DNA of 64,000 nt from Asterella californica (taxonomy: Eukaryota > Streptophyta > Marchantiopsida > Marchantiales > Aytoniaceae): NCBI GenBank assembly GCA_036924285.1, contig JAYKYS010000004.1:1612001-1676000 (forward strand), given 5' to 3'. How positions within the stretch are numbered: position 1 is the stretch's first letter; each line of letters opens with the position of its first letter. The notes under the pieces were generated by a model. That model worked only from the letters and a program-made list of their open reading frames with translations. It was not told where the DNA came from and made no database searches. Below, in pieces: positions 1 to 64,000 of this stretch. The position numbers and the translations under genes were made by a program.

Positions 1-158
1 GAGTACTGTAGCACTGTCTTCTACTCGAGGATGTCGTCTTCTGTTGCGGGAAGAAGGCTTCTTTCTTCTTCACTTCGCTGCTCTGACTGCTCTGTCTTCT
101 GGGATCCCTTACCCAGAAGACCGTTTGTACGTAGATCCCAAGTGCTCTACTGAACGAG

Positions 159-911
159 TCAAGCTACACTCCACAACTGTTGACATTCACCGTCACTCAG
201 GAAGAACACTTCCCATGCACAATTGGGAGCGAATTCAATACATTCCACCACCCAGAAGACATGAGCGAAGCTGCTGCACTCAAATCCACAATCTATTTCC
301 CGAGAAGAAGTCACAATGACATTGGGAAGCTCACTCCCGCTACTTCCTACGTCTACTCCTCGACACACCAGCCTAGCTAACAGGACTGCACGAGGATGCC
401 GTTCCCTGTTCCTAGACTGTCCACTACTTCTATCTACATCTTCGAACCACTGCTGGTGCGAGTATGCAGACCCCTCCTGAAGTCGCTTCTTCGGCTCTCG
501 GTAAGACTCTATCTTCCAATCGTTCCTCCCTTGCCTGTCTTCCCCGAAAAGGCAGGTGGTACTCCCAAGCACATGCCATGAACTCACAATCCTAGGCAAG
601 ATCTTCTTCTCGTACCAATATCCTCGGTTCTCGGTCTCAGGCTTGTGAAACGCCTTACGCCACCAGTCTTCAGTCCAGGAAGACGGTCTTCCCCGAGCTA
701 CTCTTGCCTTTGCAGATACACGGTTACGCAGTGGTAACGCGGCCCACACCTCCTCCAGAAGCCCTTGATCTGCGAGGTTCCAATCCCACAGGAAGAAGTC
801 GAGACCCAACTCCTTGAGGAAAGGAGTGGCCTCGGCCAATTCTGCCGTGGGTAACACCAAGCCTCGCGGATGCATCGACATACCTGGAAGATCTGTTGCA
901 CTAAACCACAA
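159..911 (-). CDS. hypothetical 250-aa reading frame inside GAAGAC repeat copy 1
   Basis: Longest frame in the GAAGAC repeat. I recognise no domain. The N-terminal third (about residues 20-85) is compositionally protein-like, with several Trp residues and a LDFFLWDWNLADQGLLEEVW stretch. The C-terminal part falls in sequence also present in copy 2, where the frame at 13,771-14,070 (minus) keeps similar residues but diverges through a one-base indel near its end. The N-terminal half has no counterpart in copy 2 because that segment is replaced there. It may be a captured or element-encoded protein fragment, or simply an open frame in a stop-poor hexamer-rich repeat. No promoter or splice signal was identified. 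Confidence 0.22.
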   Translation of the reverse strand: MWFSATDLPGMSMHPRGLVLPTAELAEATPFLKELGLDFFLWDWNLADQGLLEEVWAALPLRNRVSAKARVARGRPSSWTEDWWRKAFHKPETENRGYWYEKKILPRIVSSWHVLGSTTCLFGEDRQGRNDWKIESYREPKKRLQEGSAYSHQQWFEDVDRSSGQSRNRERHPRAVLLARLVCRGVDVGSSGSELPNVIVTSSREIDCGFECSSFAHVFWVVECIEFAPNCAWEVFFLSDGECQQLWSVA

Positions 912-1769
912 GCACCTACTATGAGCTGAAGGCTCAGTTCTTCCCGAGTGCCCACAGTCTAGCTTCTACTTCTCAGAAGACGAAACTAGTCTTCCAGAAG
1001 ACAGCTACTCCGTCTTCCGGGATTCTAACAGTACTTCCTAGATAGCTCTCGTCTTCCGAGCTATATCTAAACAATCCTATCTAAGCAAGGCCTCGCATGG
1101 ATTACCAAGAAGACAACCCACCTTGCATTACATCCTACTTCCTATCAGAAGATACAAGATATGCGAGAAGTAGAGTATGAGAAAGGTTCAGAAGATGGTT
1201 GCGGGCTCCTGCGGTGACAGTGGTCTCTGGGAAGATACTTGGGACAGCTTCCGATTCAATGTCTTTCTCGGAAGACTTCTCGAAGTCAGACTTCCCTTCA
1301 CTGGTCTCACCTGTCTTCGTCTTCCTACACGCAATCTATCCTCACAACAGACTCAAGACAACTGCACTCTGTTCTTCTGACTTCTCACCTCTCATACGCA
1401 CTCAGAAGAAGCTTGCTGCATGATGAGAAGACATGACCCTCGACCATTCCCTCCAGATTCTGCCAGCAAGACTTCTCACAACTCTCTTCTAAGTTCGGGA
1501 AGAAGAAGGAACGGTTGCTATGGATCAAACAGAAGAGACCCGAATGGACCCTCGCGTCTTCTCGCTCATTTTGCCAGCCTTCCAGTCTTCTAGTCTCTCT
1601 AGGAAGATGGGGAGTTGAGAAGCTTGGAAGACCGGGAGGCACAGGCCTAGTTCCCGACTTCCAACTTCTCGAATTAACACAACAACTCACCACTCCACTC
1701 AGGATTCGTACCAAGCCTCTCTAAACACAAAAGCAAAGCAAATCCACTCTTGATACGAATTGTGTTCAG

Positions 1770-1862
1770 TCGACTTCCGAAGACAGTCTTCCGAAGACGG
1801 TCTTCCGAAGACAGTCAAGTTCAGGAAGCGTCTTCCGAAGATGTTCCCATCTTCCGAATCGT
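1770..1862. repeat. dense GTCTTCCGAAGAC near-palindrome cluster
   Basis: GTCTTC and GAAGAC alternate every few bases, mostly as the 13-mer GTCTTCCGAAGAC, which is an inverted repeat of the hexamer around a central C. The same arrangement recurs at 2,645-2,765 and 16,200-16,330. Each cluster could fold back on itself at many registers. Strand slippage on such a short inverted unit would explain the unequal cluster lengths in the two repeat copies. Confidence 0.8.
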
Positions 1863-2644
1863 CTTCTGTTCCAAGTTTCGGGAATAGAGAGGTAGGGGGG
1901 TAGGGAAATTGATAGTTGGGGTCTCCAATTTGAGGGCTAGGAGTAGGGAAGCTCGAATTGAGCTCGGGAAGAAGCAAGGAGATGTCTCGACAGAAATTGG
2001 GCAGCGCTTCCGCGCCCAATGTCTCAATAGAAAGAATGGGGGTGGGGTAATCGATCAGGCTGCCTGCACACAATCAAGGAAGCGCGAGGAGTACCAAGAA
2101 AAGGCGAGAAGAAGTGGGAGGGGAAAAGAACAGGGGGAAGAACCTCTACAGTCTTCTTCGGCTCCCCGAGTTGCCTTCGACCTCCGCACGCTTCTGGCTC
2201 TTGTCCTAGCTTCCAATGCGACTCCACACGACTGCGCCTGCTGTTAATTTTGGTCCATATCGCGATTCCACCTCTGCTTCTACTCGCCACTCTTCATTGT
2301 CAACTTCTCGGAAGCTCCACAGAAACGCCTTCGCTTTCTCTGCTGTTTGTGCTCCCGCAATTCGATCTCACCCTTCGCCTAGCTGCCAACTTACTCTCTC
2401 CTACCTCGATGTCTCACTTGATTCCTCTCTCAATGTTAGCTCACGAAGCTCACTCTCTCAATCGATCTTCTTCAGGCGCGCTATGCTGCGGGAAGTTGGA
2501 AGGTGCCTAATGTGCTTCCTCACGCATCTTCCCCGCAGATTAGGGGTTCTCGTCCTTGGTGTCTTCCTGACCTACCTACCTATTCGGTGCGCTCCAGTAG
2601 GTACACCTACTATCTTACTCGAAAACTCGTGGTTGGTCCTTCGC

Positions 2645-2770
2645 GGTCGCTGTCTTCTGGAAGATAGGTGTCTTCTGCCGTCTTCCCATCTTCCGCCGTC
2701 TTCTCGTCTTCTGAAGACGCAACTGAGAAGACGATCTTCCGAAGACGGTTGTCTTCTGAAGAAGTCAACT
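2645..2770. repeat. second GTCTTC/GAAGAC cluster of repeat copy 1
   Basis: Same hexamer pair in both orientations at very high density, just before the conserved right-hand tail of the repeat (TCTTATTACAAA onward). The equivalent position in copy 2 is 16,200-16,330, so the cluster belongs to the repeat rather than being a local accident. Confidence 0.75.
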
Positions 2771-2912
2771 TCTTATTACAAACAGCTCTTAAGATCATCT
2801 TCCTGTTAAGGAAGACGTAACCTTAAGTAACAACGCTTCTTCAGTTATACAAACAAGTCATTATTCTTAAAAATTTCAAAAATTCGTGCATCCTGTAATT
2901 TGTGGGCACCAC

Positions 2913-4400
2913 AACTCCATAGACACGTCTATCATCTCTTGATGAACCACCTCCGTACTAGAGATAACTACATCCTTGCTCTCATCGAGTGTGGTCGCTA
3001 ACTGGAACACTGGAACAAGCTGACTCCCAATTCTCTCATATCCGTGACTGAAAATAGTGAGGCTCGCAGAACTGCTATAGCCACCCCCAACATCAGATTT
3101 GACATCATACCCACAGACGTCGAGGGTTGACTCCCATCACCCTCACTATTGGATGTCGATATCTCCAACTCCACTACATCATCAATACACTATTTAAGAA
3201 CCATAGACATGGTCCTCAACACCTCTGATAACGTGAATGACTGAGAAAGTATGACCTGTCTATCAGTCTCTCCGCGTTGTGGATCCAACCCCACCAACAC
3301 ACCTCAAGCTCAAAGGCACATACTGCATCTCGAGTCACTGTCACATATGTCTCAATTTGTGCCACATCAGTCATGAACTTGAAGTCAACTCCTTCTCCTC
3401 TTTCTCCTCTTTGAAGCCTCCGTTCTCGAACCAGATCTCCGCTTAATCATAGCCATACTAGCTATCCTCTACTCCAATTGCTCAATTTGAACAACCATAC
3501 TCGCATTTGACATCATAGAGGACGGTGGACCGACTGGTCCTCTCTCGAGTGCTAGATCTCTACCTTCAGCTCGACCACCACGGCCTCTTTGAGCTCCTTC
3601 GCCTCGTCCACGATCAGCCTTTTCTTGCCATAGCTCGGGGGTGGAGATCAAAACAACGGTCACTACTGTGATCTAATCGTCCGTAATGTTCGCACTACCT
3701 AGGCACCGCTTGAGACGTCCCAAACATAACATAACCACATGTTCTTTGTGGGTAGTCCTTCTGTTGATGAAGACCATCACACGTCCAGCAAGGACCCGCT
3801 TGCTGCTAACTAGAGAAAGACGGCATGGGCTTCTGTCCACTAGGTCCTCCAATACCTCTTTGAGATCGTGACTAGTCAGCATGATCTCTACTACCACCAT
3901 CACGTTCTTGCGTAGCATGTGATCCTCGAGAAGAGACTGTCGTCTCATGTGGTACCTTCATAATGAATCCATCAGTCACCATTCTCTCCTCTTTGGTTTG
4001 GCTGAGCTCAATCCGCCAGCCAAACCGAAGACAACCGCCAATGTCGGAGCGGTGTCTCTAAGAAGAGTCGCATCTCTAACTCTCCTACGTAGCTCTCGGT
4101 CCAGTATCTCATATTAGAACTAGACTGCCTATACTTTCGTCATCCCTTGGGTAATGCGGATCAACCGCCTTATGCGAGTAAACGTCTCACGTAGGCTCTC
4201 TCTAGTCTTCCGTTGGAACTCTTGCAGACTCCTCAATTTGTCGGTCCGCACACCCTGATATTTTTTCCTCAAACACTGAAAGAACTGAACCACAGGATTA
4301 AACCCTGGTGGTATCTCACTCATACTACCACCTGCTCCACTACTATTGGACACACCGCTTGTAGTAGATATTCAGTGAATCCTCGTGTCAATCACGAACA
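2913..4400 (-). pseudogene. gag remnant of truncated gypsy element
   Basis: Capsid-type Gag remnant. The clearest block is 4,353-4,129 (minus), which reads MSEIPPGFNPVVQFFQCL and continues through LRSLQEFQRKTRESLRETFT; the same block with one internal stop occurs at 34,408-34,610. Further downstream remnants at 3,948-3,469 are in shifted frames. Gag would form the cytoplasmic virus-like particle. Frameshifts, stops and the truncated end mean this copy cannot encode a working product. Confidence 0.7.
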
Positions 4401-5086
4401 CTAAGCTCTAACCATAGTGTCGAAACTCCGTCATCACACGTGACCCCAACCTGCATAACTCGGACTATCTCCTACTAGGACGGTCAAGATAAGAGTAACA
4501 TGTACATGTCATCATCACATGTAGTCTCTCATGGCTTGTTGATCGCAAGTCCAACCTCACCGTGAGAGAAATAGAAATAATCTGACTGGTCCGCAATTCC
4601 AACCTCACTACTAATAGCACACTGGAGTGAACTCACTCCGGAAATCAAACGCGAACACAAGCAAACACGGCACACAAACAGAAAGCATAATATGGAGGAG
4701 TTCCAACCACAAGAAGTCCAAAAGATAACCCTCCACACTCAAACATGCACAAAAAATAAACCTAATTTCACTCGACTGACGCCTCCTCTTCGATGATCAC
4801 ATGCACAATATATGACCACCAACTGTTGTAACATGTACCTAAGATCACTGACTAGGTGTCCACACCTCTAGTAGCTCCAAAAATCTCTACGTGATAGCTC
4901 ACCCAAGACAACTGCCACCAACTACATCCATACGCGTCTCTACGATATAGACAAACACTACTACAACGACAGGTTCCTCTTAGTACTATGAGGTCGCCCT
5001 ACCACTCCTCTAGGAACGTGCAAAAAGGTCTCTTACTATCTTAAACAAATCCATAAATACTTGCACGCATCTCTATAAGACACCAA

Positions 5087-5175
5087 GAGCTATTGGTCTA
5101 GTGGTAAAGCCAAAGCTAAGAGTTAGTAGTTAAGCACATTCTTCATGAATAGTGTTGGGTTGGGTGACCTGGTTT
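5087..5175 (+). other. 5S rRNA-like and tRNA A-box-like segment inside gypsy leader/LTR
   Basis: Positions 5,128-5,170 resemble the internal promoter of plant 5S rRNA genes: AGTTAAGC (box A start), then at nearly the 5S spacing GAATAGTGTTGGGTTGGGTGACC, which matches the 5S box C region at about 18 of 23 positions. Just upstream, 5,092-5,107 has TTGGTCTAGTGGTAAA, close to the A box of plant tRNA-Gly. A TTTT run, a possible Pol III stop, follows at 5,173. The segment lies on the strand opposite to gag. It is conserved in the second family member at 33,030-33,112 (minus). Cassandra TRIM elements of plants are known to carry 5S-like sequence in their LTRs; whether this one is transcribed is unknown. 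Confidence 0.55.
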
Positions 5176-6153
5176 TACTCACTCTCACACTACTGAAATT
5201 GGACTTAGTTCACACTCGGGCTCGGGCTCCACCTCCATCCTCTGCACTCACGTATCTCTGCTCCTCGAAGCTTCTAAATGCCCCGTAACACTCTCCGCTT
5301 GAAATAGAGTAGAAACTCGGGCCAAACTACAGAAGAAAGAAGTGCAAGAAGAAAACATCCCAAACAGCAACTCCAAATGGTCCAAATTTCGACTCCAAAT
5401 GGTCAGAATCTGTCAAATGTGCACTCGCAGGCGAGTTTACGTCAGATTTTGACCACCGCAACCTTCTTTTTCTTATAACTCCTTCGATCCTTCACCAAAT
5501 CAGGTGATTTTTTATGCGTTTTTATGCGTTTCTCAGTGCGCACCTACTGCACTCCTCACCAACAGAAATTGCTGACCCACGTCTATCCGACATCCACCGA
5601 CGTACTTATGTATACCTCAAATTGATCCCAAAACTTGTCACGGGAAATTTCAGTAGCGCTTCCGCACTACCTCATCACAAACTCGACCAAGAACAGATCC
5701 AAACACTACTAATCCTCCCAGCAATCAACCACATGATAAAAAAACAACTTCGCGCACGCACGCATCCGCAAATCGAAGGTGTCAATGATCTGCCCACTCC
5801 GGAGATATCATCGGCAGAAATCCTTGACCTGAAAGCTCTCAATCAGACCTTGCGAATTCAGTTCTTCAAGTATTAAATGATATGTACTCGCTCCACCATG
5901 CCAATGGGCACTAAACAACCACTAAAGTCGAGCCAAATCCACTCTATGCATCAAAGAATCCAGATTGCGTTCACCAAGACTATCCACCATAGCCAGGAGC
6001 TTGAAGACTCAACTCGAAGAACTAAAGCCTACAAGCCCTACCTGCGAAGTATACCCTTAGTGAGGCTAGTCCAAGAACCCACCCGAACGGCTCTAGCGGG
6101 ACTAGCCACTACGCACTCGACCAACCTAGCCGAGGTGCTAAACTGATGGGACA

Positions 6154-7190
6154 CTCTTCTATCTATCCAATTGCCTCCTATCTCGAAAGTGAAGAAGACA
6201 ATTTGCGCAAGTGATTTTAGCTCAAGATGCTTACATCATTCTCTGCCTGATTATTAGTATAAAAGTTGCAAGAAATGTAAGTATTAATGTGTACGGATAT
6301 CGCTTCTCTTTAACAATTCAAATGAAAGTATTCGTTGGTGGTATTTATGAGTCTTTCATACATTGATTCGTTTATCATGGTTATAGTTTGATTCTCCTTC
6401 ACGTTGTTTCCATGTCACCTTGCTATTTGCTTATTCACTTCTTCCATCAGAAAGTTAACACGTTGAATTTATTGCCTAACTCTTCTGTCAAGAAAGGTTA
6501 GGGAATAAAATAACCGATAATTCTCTAGAATAAATTAATATCTGTTTAGTACCAAGTTCCTCCACTTGTAGTTCTGGAAGTGTATGATATTGATCTCCCA
6601 ACAACTCTCAGTCTTACATCTAACAGTTAAAACGAATTTAATTACTTGCGTTAATTTAGTCTATGATTGATATGTAATATTTAAATATCTTTTGATAACA
6701 CAAATCAAGCAAAGATTTTCCAAAGGAGATCGGAGATGCTTATTTACCATAAAGGTAAATAAGCATCTTCGAGAAATAAAAGGAATATACAAATAATAAT
6801 TATTTATATAACAAAGCCTCACGGAAAGAGATTTTGTTTTATCTTATCAACTGGTTAGGGCTTCAAACTAACTGGGGTTGCTGGTGATGATTCTACAGTC
6901 AAGTGGTGAACTCCGACTTGCTGATTCTCATGCGACAATCTTGTACTCACGAGCATAGTACTCAAGTGTGGTGTAATATACATAAGCGGCAATTGCGAAA
7001 AAATGCTTTTAAAACCAAACAAATTTTATTTTTTTGAAACATCAGTTTATCGAATACGCATTCTCATGTTCATTGTAAATATCTCATTAGGGAATGTTGT
7101 TTCTTGTGAATAATTTAATAGATGGAGAATATGAATTTCTTCTCCTTCTTCTTACTCCAGTCACGATTCATTGATTGAATGGGTGAATTG
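6154..7190. other. AT-rich intergenic stretch, no gene seen
   Basis: Apart from the hairpin at 6,732-6,770, no open frame, splice pattern or recognisable repeat is visible. Composition is AT-rich with many stops in all frames. Confidence 0.6.
6732..6770. repeat. perfect short hairpin
   Basis: AGATGCTTATTTACC (6,734-6,748) is followed after a 5-base ATAAA loop by its exact reverse complement (6,754-6,768). One more G-C pair and one wobble extend the stem to 17 bp. It sits in AT-rich intergenic DNA. It could be a MITE-like remnant or a chance structure. Confidence 0.7.
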
Positions 7191-7560
7191 AAGTTATCCT
7201 TCGGACTCTTATTCTTAAACCCCTCTCCTCATATAAAAGGGGCTCCAGAAACTTCCGGTCACTGACCATTTGTCAGTTCGGGCTCGGACATTCGTGGGGT
7301 TTGAAGAAGACAGACATCCTGTCTCATGAGGACTCAAAGTCCGGAGAGCGGCAGCAGCTGTGCCGCGCATGAGGAGTCTATCACTAGTAAACTCCTCGCT
7401 TAGCCGCACAGAGGAAGAATCTATCACTTGTTTATTCTTCCATGATCCTCATTCGTTCGCGCTCGGAGCCTCTCTACAGCTAGCTCTCCTCGTCGATGTG
7501 AAGTTCTTTTTGGTTGTATCGTGATGTACTCCTTACGTGCATATTGTTGGTGACTGTCAT
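7190..7560 (+). promoter_or_regulatory. possible solo-LTR-like promoter with TATA box
   Basis: A strong TATA element (ATATAAAAGGGG, 7,231-7,242) is followed 25-45 bp downstream by GC-richer sequence and a stem-loop, GGACT/AGTCC around 7,329-7,342. The layout resembles the U3/R part of a plant LTR or a Pol II core promoter. No coding frame follows it and no terminal repeat partner was found. Confidence 0.3.
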
Positions 7561-8015
7561 TATCGATTTTGACTTATGGCACGTGAAGCTATTTGACGTT
7601 TGAAACTTGTTTGATCTAGTGGTGTTTATCGCTCTCATTTTTGCTCAATGTGTGAAGCTGCTCGATGCCAAGTTCAGTTGGTGGTTGGCTCGATTGAAAC
7701 TCATTGCTCGATGACTTTCTCTTCTTCCAGCCGTTCTTCTTCTTGGTGCTTGGTGTGGAGGCGCAGTTTGGCTTCAAGCATAGCTTTCTACTGATAATTG
7801 CAGGTATGATGGTGGTGTTTCTCACCAAAAGTCATCTACGAAAGTCAAGAGTCGATCGTATATGATGACCAAGTACTGCATACTGCGATCCTTGCACAAA
7901 AATCATCGATTCTTTCAAAGAATATATACACTAGTCATCAAAAGAAAGACCTCTATTCATTCACTTTAAAAATGTAAGCAGTACATTTGGACTGTCAAAC
8001 GCATATGACAGTCTA

Positions 8016-8880
8016 TCATGACGGTCCACAGAAATATTCTGTTCCATACATGAGAACTACATAGAGACAGTCCACGTTCATAGTGATCAAAGAATCGATC
8101 AGCGCCACCACTTCAACATAGCAAATGTGAACGTAATCATCGATAACAACACGATCAGAGATCCCACTGAAAACTTGACGAAAAACCACTCTTATAAACA
8201 TCGGTGGCATGAGAATGAGCTACTTGATGTCTCTCGTCCGCACGAGAGTCGATATCTTGCTTCGGTGTGGTGTTTGTGCTCGATTCGGGTAACAAACACT
8301 AGGTAGGGGCTAAAACTTGAGTAGTAGACACGCCTCGTTCTGAAACTAGAATAGCCAAAGAGATACTGAATAATTGTCATTTTCCACATGGTTGTGCCTG
8401 GTCAATCCGAATGTATTATCAGTCAATAACTTTACTCTTCACAACGATAAAGTGACAGTACCACTGTTGATCAATGATACGGTCCATCAGAACATTATCT
8501 TCTCCGCGTAGTTCCAGTAGACTATAAGCTGAGGCACATACGTCTAGAAAATCCCTCCTAGCTTCCCATGCTATGGTCCACATGTTGGCACTCTTGTCCG
8601 CTACTAGAAGCTGCAAATTGAAACATTTTTCAAAGACACGTGCTCATTTCTACATTTCGAACAAAACAACCCAGACAAGTTTTTGCTGCATGTGTCGCAT
8701 CCGTCATAGGTCTTGAATCCACATTTTTCGCATACGCTAAAGACAAAAACCTTCAATAACTGATGAGAGCAACACATATTAGTTTCCAAGCAGTCAACCA
8801 AGTACTACAAGTTGTGTCTCGCGTAGCTGCTCACTGTAGCAGAAGAACAAAACATCACGGCTGCACAACACAATCAAGCT
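8016..8880 (-). pseudogene. decayed minus-strand coding fragment with Cys-rich zinc-binding pattern
   Basis: Short adjacent minus-strand frames look like remnants of one gene. The frame at 8,801-8,604 has a Cys-rich pattern CEKCGFKTYDGCDTCSK followed by LFCSKC, i.e. CxxC, CxxC and CxxC pairs typical of zinc ribbons. The next frame, 8,616-8,419, is protein-like (WEARRDFLDVCASAYSLLEL). Stops separate the pieces and no splice model joins them convincingly. The family is not recognised; it could be an exon of a degenerate transposon-associated gene. Confidence 0.25.
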
Positions 8881-9953
8881 GTATTAGCGAAGATCGATCG
8901 AAAGATCAATGTTAGCGCATGGTGTGTTGTCACAAGTGAAGTCTCACATTATGCATTGTGCTACTATGGACCACGTAGTTCTTTACTTCCTGACGATATC
9001 TGAGATCACTGACAAATTGTTGTTAAACTGTGCCTAATTCAAAATGAACAGAGAACATCCTTCAATCAAAATGATGAAGAACGGCCTTGACTATGCGGAG
9101 AGCTTGATGACTGTGATCGTGACCGTGACTGCGATAATGAGCTCGGAATCTGATTACATGTGAGTCGATCGACTACGAATCTCGAATTCATCACTAATCA
9201 ATTCGCACGTATATTGGTTGACTTAATTAGCGGAACTGTGCCACAGCTGCGGGCTTGCACTGCAAGAGGGAGGCTGTTGTCGCTTCCTCCTCAATTTGAG
9301 ACAAGAACCGGGAGAGACAAAGTCCCCTCCTTGGGAGTTTTGGTCTCATTGTGCACGGTCTAACTTCCTTTTTCCATAGACATATTTTGCTCATTTTCTC
9401 TTGATATTATGTATTTAGCAGTTACACTTAGATCTTAGATTTTTTACTCTACTTTAGTTAATGTTAGTTTTTTTAGATTTTCTAACATATTGTATTTGGG
9501 CTATTGAGACAGCAGAATTTTACTATGAGGGGTTTTATGCACTTGGTGTACTTTGTTAAGATTTTCGTATTACTGTTAGAGATTTTGTGAAGTGAAACAA
9601 ATTTCTAGTGAACGGGAGGAAGGTTTCAACATCAACGTTTAGTGAGGTAATCCAGCGCCGACTTCCGTATATTCTATGTGTTTTTTGAAATATTCAAAGT
9701 TAGATGAGATTTATGGGTGTATTTTGTAAAAAACTCAATATGATTTTCGATATTAGTCATAATTCTGAATAGATCAGTAATTTCAATTATTTCTTGATTA
9801 CAGTTGCAATCATGGTTGAGAGGCATTAGGGACAGTTTTCTTCTGATAAGAACAACTACCATGTTAGAAGAAGGCCGAATACCGTCCAAGTCATTAGGAT
9901 TCCAAGGGATCTCTTAGGATTCCAAGGGTTTAGGACCCCTAGCCCCTAGCCCC

Positions 9954-12142
9954 TTGTCCCGGTTACATCATGCGCTCAATCTGTCATTGGTTCTTTTTTC
10001 TACACACGTCCAATATTTTAGGTGGTTGTTGGACGTAGCTAAGAGATATATAGATGGTTTAGCGAGAGCACGGGACGATATGATAGTTCAAAAAATCCAT
10101 GATACTCTTGCTGATGATGATGATGAACAGCTTGACAATGTGGAGGCTATGGTTGTTGAGGATAATAAGGACATAGTTCAAGATAGTCAAGCTTTTGACT
10201 TAGAGGATGAGCTTTTTGTCGATGTTGTGGAGGTCTCGAGAGAGCATAGAGAGGTTGAGTATGGGTTATTGGAGAGAGGGAAGATTTTGCAGTGTATTTT
10301 GTGTCAAAATGCAAGGTACAGATATCACGACTTACCAACAGTGTTGACAGCTGAAGTTTGATTGTGACGAGAGTCACACCACCATGTTTGCAACAGGAGA
10401 GATGGAAAGAGACTGAGGGTCGCTTGATGTGACTGGTCAGATGTACCATACCGCTTTGTCATAAGTTACACGAACGTGACGAGCATAAGTTGATTGCGTC
10501 CACTGAGTCACACTGGTATGGTTGTCAGAGTGGTACGGATCGTTATATAGGTTTGATAACAGCCATGGAGGATCTATGGACTGAACACAAAGAATCATTA
10601 CAGTCTGAGCTATTGACATCCACGAGTTAGACCTCGTTATCCTAACTAGAGATTTACTTGATCAGATTTTTTTAAGTTAGTTCATTTATATTTACAAATG
10701 ACACTTGGTGTGTAGAGCCATTGGTATTGTATATTGACTGTAGATGAGACTCGTCTCGCAATGGGTTCCACGAGACTGTGTCATTTATCAATGTTGTTGA
10801 CAAGCGAGTCATTTAGATGGTAACCATGACCAGAGTAGAGGCTATAAGTTCTTGGATGATAGCTACTACTACTGTGGAGAAAGACATAGCTCTGTTGAAG
10901 GACAAGGGTTTGTCTATCTCAAAGATCATCCACGATGATAATCGTATTGTGGACATCATTATTGACTCGTGAGTCTTATGCTACGATCTATTTACGTATT
11001 AAGAGTGAAAATCTATATATGTTTTGTCCAAAAGAACTAACACGGTGCTTGTTGTGTAGAAACGAGATAGTCAACCAAAAAGATATTTAGCACAAGGTAA
11101 AGAATATTGTGCAAAAGTTCAAGGAGGAGCTGCAAAAGGTGAAGATGTCATATGAGGATCGAAATCTCGAAGAGCTGTGAGTAGACGAGAGCTATCAGTA
11201 TTTTTTATCACTATTTGGAAGAAGTATTGTCATACGAAGAGTCTATGGCAATAAGATGGACCTTGTAAATTGAGTTGCCAAGGAGTTAGGACTTGTTGCC
11301 GAAGACTATTGAGCACCAGAACGAGCTCGAGGCTTGAAGTATCTTGAGCTAGCAACACATGATACTGTCTTGGATTTATACTTGTGCTCTTCTTTAGTTG
11401 TCATCATTAAGTTTGGAACTCTAAACAGACTACCATTGATAAGCCAGAGGAAGGTGAGGATGACGTCAAGTCAGCATGCTCCTTACGTCCTAGGTGACAA
11501 ACATGTGCTCGTGTTGCACATGATAGGTATTGTATCTATTTTTCTATATATTATTTCTTGTCTCTATGTATTAGTTGTTCATTTCTAACGTGATTTCTCT
11601 ATCAAGGGCATTGAACAACTCCATTTGTTGATGTTGGACATCATCCCAATGGTGAAGCATTGGGCAGATAATCATACAGATTGTTGAATCTTGCTCGACG
11701 ACCGTACATGTATCTCTTTGTCGTTTGGTGAAGGGATGTGATATCCACACAGAGGATGCATGCACCTTGCAGTAGCCGCATTCCTCGAGAAGTATTTCAC
11801 TTGGTTGAAGATGTGTTACTACACTTGTGCGAGGGAGAACTTCATGAGTAGATGTTCCACTCTGTCATCAACAAGTTCACAACGAAGAGGGTCCATTGGG
11901 ACAAGTTGCACGAGGCTCAATTGGCATGCACTGCCATGGAATGGAATGAAAACATTCATCTTGAGGTTATCCTAAGGAGAGAACGGAGACAAAATGACAC
12001 TACTATCCGTAGACGACTAGCACAGAACCGGGTGCTCGTCTCTCGTACAAGCATGTGCAAAAATGAGCTCCAAAAAGTTATTTTTTGTCAGAGAGAGTCC
12101 AGTAAGCATAATGTAGTATTTGGTAAGTTCTATGTTTTTTAG
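9954..12142 (+). pseudogene. decayed multi-exon gene of unknown function
   Basis: A series of coding-like blocks in one direction. 9,954-10,361 is an acidic 135-aa frame ending near CILCQNARYRYHDLPTVLT. A block at about 10,500-10,620 reads RYIGLITAMEDLWTEHKESL. Blocks at 10,800-10,972 and 11,060-11,177 each end at GTGAGT donor-like sites, and 11,600-12,142 reads in pieces, including MEWNENIHLEVILRRERRQN. In-frame stops interrupt several blocks (for example near 10,830 and 11,090). The pattern suggests a formerly spliced gene, perhaps transposon-derived. I recognise no family. The CxxC and charged helical segments are the only features visible. Confidence 0.35.
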
Positions 12143-12149
12143 ACTGATT

Positions 12150-13060
12150 GTTTTGCATGCTCATTTCTTACAAGGCTCACGCGTATATTATATTGTTATT
12201 TTTTATATGGCAGATTACTGGATCACTTGCGTGGAGGTGTTCTAACTTTACGTCTTTAGATATTTGAGAGAGTTCTTTGCAACGCTTAGGTTTACTCCTC
12301 GGTTGATATTTAACCTTAGAGAAGCTTTCACTTGCTTTTCTAAGTGCTCTAAAGAGAGATTTTGTTGTGGACTCGGCGCTTGATATTTTGTCTTACAAAA
12401 GTTCTCACTTACTTAGACTAAGTATTACCGAGGAGTTGATGTTCTGGACTCAATGTTTGATACTTTGCCTTAACACATTTTTCCCTCACAGTGTTCAGTC
12501 CAAACTTGTCTCCGATTGAGCTCATTGTAGAGTGTTTTACTTATTGCATTCATAAGTTTCATGGTGTAGAGATTTTTCGTATGCTTGATATTGTCTTGAG
12601 ACTCATTCCACTTGCAATTGGTACGAAGTTGGGTTGGATAAGCATTGTTTTTGGATAGTGTAAATAGTTATAAGAGAAGTGTTTTTGTCTGTTCCTTTTG
12701 CATCAAGACTTGTACATGCCTAATGACTTGGAAATGAATACCATAAACATCAATCAAGAGACAACTGTGCAGTCATCATATAATGCTCCAAACATCACAT
12801 GAAACCCTCTGCTAAAACCATGACCACTTTCAGAAAAAATTTGTTGTCCAACAAAAACTTCAAATTGTCATTTCAGAAGTCTGTCAAGTTGCTTCAACAC
12901 ATAAAGAAATTGCTCACCTAAACATGTTGTAGTATGTAGTGACGCAGGATTACTCCTTTTGTCCATTTAGTATACAAGATATCGTTCCCACAGAGGATTT
13001 GCACAAGTAACGCTGCTCTAAGTTCTAAGTCTGTTCAAACACACAAACACACGGGTTTTG
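12150..13060. other. intergenic stretch before GAAGAC copy 2
   Basis: No coding or structured feature is visible. The last 110 bp, including TATCGTTCCCACAGAGGATT around 12,981, may already belong to the left end of repeat copy 2, but the matching part of copy 1 lies outside the window. Confidence 0.5.
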
Positions 13061-14532
13061 CCTAGAAATCCCGTCTTCTCACAAAACCACGCGTCTTCCA
13101 GACACTCCAAAAGGTGCTCTGGACCTAAACAAATGACTACTAACTAAAATATCACACAACTATTCACAAAGAAGCTTGGGAAGACGATCTTCCTGCTTCC
13201 AGGTCACTTCTTCCGGTCTTCTCGATACCGTCTTTCCGAAGCGATTCTCGTCTTCTGGGGATTCATCTCGTCTTCTCACACCTCCAGAAGATTGCCCTGC
13301 TCCACAGAAGTCGACTAACAACGGTCGTTACACCTTACTCTTCCACTCACATTACAACGGGTTAGATCAATCACATGGTGCATGCCCCCTGTAGCCTTCC
13401 CAGGCTTTTGCCTACGGAAATAGTCTTCTTGTAGCACTACAACGACATTCACCTTCACGGAAGCTCAATAGAAGTCTCGGAAGCTCACTAGAAGAAGGTA
13501 AGAAGATGGGGAAGATGAGAGAAGATGGGGAAGAAGAGAAAATCCAAACAAGAGAAAACAAGATGAAAAGAGGAAATTAAGATTCCGACAGGCTTCTAGT
13601 CCGGATCCTGACTAACAAGCCATCCTTGCTTGTAATAGTTTGGGGAGAAAGACAACAAACGTGAGTACTGTTGCACCGTCTTCTACTCGAGGATGTCGTC
13701 TTCTGCTGTGGGAAGAAGACTTCTTTCTTCTTCACTTCGCTGCTCTGACTGCTCTGTCTTCTGGGATCCCTTACCCATAAGACCATTCGTACGCAGATCC
13801 CAAGTGCTCTACTGAACGAGTCAAGCTACACTTCCACAACTGTTGACATTCACCGCCACTCAAGAAGAACACTTCCCATGCACAATTGGGAGCGAATTCA
13901 AGGAAACCCACCACCCATAAGACATGAACAAAGCTTCTGCACTCAAATCCACAATCCATTCCCCGAGAAGAAGTCACAATGGCATTGGGAAGCTCACTCC
14001 CTCTACTTCCTGCATCTACTCCTCGACACACCAGTCTAGTCAACAGGACTGCACGAGGACGCCGTTCCATGTCCCTAAATTGTTCACTACCTCTATCTAC
14101 ATCTCTGAACCACTGCTGGTACGAGCATGCAGACCCCTCCTGTATATTCCAAGACTATTCGTATGTTTCCAACGACGGGTGTAATGTGCGAAGAACTGCC
14201 TATCATGTGTCTTCTCTCGAATGTGTCTAGTCTGCCTACACCATAGAATCGATGTGTGTGTGCAGTCGCTACAGAACTCTACAGACCTCTATTTCCTACT
14301 CTTCAATCCTACTTATGTCGCTGTCATGAGAACCAGAGAGAACGACCACCAGGGAGAGAGAGGCGCTGACAAGAGGCTACCACCCCACATGCAAGCGGTT
14401 CCCCTTTCCTAATTAGCCATCCACTTTATTGCTCCTACGCTACCTATGCTGCCACATGGTATCCTAACTAATTTTACACTGGAAACTGCCACCCTTAAGA
14501 TAGCATATTTGGTCTTACTAAATCTGGAATAG

Positions 14533-15344
14533 TCAACTTTGGTTACTATCTACTCTGATTGCTCGGAGGCAATCTCTACCTGATCTGCTCCTATCAGAAT
14601 TACTAGCTCGGCTTCTGATAAGTTGGGAAGCTGCCGGTACCTCGTGTTTGATATCACGAAGATCCATCCTCGTAACTCTGGTACCATGAATGCCGTCCTC
14701 TTCAATCTTACAGCTTGTCTCAAATTCATCCTGTAGATCTGCTTCAGAGAACTGCACCATTTTCTGGGAGAAATTATCCTCAATACAGAATCTTGACTCC
14801 TTACCACCTTAGCTGACGTTGAGGTCAAGACAGCCATAAGTTGTGATCTTGTTCTCCGTTATAGCCTCATTGAGATTAGAGGAGAGCAATTCATAAAGTT
14901 GAGATTGTCGTTTGCTGCGCTCTGCCATGCTCCAGACGTTCTCCCCTTCCATGAGAAGCTGCGGTGTACTTTCCTCATTACCCAATTTCAGCTCCACAAC
15001 AGCACGCTGCTGCAATTTGTTCAGCTACCTATGCAAGGCGTATAAATCGAATCCTTGGGCTGTAGTATCGATCGTAAATTTACGATACCTCCAGCTGTAA
15101 GGACACTTAATTGAGCTTTCAACTCCTCTGCGGTAGGAACTGTTTCTGTAGTAGGTGGTTGAGTATTCTCAACAGGAGATTCCAATTGTCTCATTCTCCT
15201 CTGATTGCCAATCTGAGGAAAACTTCGTGACCACTGTAAAACTCTCCACATCCATCCCACGCTTCCACCTAAAGCTGGGTGCTTCATCAATCTCTTGATT
15301 CTGTCCACCATCCCACTTTGAGGATTGTCAATAAAGACCTCCAA
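14533..15344 (-). pseudogene. decayed coding segment of unknown type inside repeat copy 2
   Basis: Three consecutive minus-strand frames, each interrupted, appear to continue one another: 15,344-15,021 (N-terminal, with a TAEELKAQL helix), 15,015-14,809 (KLGNEESTPQLLMEGENVW) and 14,760-14,533 (MVQFSEADLQDEFETSCKIE, ending in a Ser/Arg-rich tail). The block occupies the 1.2-kb segment that is absent from copy 1. The wording is Gag- or Pol-accessory-like (charged, helical, no Cys motif), but I cannot assign a family. Confidence 0.3.
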
Positions 15345-16199
15345 GCAGTCATTCTTGCACGTTGTTGCACCACAGTCTTCGCAGTCTAGCTTCCACTCTT
15401 CAGAAGACGAATCTAGTCTTCCAGAAGACAGCTACTCCGTCTTCCGGGATTCTAACAGTGCTTCCTAAATAGCTCTCGTCTTCCGAGCTATATCTAAACC
15501 ATCCTAACTAAGCAAGGCCTCGCATGGATTACCAAGAAGACAACCCACCTTGCATTACATCCTACTTCCTATCAGAAGATACAAGATTTGCGAGACGTAG
15601 AGTGCATAACAGGTTCAGAAGATGGTTGCGGGCTCCTGCGGTGACACTGGCCTCCGGGAAGACACCCGGGATAGTTTCCAATTCAATGTCTTTCTCAAAA
15701 GACCTCCCGAAGTCAAGCTTCCCTTCACTGGTCTCACCTGTCTTCTTCTTCCTACGCGCAATCTATCCTCACAACAGACTCAAGACATTTGCACTCTGTT
15801 CTTCTGACTTCTCACCTCTCGTACACACTTAGAAGAAGCTTGCTGCTCGGTGGGAAGACATGACCCTCGACCATTCTCTCCAGATTCTGTCAGCAAGTCT
15901 TCTCACGACTCTGTCCTAAGTTTGGGAAGAAGAAGGAATGGCTGCTATGGGTCGGACAAAAGAGACCCGAAATGGACCCTCACGTCTTCTCACTCATTTT
16001 GCCAGCCTTTCAGTCTTCTAGTCTCTCTAGGAAGATGTGGAGTTGAGAAGCTTGGAAGACCGGGAGGCACAGGCCTAGTCCCCGACTTCCAACTTCTCGA
16101 AATAACAAAACAACTCACCAAGCCACTCAAGATTCGTACCAAGTCTCTCTTAACACAAAAGTAAAGCAAATCCACTCTTGATACGAATTGTGTACAGTC

Positions 16200-16332
16200 G
16201 ACTTCCGAAGACAGTCTTCCGAAGATGTTCCAATCTTCCGAAGCGTCTTCCGTCTTTCGTCGTCTTCCGTCTTCCGAAGACACCGCCGAGAAGACGCTCT
16301 TCGGAAGACGGTCGTCTTCCGAAGAAGTCAAC
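16200..16332. repeat. GTCTTC/GAAGAC cluster of repeat copy 2
   Basis: Equivalent of the two hexamer clusters in copy 1, compressed into one: repeated GTCTTCCG / CGAAGAC units in both orientations. Copy 1 has about 780 bp of extra sequence between its two clusters. This is consistent with a deletion between homologous hexamer runs in copy 2, or an insertion in copy 1. Confidence 0.75.
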
Positions 16333-16519
16333 TTCTTATTACAAAAGTTCGTAAGATCGTCTTCCTGCTAAGGAAGACGTAATCTTAAGTAACAACGCTT
16401 CTTCAGTTATATAAACAAGTTATTAATCTTAAAAATTTCAAAAATTCGTGAACCTTGTAATCTGTGAGCACCACATAGTATACGGGAGTTTTATAAGCCT
16501 CACTATTTGTCAAAGAACT

Positions 16520-17235
16520 ATGTGCTTCCTCGTTTCTCTTAGCAAATGAAACCTATGAAATTTTCATTCTCATCAGACAACTCAACTTTTACAGCATGTT
16601 CCAAACTACGATGGAGCTCGATTCTATCAGCATACCCAATGACACATGCAATAGCTTTGTATACTTGATATTTGTTGCTTAGATTTGTCTTCAGAAAACG
16701 TAGATGCCAAAGCGCAAAGAAGCTCATGATCCTTATCTAGAAGAACATGTTGGTTCTATATAGCACCCACTTCAGAAATCGCTTTGGGAAACATTGTGAA
16801 TCAATCTCTCAACTCCTCGGATGAAACTCGCTATTCACGTTTGAACAAGGTTTCGTTGGATACTATCTGATACTCTCCTACCTTGTCCCACGAGACCCGG
16901 TTGTCCTTCTCCTCGTGTGGCATTGTGTTGTTCTCACCTACACCCCGCCTCATTATTCAAGAAGTGTCAAGAAACAGGAAATCGGATGGAAAGATTTGAC
17001 ATAAGAAAACATTAACCTGGTCTTACCGCTAGCCAACAATTTCTGAGTTCAAGATTTTCAGGTGCTGCTACTATTTTCTCTTCTTGGCTATTGGTTCTTA
17101 CCGCTTGAGAACCATTTTTTGGTTCCGCACTATGGTATACTTCTACGCTCTCCTCCTTTTCTTGCGTGCTTGCTCTTGTCTTATTGGTTGCACAATGCCT
17201 TCCATAATGGGCTTCATGTGATGCTTTACGCATTC
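16520..17235 (-). pseudogene. possible decayed minus-strand gene fragment
   Basis: Minus-strand blocks at 17,233-17,012 (NKTRASTQEKEESVEVYHSA) and 16,727-16,539 (ELHRSLEHAVKVELSDENEN) look protein-like. Between them, at about 16,925-16,830, a block reads MPHEEKDNRVSWDKVGEYQI in a different frame with stops. No intron model repairs the frame. The plus-strand frame at 17,062-17,394 is the antisense shadow. No family is recognised. Confidence 0.2.
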
Positions 17236-17559
17236 ATTGTCAAGAATCTAGACTTTAGAAGGCTTAGACACTGTCATTTTGATCATCTTCTTTACCCGCA
17301 ATCATATCTTAGTTTGAATTTTTATGCTTGTTGTCTCTCGTTTTCAAATCACTATTTGATCGATCGACTCGATGTATGTAGTATGTCAGCTTGATGTTTG
17401 TAGTAAGTCACGAGAGCTGAATGATGCTGACTTTCAATGCATATATAACATTCAATGCCTCTGTCATTTGGTAGGATTTTCTAGAGGATGTTATAAGTAC
17501 CTCTACTCACTTAATACTCTATTTCATTTAGAATCATCCAAAGCTGAGGTATGGTAATA

Positions 17560-20520
17560 ATAGTCATTTACCCACTTGAACGATTTACATCTATTTCATA
17601 TTAAAATTATCTTTACTTACATTCCATATCTTTGGGTTGGAGGTACCTCCTTGGATACTCTTTTGCATATTTCATACGTAACTTTATCTTGTCCTTCCAC
17701 ATGTCATATCTCTATTAGTGAATACAAAATATATTGTTAAATGATGTATTTCATGGTTATAGATTCTAAGAGAATCATTGATCAATAAATTATGTGGGAG
17801 ACTGCGATCATGCAGTTGAAAGACAATATATAAAAGTCATGGATTTTTAAAAACCTTTTAATTTGACAGTTGACATAAATAAGATTCGACAGTGTACGCT
17901 TAACAAATTAGAGTATCATGTGGGTAGAGGCCTAACAACTTGTAAAATGATGTATGATCATTTTCTACAAAATGGAAGAAGAGTGCTCATTTGACATAAA
18001 TATGATCCTCAAATATCCGAAAGCGAGATGTGAACAAGAGGATCGTGTATCACAAGGAGGAAAACTCAAGTTTTATATTTTATGTAATATGCATGAATGA
18101 TGTCTCGTATAGAGAGTTCTAATGTAATGCTAACCGTATGTGTCTAGATCGATGTACTGCATACCGTCTGGGTCTAGTGACCTGTAACGTTCGACCGCAG
18201 ATCTCGGAACAGATTCCTTTATCTATAACCAATGAACTGCCGAACGTGAACCTCCCTGGAGACCTGTATACTTTATTTGTGTCTCCAGATCCAGTTCGTT
18301 AAACTATCCGCTAATAAGCACAGAGGATTTAATAACTATTGAACGGATCTCAAATAACCAACTAGTCTTTTGTAGGTCTCTGGTCAATCTTAGGTTACTA
18401 AATACAGATGGAACTATTCTAGACCTGGGTGCCTAAAATTTGGGCAGCGCTTCCGCTATTGGTGATCAAGTCGGAACGCCAGGACCCACAAGGAACAACC
18501 GCCAAGACTAAGAGACCTAATAGATGCTAGGAAGTAGGAAGGCAAAGCAATTACACCAAAATAAAGTCACCACAACACCAGATGTGCCCAACTCGGTTTT
18601 GGCACACAACCCAAGCCTACTTATCAGATTGGAGGAATTCACGGGCTCATATACATTACATGGCATTTACTTGCTGACAAGGTCACGCAGCGCTCTTGGA
18701 CCGGCAATTCTTCACTACTCAGCAACTCCAGAACTAAGACTTCACCAGAGAACCTAATTTCACTCTGAACGCCCTGATTTCTGTTACTCAACAGATCAGA
18801 CCCCAAGTCCACGATCTAATCAACACCATATCATTCTTGTTGATCATAAGTTCGCTCTCCAGATCTGCTCTCCAAGTCTACTCTCCAAGGAATCTGATTT
18901 GCACAGTTCTAGCTCCTGATTTTTGACCTCAAAGGCAATATACACTACACTGAAAAATACAGTCTCCTCCCTCACCACCAAGAGTGCTCTCTCCAAGACT
19001 GAAAAACAGAGAATGCCCATTTAGGGTTCGCGACCCTCCTTATCTAGTCTCCTTGAGTTTGCCTTGTGACCATGCAGCTGCCACTTTTTGGTTAATCACT
19101 GCCCGAATGCCATCTGGTGGGATAAAGCAAAAGGTGTTACAGACCGGTCTGCATGAGCTTTGTAGAAGACAACTCTTTGTATTTCACTGACAATATTTGT
19201 GAGTCAATAAGTATTTTAATATCGTTATTTTATTTTTAAAAATAATAATTTTAAGTATCTTATAGTATAAATAAAAAGAAGTGTTTTCAAATAATTATTT
19301 TTTAATTTCTAATAATTTATTCTTCTTTAAAATTTATTAAAGATTAGAAATAATATATTTTTGCTTATTGATTCAAACTATTTTTGTTAAAAATAATTAA
19401 AATATCATAATTTTCTTTGCACGTGTTTTTTTCAAAAACCGCTAGTGAACCCCCGAGCATGAGCTCCAGTCTCATTCCTTTGGAAAGAAAAAAGGTCTTC
19501 AAAGAAATAAACTATAGTTTAATAGAAAGAGTTAGAGGAATTTTTAACTGAAGTGAACTCCTTTCTGTAAGTTTAGAGGCTTTCTTTATAGTTTGGTCCT
19601 AACTAGACCTGCCGAGGAGAGTGCAGGATAGATCGACATACCGGGAACGAATTGACGCGAATGATAAATTTAGACACGCTGCAAGAGTTTCCTGGTCCCT
19701 TCTAAACTGCCAAAAATTGAAAGCTTCTAAACATACAGATGCATCTAATCGGACTGTTCCTACTGTTAACATCTGGAGGCCGAGTCACGAATCGCAGAAT
19801 ATTGAACTCATGAAACGATGCAATGAGAGACTGGACTTCAACATAAATTACCGACTTATGAATGAATGAGATTTCTAAAGTTGGCTTTGATTTTATTTTG
19901 TGACTAAACTTTTCCCGGAGAAAGCTGTGGTGGTGAACTGTAGTTGTCTTTTATGATTAATTAGATGGAGAAGCGAAAAAGAATAAAATAGGATATAGAT
20001 AAATGGAACGTACATTACCGGATTTGTCTAAGCTGTAAAGCAATATACGAGATTTCAAACTTTATAATATCCTATAAATACCCTCCTAGATATGGAAAGA
20101 ACCTAGAGAAGGACCAGGAGGTCCGATGCTAATTACATTCTTCTACTGGTAATCCATATCACAAAGGAATAAATTCTCAGAAGACAAATCTTACTCACTA
20201 AGCCAAGATAATATGCATCAAAGGCGTAGTTTCGGCCAAGATAATAAGCATCCCCAACTGTTAGAGATAAGCGAGAGCAAGAGATCGAGAAAAAATAGTA
20301 TGATCACGAATTTATGAATAGACGTTGCGAGCTAATGTATGACGGAACTACATGCCTTTCTCAAAAGACTGGTTTCACGGCATACTCGGCCACTACAGTA
20401 AACTCTTTTTCTCGGCAGTGGTTGCAAATTTTTTTTTTTGCCGTGGCTCTGATAAGCATAAGCATGCATGTTAAGGCATAAAAACATATCTACATTGTAA
20501 TGGAATGAGTTTATAAAAAC
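17560..20520. other. AT-rich intergenic region, no convincing gene
   Basis: No supported gene. 19,200-19,440 is extremely AT-rich with local inverted repeats (ATTTCTAAT near 19,305 against ATTAGAAAT near 19,342), as at a foldback or matrix-attachment-like stretch. An 82-aa frame at 19,621-19,869 (+) has no recognisable motif, no splice context and no repeat partner; I do not call it a gene. Confidence 0.5.
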
Positions 20521-20531
20521 GTGCTAGTACA

Positions 20532-20645
20532 TTATATATACTTCTAGTATATATAGAATACTACATCTGGAGTGGTAGTAGACTAATAATATATATACTT
20601 CTAGTATATATAGAATATTACATCTGGAGTGGTAGTAGACTAATA
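20532..20645. repeat. 57-bp tandem duplication with internal hairpin
   Basis: Two nearly identical 57-bp units (20,532-20,588 and 20,589-20,645). Each contains TATATACTTCTAGTATATA, a 7-bp inverted repeat, followed by ACATCTGGAGTGGTAGTAGAC. The near identity implies a recent duplication. Confidence 0.85.
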
Positions 20646-21539
20646 ACCTTCTAATTTCTATTCAAATCTATAGAGTTATAGTGATGCACTGGAAGTACAG
20701 TACATCTGGAGGCATGGCCACGGAGGTTCAAATCTTGCCTGGCTGATCTAGAGAGGCGCTTCTCAATGAAATAAAAAAGGTACTTCACGTGAAATAAAAA
20801 TTATCCCAGAAGAAAAGACATATCAGAAAAAATTAGAGAGCTAGTTATATTATCGAGATTACATCAAACCTACTGAAATCTATAAATGATTGGTTCTCAG
20901 TCGAAATTTATTAATTTGAATACACAATGAGACTTCAATACAAGAAACGAACTGAGAAGAGGTGAATAAGCAGAATAATATGCATGGAACTGGTGGTTTT
21001 GAGAAAGGGACGTTAAGGACGAGTTTGCATTTCTGGGACAGAAATTCTTAGCAGAGATAGGGAGAGAAGTGCCCAGAGGAAGTTGGTACTATACATGATG
21101 GCAAAAATTTTATCTTAAAAAAAGAAGTTTTTCTGCCATAATCAGAAAATGGTTGTCTGCAGTACTTTTTGTGCCACTGCACAAAATCTAAATATAAATT
21201 AGAATAATTAAATTTAAATATTTAGATATATTAAATTTAAATTCTTCTCTGCAGATCGTAACTCATGGACTGTGAGAAAAAGAAAGCCATGAGTGTTGAG
21301 AGTTGAAACTGAACCCCTTCTACTATAAGAGAAGCGCTCCGGATGAATATATGAGAAACTAAATATTTTCAATTAGTGTGCCCCATGAGGTGAATAGCAC
21401 GCTTTTCAGATAATACGTGACCTTATATGATAGATCTACCAGTCCTCGGTAAATGCGAATTTTGGCGATCTGATTTGCTCAATCCAAACAACTGTTCAAT
21501 TAATAGCAGCAGAAGGAAGGACAAGCGAAACGAGTTTAG

Positions 21540-24500
21540 GTCTTATAGGTTATGAATCGGTAGTAGTGGGAATGGATTTCCTAAGGATAATATAAAGTTC
21601 CCTCCCAATTTTACAACAGCGGAGGAGAAAGGAGAAAGAAAGAGTGGGGCCCTGGGAGACACAGAGGCGGGCGGGGAAGGCCTTGTTTCTCCTCTTATTA
21701 TTGACTGTCTGGTCTGGACTGGATGTGTTTGGTTTGGAAGTGTGCTAGTTCTAGTCGTAGTCCCGACTCCCGTCCATTCCATGCCATCTGCCTACGGCGC
21801 CTGGAGAGCAAGAAGACGAGGGAGACAGTCCCAAACATAAGGCTACAGTGTTCAAGCTGCCAGCAGTTTGCTCTGGGCTGTTCTCTTACGCGTGGACCCA
21901 CCAATGCACGCAACCAGTTCCTGTATGTCCCTGAATGGATCGGATCGTATAGTACTGTAGATGGTGCAGGGATTGAGGGCGAGAGGCAGGGAGGAGACAT
22001 ACGCCGAGGAGAGAGAGGAGAGGAGAGGAGAGGAGAGGAAGCCAAGGAGAGAGAGAGAGAAAGGCTTTTTTTCATACGCTAGAGAGAGACATCATCAAAC
22101 GTAGTGACCGGGAAAGAATCCTCCGCCACGTGGACGCCGTTGGACCGGCCTCTTGTGACCGTCCCAAGAAGCCCCCGCCTCGCCTTGCATTCCGTAGCCT
22201 GTGCACTCGAGTGGTGTCCTGAAGGTGGAAAGTTCTGGGACCCGGACCGGACTGAGCTGAGCTGGCTCGCCTATCCTTCCCCAAGGCCGGTCCTGGGACT
22301 TTTGGAATCGGATTCTTTTCCAGGCGTCCCTTCCGAAGTTCCGAGTCGTACGAGCCTCCTGCAGGAGTGAGAAGCAGCCTAACAGGCGGAAGTCGGCGGC
22401 CCGCTGTTACGTGTGATTCGTCGTGAGATAGAGGAGCCGCCACGTTGGTATCAGGCTCGCGACGCGAGTTGTGCGACGTCGCGTTGGAAGTTCACCACGA
22501 GTGGGAACCTCACAGGCGAAGTTCATAGAACAAGGGAATGCTGAACCGAAGGGTGGAACGAAAAAGAACGATACCAACATACAAGTACAGTACAAGTCGG
22601 GGATTGCGCTCGGCTGGCGCACGCGGGCACCTACTGCTACTACTACATCCTATGACGATCCTAGGACAAGAGCCGAAACGATTCTACTGATTGATTGATA
22701 ATTCGCTTTTCAATTTCCAGAAAGATTATTTTGGTGTTATTTTGGCTAGTAGCCATACACAGCGCCAGCGACTGACGATGATGATGAGGAGGAGGAGGGG
22801 GAGCCGGCGGGAAGAGAAGGGGCCGGACTCATGGTAACACAGCATACCCGACAGGAAATCTCATCTCGAACCCTCGGGTCTCGAAGCTGCCGAGTGACGC
22901 GTGTCTCACGACCGGTCAATTTCGCCCCTCTCCTCGCCTTCTCTGAGTTCTCTCTCGCTCTGCGTCTCGGCTCACGCTCCTACCTCTCTTGTTTTGATCC
23001 AACTCTTCGCAGCTTCCTAGTTGTAATCGGTTCGTTCTTTTCCTCCCGCCTCACCTCACCTCACCTCTCCTCTCTTCCTCTTCCTCTTCCTCTCTCTCTC
23101 CCCTTCCTTTCTTCCTTCTTTTACCACTTACTACTGTCTGTGTCTTGTCTGCCCTTTCTGCTGTCAACAACAACCTCCTTACGGAACCCACACTCCCTCC
23201 ATCTTCCCGACTAGAACTAGTTGCTCTGCTTCTTTCCCTGCTGTCTCTGGCTGCGTTCAAGACTGCAACGCTTGCTTTTAACATATCTCCCTCATTATGC
23301 AATCAGACGATTGCCATCTGCGCGCGCCACACACCACGAGTCGTTCTTTGTTACATCTTACCCCGTGTGTGGAGGGCCGCCGTCTTTTCTAAAAGAGATT
23401 TCGATTTTAAAGATGATTTTATAGTTTAGAGAGGAATACCGTGTAGGGCGAAGAAAGCGGATCTTAATGTTCGACGATTGTTTCATGACGAATGACGGAG
23501 CGGTCACCTTGCCTTCGAACTTCTAGGCGCATATCGGCTGTCGGTAAGGTGAGACAAAGTTTATGGGAGTTTTTTTGACGAAAGCGACGTGGAGTGGGTG
23601 AGCTGGAAAGGAAGAGTCCTCCGTCAGGGTAATGGTTCTTATTTTTCTAATAGCAGATCTGTGGCCTTCCTCGGACCTCACGATAATTGCACCGATGCAG
23701 CTAGGCTGGTTCAGAACAGAACTCTCAGAGTGCTAAGGTGATCGAAAGAGACCGAGTGCACCTTTGGAGCCTACCAGCTGGTATTTTGTGTCGGATCAGT
23801 GAAGCATGATGATTGGATGAGAGTCGGGGCATCATGAGGACTACGAGTCTTGTGCCGCTGATTTCCTGAGAAAAGAACGTGTGTGATTCCTGCAAGTTCC
23901 CCGGGTTACCGGATTTCTGAATGTCTAAGAAGTCCGTTTCGAAATGGTGGTCTCACGTCTTGGTATGGTTTGAGAGTTGGATTTGGTTAACATATGTAGT
24001 GATGTGTGTTGTTTTTCCTGCGAAGAATCACTAACTTCACCAGCTTTCTTCTCAGCAGTGTACTGATTTGCGAAAGAGTCGTATAATCGGTCGCATCCTT
24101 TGCTCAAGTTGTGTTGTAACTCCGTCCTGTATGCCATCGGTGTTTGGACTTCTATTGCTTGGGGCAGTGTGGGATCAGTGCTGCGACACATTTTTTTAAC
24201 AAGTAAATGCTCTGCAAGTTGCAATACAAGAACGTCAGGAGAAAGGTCTCTCCTTGCCTGTCCCGGTCACGCAGTACATGTTTTGGCAAGGACGTTACAT
24301 TTATGGTTTTCTCCGCTGTGCGTGTGTCTCAGGTCGGGCGCCTTTAAATATTGACCTCGTGGTGGATTGGCTTCGAACTTGCCGGCAAGCAGAGATCAGC
24401 TTCAGGGTAGCCGCTGGAAGGGGTGTACGTTTCGCCTACGGGTAAGAAGCCGTATCCCTGTAAGAATGTCTACAGGAGGCAGATTTTTTTCATGGCTATC

Positions 24501-24960
24501 GATCCTCCTCAATGCGTTCGCCTTTTGTTCCGGGTATAGGGTGGTTAGTACCCATCGTGAACGTGGCAAATACGGTCGCACGGCGTTCACCCTTGTTGGT
24601 CCGTAAATTGGGACCTGGAAGCTTGCACCTTAACTGGAGAAGCGGGTCTAGTTCCACTTTTCGTGGAGCTGAAGAGCCATTAAGGATAAGGAAAAATACG
24701 TAGCTGGTTCGGATACCGCACGAATAGGAAGCAACTACCTGTGGCCTTTTAGTCATTACTGCTACTCTTGTCGGCTGAAGTCTAGCGCCCAGATCAAGGT
24801 CGAATGCACTAAGCGATCGTCCTTGGATAGGCAAAGAACTCTCTTCCCAAACTGGAGGACTGTCCTTACACTCCTTATTCTTCGGGGCCAGTTGATTAGC
24901 ATATTTGATTAGGGCCCTTCTCGTTAAGACATTAAATATATTGCATAGATAGCGGTCCAA
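21540..24960 (+). promoter_or_regulatory. GC-richer promoter and 5' leader region upstream of the bZIP gene
   Basis: Base composition shifts from AT-rich to GC-richer at about 21,540. It contains a purine tract of GAGAGGAGAGG repeats (22,005-22,065) and a long pyrimidine tract of CCTCACCTCACCTCTCCTCTC type (23,045-23,125), resembling a plant Y-patch core promoter. I infer that transcription of the bZIP gene starts near 23.1 kb. That would give a leader over 3 kb that must contain introns; a candidate 3' splice site, TTATGCTAGCAG, lies at about 26,510-26,521. Open frames of up to 154 aa on the minus strand (24,496-24,960) are unsupported. Confidence 0.4.
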
Positions 24961-26593
24961 TGTGGGAGCTGTTGGAGAAGTCGGAAAGTTACGACCTTGT
25001 TGATGACCGAGGTAAGCTAAGTTTTAACTTGCGATCGTATATCAGATCAAGTTAATGCGTTTTCTGCGAGTTGAAGTCAAGTTGATCGAGAAACAATCAC
25101 AAAATGGTGCCTTGGATCAGTTCAGCTCTAATGTTCGTTTGTAATGATGACTAAACCTGAAGAGTGCATTCCAGTTTGAGTCATGGAGTCCGGGCGGAAC
25201 TGTGTCAGCTGTTATGGCCAAACTCCTCATGAACATTGATGTTCGAAACTGCGGCTATTCTGAACTAAACTGACTTTCACTAGGTCTTCATACTTTCGGT
25301 CGCATCTCTTTCAGAGACTTCGATTTATGCCAAACTTAATTTCGGACGTTGGTCTGAGCTGAAAATTCTTATCTTTGTCTTATCCTGTAGAAGCTTTAGG
25401 ACATCTTGAGAAATACACCAGCTGGTCTTAACAGCTTTTACCTATTTGCATGGCTGGCTTAGTGCCTGTCAGCATGCTAGTCTTGTCTTGAGGACGTTCA
25501 ATAAAACGAGGATAGACGAGGAAAACAAGTTACTTCATGAGATCAAAATGCATGATGTACGTAGTTCGTGAATTGTGGTCAGACGTACTGTTCATTAATC
25601 CCATGAGAAGCTGTTGCTAGTCTTCCCTTGTCAAATTGGTTCGGATGGCGTTCTCTACACATCCAGTTGAATTAGTCCTTGTGTTGCTGTCCTTCAGCAT
25701 TTTTCTGTAGCATCCTTTTCAAGTTCCTTGAGGAGGTACCCATTCTCAGAGCATTGAAGCAAATAATCAAGCATCACAGAAGCAGTTTCATGCTTCATCA
25801 AAGTTGCAATTTACCAGGCTCTGTTGATGCTCCAAGTTCCAGCGTCCATCTTCTTACTTCTGTTCTTACAGATTACGTGAGTTTTGCTAGAGTTTCTTGC
25901 TACTACGATCTACATGACGAGTTCCCTAGATGTAGTTATTTCTCACCTTTCGTGGCTTTTCATATCATTATCATTGAATTCGACCCCAAGTCTCAGAAGT
26001 AGGACCACGATTTCATATTGTCGTGTTGGAACTCTCAGCGGTCCTTGTTCAGTTTTCAACACCATGGCTTTGAAAAGGTCAGTTCGGAAATTTTATAGGT
26101 GGATGGAGCGCTTGTAGTGCTTTAGGATTATTTGTTATGGCAAAAGTTAAAGTGTTTAGTCATGGAAACTAAACCACTGGGGCGATGTTCTGTCTAGTGG
26201 GGCGCCCATGTTATGGTAGCTTTACCTCTTTCACATGTTATTGGAGTAGTCTATTTCACGGTACATCTTCGGTTTTGTCCATACAGAGCTAGTTTTCTTC
26301 ATCTGTCATTTCCCTACATCTAAACTTCAGGTATGCTGCACAGAGTATTCAGAAACAAACTTCCATCTCGTTTGTGTTTTTGGTATCTGTCATTGGACCC
26401 GTCGAGTTCTTGGTTGCAGTCGGAGAAGTCTGTTGTCTAAGGATTGAGGATTAAACTCAAGAGGAGACGCATAGTTCTCAAGATTCTGAGCAATTCAATG
26501 TTTGCTTTGTTATGCTAGCAGGAATTTGGACGCGAGCTCTGAGCAGCAGTTTTCTCGACAAGTATCACGATTGAAGACACATACTTCCCACAT

Positions 26594-28578
26594 ATGGCAA
26601 GTCAGGCTAAAGATGGACGTGCGGTGAATTGGTCGTTTCCTATGAATCCCACGCATTTGCCACCTAAGAGTCCCACTTTTCCTGGCTTCGGATCCAGTCT
26701 CTTTGAGTCTACCTCTGGGCCATTTGTAACTGTAGGTCGGTCTAGCTACCCTAATCGCGGTCCTGCTGGTGGTCATAAGCGCACTCCATCTGCGGGTTTT
26801 CTTCCCCCTTCGCACCCTTCATGGTTGGATGATGTCATAGACCCACAGGATGTGCCGTACAAAAGGGGATCTCATCGCCGCTCTTCGAGCGATTCTGTTG
26901 CATTTCTAGAAGCTCCTGGGAGCTTTTCTAAGATAGATGACCATATTGCTGAAGAGGATGAATTTGACGCAAGAAGTGTCGTTTCAATACCATCTGGTCG
27001 CGGATCGTTGGACTTCGATCGGCTCGATGAAGAGCAGCTTATGTCAATGTTCACTGATATTGAACCGTATCAACAAGCCCATAAGACTTCTCACCAGGGC
27101 CAGCAGTCCGAGGGCGCCCGAGCTCAATCAGGTAGTAACGCTGTCTCAAGCTCTGCAGCGGATAGCTGGACATCTGAACGGAGGACACCTGCAACTACTC
27201 CAGAAAACCCATCCACACCATCTGATAGCAACAGTCTTAGTGAGGTCTCCAATGAGGATAGGGGTCTGGGTAAGTTGAAGAGTGAACCCGAGGTTCAGAG
27301 CGTAGGAGAAGGAGAGGGTGCAAGTAGTCAACACCCATCGAAAGGAGAGTCATCGCAATCGCTCTCCTCACAAATCGATCCCAACCTGGACCCAAAGAGG
27401 GCGAAAAGGTACTTAATTCTACACTCCTGGAGAGGCACGATTTCTTTGTTCTAGGTGCTTTGTGGTTACACTGTCCTAGATGCTTCAGGTTAGATTGATT
27501 TAGAGGACAAGTCAAATTGTGCCGTCACTGTTTTCCGTCTCTCGTTGCCCTTTCCGGTTCCAGAGGCTAGGTCGTGACGTGTTACAAGCTTGACAACTTG
27601 GGAATGGACTTTGCAGGATTCTTGCTAACAGGCAGTCTGCACAGCGTTCTCGTGTGCGGAAACTGCAGTATATATCTGAACTAGAGAGGAGCGTCAATGC
27701 ACTGCAGGTGGGTAAACTCTCAGCTTGATAGTCAATCTGCACCATTTTGTTGCAACGTTTGTCCTGTATAGCTTGTCCGGTGGCTGAACTATGGATTGGA
27801 AGATGCGATCTTCCCCTTTGTTACTTGATACCAACCACCTCTGCATTTCCCTTCACAAATGCGCAGACGGAAGTTTCCACCCTTTCTCCTCAAGTGGCTT
27901 TCCTCGATCATCAGAGGGTGGTCTTGAATGTCGATAACAATGCCTTGAAGCAAAAGATTGCAGCCCTTTCTCAGGATAAACGGTTTAAAGAAGGTAAGAA
28001 GTCGGACCGTTTAGCCAGTGCATACTTGAAAATAGGACTAGGATCTGGATTTCCACTCTTCGGTGGACCAGCGGGACCAGCCAGTTGACAGGTTTGGCAT
28101 CTTGATCGCTGCAGCTCACAACGACGCTTTGAAGAAGGATGTTCAGAGGCTAAGGCAGCTTTACCAGCAGCAGCAACAACAGCACCAGCAAATGCAACAA
28201 CAACAATTACAACAGCACCTTCAACAGCATCAGCATCAGCAACAACAACAACAACAACAACAACAGCAGCTTCAGTCATCTACACCAGCTGCTTATGAGC
28301 TGCAGCAACAGCAGTTCAGTAAATTGGATTTAGGTTCTGCTGAATCAAAGCAAGTTGGCGCAGATGCATTCTGTGCTCTAAACAAGGGCACAAACGGGGT
28401 GCAATCTGTCAGTGGTCCTGGACCGGTCTCAGCTCCACGCTCCAATGGTAGGCCCATGGTCATTAAGAACGTTGTGCCTTCAGGTTGCATGGCTCCTGGA
28501 AGCACTAAAGGCATTGATGGGAGACTGATGAATGGGGGCGGGCCTTTGCAGTCAGATTTTATGGTCCACAACCCCTGA
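26594..28578 (+). CDS. group E bZIP transcription factor (bZIP34/bZIP61-like), 4 exons, 498 aa
   Basis: Nuclear DNA-binding regulator. By splice site and phase the exons are 26,594-27,408, 27,617-27,707, 27,867-27,993 and 28,115-28,578; all borders are GT/AG and the frame stays open. The N-terminus has the plant group E signature PSWLDD (residues 75-80), then RGSHRRSSSDSVAFLE (91-106), a possible phosphorylation/14-3-3 site. The basic region KRAKRILANRQSAQRSR ends exon 1 and opens exon 2, with the invariant Asn276 and Arg284 (N-x7-R). The zipper continues through exon 3 (LDHQRVVLNVDNNALKQKI) and into exon 4 (DALKKDVQRLRQLY), which then runs into a polyglutamine tract. The tail ends MVHNP. It is longer than the roughly 300-residue Arabidopsis members, mainly in the acidic Ser-rich region (110-265) and the Gln tail. 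In Arabidopsis bZIP34 acts in pollen; the role here is not inferable. Confidence 0.95.
28165..28275 (+). repeat. CAG/CAA microsatellite encoding poly-Gln in the bZIP tail
   Basis: About 37 codons, nearly all CAG or CAA, broken by a few His, Met and Leu codons, directly after the leucine zipper. The mix of CAA and CAG would limit slippage. Gln-rich tails of this type often act in transcriptional activation; that is inference. Confidence 0.9.
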
Positions 28579-31500
28579 GTATTGAACGGCTTAGCAACCT
28601 CCACAAAGGTCAGTAGCAGTAACAATTACACTTGGAACAATGAATGAACATCCCTTAAATCTTTTCACTGCCAGGACTATGATGGGATGGCGAGGACCAG
28701 AACTTCGAACGGAATACAGTTGGACTGCTTTACTATCAGTCTCCCAGAGTCGCCTAAAGGTCTTTCTTACATTTTCTGCACCAAATGTCTAGTAGTTCTG
28801 TTGTGTACATGTCCATGACAGAAAATGCCCCTGAGCATTCCTTTAGTAGCAGTGCTAACACTGTAAATTTTATTCAGAAAAAAAGTGTCCAATTTTTCGG
28901 AATAATACTAGCGTTTCCTAGCGGATCATAGACACATTTGGAGTGTCACGGAAAGGGTCTTCGGATAGAACTGCCAGACTGTAGAGGTGATGTCTGGGAA
29001 CACATTGTAGAGTAGTAGAGCTCTCTTCCCGTTTCAACAGTAGACTGGTGCAGAAGAGTAACTACGTTGGTTAATTGGGGTCACGACATTGTACCCTGTA
29101 TTTACTCCGCTGTGTACACTACATTCAACCCCTTTGTTCCCTAAAACCTGGGTTCTTGAGAATATCAGCGGTACGATTCATACAGATCAGTCAGTGTAAA
29201 TCCATGCTTTCAGGTATTTTTTGGCATATCAGAAAATTTGGAATCGGTCCCTGCTAGTTAGTTACTACGTTGGTATGAGTTCTGTCGCAAAAGTTGCTTA
29301 CCTTTCCTTCAATACTGACCATCTTTCCCCTTAGATGAACTTTTAACCCACTCCAACTTTAGCACGGTGAGATCTAGGAGGTTGATAGTTGACTAGGACT
29401 TCTCTTCAGCCAAATAGCAGCAATCTCTACATAAAAGTGATGTACATTGCTGCCTTGCCTGCCGTGGGAAGCATTATGGCACGCGTTGATTCGTGTACCG
29501 TTTCACTGTACCGTTTGTCTACAACATTACCCATGGAACCATGACAGTTGGCGTTGATATGCAGTCCACGATGAATGTTGAGTTGGTGTAGTGCCACCCT
29601 CCTGACAAACTCTGACCGGCAAGGTACACTAGTGATTTTGTAAATATCGTGTTCATTGTACGGACTAACTTTACTGCCAGAGGTAAAGAAGTGATACTGT
29701 CCTTCGATCGTAGTCGCAGTATCGTTGCGTTCCGGCGGATCGTACCATTCGCATATTTCTTAGCTGCCCTCAGTTCACCTTCAGGCTAGACCACCGTCTT
29801 TGTGCTCAACGAGACCTATCGACGTAAGGATTAGTGTCAAGTCTCAAGCTCAGAAGGTCTTCTCATAACATGAAGTTGCGTGCACTGGAATAAAAAATTA
29901 CGCTAACGTGGAATGTGGATCTGCTCTATTATAGAAGGAGAGAGTTCCTAATCTTCAGTCCCAAATCACTGGGAGGGAAAGAAAATGGAATGGACTTCAT
30001 ATATATCGTTCGTTATATCTCTATGGCTATTCTAACCCGAATACTATGAATACAAATTAATAACAATCAGTTCTCGAAGTGGGCCATAGTACAGTACTAC
30101 TGTTTGAAAACTGCAGTTGTAGTTCGCAGCAGAAGTCAACTAAACGTTCCGTAACAAAAAGACTATTTCTTTCGAAATCTGCAGTTGTAGTTCGCAAAAC
30201 GTTCTCATTTCTTACGAGCATCTTCATAACTGCTAGTCGAACTGTCATGTCACATCCCAGATAGGTCTGATTTGTCTATTTGGTAACCCTAAGTATTCCT
30301 CGTGTCTCAATTTCCATAAGAGCATACATTTTGCGTTAAAAGGTGAATTTGCAATTCTCATCCAGTCTTCTTGGGGGTAGTTCCATGCATGGTATGGTAG
30401 TGCTTATTTCACCTCGCGTGCTATATTCATGTCGTATTTATTTACGGTACGACTTTCGTATTAGGAGTTTCCATTTACGGTATCACTATCCTTCGATTGG
30501 CACAAGGATACCTTAGTACCTTCGATTTAGTTTAAAATTTATTAAATGGGTGGTTTCGCAGCGATTATTTTTGTATGAATTATTCACGTTCGATTATTAA
30601 CTGGGCAGCATCAGCGGTCCACTCCGGAGGTTTTGCTCTATTTGCTGGACTGTCACGTTCAACAGGACTTCTACTCAGGGCTCTCTTCTTATTCAAAAAC
30701 AGCTCTTCATTTATTCATTTAAATACGGTTCACCTTCGGAGAGCTATTCATTCATTCATACCCTTGAAACATTTATCCATGTCGAACAGTGAATTCGGTC
30801 GAAAAGATAGCCAAAGTACGGAACTTTTTCAGAGTCTTTTTTCTTGTATTAGAAAACACTTTTTAATTTATTCACTCAAAGACAGTTCTACTCAGAAAGG
30901 GTTAGTCATGCTCCTCAAAACATTTCTCTGAATGTCGTCAATGTCCAACACGTCTGAAATATTTCTCTGAGTGATATCCATGTCCAACAGTCTACTGGAC
31001 TAGGAAATATTAATTTTTACTCTGTATCCAAAACAAAGGTTCCGGTTTCAACGTCGTCTACTCACAGTAGAAAAAACGATTTGTAGCATTTACAGCCTAG
31101 GTTTTTACTGCACTTCGGATCTGCTGCTCCTTTGTTATGTTCGGTGACTTCTCCGTCCATTCATAATAGAATAGTTCTCCACTATGTACAGCTCACGTTC
31201 GTTTGGAGAACTATGTACAAGTGAGGTACATTGCTGCTTTCACAGGGAGTGTTCTTACTCCTTGCATGGTCTTGGAACATTGGAATTTCCTGCCACAGAA
31301 AAGCGTAGACTTGCTGAGATATCTAGTGGAAAGAAAATGAAGATGGGTTTAAGATGGTATTTGCATACCTGGGTGTTCCCGAACCGGTTCGTCATGAGAC
31401 TCTGCTCCAAGACAATGTTCCAATGCATTGCAAATCAGAATATACTCAGGCAGAAAGCAAACCGTGTGGAACTCTGGACATCAATTCTCCGTAATAGAGG

Positions 31501-31984
31501 GCACAGACAATTCACATTTGTCGTCCTCGAAAACTTATGCACTATGTGGACTGTAAAGTAGCGTGCTCGCCCATGAGGTTGGAAGAAAAAGATGTTATCG
31601 ATATCTTTCATGCAAACGGATTCAGACCTTATTATAACTTTCCATAGTGAATCTGAGCGCGTATGTTGAATATCAGCACCAGTTAACCACTTACAAGAGA
31701 GAGTGTACTTTCTTGATTTTATCATGGCGCGTAAGCATTCCTCAATGTCGCACCCAAGGGATGACAGCTCTGGTACTTATTGCAAAGCACGCTAAAGGAC
31801 ATTATTAGCATTCAATTCTTCTCTGTTTTTTTACGTCTGCAGCTCTGAAGAGAGTAAACAGCTCCTCACCATCCCGGAGCACATCATATAATTTTCAAAC
31901 AACTTTGATGATGAATCTCAGACTTATCTTTCATACAATAGCCAAGCATCCCCATGAATGTATGCAAATTTATGTTATTCAAGT
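28579..31984. other. 3' flank of bZIP gene and intergenic DNA
   Basis: Includes the 3' UTR of the bZIP gene, whose end I cannot fix. An 18-bp direct repeat, CTGCAGTTGTAGTTCGCA, occurs at 30,111-30,128 and 30,179-30,196. A tandem motif of the type ATTTCTCTGA...TCCATGTCCAACA repeats at about 30,920-30,990. A 125-aa frame at 31,184-31,561 (+) has no recognised motif and is not called as a gene. Confidence 0.5.
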
Positions 31985-33050
31985 TGTCATGTCAGTTTAA
32001 CACCTCAGCTAGGTTTGGTCGAGTGCGGAGTGGCTAATCTCGATAGGGCCATTAGTGCCGTTAGGACGAGTTCTTGAGATAAGGGTATATTTCACAGATA
32101 AGGCTTGGAGACTTTAGTTTTGCGAGTTGAGCCTTCAAGCTCCTGGCTATGGTGGATAGTCTTGGTGAGCGTAATCTGGATCCTTTGATGCACAGAGTGG
32201 AGTTGGCTCAACTTTAATGTTTGTCTAGTGCCGGTTGGCATGATGAAGTGAGTAAATATCATTTATTGAAGAACTAAATTCGCGAGGTCGGATTGAGAGC
32301 TTTCAGGTCACGGATTTCTGCCAGTGGTATCTTCGGAGTTTACAGATCTTTGATATCTTTGATTTACGAGTGCGAGTGTGCACGGAGTGGTTCTTTTTGA
32401 TCATGTGGTTGATCGCTGTGCGGATTAGTAGTGTTTGGATTTGTTCTTGGTCGAATTTGTGGTGAGATAGTGCAGAAATGCTAGTAAATTTCCCGTGACA
32501 AGTTTTTGTGATCAATTTGAGATCGGCAAAAGTGCGTCAATGAACATCGGGTAGGAGTGGGTCAGCAATTTTTGGTGCTGAAGAGTGCAATAGGTGTGCG
32601 CTGAGAAGACGATTTCAACGCAAAAGAAATCATCCGATTTGGTGAAGGATCGAAGAAAAGAAGGTCACGAATGATCAAAAATCTGACGTAATCCTACCTA
32701 CGAGTGTCAATTTGGTAGATTTTGACCTTGTGGAGTGTGCTTCCGATCTCTGAAGTTGCTGTTTTGGAGTGTTTTCTTCTTGCGCGTCCATCTTGTGTAG
32801 TTTGGTCCGAATCCCTACTCTACTCCAAGCGGAGAGTGAGCGGGAGTGTTGCGGTGTTAGGAGGCGTTTAGAGACTTAGAGGCTTAGAAGCTTCGAGGAG
32901 CAGAGGTGCGTGAGAGCGGACTGCGAGAGTGCAGAGACAGAGGTGGAGCTTGAGCTCGAACCAACAAGTCAATTTGTTGGCGTGCATGAGCTATGTCCAA
33001 TTTCAATGGTGTGGGAGTGAGTAAAATCAGGTCAGCCATCCCAACACTAT
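31985..33050 (+). repeat. left LTR and leader of the gypsy element (LTR right edge not defined)
   Basis: The first 286 bp (31,985-32,270) recur as the partial right LTR at 40,749-41,034, and the whole block is mirrored in the truncated copy at about 5,150-6,153. Because the right LTR is cut short, the boundary between LTR and untranslated leader cannot be placed. No clear tRNA-Met primer-binding site was seen. Confidence 0.65.
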
Positions 33051-33112
33051 TCCTGAAGACTGTGCTTAGCTACTAGCTCTTAGCTTTGGCTTTACCACTA
33101 GACCAATAGCTC
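33030..33112 (-). other. 5S rRNA-like and tRNA A-box-like segment, second copy
   Basis: Reverse complement of this segment reads GGTCTAGTGGTAAAGCC, then GCTAAGCACAGTC, then GAATAGTGTTGGGATGGCTGACC. The last block matches the 5S box C region GGATGGGTGACC more closely on one side than the 5,128-5,170 copy does. Orientation is opposite to the retroelement genes, as in the other copy. Confidence 0.5.
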
Positions 33113-34011
33113 TTGGTGTCTTCTAGAGATACGTGCAAGTACTTATGGACTTGTTTAAGGTAGTAGGAGATCTTTTAGCACGTTCATAGAGGAGGAGTAG
33201 GACGACCTCATAATACTAGAGGGAAGCCGTCATTGTGGTAGTGTTTGTCTATACCGTAGAGACGTATATGGAGATAGTTGGTGACAATTGTCTTGGGTGA
33301 GCTAGTAGAGCTATCACATAGATACTTTTGGAGCTACTAGAGTTGTGGATATCTAGTTAGTGAACTTAGGTACATGTTGACAGTTGGTAGTCATATATTG
33401 TGTATGTGACCACCGAAGAGAAGTCGTCAATCTGGATGAGACTGGATTTATCTTTTGTGCATGTTTGAGTGTGGAAGGTTATCGTTTGGATTTCTTGTGG
33501 TTAGAACCCCTCCATATTATGCTTCTTGTTTGTGCGTCGTGTTTGCTTGTGTTGGCACTTGATTTTCTGAGTGAGTTCACTCCAGTGTGATGTCGATAGT
33601 GAGACTAGAGTTGCGGACCAATCAGACTATCTTTGTTTCTCTCACGGTGAGGTTGGACTTGCGCTCAACAGACAGTGAGAGGCTGCATGTGATGATGGCA
33701 AGTACAAGTTATCTTTATCTTGACCGTCCTAGTAAGAGATAGATGAGCTCAGTAGAAGCGAGGTTAGGCAGGTTGGCATCACGTGCGGTGACGAGGTTTC
33801 GACGCTCTGGTTAGAGCTTAATGTTTGCGGTTGACACGGGGGTTGTCACCACGGAGGTTCCAGTGGAGATTTAGCTGCAATAAGCAGTGGGTTCACATAG
33901 AGTGGTGTGAAGTACCAACCAGTAGCATCGGTCTCATCAGCGGAGGACATTGAGTCAGACAGAGACGTGGTTGGAGATACATATAGTATCATCACACCGT
34001 TGTTGTAGGAC

Positions 34012-35529
34012 ATGGACGAGATCTATGGGACCATGAAGAGACCTCGACGATACTCGAGTACGGTAGGTATCATTGAGCTAGATGACTGCATCCAGGAGTT
34101 CGATAGTTGGTGAGATCTGCAGCAGATGCGGAACCCACAGTTGTTTACACTCTTCATGACTTGGAAGAGTTTGTTCTAACACTTGGAGAGACCGCCGATA
34201 GACGATTATCATGAGTTCAAGCGAGACTACAACGTGGAGATTGAGTTGTGGAGATAACTTTGATCTCCCAACTACGTTTTTATCACTCTTGGTGCAGTTT
34301 CGAGAGGCGTAGCACTTACGAGTTCAGGTGCCAGTAATAGTGGTACATCCACGAGTGATGGAGTATCTACTACTAGCGGTGCATCCACTAGTAGTGAAGC
34401 AGGTGGTAGTATGAGCGAGATACCACTAGGATTTAACCTTGTGGTTCAGTTCTTCCAGTGTTTGAGGAAGAACTATCAAAGTGTGCAGATCGACAAGTTG
34501 AGGAGTCTGCAAGAGTTCTAACGGAAGACTGGAGAGAGCTTACACGAAGCGTTTACTCGCATGAGGCGGTTGATCAGCATTACCCAAGGGGTGATGGAAG
34601 CACAAGCAGTCCAATTCTGATATGGGATACTAGATCGAAAGTTGCGTAGGAGAGTCAGAGATGCGACTCTCCTTAGAGACACCGCTCTGAAGTTGACAGT
34701 TGTCTTTGGTCTGGTTGAGCGGATTGAGCTCAACATGGTGGAGGAGAGGGTGGTGACAGTTGGATTCAGCAGGGAGACACCACATGGAGCGACCATCTCT
34801 TCTCAAGGATTACAAGTTACGCAACAACGTGGTGGTGGTGGTGATGATGATAAAGATCGTGCTGAACAATCACGATCTTAGGGAGGTGTTGGATGACCTA
34901 GTGAGCAGAATCCCATGCCGTCCTTCTCTAGTCAGCAGCAAGCGGATCCTTGTTGGACTTCATAGCTGGTGTGGCGTAGATTGAGGCATCTGCGGCAGTG
35001 ACTCGAGGTGCAGTCGGTGGAGTTGGATCTACAACGCGGAGAGACTGATAGATAGACCAGACTTCCTCAGTCGTTCACGCTATTGGAGACGTTGAGGATC
35101 ACGTCTATGGTTCCTAAACGGCCTATCGATGATGTAGTGGAGTTGGAGACATCAACATCCAAGAGTGTGGGTGATGCGAGTCAATCCTCGACGTCTGTGG
35201 ATGCGCTGTCAAACCCAATGTGGAGGGCAGCTACAGCAATTCTACGAGCCTTACTATTTTCAGTCACGCATATGAAGACATTGGGAGTAAGCTTGACTCC
35301 AGTGTTCCAGTTGGCGGCCACACTTAGTGAGAACAAGGATGTAGTTACCTCTAGTGTTGAGGTGGTGCATCGAGAGGCAGTACATGTGTCAATGGAGTCG
35401 AGGATCAAGACGGCTATCGGTGATACTTGGCAAGCGGCGACTGCAAGGTTAGATGAGTTACCAGCTAGACCGGCGATTGACCTTGTTGTGTTTGGCACCA
35501 AGTGTGATGTTGTTGGACAACAGAAGTGA
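34012..35529 (+). pseudogene. gag of the methyltransferase-bearing gypsy element (broken)
   Basis: Capsid polyprotein that would assemble the virus-like particle. The first ATG considered is at 34,012 (MDEIYGTMKRPRR). The capsid-like block at 34,408-34,610 reads MSEIPLGFNLVVQFFQCL and then LRSLQEF followed by a stop, against an open frame at the same place in the truncated sister copy. A Ser/Gly/Thr-rich linker precedes it (34,320-34,405). A degraded zinc-knuckle-like stretch lies near 34,965-35,000. The last 148-aa frame (35,083-35,529) continues in the same phase into the protease region. Confidence 0.7.
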
Positions 35530-35535
35530 GATCTT

Positions 35536-35900
35536 TTGTTTCGTGGCACCTTCAGAGAAGGTGTATCGACCGCAGAAGTCTTGTTAGACTCTGAAGCCCA
35601 ACCGTTGATGTTGAGAAAAGCGACGTACATCAATTTGGGTTTGAAGAAGTCCGAGGTGGAGAGATGTCCATTCCAACTATAGACATCTCTAGGAGGGATC
35701 AGAGAATACATCTCTACACATGACACGCGAGATGTTGATGATGAGAGTTCGACGAGATCATCTCACACATGACTCCATGGTGAAGATCAAAGCCACTGTT
35801 ACGGCCACGGAGTCTTATAATGTATTAGTTGGAGGTGCTGTGTTATACCTTATGGGGTTCGTGATCGACTATTGGATGGAGACATCATCTTATAGATCAA
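35536..35900 (+). pseudogene. retropepsin (aspartic protease) remnant
   Basis: Would process Gag-Pol. The active-site block reads VLLDSEAQPLML (35,578-35,613). Asp at 35,587 aligns with the catalytic Asp of retropepsins, but the usual D-S/T-G is DSE here, so the Gly is lost. A second block, SYNVLVGGAVLYLMGF at about 35,812-35,859, fits the C-terminal half of the fold. Stops at about 35,681 and 35,954 and a frameshift separate them. Confidence 0.6.
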
Positions 35901-36142
35901 GTTGGAAGTCCGATGAGAGACTAGTGAGCCGCTTATTAATGCTGTTCAGTGCTTAGAGTCTATACCAAGAACGATGACATCCATTGCAAGATTCAGTTCA
36001 GTCATCACTTGGCTGAACTAAACTGATGACTGAATTGTCATCGGAGGATACTACGGTCTTTGAAGAGGTGGATGACATGTCTAGCATGACTACAGTAGTA
36101 CCATCTGCCTAGGATGTTCCACTTTGGAGTTCAAGCGGAGAG

Positions 36143-37243
36143 TTGCAGCAGTATGCTGATCGGTTGGTGCAGCAGGTTCAGAGTGAAGTCTTTGTATCAT
36201 CAATAGAGGAACAAAAGGTTGTTCCTGCTACTGGCCTTATGATCTTATCAACGTTAGATACGACTCTCATTGTGTGGCAATATCCGGAGGAAAGTGTATG
36301 TGTGCTGGAGCTGTTTGGAGAGATCAGCACAGGTTTGGCTGCGGTATTGCAGGCATGCATAAGAATACAACGATACTTGTATATGGAGAGAGATGAGATT
36401 ACGAGACACATCTCATTGCATCATGTGCCACTCTTGGTGCAGAGATGTCATGAGTTGTTGTCCATATCAACTGTCAGAGGATATCAGCAAGCATTATCAT
36501 CGGATATTTTATTGCTAGAGGTGCATGATCTCACGATGATTGACACCAGTCGCGTGGTTATAGCCGGGTGGTCATGTCAGGATCACACGCGTGTTGGCAG
36601 AGGTCAGGGTTTACATGATCATGTGGCAATCTAATATGTTTTGAGAGATGTTGCGGATGTTGTGACATCTCTAGATGCATCAGATGGATTCTCCAACGTA
36701 CATCTTGGAGAACGTTCCTTTGTTGGATGATGCTCGTACATAGCAGATGACGAGTGTGACCAAGTGCGGTGTTGGGTTGATCCGGCAGTGTGTTGGATGC
36801 AGCGAGAGTGGGATCTCGTGCATATTGTCTACGGGTTGTGGTGGACAAACTTGTTATCGAAGGAGGTGCTCAAGCACGCACACGATGCAATGAGACAACC
36901 GGAGCACCTCACAGTTGATGACATCTTGGATGCAAGGCGATGATCTCAAGTAGTGAGAGTCGTCGATAAGTCACTCATGGCAGTGATGAACCTAGTAAGA
37001 CGACCTAGGACATCGTTGCTCACGTTGGTGAGCTTTTCAGCGTCACATGCTTACAGAGACGGAGGACCTGGGCTTGTGTGGGATGCTCGATTACTGTAGT
37101 TGGTAGAGCTTAATGCCGATGAGAGAGAGAACGAGCGATGGGTTTCCTTACGAGTACGACAGTAGTAGCTTCGATCAGAGACTTCATGTCGTCATGTATT
37201 GGATCAAGCAATGGACTTGAATTGCTTGACGTGGATTTATTAG
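36143..37243 (+). pseudogene. cytosine-C5 DNA methyltransferase domain within a gypsy pol (broken)
   Basis: C5 methyltransferases flip a cytosine and methylate it using S-adenosylmethionine. Conserved motifs appear in the canonical order: motif I VLELFGEISTGL (36,302-36,337, SAM binding); motif IV VIAGWSCQ (around 36,557-36,580), with catalytic Cys kept but the preceding Pro changed to Ser; motif VI YILENV (to 36,716); motif VIII-like LWWTNLL (36,836-36,856); a degraded motif IX, ELNADERE then MGF (37,108-37,150); and motif X-like VLDQAMDLNCLTWIY (37,196-37,240). They lie in different frames because of indels, and a TAA at about 36,632 ends the first 163-aa frame. No other protein family has this motif series. 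The spacing of about 940 bp fits a full small domain of 310 or so residues. It sits between protease and RT, not beside the element. Confidence 0.85.
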
Positions 37244-37530
37244 CGTTGTCAAATGCGATCTACGGGTGTTACTGCTTGGACACTTCTGAGCTCTTTGCCT
37301 ACCGGGTTGGTGGAGATAAAGACTGGGGGCGAGGCTTGTGGAGTTCGTCATCCTTGGACATCATGAGATGCAGTAGGAGAGAGTATGGAGCTTGCAGCTA
37401 GGACTGCAGGAGTTTTTCGCACAGTGGATGTGGAGGTTGTTGGTGGTGACCAGAATGAAACTGCTCTAGAGGCTACAAGATAGAAGTCAAGGACTTCATC
37501 TTCTATCTCTAGCATGGTGATAGAGGACAC

Positions 37531-38500
37531 TTGAGAGCCAGAGATTGGACCCAAGTTTATAAGAGAGGAGAGACGAAGAGTTCAGAGATTCTTGAAGAGC
37601 TACATGAATTGTTTTGCCTTCAGTATGAAAGATTTGGGTACCTTGAAAAGATCATGTTCGGATCGACTTGGCTATTGACACGTCAATCTTCCGATGTCCT
37701 TATAGATATAGTGACATAGAGAGAACCTTGATCCAAAGTGGGACTCAAGACTTGTTGGAGGGTGGGTTGTTTGAGATGTCGTATGAAGAGTATGCATCTG
37801 TCACAGTTATGCTAGCAAAGAAAGATATGTATGACAATTACATGGATAGACAGATGTGTGAAAACTACTGTCCTATCAATCGACAGACGAAGTCCGATAA
37901 GTATGTCATGCCGACACGTGAGGAGATCTTTGCTGGAGTGGAGCATGTGAAGGTCTTCAGTACTTTGGACCTTCGAGTAAGGTATCATCAGTTGCCGATG
38001 AGAGAAGAAGATAAAGTCCGAGACAACATTTTGAGAAATAGACTCTCACGGCAAGGATTGTTTGTATCAGTGGCGGTTCTTACCATTTGGGTTTGAAGAA
38101 CGCCCCTGCTGAGTTCCAAAAGGTGATGGATAAGATCCTAGCAGGACTGGATTTTTTCGATGTTATATTGATGACATCTTAGTCTATAGTGCTACAATGG
38201 AGGAGCACCGAGAGACACTTACGAGATATGTTCGAGCGGTTGAGAGCTCATGGGTTGAAGTTACATCCGATGAAGGATAAAGTTCTTCCAAGAGTTGGTA
38301 TAGTATCTAGGTCATATCATCTATCTAGGTGGGTTGAGTGTTCAACAGACGAAGGTTGAGGCTATTACACGTATCTCAAGCCTCACAGATGTGAGTCGAG
38401 TTCGAGCATTTGTTAGTTTGATGAACTTCTATCGGTGATACGTGAAAGGATTTAGTGCAATTGTGAAGTCATTGACCAAGCTGATGAAGGTGGATTAGGA
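37531..38500 (+). pseudogene. reverse transcriptase domain of the gypsy element (broken)
   Basis: RNA-directed DNA polymerase. The frame 37,668-38,096 has YCPINRQTKSDKYVMPTREE (RT motif with the conserved R/Y-P-I-N), then VFSTLDLRVRYHQLPMREED, the first catalytic Asp block. After one extra T near 38,090 the frame shifts. NAPAEFQKVMDKILAGLDF follows, and the catalytic YIDD box is intact at 38,164-38,175 (RCYIDDILVYS). The order and wording fit Ty3/gypsy RT. Confidence 0.88.
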
Positions 38501-38509
38501 GTGGCAGTG

Positions 38510-38915
38510 GGAAGATGAGAGCGAGCTTTTGTAGAGCTCAAGGATATGTCGACGTCTGTTCTCATCTTGAGGAGATCTATTAAGAGGCATCTCTTCCAAC
38601 TGCACACTGATTGGAGTATGTTGAGACTTGGAGCAGTGCTGACTCAGCATGATGATGAGAAAAAGTTGTAGTGTGGGCTGTTGCACACTTCAGATGTTAT
38701 CTGTTTGAGAACCTCTTTACTCTCCTCACTGATCACCAGCCGCTCAAGTGGTTGATGAAGTCTAACAAGCTTACAGGGAAGCTTGCACGACTGGCTCTTA
38801 TCTTACATGAGTATGACTTCCAGATAGTGGATAAACTTGGAGTTGCAAATCTAGATGCCGATGGGTCGAGTCGCAACCCATGCACGAGTCAACATGATCA
38901 TATTGGAGCTCGATG
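38510..38915 (+). pseudogene. RNase H domain with central deletion
   Basis: Degrades the RNA of the RNA/DNA hybrid. LHTDWSMLRLGAVLTQ (about 38,600-38,647) is followed by a stop and a jump straight to VVWAVAHFRCYLFENLFTLL and DHQPLKWLMKSNKL (38,665-38,770). The segment that normally lies between these blocks and carries catalytic acidic residues is absent, indicating an internal deletion. The tail ANLDADGSSRNP ends the domain. Confidence 0.8.
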
Positions 38916-39159
38916 ACATGACGAGGTTGATGAGGAGATAGTACCAGGGTGCCATGCATCTACCTTTCTTTGTGTGCTGACCATGAACTCTTGTATGGAG
39001 GGTCAGATCGTATCTTTCTCAAGGCAGAGAGTAGATGGTGAGTCTCCAGATCCTGAGGGTGGAGATGATGTTCCAGACCAGTGAGATATCCATGACAATG
39101 TGAACATAATGGAGTATCTACGTACTAACGTGATGATAGAAACAGTAAGTGCCAAGGAG

Positions 39160-39860
39160 TGAGATCGAGTCCTCCAACGAACGAAGAGATTTCAGCGAGA
39201 AGGACGACATGTACTTCAAGTGTGGAATGATGAGAGAGTATGGATAGTGTCACATCCATCTCAAAGGGCACAGTTAGTACGACATGTCCATGAAGAGTTG
39301 AGACATTTTGGAGTGAAGCGACACATAACTTACTCCAAGGATAGTATTGATGACATGGTATGCACATCGATGTGCATCAGTTTGTAGCACGATGTGTAGT
39401 ATGTTATCGAATACGAGCATCGTTTAATGCTCCTATTCCACAATTACACCCTTTACCGATTATGGGGTTGAGTTATCGTTGGCGTTCAGATTTTGCAGGA
39501 TCTTTATCGTTGAATGTATGTCACCATCAATATGTGTTGGTGATGGTGGAGCACTTCTCCAAGTGGATTGAGTTGGTGGCATTATCAAACAAGGTCAGTG
39601 AAGAGACGGCGTATGCGTTCTTAGAGCGAGTGCTGAGTCATTTTGGAGCACCAGCCAAAGTGATGACGGACCAAGGTACAGAGTTTCTTGGTGAGTTTCA
39701 TGTCTTGTGTGATCAGGTGCTGACTGATCATCGAATAACATATCGAGATCATCTTAAGGCGGATGGTTTGACGGAGAGGGTAGTTTAGACGATGAAGAGA
39801 AGATTGCGCAAGTATGGCTTGCAGAAGGACCACTTGGGAGATTGGGATATGCAGTTATCA
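39160..39860 (+). pseudogene. integrase core of the gypsy element (broken)
   Basis: Would insert cDNA into the genome. The HHCC zinc finger is visible: VRHVHEELRHFG (39,276-39,312) then, in another frame, CVVCYRIRASF (39,390-39,425). The core frame 39,360-39,788 carries the catalytic triad: SDFAG, MTDQGTEFLGEF and GLTERVV, with about 35 residues between second Asp and Glu. A TAG at 39,786 follows the Glu block and the reading continues after it (KRRLRKYGLQKDHLGDWD), with further stops. Confidence 0.87.
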
Positions 39861-39989
39861 TGATTGACTATGAGCTACGGGTTTAGTCGGCAAGCGTCTT
39901 TGACTTCTTTCTCATCGTATTTTCTGTTGTATGATCAAGATCCAGATCTATCTTCGGTCATTCGTCGTGATTCTGCTGAAGTGCTGAGC

Positions 39990-40470
39990 CTTGATGACCT
40001 GAATATGTAGGTGAGAGCATTTTCTCAACGAGATGAGACATTTCAGAGAGTTATATCTATGATTTTTGAGAACCACGTTGCGATATGTGACTGTTCGAGG
40101 AGGAGGTTATCGACCATCGATTTGCAAGTTTCATCCTGATGATTATATCTATCTACAGCAGACTGCACCGACTATAACCGTAGGGTGCACTATTTTATGA
40201 GTGCGTGAGATGTTACTTTCTGGAGTACTCATGCTAGAGGGTCATGATGGTGTTGTTTGGAAGGACCATATGCGTAATTGCGTGCCATGTTATCTTTTCA
40301 ACATCGATGGTATCGTTAATCCAAGCTTAGCAGATCTGTGTGGACCTGCTAGTGGAGCAGTCCGTATGTTGGTGTGTGATGGTTGTTCGAGAGGTTGGCA
40401 CATGTCGTGTTTGACTCCATCTCTCAGTGTCATTCTTATTGGACGGTGGATTTGTCCTCGATGTATATAG
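39990..40470 (+). pseudogene. integrase C-terminal region ending in a PHD zinc finger
   Basis: PHD fingers bind histone H3 tails. After a frameshifted stretch (LDDLNM, RAFSQRDETFQRV), the frame 40,201-40,470 has a typical integrase tail block (GVLMLEGHDGVVWKDHMRNC) and then the PHD pattern: LCGPASGAVRMLVCDGCSRG, then WHMSC, then ICPRC just before the stop. This keeps seven of the eight C4-H-C3 zinc ligands; the first Cys appears lost. Chromoviral gypsy elements usually carry a chromodomain at this position; here a different chromatin-reading module occupies it. Confidence 0.78.
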
Positions 40471-40639
40471 CATGAATAGTTGATTAGATCTTTGCGTGGT
40501 ATGGATTGCATACAAGCGACTAACAATGAGACGATGTAGCACCCGGTCTCTTGATCCTTGCACCCACGAAGATGTATATCACGTAGTTGAGATATGGGAC
40601 TATCTGAAGTTAGAGGGACCTAACTGTGTTATGAAGACG

Positions 40640-41150
40640 ATTGTGATACACTTGAGTATGTGTATGACATCATCCATGTGTTATGTGTATGTGTGGTGTA
40701 TCTCAAACAGTGATGTATGTTGTGTAACAATATGTATGCACACGACAGTTACCACGTCAGTTTAGCACCTCGGCTAGGTTGACCGAGTGCGGAGCGACTA
40801 ATCCCAATAGGGCCGTTAGTGCCATTAGGACGGGTTCTTGGGATAGCCCATTAAGAATAGACTTTGCTGGTAGGGTTTGGAGGCTTTAGTTCTTCGAGTT
40901 GAGTCTTCAAGCTCTTGGATGGTGGATAATCTTGGTGAGCGGAATCTGGATTCTTTGATGTACAGAGTGGATTTGGCTCGACTTTAGTGTTTATTTAGTG
41001 TCGGTTGGCATGGTGGAGTGAGTATATGCTGTTTATTATTGTGGTACACTTGAGTATATCTATGACATCGTCCATATGTTATGTGTATGTGTGGTATATC
41101 TCTGACAGCGATGTATGTTTTGTAGCGATGTGTATGCGCACGACAAAGTT
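40640..41150. repeat. 398-bp tandem duplication at the right end of the gypsy element
   Basis: A block of about 110 bp (40,640-40,748, TACACTTGAGTATGTGTATG...) precedes the partial right LTR (40,749-41,034) and recurs right after it (41,035-41,150) at an offset of 398 bp. The second unit lacks its LTR part. This suggests template switching or unequal exchange at the 3' end. Confidence 0.75.
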
Positions 41151-43600
41151 CTTGACGTAAACTTTCACATCTAGTGGTCTACTTGTACCTTCCTAACTAA
41201 GAACTGTCGTCACACGTCTCTTAACTTCCATAGGGCTATGTAAATGCAAAACTCCTTGAACATGCAAATGGAGTAACGTACTACCTCTTTCGACTGATAG
41301 CAATCCAGTAGTGTACTCGTCCTGTAGAAAGTTGCAAAGTACAGTTTAACACGAAAGGTCCAAGTCTCTCCTTGTACTTGCGACAGTGATGAAAACTTCA
41401 AGAGTTTTTTGAGCCGATTTCCTTCCCGTTGAATTCTTCTCCAAGTTGCCTCATCTTGCTCTTGCTGCTCTTCTCATAAACATCTGAAGGAAAAGAGAAA
41501 TATCTGCATCCGAAGCGATACATTGCGGGATTGACGTCATCATATATACAATGAACGCACCGGAGCTTATACACTACATGCACCGCTGGTTTGAGAAGAG
41601 TAGAGTTATCACAAGATCACAGAAACTTTGGATAATAGAAAATCTTGGAGGTCGAATCTCTGAGAACGAGCCACTGGTCGACTATTTCAATGTAATGAAA
41701 AGGATCGGCTAGACACTACAGACAAGAAATAGTCCTGATAAAAGACGAGAAACGAGAACATAATCCAAACAATCAAAAACTCCGAAGGATGTTCAGTATG
41801 ATCAAAATCTACGTATGCGTAATCTATCACTGCAAAGCTGTAAATCATTAAAGGAAAATACACATATTTGGATAGACAACGCAAGAACAACAAAGGCGTT
41901 GAATTTACATTTGAAGGACATGGAATCGTGCGAACAAGTTGCTTGGATGCGATGAAAATCAAAAGATAGAACGCTGTCGTCAAAACCACTACTCTCTTCA
42001 AGATCAGGTAGGATAATTTTTGCAGGAGTAGCAATAGGAAGAGGTAATGAAGACTGCACTAACAGTTCTTGAAAACTCTGAAAAGAAGAGAGAGAAATAG
42101 AAGGTAAATCGATGGCCATAATTTTCTCTTGTACCGACGAAGAGCTTGTTGTCATGATAAGAACTAATCGGATAAACATAAGATAGATGAGAAAGAATCG
42201 GTAGCAAGATTTTCTGTTGCCAAGAGGAAAGGGAAAAGAAACATTGAACCTAAAGGAAAGATTCAGAGCGTACGAAATAATAAATGAAGACAAACAATAC
42301 TTATCTTTGAAGGATGTCCAAGATATGAACCACAATGCATGATGAGAAGAAACAAATTCCAGGTGAAGCTTCCATGTCTCCAAGTTCATAAAGTCTCCAA
42401 GGGCAAGACACCAAGCAAACATTTGTCTGTAAATGGAATTTGATGTCAAATCTATGATCGACTTAAGATTAAACAACAAAGTAGACATCTCTTCTCATGA
42501 GTAATCCAACGTCGAGACATCCCAGCTTTAGACGATGATAAACACAAGCACTGCATGACAGTGAAAAGTCCACAGTCTCGTCTAGTAGCCACTTAGCGGT
42601 GCCGCCGACACCAACTGAGAAACCCTTGGAAATTGGGTATTCTCCTTTGAAAAAAGTGGTTCTTGGTTTATGGAATTTGCACCTATTTTTGTCAAAAGTG
42701 TGGGTCCGCCTTGTAGTGAACAACGTCTCCTACCCATGGCTTGTAGCAGGCAATCTCCGGAAGCAAACCAGAAAGTCCAGACGGTCTGATAGCGAGAGAA
42801 ACATGAGTATGTGTCGCAGTCAGAGCAGAAACGAGAGCCGGTCTTGAAGGGTAATGTAACATCAGAAGAAACAAATTTCAGGTCAAGCTTCCACATCTCT
42901 ATGTTCCTCAAGTCCTGAATAGCAAGACACGAAGTAAACATTTGTCCCTAAACACAATTGGATGATTAACCGATCATCAAATAAATCATCATAAGCAAGT
43001 TGAAGAATAAGGAAAAACTGGAATGTTAGACTAGGATGTTCAACACGAGCACTACTCAAAAAACCACATGTATGAAAAAGAGTTGAAACTCCAGAGAAAC
43101 TTTGTCTCGCATCGTAGACAGTCGATAGCGACAGAAATCAGAGCCGTTGTTCTAACGAGCTCCTTGACTAGGCAACCTTTGCCGAACCACAAAGAAACCC
43201 CACCGTGCTTTGTACCGACCAACGATGTCTTGTATCGAAATACGTCTCTTAGTGAAAGCTCGTCTCGAGTCGTATCCAGTCGAGAGAAGTGTGGGTCCAA
43301 TTTTTTGAACTTCTTTTATCCAAGCTCTGAAAGCAAAGGAGAAACTCCACATGGTCCGATAGCAAGAGAAATGACCTCACCCCATGTCACAGCCAGTCGA
43401 TAGCGAGGGAAACGAGAGCCGCTGTTCTAGTGAGCTCCTTGAGCAGACAACCTCTGCCAAACGAGAAGAAACCTCACCGTGCGCTGTAGCGGACAATGAC
43501 TTCTTCTATCAAAATACGTCTCTCATGAAAAGATAGAAATGCATCAGCGCGCCTTTAGCAAACCTCTCACATTCAAGAAGTCAAAAATTAAGGAAGTCCT
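41150..43600. repeat. diverged tandem repeats of unknown origin
   Basis: Several blocks recur imperfectly. AGAAACAAATT(C/T)CAGGT with the following 90 bp occurs at 42,347-42,450 and 42,868-42,965. A block with CAGTCGATAGCGA and GAGCTCCTTGA occurs at about 43,118-43,260 and 43,388-43,530 (offset about 270), with a shorter relative near 42,780-42,840. Minus-strand frames (42,488-41,802 and 42,941-42,582) resemble each other over some 30 residues (KLHLEFVSS against KLDLKFVSS) because they read the same repeat. I cannot tell whether an ancient exon family or a satellite is the source. Confidence 0.5.
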
Positions 43601-43974
43601 GTAGAAATGGAGAAATAATACTCTACACCATCTTTGTGTATGATCCAATCCATAGAAGATAAATATCTGAACAATATTCCCCTTTGTGTTATTTAGACCA
43701 GAGTTCATTGAGCATGCTTATTCACTAGAGAAATCTGGGTGCATCAAGGTGGATATGTTGTTTTAAAGTCAACACTCTGTAAAACGTTCTGACATGAAGA
43801 TATGCATTTTTCATACGATATCACACAAATATGAAAAAATCTATACAGTACGGAACACGTACATGATTTTAGAATGAAGTTAAAAGTTGTTAGAAGGGGT
43901 TTGTCATGTGAATCTAATAGACAAAGTATAGATTCATTCAAGTGAGATTCACAAGATGTGGTTGAGCGCAGGCT

Positions 43975-44202
43975 TGATATCTACAGGAAAAGAAGATGCT
44001 CATAGAATGTCCTTGAAAGTGAAGTCAGTATTTACAGACATATAGCAGAATGTCGTAAATGGTATTCACAGTTTGTTTTGATGTGGTATCTCCAGGAAAA
44101 GAAGATGCTCATAGAATGTCCTTGAAAGTGAAGTCAGTATTTACAGACATATAGCAGAATGTCGTAAATGATATTCACAGTTTGTTTGATGTGGTATCTC
44201 CG
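43975..44202. repeat. 109-bp tandem duplication
   Basis: Two almost identical 109-bp units (43,975-44,083 and 44,084-44,192) starting GATATCTACAGGAAAAGAAG / GATGTGGTATCTCCAGGAAA, plus the first bases of a third. Only a few differences separate the units, so the duplication is recent. Confidence 0.88.
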
Positions 44203-47080
44203 GTCTAGTTTTTAGCTGTTCTTGCTTTCTCATCCTTCAAACTGAATCTGAGCTACTGATTTCCAAGAGATAAATAATTGTTATCGTAATGCTAACTTAA
44301 TTTCTGCAGAAATTATTCCGCACTTCGGTGTATTTTTGCTGCATGATATAATTTGGAAATATCCAAAGGGAGTGAAGGAATATGGCTGAGGGCTATGAGA
44401 GAAGACCAGAAACACATATCAGGGCAGGAAATATAAAAAGATAAAATGAAACAATATATAATTATCATTCTACTTATTATTGATATTTCTTTCGACATTT
44501 TAGCACTATTCACTGGTATCGCTTTGAATGTAGATCCCAAGTTTAGTATTCTCAAATGATTGATTTCTTAAAGAGCAAATTTCAATAACAGTATGATCCG
44601 TTGTAGTAGTTTGTGAAGTTATGTTGATGTTTGTGGTTGTGCTATATATGTTAATAATCGTCTATGTGATTAACACAAAGTTAATGCACAATACAGGTCT
44701 GAATAAAAGTATTTGCTCCTCTTGCCAGATATAGATTACCACTATGAGAATACGGTATTTGGATCAGGTAATAATCTGAAAAGTATAGTCTCATACAAAC
44801 TAAGAAGAATGTTTTAGATAAGAAACGAACTAGTATAAAGATTTATACTCTAGCATTATTATTCTCCAATGCCAGCGGAAGCTTTCTATGTGAGTTAGGA
44901 AACGTTAGAATGTTAGGCTACATTGTTAGATTTCCAAGCACATGCAAAACAACTGGAATTGCTTCATAAGTTTACTTTCTCTATTGCGGAAATCAGCTGG
45001 TTGATGATTCAATCAGGTTTGAATTCAATCAAATATGCATGCAAAGCGTATGCTTATTGCAAACGGGAGGTGAGACAAACGGGCACTACGGGGAGGGAAA
45101 ATTCAACTCGCGGATAGGACTACTAGTGGGAGAAGTGAGTATGAAAGGATTGAAAGTGATGATTTTTTGCCATGATTGTTGCTTTTTCTTTGAGTCTCAG
45201 ACAAGGCGTAGTTCGCATGAATGGTTCTTGCCAGCCGTAGAAAAGATTTGTCTGGATGCGCATGTTGTCTCGCAGGGTTTACATCTATGGCTCTATCTTC
45301 GATGCGACCTTGCATTTTTGTCATTTCTTCTCTTCACGCTTACGTGTGGCTGTCATTTTTTCTCTGGCTTGACGTGTTGTCTGATGAGGTTCGTCTCTAT
45401 GGCTCTATCTTGGACGTGATCGACCTTGTATTTTTGTCGTTTCTTCTCAACCATGGCTCTTGGTTTCGCTGCTCATTTCGCTACTTCGTTATATTGTCCA
45501 TTCTAGCTCTACCTTCTCATTTTATCGTAGTCATGTTTGTGCACTTTGTCTAATTGTTGCTCGTTCTGTTGTATTGGTTATTGTACTTGTCCCTTTCTTA
45601 TCATATCGAGCATTCTCGGACAGAACGTCATTTTTATAGTGGATGATATGTTTTACTCTTTTCTAAGTGCAAGTAGTATGAGGTCTCATCGAACCAGCTA
45701 TCTGTGATTCATTCTCATCCCACAACTACTTTCAGTTCTGATGTTTTCTCGAATCAACATGAGTACATAAGGGTCCGTGATGATATATCTCATCGTTTGT
45801 GATGCCTCCTTACTTCATCATGTCCAAAGGCGAAGATAATCCTATGGACTTACTAACGAACATCACTATCTCTCCAACCCGTACTCCAATTGAACGAGCG
45901 GTCAGTCTCGAGGTCTTTGATACTTTGTATTTAGCTACTGATCCTCCTAGATTCTCTTTTCTCAATTCCAAGATAGCCATGATCAGCTTTGATGATACAA
46001 CCTTGTTACTGACATGGTCCTACTCGTATCTGGAGCTTGATTACTCCCAAGATCCAATCTTCTTCTTGCAGAAGTTTGATTACATCAAATAACAAGGATT
46101 TGCTATCCTTGCTCTATCCATTCCATCTCTTTGCAAACTTTAGTTGATCCCTTTCACTTCTTCGCTTATTCTTTAGAGAAATTGTGTCTATACTTATCAG
46201 AAAAAATATATCAAATGTTCTCCTACCTTGCATACTTTATCCAAGGGGATGGTTTTTCTGATCCACTATACATTGTGTTTATCAACCCCCTTTCCACCAA
46301 AATCCACACAAGCTCTCGTACGGTTTGGCATCAAACTCTGAAATACTCAGTGAACTTCAAACACTTGTAACTTCTTCTCTATAGTTTAGTATCCAATGAA
46401 AGTGATCTCATTCGAAACAATCGTCTTTAGCTTTCCAATGATACCAAGCACGCTCCAATCTGACATAACCACTGGAAGTTTTGGTCATTTTAGTGACCAG
46501 GTACTTTTCTCTTGAGTAAGACTATGCAAGACCTCGCATAGTTTTGCACCCAAAGATCCTAAAATCCAAAATTTAAACCAAGTCTCTCGAAAATCTTAGC
46601 AAAAATCATGGAGCCTTTCAACACCCTAGCAAATTCACAAACCTCTCATAAAATGACCTTCAGGAGCTCTGCTTTTATATTCACAAGGTTGTCCTAGGTT
46701 TGGACTCGTGTCGTCACATCAGCCCACCAAATGTCACACATCCGTCATATCACATGCCACACATGCAAAATTGGCACCTAAGTCTTTTATCCACATCATC
46801 CTTTTATTGAAACATATGTCTTAGTCCATATTAGCTCTGACACATCGACAACCATGTCTAGTCAACACCTTGTCATGTCAGCTTTTGTACCTTGTCATCA
46901 ATTTTTGTCACGTCACCTAAATTGTCATGTCATCAATCCAAGTGATAGTGCTATGTCAGCAATTTTTCCATGAAAAATTCCACATCAGCAATCTGACACA
47001 TCATCAAAGTGCTACTTCAGCACATGGATTAGCATCATGTCATGTCAAACCCTAAACTTTTAAGACTCCCCATAACTTTC
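44203..47080. other. intergenic region with weak repeats
   Basis: No supported gene. 45,264-45,335 and 45,376-45,449 are related direct repeats (GTTGTCT...TCTATGGCTCTATCTT...TTTTGTC.TTTCTTCTC, offset 112 bp). The frame at 45,799-46,092 (+) reads protein-like for about 95 residues and further pieces follow to 46,370 across stops; it may be a relic, family unknown. 46,690-47,060 is crowded with TGTCATGTCA/ATCAGCA-like words. Confidence 0.45.
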
Positions 47081-49570
47081 TCCATGTAATTCGGTTTACT
47101 AAGATCCAAGAACCAACTTTGGTCTACTCGAGGAGACCTACACAATGGTGTTGTCAAAACATTGTTTTAAGAAAGTTGAGAAAAATGTTCCCTTAAGCAC
47201 TAGTTTCCCATCATAGCAGATCCACGACACGGCAACAGTCGAAGTGTGGATAATGTCGATAGAGATACCGATTCTCAGATGGTTCGAGTTGCATGCAAAT
47301 GCAAGGGAGTGAAGATGTGTAAGTCTAAGAAACAAAACTGTGCGAAGGCTCGCAAAGTTTTACTCTTGGGAGGTAGTCAACAGACTTTGATTGATCGTAT
47401 CTCAAGTTACATGGATCAATTGAAGAAGATTTTCATATCATTTGAAAGAGTTTTCCATTGGCTTTCCATAGAGAAAATATTGGTTTAACTGGATCTGTAT
47501 TGAGAGAGCTACAACATTTTGAAGTTTGTAGAACGTTTTAGATCAAGTTTGCAAAACTGAGAGAAGGCTCGTGCACATTTCCAAAAGGAAAGGATTTTCT
47601 ATAGAATACTTTGGTTAGTCATAACTCTGTGTTGGTAGATCCGTTGGGGTCATATATGATATCACTGGAACCTGCATTTCTATTACTTTCTAAGGGGTTT
47701 GTGAGATCTGGGCTTCGAGAAATTGAGTGAAATGTTTTTGGAGAAAAAAGTCAAAAATTTATGACGTAAGCCTTTGTACATATGTCAGTTATAGAGGTTT
47801 GAGATACCATTGCAGAGAGTTTTCTAAGGGCTATGCAGTCAAAGAATTAGATTCATGTTCAAGCACTTGGGAGGATGATCACATATTATTGAAGTTTGCA
47901 TGTAAATCTCATGTATAAAGAAAGATGTATAAGTGTAAATATGTTGGATTTTTTGATCGAAAGTCTTGATGCTCGTGCATTGTTGCTTGTCTTCTCAAAC
48001 TTACATACTCTCCACATCCAGATACTCTACGTATTCTCAGATACATTTTTCATGCTCTACAATAAGACACGGTCGAGATGTCTCTCCGTAGACAAGTGAG
48101 AACTTAGAAACGCAACATGGAAGCATTTGTAATAATTTTTATAACTGGTACTGATCTCGACATCACTTTATTTTCCTGTCTATTTGATTTCTTGCATACC
48201 AAGTGCATGTCTGGCTTATTCTATGCAGATAGAGGAGGAAGTCTCTTACACATTCATTTCCAAGGTGTCATCTGTCTTTACGTCAAATCAACCATGGAGG
48301 TTAAAAAATGCTTACTTTCTGATAATTATGAAAATCTTATGAAGTGAGATGTTCACTAATAAAATTCCATTATGAGAAGAAATTAATCTCTAACATATTC
48401 TTAATCAAAGCATTAATTTATAATAATTTAGCGTAGAATGACCATCAAGCACATGTTCCTCTGGTGGTGTCTGTTTGTCCTGAAATGCTCTTGTCACATA
48501 TGAAATATGATCCGTGTATCCGATTTACATGAGAAAGAGACCCTCGACGAAAATTGCATCCATGAGATATCTTTTGCACTAGACGAAGTTATGACGAAAC
48601 AGTGCAGACTCTTTGCTCTATTTTGTTCGTCCTCGTGGTAAATCCTTCCATCATTGCTCTCAGTTCGTGAGTCCAAAGAACCTTGATTGTAAGATGCGAT
48701 GTCTCTATCCCAATGTCCCTACTCTTCATCCCTCCCAACATTTCTCAATTGGGTCGATTCTTTCCTTACTCTGAGATATGAAGAACCGTTGCACCGAGAT
48801 CATAAGGATCGCGCATAGAGGTAAAACCACTTCCATCTTGTTCCTATACGAGTATTTCTATACAATGACACATATACGATGATTGTTAATATGACGGTGG
48901 AAAAAATTTACTATTTTTTAGGATTTCGAAAATCTGAAATATCGATAGTAAGCTATGCGCAAACGCATAGCAATAAAAACTAAAGTGTGAAGTCGAGTTC
49001 CCAGAGAAAGAAAGAATGGTGTTAAGTTCCATTTGTATTTCAGAAATATCAATCAAATATATAAAAAATTAAACTCATGTGTTAGTCGAAATGGTGCTCG
49101 ATCTCTCGAAAAACAAGGTTGCTGCCTACAGCTCTATGCACTCTTCCAAAAGGTGCCTGATGTTTGAGTGTGTTGTGTTTGTAATCGAGTAAGGGCACAG
49201 CAGTATAGTCTATTTCCTACTAGTTCTTTCTCTGAAGCTAAGTTTGGTAATAAAAAATTACTATCGCACATGTTAGCTTATAAGTTCTTAATAAACTTGA
49301 ACGATGAATATTTCAAAAATTAATAGATTTATAGAGGTCCTCTTGAGTACCATCTTAAGGTTTTTTAAGAGAGTTTTGTTTTATATGTTGACTCATTTTA
49401 CATTACTTGTTATTTTTTGTTGAAATAAAAATAAAATATAACAAGACGTTACTCTCATTGAGAGGGCTATGCATTTGCAAGACCTCACAATCCTAGAAGA
49501 TGAAATCTGTGAAGGTGAATCTTAAAAGTGAAATCCACCTCACCTCACTAGTCTTAGAAAGTGATTACAA

Positions 49571-49925
49571 TTTCATGCTTGATCAGACTTCTTACCTGGA
49601 GTTGCATGTATGATCCCCTGACCTGGAGTTTCCAGTCATATAAATCATGGGTCTCTTAGAATTTCATGCTTGATAAGAACTCTGACCTGGAATTACATGT
49701 ATGACCCCCCTGACCTGGAGTTGCCAGTCATACAAATCTCGAGGTCTGTCTCGTCTCACACCAAAACTGAAACTTGCTGTGAGGCGAGACAGACCTCGAG
49801 AAATTAATTTTTAAATCACGTGTTGACTTGTCTCTGTGTATGAATAGTCTTTTGCTAACATGCATTGCTATCTAGACAAGGGGACCTGTGCGACTGGTAA
49901 CTCCAGGTAAGGGATCAAGTCCGGA
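49571..49925. repeat. foldback element: direct and inverted repeats around a long hairpin
   Basis: Two direct units (49,571-49,661 and 49,662-49,740, offset 91) contain GACCTGGAGTT.CCAGTCATA. Their reverse complement, ACTGGTAACTCCAGGTAAGG with GATCAAG, appears at about 49,894-49,919. Between the arms lies a 65-base hairpin (49,737-49,801). Nested inverted repeats of this kind are typical of MITE/foldback elements or of young miRNA-like loci. Confidence 0.65.
49737..49801. repeat. 24-bp near-perfect stem with 17-base loop
   Basis: TCTCGAGGTCTGTCTCGTCT plus CACA (49,737-49,760) pairs with 49,778-49,801 over 24 bp with a single G-U wobble; the loop is CCAAAACTGAAACTTGC. The near-perfect stem argues for a recent origin or selection on structure. 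Confidence 0.85.
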
Positions 49926-51348
49926 ATTATACGAAATACCTTCTAGCAGTATGATCAAGTAAATTTCTGCACAATTAAGTGTTAATGTGATTTCAAGTTT
50001 CAAAACCGTAGACTATATGAACAACAATCCTCTGCGAGGGTCTTCAGTTAGACGACTTTGCTTTTGTTGTTGATTGTTGGTGATAAAAGTACTTTAAAAT
50101 ATTGTCCATATATTCTAGCACTGGAATGCAAGTTTGAGAAGTAAAGTGGCCCTTCCAGATAATCTAAGAGCCATGAAAGGTATGATGTAGTTCGAGAGTG
50201 GTTCGGTAGTGGTCTGAGAGAAGAGTGCTCCCTCGGACATCGGAACTCTTAAAGCTATAGACGCTCTTCGACATCACACATGAGTCCAGATTGTCGCGGA
50301 GATGGGCAAATTAAAGACGGAAGACATGGTGGATATACTGAACAAGGTCGTGTGGTCTTCTATCGATAAGTCTGGAAGCTGCAGCTTGGAGGAGGTTAAT
50401 CAAAAATTTTATTGTCGCTCAAGTTCTACACCAAAGAGCCCTTCTTAAAATTTCAACGGTGAACACGACATGTGATAAAAGCTGTTGAAAGGCCCATAGG
50501 AGATCTCTTGCAAGTAGACGAATTTTTACTGTGACGTGAATGATATTTAACATCTTCGACTCCGTGTTTGTTAAAAGTCTAAATGGAACTTCACGTGCAT
50601 GTCACCGAAAGCACAAGATACTGCAGTGGTCACTGTAATCAAGATTCACTGGATATCACTAATTCAGTTACAAACTCTGAAGCCTTCCTTATGCTCTCTA
50701 TCTTCTCATTCTCATTAACAAAGTCGTTTCTTTTTTATGGTAGAAAAAACTAATCTCTCCTAAGATACAATATGAATCAATTGGTTCCTCCGATTTTGAC
50801 TTTGTGGACGAGAGAGTACCCCGACGCTAGACCCCTTAAGGATAAAACTTCGACCAATCTCAGAGTTCCGAAAGGGAAGATTAATCAGCAGACCTGCCAC
50901 ACCACACAGGAACTGTTGTTTGAGCCACGGTCACTGCCGTTGCAGGTGAGGAAGGGATTTTCATCCAGCTACACGATTTCAATGATCCCGACTGAGATAC
51001 TGCTCTGCGTCACCTGCGAAAATAAATAAATGCGAAGAACTGGACCAGGTTAAACAGACTCGGGGATCATAGTGCTTGTGGATCGAACAGTCCAAACAGA
51101 TAAAAGAATAAATCTCATCCCCAAAGCTTATACATAGCTTGATATGGTGGTGGCGTCTTACGAAAAAATAAACACCACTTCATTGACTCTCTTATTCAGC
51201 TCTGTTTCTTCATGCCTTCAATTTAATGATAGTCATCGAATCTGATCCAAGGGTTGACCTTGACTGAATTATGCAATCTGTCACAAGGTAGGACAAGGTC
51301 AATACTTACTCGCCTACGCAAGACACGGAACGCCAAAACTTGAGACTT

Positions 51349-52837
51349 TCACGGACGTGAATAAGCCATAAGGTCTTTGATGAGGCATCGTAGCTCGCGG
51401 TTTTCCTCATGAAGCACGCCCACCTGCGGATTCAAAAAGCGACACGTTTTAATCAGAACCAAACATGGTCTAGGGAGAGACTGTCCTCAGATATTCTGGA
51501 AGTCATCTCGAAGGTTTCGACCTGATCCCACCTAGGTCTTCGTTTCAATATCTTTCTTTGCTTACATTTGTACAGGGGTTTGAAATTTACAACAGCAATG
51601 CGCTTTTACCTCGATTTCGGCTCTCAGGAGATTCTGCTGACAACCAGCCAGTTGATGCACTAGGACTTGAACCTGCCGTGAAAGTCTGTCGAGCTCTGAT
51701 TCGGTTGAAATACCTCTGGACACAACACGACGTCATGAAACTATCACAATTTAATTGAATCTAAACAGAACCGAAATAATACGGTTGGCAGGAAGCTCCA
51801 ACCAGAGAAGTATACGGTGGCCATATCCGGGGGTATTCACCACATGCTTCAGCTCTCTGTATGGTCGTGTTTTAAGGTATGTACCGGTCCTCTAGCGCAG
51901 AAGGACGATAATAAGAGAGCACGCTGCTGAACTCGTCTACGTGGGGCCGATTTCCACTTGCTGCAGGAACGGCAGAGTGGCTTATGATTTCATGGTGTGG
52001 CTCCGCCGAATCCTCTTCGTAGGCTATAGCAGACTCTAGTTGCAGGTCGATAACCTACATTAAAATTTATGGGCGAGATGCCAGTCAACGCCAATTCGAG
52101 AATTAAGTTATACTCCCCAAACCAGGAACGATACAGCCCAGGGAGAAGAAGAGAGCGACGACAGAAGGCGAGGATAAAGGAAAGCTCAACGAACAGAGAA
52201 AGGTAAGTATGAGAAGTACGGGAGTTGGAGGAGAGCAACTTGTAAACCGTAGGAAAGACCTGTTATATGGTGACGAAGCAACGCACACCTTTTCAACATC
52301 TGGAGAGGAGAACTCGCTGCTCCTGTTGTCAACGCTGACATCTACTGACCCATGTTCTCTGCGCAACAACATGAACTCTGTCTGTCACATACCTCGTCAT
52401 AAAGTTGGAACCGATTATTGGTGGTTGCTTGCAGTTTTCGTGTACTTAACCTTGCATCAATTATCCACTGAAACAATCTACCTCTTCAAACAGCCCAAGT
52501 CATTCCCAGGGTGCCGCTCGTCCAAATTATGGTAGTTCGCTGATATCATTTCCTCACACTGCGATCGGTCAACAATTAGCTGCCTTTCTTTCTCGAACTG
52601 CTCAAAGAGCTGCGTACGTGTGACATCCACATCTGCCGCTGCGCCATCGTCTGAAGCAACAACCAAACAGTCCTGCTCCACCTTCAAAAGCTGAGATTCT
52701 TCCGACCGGGCCGAACATTCCTCCTTACTTTGCACGTTTACTTCATCTTCCTCAACTCCGACTTCATCGAAGCTCTTGAAGTTCTCGACCTTAACAGACC
52801 GATTTCTAATAACTCCTGTCGCCTTCTCAGTGGTCAT
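51349..52837 (-). CDS. unrecognised coiled-coil protein, 5 exons, 228 aa
   Basis: I joined five exons by GT/AG borders and phase: 52,837-52,560, 52,450-52,393, 52,054-51,885, 51,715-51,610 and 51,423-51,349; the frame stays open to TGA. The N-terminus (MTTEKATGVIRNRSVKVENF) is acidic and Ser-rich, then a helical block TRTQLFEQFEKERQLIVDRS. A central acidic linker (exon 3) follows, then two strongly coiled-coil exons: ELDRLSRQVQVLVHQLAG and VGVLHEENRELRCLIKDLMA, ending YSRP. An in-frame TAG immediately precedes the ATG. No catalytic motif is seen and I do not recognise the family; a leucine-zipper-like C-terminus suggests dimerisation. It lies downstream of SPC25 on the same strand with a 1.9-kb gap, so it is a separate gene. 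The short first intron (about 109 bp) is the least certain border. Confidence 0.6.
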
Positions 52838-54695
52838 CTACTCATTAACGCCTACAATGCTTGATTGACAAGGTATTAACAGCTCCCGTTGGTTGCTCCA
52901 CCTGCAAAACTCCGGGGTGGGTCGACTACTGTACCATCTGAATTCTGGTGATAATCTCTGACTTCCTGCATTGACTGACCCACAGACTCCGTTACTGACT
53001 TCCTTTGAGCCTCGCGCACTCAATTCTTGAGCAAATTTACTGCCTCAATGTCTAGCCTAACGTTCCACGCATATGAACAATTCACGTCGCCTTAACCTTG
53101 ATCATTGGCGAGGTCATACGCGATTGCGAGCAGGTAGCCTTCCGGCTGCTGGATGGAGAAAAGTGCAATGGAGTGCCTGCCAGCAGCCAGCTGTTGCAGT
53201 CGTTCGCTATGCTAGACGGTAAAGTCTCGTGAGTTTCCGAGCGAAGAAGACAATGAGTCCACAAAAGAGGACACGTGAACATGAATTGAGCTGAACTGAG
53301 CTGGTAGCTACCTTCCGACAACTCTTCCGATATTGCAGACGTCATGGCTCTCGGTCTCAACCCATAGCGCTCTCGAGTCTGGACACGAAGCGCGCCTCCA
53401 TTGCAGATTTTCTCACTCGACTCGCCTCGACTTGCTCAGCCTCGCACGGACCATATTGCACCGAATGGAAAGGACCGTTACAAAGACAGATATCAGAGCT
53501 CCCTCCCGCCACTGTCCGTCTGTCTTGAAGGGAGGAATCCCAAAAATGTTTGAACTTTCGAACCAGAGTGAGCGTGCTGCCGCTAGGAGCGTACTACAGA
53601 CAATAGATTCCCGGTGCTGACATGGCAGATTCAGCGGGCATGATGCCATCAGGTCCGGCAACTTCGTCACTCTGCTGTCGGTGTTCTGTGGAGCAAGGGC
53701 CACACCCCAGAGGGTACGGTCGGTTTGCGGCTATCGCCTTCCGCAAATTGGCAAATACACCGTCTGATTCCGTGGTTTATGCCTGGCAATTCATCATCGT
53801 TTGAGGTTCAGGTAGTTCAATTAGATTGACACTTAACGCGTAAAATTCCCGCTTCAGCGTGATCGTACCTGACACTGATTCATTTGCGGTTGGAATCCAG
53901 CGCTCGCTTCATCTTCAGCGATTATCGGTTGTTCTCGATACGCAAATAGTGTCCTAGGATCGCAACTGTCTTATGGTATAAGATTACCTTATCCTTTTAC
54001 GGAGGCTTTTGTGTGAAGAAATCGTGAAATAGTATATGCAACAAATTTCTTATGTACTTTTGGAAATAAGCCCACAAAAATCACGGCAAACGTTACCTCG
54101 CGGACACCCAACACAGCTGTTGAAGATGATGTCCACGCCCACGGAGAAGGTGTTGAAAAATAAAATATTACAGTTCACTGCAACCTTAATGAGGTGATCG
54201 AATCATCACACACGATTCTGTACTACAAGAAATCTCAAGCTGGAGCTGGTCCATATCCTGCTTCAACCAACTAACATAAGCAAGGATGCCAATATCGTTT
54301 ATTGCGAATTCAATCTGAGGGCTAGACATGTAAGAATCTGCAAGGGAGTTGGGGAAGTGACGCTCTGTGTTCGACGCTCTGTGAAGGGCAGAGTAAGGGT
54401 ATCAAGGCATCAAAACACGAGGGTCATCGGTACGACTTCCAGCACTAGACATGTCATCGGGGAGACATGAAGACGTAGCTGTGGCTGATCTTAGAGCTTC
54501 GCTCTACTTCTCAACATCAGAGTGGACCCGTCACATGCTGATATATCTCTCATCGTTAGAACATGCATCCCTTCAACAGGATTCTTATGGACGGGTTCAA
54601 CTATACTATGGCGTCTAATAGGGTAGATTACATATTTTACTAGGCTTAATGTACCCGCAAAGGTTTGACTGAAGGCTAACCACGCTTTCTTTGAC
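52838..54695. other. upstream region of the coiled-coil gene and spacer to SPC25
   Basis: Probably 5' UTR and promoter of the minus-strand coiled-coil gene, followed by the 3' flank of SPC25. Minus-strand frames at 53,023-52,838, 53,360-53,082 and 53,703-53,413 are open but cannot be joined in phase to the gene. A possible leader 3' splice site, GTTTTGCAG, lies at about 52,900-52,908 (minus). Confidence 0.4.
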
Positions 54696-56647
54696 TCATA
54701 CCGTCGGCTCTCCCGTAGCCAGAGACACGAATTCCCATCTCATAGACCGGACAAACTGCGACAGCTCATTACTCGAGTTCAGCGAATCCAGTAATGGGCC
54801 ACTCCTGTCAATATGAGGGCTGCACTCCACCACTGACACCATTCATACAGTACAGTACACCCAAGTCCTCGTGAGTCGGGTGCCTTAGAGTTTCCTAGAA
54901 GTAAATGCACATGATAGCAGAGAAACCGAACAAAAACAACAAGAGCGCTGATGGGCTATCTCAAACGGCGCAGAAAAGAAAGTAAAAAATTGGCTTATGA
55001 GAGCTTACTTGAAAATTTGTTAGCACTTTTGTCGTGATGAATGGAGAATGAAAACTCTCGTTCAGGATTAGCAGGATCGATGTTCGTGAAAATAAACTTC
55101 ACAGCTGGGAAACCAGTAAAAGCTGAGTCAGATAAGTGTACATGTAGAAACATCACTCCAGTAGAAAGCCTCTACAGCAAGGACGTACCTACTATGTTGG
55201 ACAGTAGTAGACGGCGAATGTACTCTACCAGTGACATCATCTATTTGAAACCTCTACCTTCGCCATTGCTTTCGCTCTTGACCGATCCAGCGGGTCCGAA
55301 GGAAGGGTACAGAGGAACCAAGTCTAAAATCCTGCTGAGAGGAAAATTTACCACCTCGATGCAGCGGCAACTTTGACCGGTGTTCGAATGGAGCTCAAAC
55401 AGGGACGCTCGAGGGGTTCTTTGCGAAACAGGTATTCTGGTGCCCTCATTCGAAGCTCGCGGCTCTAGCCAGGGCATAACTGGCTACGGATGGTGTTGTA
55501 GAACGTAACGCGCACGCAGGGAGTGATAACTATCGACTTACCGTTTGAATATTCACAGCGAATCCCAAGCAACTCCTTGTACCAACTCGTGGCTTTGCGA
55601 AGAGCATCCAACTTTTGTTTCCTGTGATCCAGCTTGCTCGAAATTTCTGTACAACATTGATTGACAGCAATCACTTCAGAAGACTGGCCATACTGGGACA
55701 CTACAAATGCACAGGAATTACAGGAGTTCGAACTGACGGCCTACAACTCGGCATTCAAATTAAAAATCGAACTGAAATTTGGATCCTTATACAAGCTTCA
55801 CGCATATGAATATTTCCCGTCCGGAAACGATGGACTACTGTAAAAGAGAGCATACAAACCTGCCATTGCGACAGAAACCTTGTCTTCTCCTCGCCTTTTG
55901 GATTCCAAAAGTTGTGAAATCCGATCCGCGGCCGCCGCTTCTTTGTCCTTCACTTGCGCAGTCCATTCTCTGTATCTCTTGAGAGTCTCCTTCTGATTAC
56001 CTACAGCTGAAGCCCGGATACAGCCGAGTGTAGTTTCCAGATGTCAGAGGATGGCTCTGCTTCCCTCTCATCCGTCGACCACTTCAACTACAGCTACAGG
56101 TCTAATACACTGGAAGTGACCAAACTTGCCGAAAAGGTTCATCAAAAGGTTAAGCTTACCTTCTTCCAATCGACCACACTCTTCCTGCAAGTTTCTGACG
56201 AGCTCTTTTAGCTCTAGTGCCTTCTCTGCAGCCAAGAAAGCTTGTATGCGTTCAGAACTAGACGTGTAAAGACATAAAATCAACTCAAAACGATCATACA
56301 ATCCGTGTGTGGGTGCTCCATCGCCTCCGCGTGGAGCATCCACACAACAAATTGTATCAATATAGAACCTTGAGCAGCCTGTGAGAAGTTTCATGCGGAT
56401 TGACCGCTCGTTCTACAGTACGACTCTGATGTATCAAGGACGTGGCAATCGGAACGAGGAAGCTAAACACACCTTCGCCGGTCCCTTTCAGAAGCAGAGC
56501 AGTACTCTGAACTTTCTCGGTGCCATCTATGTAAGCTACAGCCCATGAGCTTAACCCCTGCGCGAGTGCATCCAACTCCTCTTCTAACGCTTGCTTGCGC
56601 AAAAGGCCAACGCCCACTTCACCATTCGCTCGAACTGCAGCGGCCAT
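54696..56647 (-). CDS. SPC25: kinetochore protein SPC25 (NDC80 complex), 6 exons, 262 aa
   Basis: Subunit of the NDC80 complex that links kinetochores to spindle microtubules in dividing cells. Exons joined by GT/AG and phase: 56,647-56,473, 56,240-56,160, 56,000-55,860, 55,700-55,542, 55,104-55,009 and 54,832-54,696; every intron is phase 1. Residues 1-170 are mostly coiled coil (FLAAEKALELKELVRNLQEE, KRYREWTAQVKDKEAAAADR). The C-terminal globular RWD-type domain begins at LRKATSWYKELLGIRCEYSN, continues AVKFIFTNIDPANPEREFSF, and closes with VECSPHIDRSG and NELSQFVRSMRWEF; this series is the SPC25 signature. Length is slightly under the roughly 300 residues I recall for Arabidopsis. ATG at 56,647 is the first in the frame (a TTG lies just upstream). 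The exon 1/2 acceptor (CATACAAG) is inferred from phase; another acceptor 15-17 bases upstream fails the frame. Confidence 0.87.
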
Positions 56648-57260
56648 GATTCTCAAATTTTGTGCATCAAAATGAAGGGTCAGAGCTGCTAAGACTGAGA
56701 AACCCTAAACCATTCAGAAACGCTGCAAGATCCGAGTACAAAATAAACAAAATCTCGTTCGAGCGAGATGTTTTGTATGGATTAGCTTTGCTGCCGACAG
56801 AAGTTTGGCACATGCGAATACGTAATTGTACGAATTTTCTCGAGTCTCGAGTCTCGACCTCCCGAAAATCAAGTAGCGTTCAATCTTCTCCACGTCCATG
56901 AAGAGGAAAGCGCAAAAACCTTGGACGGAACGATATGTTCGAATCCTGTTTTAGGCCTACAGTATCCAGTCTAGGACGGTTTGAGAATATTTGGTAGTTG
57001 AAATCTGCCGCCAAAGGAGTATGACAGACGGGTTATAATTTGAATCTAGCGCCTCAGCCTCGACAGGTGATCGCGTTTTGGATTGGGGTTGCTGGGGCGA
57101 AAGCAACTATTCATTGGACGCCACTGGTTATGTAACTTATGAACACGGTGAACTTCTTATGAACTAGCATGTAGTATCCGTGATGAACTAGGTCTATGAT
57201 GTAGAAATTATCATACTTACAAAGTATTATAAAAGTTAAAAGTTAAAGTTGTTAACTTGT
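56648..57260. promoter_or_regulatory. SPC25 upstream region
   Basis: Immediate 5' flank of SPC25 on the minus strand. No TATA box or cell-cycle element could be fixed with confidence. A TCGAGTCTCGAGTCTCGA direct repeat lies at 56,840-56,858. Confidence 0.35.
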
Positions 57261-57265
57261 CCGCT

Positions 57266-57450
57266 TTATCCCTTCAAGGGGCATGGGACTGGCCTTTGTG
57301 AGTAACCACAGCGTACCCGGACCAGATTGCACATACAGCGACTTCATGCACCTCCAACCGGGAGCAGGTGGGTTTGAACCCCAGACTTTTCGCTTAGAGG
57401 TATGAGACCCAACCAACTCAGCTATCGATCTTCGGTGGCAACCCTAAACC
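57266..57450 (-). mobile_element. tRNA-derived SINE-like element
   Basis: On the minus strand an A box, TAGCTGAGTTGGTTGGG (57,425-57,409), and a B box, TGGGGTTCAAACCCACC (57,388-57,370), occur at tRNA-like spacing. The acceptor stem and anticodon stem do not pair, so it is not a working tRNA gene. Sequence further along (toward 57,266) lacks tRNA character, as expected for a SINE body. Confidence 0.5.
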
Positions 57451-57771
57451 CTATATATAAAACAATCAAACTCAATTATGAAGTTAATTCATTTCATGTT
57501 GTATGCGTTAAGTTAAAAGAATATATTCTCTTACGGACAAGGGAAACGTAACTCGAGGACGGTCATTCAGTAGAGCAGCCAGCGTCCAACATTGACAAGT
57601 ACCCACATCTTATGGTCGCAGGTAATTAGGAAGCCTATCAAAGTTAACCGTGCTTCACTAACAGTACTTGTCATTTAAATACGTGTGGCCTAAATTGATT
57701 TTCCGCGTAGCAAGAACTCCAGCATTGAAGGTGCCTGAAGTAGTGGAAGTAGTGGAAAGATTCATGTTCAA

Positions 57772-57837
57772 AGATGAGTGATATATGTGAGAGGAAGAGC
57801 TCGAAGATGAGTGATACATGTGAGAAGAAGAGCGATA
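57772..57837. repeat. 33-bp tandem duplication
   Basis: AGATGAGTGATA(T/C)ATGTGAGA with the following bases occurs twice at an offset of 33 bp (57,772-57,804 and 57,805-57,837). Because 33 is a multiple of 3, the minus-strand frame across it gives a Ser/His-rich peptide; there is no other sign of coding. Confidence 0.8.
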
Positions 57838-58595
57838 ACTCAGAAAACTTGAACTCGCAGACAAACAGACAAACAGTTGCGAGAGTTGTGAAAGATCAAA
57901 CCAGAGATATCCAGTAGAGGAGGATCAGAGAGTGATATGACCCTGAAGACGATAGACTCTTTGAAGAGAACTCGTATTCGCTAAATGGTGACAATTACGA
58001 GAAGATTGTTGCTATATCGAGGACGAGGAGAATTTCGCATCACTTCATGGAGCGGGTCGGAAAACAAAAGTAGGAGCAGGAAAGTGTTTGAGTAAGCAAC
58101 AGCTTTTGGAATTATGGCAGCACATCTTTCAGGGAAGAATGGGTTTCCCGTTGTTACATGCGTTGTCGTGATGTGAATTATTCCACATAGTGAATAATTC
58201 ACCTCTCAGTTAGAAGTTAGTCTCTCTGAGCGAAGTTAAGACCTCAAAGAAGTCGATTCTGGAGGAAGTGAGCATTCGGAAATCTGAAAACACCACGGCG
58301 TAGGTCTCGTCGCGCTGATCACCGTGGTATGTTCAAAAGTTGCAAACGGAGTTGCAGGCGAAAAGTTACTTGGGGTTCTTCTACAAGATTTCTGATACCG
58401 GGAATTTTACCATAAATCAGAGTGAGTTCGAAAAATACTTTTTAGATTTTTCTCATGTAGATTGTAGTATGTAGTATTTGATTAAAATTTGAAATGTACA
58501 AAAAGAGCATGTATAGAGAAATTTATGGCACCTCGTGTTAGCAAAGGAAAGACGAAATACCGCAGCTTTCTAGCATATTAGCTTAGAAACTGGTC

Positions 58596-58793
58596 TTCAA
58601 AACCAGTTGTGAGATCAGCTTCCGTGGTGTAGCTGAGAAACTTGTAGGGAGGAGGTCTCCGGATCAAATCCCTTCAGACTCACAACCGGCTTGGAGTAGG
58701 CTGGCCCCTTCGGGAGAATATGAGGGGCACCAAGTTGCCTAGGGGCGGGACACTAGATGTCCCTTAAACGTACCGTGAATGCGGGACGCCTCC
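58596..58793 (+). mobile_element. possible SINE-like segment with tRNA boxes
   Basis: A-box-like GTGGTGTAGCTGAGAAAC (58,625-58,642) and B-box-like CCGGATCAAATCCC (58,659-58,672) lie about 30 bp apart. A short perfect hairpin, ACTGGT/ACCAGT around CTTCAAA (58,589-58,607), precedes them. Insert age and end are undefined because the 3' side runs directly into the tandem repeat at 58,794. Confidence 0.35.
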
Positions 58794-59613
58794 GTCTACC
58801 CCTGCACTAGTGCAGTCACCTAGTGTGGATGCTAGAGGGAGATTACCACCGGGTTTCGAAATGGACCTCTCACCTTCGGGTTGGCGGGGTAATTAGTACG
58901 AATTCGGTTGCGGCCCTCTAAGTCCTGGGGTAGCGAGATGGCATGAAAGATACTCCAAGTCGGTACCAATTCTTTTGTAGAAAAATGTAGAGTTCGAAAT
59001 ATTATTCACTTGGGTCGAAAAATCAAGTGAAACTGATACCAGAGGCAATACTTACGGCACTTCGAAGTTTAAGGAGGCCGGGAAACGACAATGATGATAA
59101 CTCGGGCTCCACGTGTCAGAACGAGGTGATTCCGGTGGCCAGAGGTAGCCGTGGTGAAGTTACTTCGGATGGACGTGGTAGATGCTGACTGTACGGCCGG
59201 CCACCGCGTCTACCCCTGCACTAGTGCAGTCACCTAGTGTGGATGCTAGAGGGAGATTACCACCGGGTTTCGAAATGGACCTCTCACCTTCGGGTTGGCG
59301 GGGTAATTAGTACGAATTCGATTGCGGCCCTCTAAGTCCTGGGGTAGCGAGATGGCATCAAAGATACTCCAAGTCGGTACCAATTCTTTTGTAGAAAAAT
59401 GTAGAGTTTGAAATATTATTCACTTGGGTCGAAAAATCAAGTGAAACTGATACCAGAGGCAATACTTACGGCACTTCGAAGTTTAAGGAGGCCGGGAAAC
59501 AACAATGATGATAACTCGGGATCCACGTGTCAGAACGAGGTGATTCCGGTGGCCAGAGGTAGCCGTGGTGAAGTTACTTCGGATGGACGTGGTAGATGCT
59601 GACTGTACGGCCG
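58794..59613. repeat. two tandem copies of a ~410-bp unit containing a 14-bp palindrome
   Basis: Units 58,794-59,199 and 59,208-59,613 are nearly identical at an offset of 414 bp. Each begins GTCTACCCCTGCACTAGTGC, which contains the perfect palindrome CTGCACTAGTGCAG. Each ends GATGCTGACTGTACGGCCG. They lie directly upstream of the gypsy element whose gag starts at 60,380, so they may be part of its 5' LTR with an internal duplication; the other LTR lies outside the window. Confidence 0.85.
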
Positions 59614-59634
59614 AAACGGTGGCCGTCCGTACAG
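59603..59634. repeat. hairpin at the end of the 410-bp tandem units
   Basis: CTGTACGG (59,603-59,610) is the reverse complement of CCGTACAG (59,627-59,634). Inside it, ACGGCC (59,607-59,612) can alternatively pair with GGCCGT (59,621-59,626). The structure marks the right edge of the tandem block and exists only once because the first unit lacks the right arm. Confidence 0.65.
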
Positions 59635-59810
59635 ATGAACCTGCGTAGCTTAGTGAAATAGTCTTCTTACGTGTAGATATATTATCAGTGATTTGTTTTT
59701 CTGCTGCCATCTGTTTAGGGCGTCTTTTACCCCTGCCGGCTGACACTGAAGGTTACGTAAGGTGAAGGAGAACCCAGGGGGGTGTACTCCGGAGGGAGAG
59801 AATTCTCAGG

Positions 59811-59838
59811 CATTATCGCATTATCGCATTATCGCATT
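59811..59838. repeat. 8-bp microsatellite (CATTATCG)
   Basis: Three perfect tandem CATTATCG units and part of a fourth, within the leader of the second gypsy element. Confidence 0.85.
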
Positions 59839-60379
59839 TTTGCCGATCATCGAGCAGTGTAGAGTTTACCGTGCGGGAGCTATCGAGTAGAGGGAATCGA
59901 AGAGCTAGGAGATTTTACAGAGACTACATCTGAAGATACTTTTCTGTCTGATAAGAGTTTTGATATCGAGGGATTGAGAGTAGAGAGCAGAATCGAGTAG
60001 AGAGGAGACCAAGAACTTGTACGTGTATCTTTCTGAATAGAAAACGGGAAGCTTCTAGGTGAACGCGCTGGTGCTTCACAAGAGCAGTTTTCTAATATTC
60101 TGAGTTACTGAGCGTGAGCTTTGCAATCTGCATGATCTGGAGTTGAAGATCTACTTGCACGCCGTGTGTTTTATCTTGGCCAGATCGAGAACGTGGTGGT
60201 GTGGTTTCTTGCGATCCGTATTTCGTGTGTGAATTTTGTCCTCCTCTTCACGATCGAATCACAGCTAGAAGGTTCGCCCTTCCCAGGAAACTCTCGCCTC
60301 GACATACAATCTGGTGCTTGCACTGAGAGGCTTCTTGGGGTGATTGATCGTGGAGTTGAGTTCTAAGACGAAGAAGAAG

Positions 60380-62932
60380 ATGGATCGAAAGAGCGGAAGC
60401 GCTGCTGGTGCTACCTCTACGGCTGCTGCATCTACGTTTGCTGCAGCACCTGCTGTTGCACCTGCGACTGCTGCGACATCTGCATCTGGTCTCGATACAG
60501 CTGAGATCCTGAGGACGCTTGCGGCCCTGGTCCAACAGCATCCGATCGTTGGAGGGGGTGAGTTAAAATCCACAAAAGCTTTGCAAGCGATAGTTAATAG
60601 ATGTGGAAGGTTTGAAGGTAGAGACATTTCTAGGTATCTGCGTGAGTACAGAGGAGAGATGGAACTGGTTAGAGTTACGGATATAGAGATGATAACCAGT
60701 TTTGAGTTAGCTGTTATTCTTGAGTTGCGGGACCAAGTTAGGGATATACAGAGAAGAAATCTAGGTGTCTGGATGAGTTTCGAGCGATCTCTTCGAGAGG
60801 AGTTTCTCGAAGAAGATTCAGAGAGAGTCACTAGAAGAACGTTTCTAGACTGGGTTGAGCAGCAACCTGGTCGTATGATGAGTCTGAATGAGATGGTAAG
60901 AGAGTTTGATCGGAGATACCGACAACTCTCAACTCTAGAGCGCATAACTCTAGATGCTAGGAGAACTGAACTTTTTCTGCAAGCTACCGATGATGCTACG
61001 GCAGATCGGTTATGCTTTATGTTGGCTGACCGATCGGCTGAAGGAGGAGTTACTATGGATTGGGGAAGAGTCGAGGATGCTGTTGCTGTATTGACGAGAC
61101 AAAGGCGTGGAAGAGTGGCTGTGGGAGGACGTCCGCTTGCAGAAGTGACCGCTCAACCTCGCACTGCTCCTCAAGTACAGCAACCTCTGGCTCCGGCTCC
61201 TAGACCTGTTGTACCGGCTGCAGTACCTTTGATACCAGTGGCTCCAGTTCCTGCACAAAGGGCACCGGTTCAGAGACCTGCAGAGAACCATGGACAGCAG
61301 AACCAGATCGAAGACCTGATTCGGCAGATGAGAGAACTGAAGGTGGAGTTAGCTGGCCTGCAGAGAGAGCAGCCACCGGCGCCTGCTGCTGCACGTCCAG
61401 GAGGTGCTCCTGTTCGTAGATGTATCTGGTGTGACAGTCAAGATCATTTCCGAGGGGACTGTCAAGAGCTCACGGCTGCTCTGCGAGATGGTGTGGTTCG
61501 CTACCAAAACGGTAGGCTGCATCTTTCTTCTACTGGAGAGCCGCTAAGCACGCAGTTTGGACGAGGAGGCATGAGGAGTCTACCTCAGATTACAACTGCT
61601 GCAATTGTACATGCATTGATGGCACCACCGGTAAATCCTGATGTATATGCCGGTCATATTGAAGTTTCTTCTAGTCCTACGTTGCTAGATAGGACTACTG
61701 AGAAGAAACCTGTTCAAGTTCCTTCTGAAGTACTGAAGAGAGGAGCAGAAACTATCCGTAGGGTCACAGGGTGGGGAGATCCTGTTGATGCTGCGTCTAT
61801 CAAAGCATTCTTGGACGTGGATAGACACGTTCACTGCCAGGATGCTTCTGTGGAGGAGAAGAGGCGGCGAGAAGCCTCTGAATTTGATACTGGAGTTCCA
61901 GAGGAGACTGGGGACAGGCGGAGAGTCACAAGGAGGCGAGCAGCTCCTCCAGAAGACATCTCGTCTACTTCTGCAGCTCCTCCACCTGCACCAGGTCCGA
62001 TGGAGGACGTGCAGAGATCCCAGCAGGAGCCAACGACTGCTGGGAGACGGTTTACTGCCCAAGAGAAGGGGAAGGGACCGGCTTACAAGTTGGCGGCTGA
62101 TATCGAAACTTCAACTGATCTCAAGAGCATCCTGGAGCAGAGAATACTTGACGCACGAATCGAGTTTTCTCTTCGGGAGGTTCTTGGTATTACGAAGAGG
62201 GAGTTTCACGAGCTGATCATCGACATCATCAAGCGCAAGAGACAGGTGATGTCTGAGCAGGTACAGAGTCAGATGATTGATGTGGTAGGAGCTTCTGTGA
62301 ATGATGCGGAGTTCGGAAAGGTGCATTTTCAAGAGGTTGATGATACAGAGTACCAGCAAGAAGCGTTGGTTGCTGGTACCAATACTGCTGAATTCGATGA
62401 TGATGAAGCTGGCGATGAGAGTCCAGCTATTGATAGCGACTTCAGAAAGAGACACTGGGCTCGTGCTACGACTGCTACACGAGTTCGCCTTGGGAGTTTG
62501 GAACCTGTTGCGGCTTTGGTTGATCACGGTTCAGAGATCAACATCATGTCACGGGAGGTGTATGAGAGAGGTCAGTGGCCTATCGAACTGAACCATGGTT
62601 GGGTGCTACGAGCGGCAAACAACCAGAAGGGTGAGTTATACGGCGCTTGTCCCAACGTGAGGGTGAAGCTAGGTGATGTGGAGGTAGATCAGCACTTCTT
62701 CGTACAGTCTTCTGCTTCGTATCCTGTAATTCTTGGTCAACCTTATATCACGGCAGTTAGAATGGAGACGAAGGTGATGGATGATGGATCTCACTATGCT
62801 AGGATTCGTAGTCCAGATGATAGACGTTCTGTGCAGTTTTTGACCGTTCGTTCGAACCACGAACGAAACAGGCAGACTTTGAGAGATTCTCCTATCTGTA
62901 GGAGTAAGGGTTTTCTGAAACCACTCTTGTAG
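60380..62932 (+). CDS. Gag-protease polyprotein of gypsy element
   Basis: 850-residue frame from ATG at 60,380 (the frame is open 36 bases further upstream but only from TTG). An Ala/Thr-rich N-terminus precedes a helical capsid-like region (about residues 55-245, e.g. GRFEGRDISRYLREYRGEME). A Pro-rich linker follows, then a CCHC zinc knuckle, CIWCDSQDHFRGDC (61,421-61,462), with CX2CX4HX4C spacing. The C-terminal retropepsin has its active-site Asp in AALVDHGSEINIMS (62,513-62,548) and the flap/second half at PVILGQPYI. DHGS replaces the usual DTGS/DSGS; related elements I recall share this, so it need not be inactivating. The frame ends with a stop at 62,932 where homology seems to continue in another phase. 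Confidence 0.88.
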   Translation: MDRKSGSAAGATSTAAASTFAAAPAVAPATAATSASGLDTAEILRTLAALVQQHPIVGGGELKSTKALQAIVNRCGRFEGRDISRYLREYRGEMELVRVTDIEMITSFELAVILELRDQVRDIQRRNLGVWMSFERSLREEFLEEDSERVTRRTFLDWVEQQPGRMMSLNEMVREFDRRYRQLSTLERITLDARRTELFLQATDDATADRLCFMLADRSAEGGVTMDWGRVEDAVAVLTRQRRGRVAVGGRPLAEVTAQPRTAPQVQQPLAPAPRPVVPAAVPLIPVAPVPAQRAPVQRPAENHGQQNQIEDLIRQMRELKVELAGLQREQPPAPAAARPGGAPVRRCIWCDSQDHFRGDCQELTAALRDGVVRYQNGRLHLSSTGEPLSTQFGRGGMRSLPQITTAAIVHALMAPPVNPDVYAGHIEVSSSPTLLDRTTEKKPVQVPSEVLKRGAETIRRVTGWGDPVDAASIKAFLDVDRHVHCQDASVEEKRRREASEFDTGVPEETGDRRRVTRRRAAPPEDISSTSAAPPPAPGPMEDVQRSQQEPTTAGRRFTAQEKGKGPAYKLAADIETSTDLKSILEQRILDARIEFSLREVLGITKREFHELIIDIIKRKRQVMSEQVQSQMIDVVGASVNDAEFGKVHFQEVDDTEYQQEALVAGTNTAEFDDDEAGDESPAIDSDFRKRHWARATTATRVRLGSLEPVAALVDHGSEINIMSREVYERGQWPIELNHGWVLRAANNQKGELYGACPNVRVKLGDVEVDQHFFVQSSASYPVILGQPYITAVRMETKVMDDGSHYARIRSPDDRRSVQFLTVRSNHERNRQTLRDSPICRSKGFLKPLL

Positions 62933-62967
62933 GTCGGGATACCAAGAGTGATAGACCTGTTACTACT

Positions 62968-63837
62968 ATGATCCCGCTTGAGCAGCCTGTGGGATCACAA
63001 CAGGCTGACGAAGAGGTTGCTCAAGATTCTGAAAACTACTACACTGTACATAGTTGGAAATCTGGTTTGATGGCTTTCAGTTCTGATGATTGGAGTGAAT
63101 TCACGCGAGTAGAGGATCTGACTGAGAAGAGTAGAAGACAGATGGAGAAGTATGCAGAAAATCTGCGCTGTACAGGAGTTCTGGGTGAAGGTGAGATGAT
63201 TTCTAGTGTTTACGAGGAGTTTGTAGGTGTACAGTCTTTTGTTCGTTGGCTGGATGATGTAGATAGGTTGATGGAGCAGATGGGAGGAAGGGTGGTGATC
63301 CCTATCCACTCACGTAAGGTCTATGAGGAGATTGCCTCGTGCTTGCAATCTCGTCCTCATCCGAGACTGGAGAGTGGATGGAAAGATGCAATCTGCTGGT
63401 GTGGCTCTCGTGAAGAAGCAGAGGTTCACACCAAATACAAAACTGTAGCGAAGAAGGTGAAACCAATGGCGACTCAATTACCTGTTGACTCACAACAGCA
63501 GATGGAGTTAGCGGCCGCTGAGCCTGTACTGAGAGATCCTAAACAGATAGGACACGAGTTTACTCAAGAGACACTCGAGCAGCTCCAGATAGGAGGGGGT
63601 GGCTTCTTGACTGAAGTGAAGAAACGAGCTTTTGAGCAGATGATAGTTAGCCATGGTAAGGCATTTTCTTTCTCAGTTGGAGAGATTGGTTGTGTGGATC
63701 CTAGTGTGATAGCTCCGATGGTTATCTTCACAGTTCCTCACGTACCTTGGGACTTGAAACCGATTCCAGTCCCTCGTGCCTTGCTACCGAAGGTTATTGA
63801 CTTACTTGAAGGAGAGGATGCGGATGGGTATTCTTGA
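62968..63837 (+). CDS. Pol N-terminal region (protease-RT linker) of gypsy element
   Basis: 289-residue frame. The same frame is open upstream to about 62,917 (TLVGRDTKSDRPVTTMIP), so this is probably a continuation of the polyprotein after a phase change near the TTTT run at 62,911-62,914 rather than an independent protein. The N-terminal 200 residues are helical and unrecognised. The end, VPRALLPKVIDLLEGE, is the approach to the RT domain. A further one-base phase change near 63,811 leads into RT; the annotated stop at 63,835-63,837 is thus a frameshift artefact or a programmed shift. Confidence 0.7.
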   Translation: MIPLEQPVGSQQADEEVAQDSENYYTVHSWKSGLMAFSSDDWSEFTRVEDLTEKSRRQMEKYAENLRCTGVLGEGEMISSVYEEFVGVQSFVRWLDDVDRLMEQMGGRVVIPIHSRKVYEEIASCLQSRPHPRLESGWKDAICWCGSREEAEVHTKYKTVAKKVKPMATQLPVDSQQQMELAAAEPVLRDPKQIGHEFTQETLEQLQIGGGGFLTEVKKRAFEQMIVSHGKAFSFSVGEIGCVDPSVIAPMVIFTVPHVPWDLKPIPVPRALLPKVIDLLEGEDADGYS

Positions 63838-64000
63838 ACCATCTATGGCTCCGTACTCTAGCCGATGGTTCACAGTACCTAAGAAGACAGGAGCTTTACG
63901 CTTCATCCAAGACTTACAGCCTGCTAACAACATCACGATTCGAAATGTTGGAACAGGACCTGTGGTTGATGAAGTAGCCGAGGCATTTGCTGGAAGATCT
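63812..64000 (+). CDS. reverse transcriptase start (partial, cut by window end)
   Basis: In the phase beginning at 63,812 the sequence reads ERMRMGILEPSMAPYSSRWF, then TVPKKTGALRFIQDLQPANN, the opening fingers motifs of Ty3/gypsy RT (the FIQDLQPAN block corresponds to the R/C-x-DYRxLN motif). It continues to the last base without a stop. The catalytic YxDD box lies beyond the window. Confidence 0.8.

Follow-up and report, generated by a model that had tools for sequence, protein, structure and literature searches.

A Ty3/Gypsy-type retrotransposon family of the liverwort Asterella californica carries a predicted DNMT3-like methyltransferase on the Gag side of a conserved UAG

Analysis of a 64,000-nucleotide stretch of the Asterella californica genome (here called the window) identified a dead Ty3/Gypsy-type element that carries a cytosine-C5 DNA methyltransferase (DNMT) domain, at positions 31985 to 41145 on the plus strand, flanked by an AAGT target-site duplication (TSD). 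Comparison with copies elsewhere in the window's own 516.7-Mb assembly, within which the family was surveyed, indicates that the element is an old, dead insertion of a family that is high-copy and was recently active, and that the DNMT belongs to the Gag-side open reading frame (ORF), upstream of a conserved UAG. A first-pass annotation, made from the letters of the window, had proposed that a C5 methyltransferase sits between the protease and the reverse transcriptase (RT) of a Ty3/gypsy element; this proposal held, with a tblastn E value of 5.9e-105 for the methyltransferase and the flanking domains in order. The "rare class" to which that annotation assigned the element stands insofar as the element matches an algal class (KnitGypsy-Dnmt3); the family itself is abundant in the A. 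californica genome, with >1,100 motif sites.

The window element has TG and CA ends and was delimited by its terminal repeats, TSD, and domains; the left and right AAGT duplications (31981 to 31984 and 41146 to 41149) were read directly from the sequence. The parts of this element all lie on the plus strand. Terminal repeat A1 forms the 5′ end (31985 to 32257; blastn match at 31982 to 32257) and precedes a broken Gag region (33853 to 35196; tblastn pieces with residues 1 to 600 of ORF1 from the open copy L022), a broken retropepsin (35492 to 36079; tblastn E value of 1.4e-44, with LLDSG in an open copy), and the broken DNMT3-like domain (36275 to 37270), in which Ser takes the place of the Pro that precedes the catalytic Cys. 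The ORF1/ORF2 junction (37481 to 37489) reads TAG AAG TCA in this copy and TAG CAG TCA in open copies. Downstream lie a broken RT (37662 to 38375; tblastn pieces, E value of 6.4e-77), a broken RNase H (38385 to 38898; tblastn pieces, 1.2e-68; PF17917, 1.1e-12 on 38659 to 38916), a broken DDE integrase (39202 to 40073; tblastn, 7e-123; PF00665, 1e-11 on 39354 to 39788), and a terminal PHD finger in the integrase ORF (40309 to 40467; tblastn, 3.2e-26; PF00628, 4.7e-10 on 40201 to 40470). The 3′ end is made up of terminal repeats B1 (40640 to 40747), A2 (40750 to 41027), and B2 (41038 to 41145). A1 and A2 agree at 227 of 270 aligned positions, with 11 gap columns, and B1 is the same as B2 at 94 of 108 bases; the copy is therefore old. 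In-frame stops and frameshifts bear out the earlier statement that it is dead.

When residues 965 to 1300 of L022 ORF1 were searched against the window, a single tblastn alignment was obtained at 36275 to 37270, in frame 2, with 58% identity and 329 bits; the best score against 50 shuffles of positions 34000 to 41000 was 25.4 bits. P0001, a Marchantia protein from another genome, matched the same site (E value of 5.9e-80). Motifs I, IV, and VIII and the C-terminal VLDQAMDLNCLTWI share one frame, with in-frame stops, and ILENV sits in a different frame, so that the motif series of the first-pass annotation can be read in one frame except for ILENV. The accompanying claim that indels split the motifs was right in that the copy is broken, but the DNMT is one alignment in one frame and is less scrambled than had been suggested. 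Pfam scans of the window copy, cut into single-frame pieces, found no PF00145, and the window DNMT is therefore visible only by comparison with open relatives.

Intact copies elsewhere in the genome, for which the first-pass annotation had suggested a search, were found (L022 and others). We sampled 20 copies of 9 kb, picked for long frames. ORF1 was 1367 to 1381 amino acids long in 16 of the 20, the next ORF started right behind a single stop in 15, and a full second ORF (1038 to 1041 amino acids) was present in 10, the others being cut by stretch ends or broken. Typical open copies thus have an ORF1 of ~1370 amino acids with the order Gag-PR-DNMT and an ORF2 of 1041 amino acids with the order RT-RH-INT-PHD (PR, protease; RH, RNase H; INT, integrase). 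In L022 ORF1, a CCHC knuckle, CEHCGRPGHSSDRC, and an LLDSG protease motif can be read in the sequence; Pfam gave a weak zf-CCHC match (E value of 0.81) and no match to a protease model in this ORF, and PF13650 is listed for some relatives. L022 ORF2 contains an RT with YIDD, RNase H, an H2C2 and DDE integrase, and a C4HC3 PHD finger, with Pfam matches to PF00078, PF17917/PF17919, PF17921, PF00665, and PF00628 (6.7e-11 for the last); no chromodomain was found by Pfam in this ORF at E values up to 1. Against PDB, ORF2 matched Ty3 Gag-Pol (3e-99) and the KDM5B PHD finger (2e-12).

The DNMT of L022 ORF1 matches PF00145 at 1.2e-8, reads VLELFGG, AGWPCQ, ILENV, and WWTNL at its motifs, and contains motifs I, IV, VI, and VIII and the C-terminal LGQAMDLN stretch. 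In a phmmer search of ORF1 against PDB, the best matches were DNMT3A (1.2e-8, residues 972 to 1157) and DNMT3B (1.4e-5), followed by weaker matches to 4onj, labeled "DNA methyltransferase" (0.0055), which we take to be a tobacco DRM, to HaeIII (0.0061), to HhaI (0.09), and to DRM2 (0.097). For the relative P0003, AlphaFold2 gave a model with a mean pLDDT of 53, values mostly of 70 to 90 in the DNMT core, and poor values outside it; Foldseek aligned this model with DNMT3A at 5e-15 (TM score of up to 0.76 by target). The PDB matches, the P0003 model, and PF00145 all indicate a DNMT3-type catalytic domain, and DNMT3-like is the best class for the predicted enzyme; the first-pass annotation had left the class at the general level of a C5 enzyme, which is correct and can now be narrowed.

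The DNMT of ORF1 ends 80 amino acids upstream of the ORF1 stop, and RT lies in ORF2. With a pattern demanding a stop, the junction was TAG CAG TCA in 25 of 25 junctions found among 26 loci (L006 fell outside the pattern, and L004 and L009 are the same copy, leaving 24 distinct copies). A genome-wide search for the stop context with the codon left free gave 1379 sites at ≤2 mismatches and 0 for the reversed-pattern control; among 100 matches listed that were exact elsewhere, the free codon was TAG in 96, TAA in 2, and AAG in 2. Conservation of UAG within one genome is not proof of selection, because young copies share it by descent. TAG CAG TCA in the open copies matches the tobacco mosaic virus (TMV)-type leaky context, UAG followed by CAR YYA, which would be expected in exact form at roughly 1 in 1500 random stops if even bases are assumed. 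UAG CAR YYA has been called essential for TMV readthrough and is leaky in plants, and readthrough at the TMV site is given as 32% in transient expression and 6 to 10% in stable Arabidopsis lines (PMC2754532).

Other ORF1-type proteins end at a similar distance from the DNMT. P0001, P0002, P0003, P0006, P0007, and P0010 end 75 to 82 amino acids past it (five are from Marchantia and the sixth is P0003; P0006, P0007, and P0010 are named "partial"), and P0015 to P0028 end 85 to 130 amino acids past it. Since these related proteins end alike, the DNMT of this group lies on the Gag side of a leaky-looking stop. P0031, which has an equal domain order, is a single ORF without a stop, and UAG is therefore not universal in the PR-DNMT-RT order. 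Synonymous divergence is low just before the stop: over the final 70 or so codons of ORF1 (residues 1300 to 1370 in L022, for example), dS was 0.05 versus about 0.2 elsewhere, with no such reduction in amino-acid change, and dN/dS was 1.12 for comparisons between subfamilies and 3.25 for those inside the main one, as was also seen in sliding windows. This may perhaps reflect an RNA signal, base composition, or chance. An overlapping reading frame was rejected as the cause, since the other two frames hold several stops (five copies, inspected by eye).

Genome-wide, DNMT motif I was found at 1118 sites and motif IV at 1105 sites, with 0 matches for each reversed-pattern control; these counts include fragments and duplicated stretches, and copies diverged like that of the window may escape them. 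Thirty loci were chosen by stop context alone, of which 22 had ≥300 of 336 DNMT residues, 7 had 214 to 232, and 1 had none, although fewer than 30 are independent (L042 and L043 overlap, and L056 to L058 are near-copies). Family members lacking the DNMT segment, which would have spoken against the first-pass annotation, were thus limited to that single locus in this set. Between subfamilies (L009 and L015 versus 14 others), dN/dS was 0.18 for DNMT, 0.19 for Gag, and 0.21 for PR; among 10 ORF2 copies, it was 0.08 for RT, 0.11 for INT, and 0.15 for PHD. These ratios indicate that the DNMT is under purifying selection.

Motif IV varies at one position. Among 100 matches listed that were otherwise exact, 85 were Pro-Cys, 13 Ser-Cys (two of them in a duplicated stretch), 1 Ser-Tyr, and 1 Pro-Tyr. 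The Pro-to-Ser change that had been taken as a mark of death in the window copy is present there (~36570) but is not private to it: Ser is carried at 14 of the 100 listed sites, so that some copies may do without catalysis. Ser at this position marks either a hot spot of deamination or a DNMT-weakened lineage that has been inherited. Four loci were open on both sides, among 29 with a centered junction, and all four had Pro-Cys and TAG; three of them (L032, L034, and L040) are the already sampled long-frame copies L022, L023, and L019. Several copies begin within the DNMT, at residues 105 to 123 (L038, L050, L051, L053, and L056 to L058). We considered a DNMT-less subfamily for these truncated copies and obtained no support for it, as their upstream sequences mostly do not match one another; matches were seen within the near-identical trio L056 to L058 and over 56 bases between L051 and the trio.

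The ends of the element differ from those of an ordinary LTR element. A single unit, A1 (about 295 bp), lies at the 5′ end, and B1 (108 bp), A2, and B2 follow one another at the 3′ end, giving the layout A1-coding-B1-A2-B2. The complete 3′ arrangement was found in L013, L017, L019, L022, L023, L024, and L025, and in L027 with B2 partly matched. The 5′ unit was present in L010 and in L061 (the 5′ stretch for L022) and was cut by the stretch end in L014; in L028, an A unit adjoins a shortened ORF. The first 11 bases of A1 had no exact match in the 5′ stretches L062 and L063. Two copies had both flanks readable, and their 4-bp TSDs were ACCG (L022) and AAGT (window). In L022, A1 and A2 are identical (238/238), as are B1 and B2 (108/108), which implies a very recent insertion. 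An ordinary LTR pair was dropped as a description because the 5′ end holds A1 only; the gypsy assignment of the first-pass annotation therefore stands for the enzymes, and the repeats are split direct repeats. The B1/A2 junction (e.g., at L022 8420) reads ACGACA-GC-TGTCACG in six copies, that is, two element ends joined with two bases between them, which resembles a circle junction.

The element has the RT-RNase H-DDE integrase order of Ty3/Gypsy elements (Metaviridae), an upstream Gag with a CCHC knuckle and retropepsin (from motifs in L022 ORF1), and TG...CA ends with a short TSD, but it does not have two identical full-length LTRs. With A1 only at the 5′ end and B1-A2-B2 at the 3′ end, it is more safely described as having Gypsy-type enzymes and split direct repeats. 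It shares split repeats with DIRS elements but has a DDE integrase and a 4-bp TSD rather than a tyrosine recombinase without a TSD. Chromoviruses are Gypsy elements with a chromodomain after the integrase. The Asterella element likewise has a chromatin reader at the integrase end, but in L022 ORF2 a PHD finger replaces the chromodomain.

Relatives were identified by a protein search (58 relatives, including Marchantia polymorpha, Sphagnum fallax, Closterium, and metagenome proteins) and an alignment search (95 relatives, among them Monoraphidium and Cymbomonas), both of which scored just the candidates sharing most words. Identity was 63 to 78% for M. polymorpha (over 55 to 99% of the query), 51% for S. 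fallax, and 30% for Closterium; the nearest named element relatives are those of Marchantia. Two domain orders occur among these retrotransposon DNMTs (retro-DNMTs), PR-DNMT-RT (group A) and RT-RH-DNMT-INT (group B). Domain order was tallied for 151 rows (145 proteins, 5 copies from the A. californica genome, and the host DNMT3): 74 were RT-DNMT-INT, 9 RT-DNMT, 13 DNMT-INT, 5 DNMT-RT, 4 DNMT-RT-INT, and 1 INT-DNMT, with 32 having DNMT alone and 13 being without DNMT. Most long group B rows list PF00628; within group A, rows reaching the end (L022-type ORF2 and P0031) have the PHD finger, and P0058 lists none. A chromodomain (PF00385) and a PHD finger (PF00628) are listed together for two relatives from metagenomes, P0105 and P0115. 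P0051 is filed as a protein of a "Minisyncoccia bacterium" metagenome-assembled genome and is most likely misbinned eukaryotic DNA. A scan of IMG/VR with P0017 gave two loci, with 28% identity across part of the DNMT.

In a careful tree of 40 of 76 rows, from which the long-branched P0058 and P0047 were left out, the retro-DNMTs formed one clade (support of 100/100), apart from plant DNMT3 and from bacterial and metagenome DNMT3-like rows; the clade is long-branched, and animal DNMT3 rows are absent from the tree. The phylogeny that had been proposed as a check thus places these domains together. Members come from liverworts, Sphagnum, Closterium, chlorophytes, and metagenomes; group B was supported at 98/94 and group A at 78/28. 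A quick RT tree likewise joined groups A and B in one clade versus 10 other Gypsy rows from the same search, several of them long-branched, and the integrase tree was less clean (3 changes, minimum of 2). The best reading of these trees is one old capture, after which the DNMT would have moved within the polyprotein; horizontal spread may also have played a part. The host DNMT3 (L001) groups with that of Riccia (61% identity, 100/99). The host has other methyltransferase-like genes as well: one frame (L002) is DRM-like, with rearranged domains, and the start of PF00145 is matched at two more sites (G000:C526:5101837 and 5132592).

Among the matches listed from open-licence PMC papers, the sole detailed report of retrotransposons encoding cytosine DNMTs is PMC5890265, and the closest known system is KnitGypsy-Dnmt3 of Klebsormidium nitens. 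As described there, the two have in common Gypsy-type domains, a DNMT3-related domain, DIRS-style terminal repeats, and purifying selection on the DNMT (PMC5890265). They differ in that the DNMT of KnitGypsy-Dnmt3 lies in the Pol ORF (PMC5890265) and that of the Asterella element on the Gag side, before a leaky-type stop. The Asterella element is also from a land plant, has a PHD finger, and occurs at >1000 sites; the words "readthrough" and "PHD" are absent from the main text of PMC5890265. The K. nitens capture was described as an independent event in that lineage (de Mendoza et al. 2018, PMC5890265); no K. nitens sequence is among our tree rows, and no row is named Klebsormidium in the relatives listed, many of which are unnamed. 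The dinoflagellate elements SymbioDIRS-Dnmt3 and SymbioLINE-Dnmt are also retrotransposons with DNMTs, and SymbioDIRS has the repeat layout A-coding-B-A-B, but they belong to other classes, with a tyrosine recombinase or a LINE endonuclease where the Asterella element has a DDE integrase (PMC5890265).

Green algae and charophytes are among the groups in which retrotransposons encoding DAM or DCM are known, and these retrotransposons are stated to be absent from land plants (PMC6338049); they comprise Ty3/Gypsy and DIRS clades with DNA methylases, adenine and cytosine enzymes being mixed. As that source names green algae, our chlorophyte relatives may be partly known. DNMT3 members have also been noted in streptophyte and dinoflagellate elements of the LTR (said to be Copia) and DIRS types (PMC12344493, citing PMC5890265), and orchid Gypsy elements with an m6A RNA demethylase (PMC9289625) are a further case of a captured nucleic-acid-modifying enzyme, in which enzyme and lineage differ. 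Within the open-licence PMC papers searched, there was no report of DNMT retrotransposons in liverworts, mosses, or other land plants and none of a leaky stop or PHD finger in DNMT retrotransposons. As far as these searches show, the land-plant host, the leaky-stop placement, the PHD finger, and the depth of the lineage are apparently new.

From the gene order, UAG context, selection, and recency read in the sequences, we infer a model that adds readthrough, Gag-level DNMT, cDNA methylation, and histone-guided insertion. Most ribosomes would stop after the DNMT, so that it would be made and packaged at the level of Gag, and a minority would read through UAG to make Pol. Within the particle, the DNMT would methylate the cDNA, the PHD finger of the integrase would read histone H3 tails and steer insertion, and new copies would arrive premarked as host-like or silent DNA and be tolerated. 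On balance, we lean slightly toward the reading that this is a high-copy, recent LTR-type retrotransposon with Ty3/Gypsy enzymes, DIRS-like split repeats, and an old green-plant retro-DNMT, and that the Gag-level DNMT methylates cDNA. The placement of UAG yields a quantitative prediction, namely, that DNMT would be in excess over RT and integrase. A broader version is offered more tentatively, as a possibility that we do not favor outright: a single DNMT3-like capture by a split-repeat, PHD-bearing Gypsy lineage at or before the time of the chlorophyte-streptophyte split, with leaky-UAG, Gag-level self-methylation in land plants. If this version is true, a de novo methylase would be a major particle component, a histone reader would choose the sites at which copies carrying methylation from the outset insert, and self-silencing would let the element persist in its host in large numbers. 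The abundance and recency of a DNMT-carrying element in a liverwort, and the presence of relatives in Marchantia and Sphagnum, make the question of why a parasite would carry its host's silencing enzyme testable in a tractable plant group.

The alternatives differ in which part of this model they replace. The one that we take most seriously, though we consider it unlikely, is that ORF2 is expressed by splicing or from a subgenomic RNA, in which case UAG would be an ordinary stop and the DNMT would be linked to Gag without a fixed ratio to Pol. Predicted gene models of Marchantia (P0004, P0005, and P0009) and Sphagnum (P0032) do bridge the stop position, linking DNMT to RT in the way that splicing would; against this stand the low chance of an exact UAG CAR YYA and the retention of UAG at 96 of 100 listed sites, although shared descent of young copies applies to the latter. 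It is also conceivable, at a lower probability still, that the DNMT acts on RNA or merely binds nucleic acid in the particle and that DNA methylation is not its task. The DNMT shares an ORF with Gag and its CCHC knuckle, Ser-Cys variants exist, the KnitGypsy domain was silent in yeast, and an RNA role has been raised for the LINE type (PMC5890265), all of which fit such a role, but the best match is to DNMT3, a DNA enzyme, and open L022 ORF1 retains its catalytic motifs and LGQAMDLN stretch. The yeast result, in which the KnitGypsy-Dnmt3 domain gave no methylation, also counts against our preferred model; its authors called it inconclusive (PMC5890265).

We regard as improbable a role on host DNA, in which the DNMT would methylate the host or compete with host silencing and the element would gain from a disturbed methylome instead of from marked cDNA. 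The presence of DNMT motifs at so many sites is compatible with it, and unwanted methylation of the host by retrotransposons has been discussed for Symbiodinium (PMC5890265). The decay of the window copy argues otherwise. Compared with L022, C-to-T changes (on either strand) had occurred at 0.168 of CG, 0.220 of CHG, and 0.140 of CHH sites, versus 0.045 for A-to-G/T-to-C, and six further copies gave similar values. This footprint is suggestive of methylation in every sequence context, of the kind found in silenced plant DNA. Such non-CG-biased decay is what host silencing would leave and does not point specifically to a DNMT3 with a preference for CG, so that it speaks against the preferred model as well. 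Strongly disfavored, to the point that we give it hardly any weight, is the idea that a liverwort Gypsy element recently and separately captured the DNMT3 of its host: a host DNMT3 exists, but the retro-DNMT clade stands apart from plant DNMT3, and a topology joining group A to plant DNMT3 was rejected (p-AU of 5e-9).

The window also contains a second, shortened copy of the same family, at 3115 to 6152 on the minus strand. No tblastn match to DNMT, protease, or RT was found in it at E values up to 0.01; it consists of Gag matches at 3115 to 4371 and 5′-end-like sequence near 5641 to 6152.
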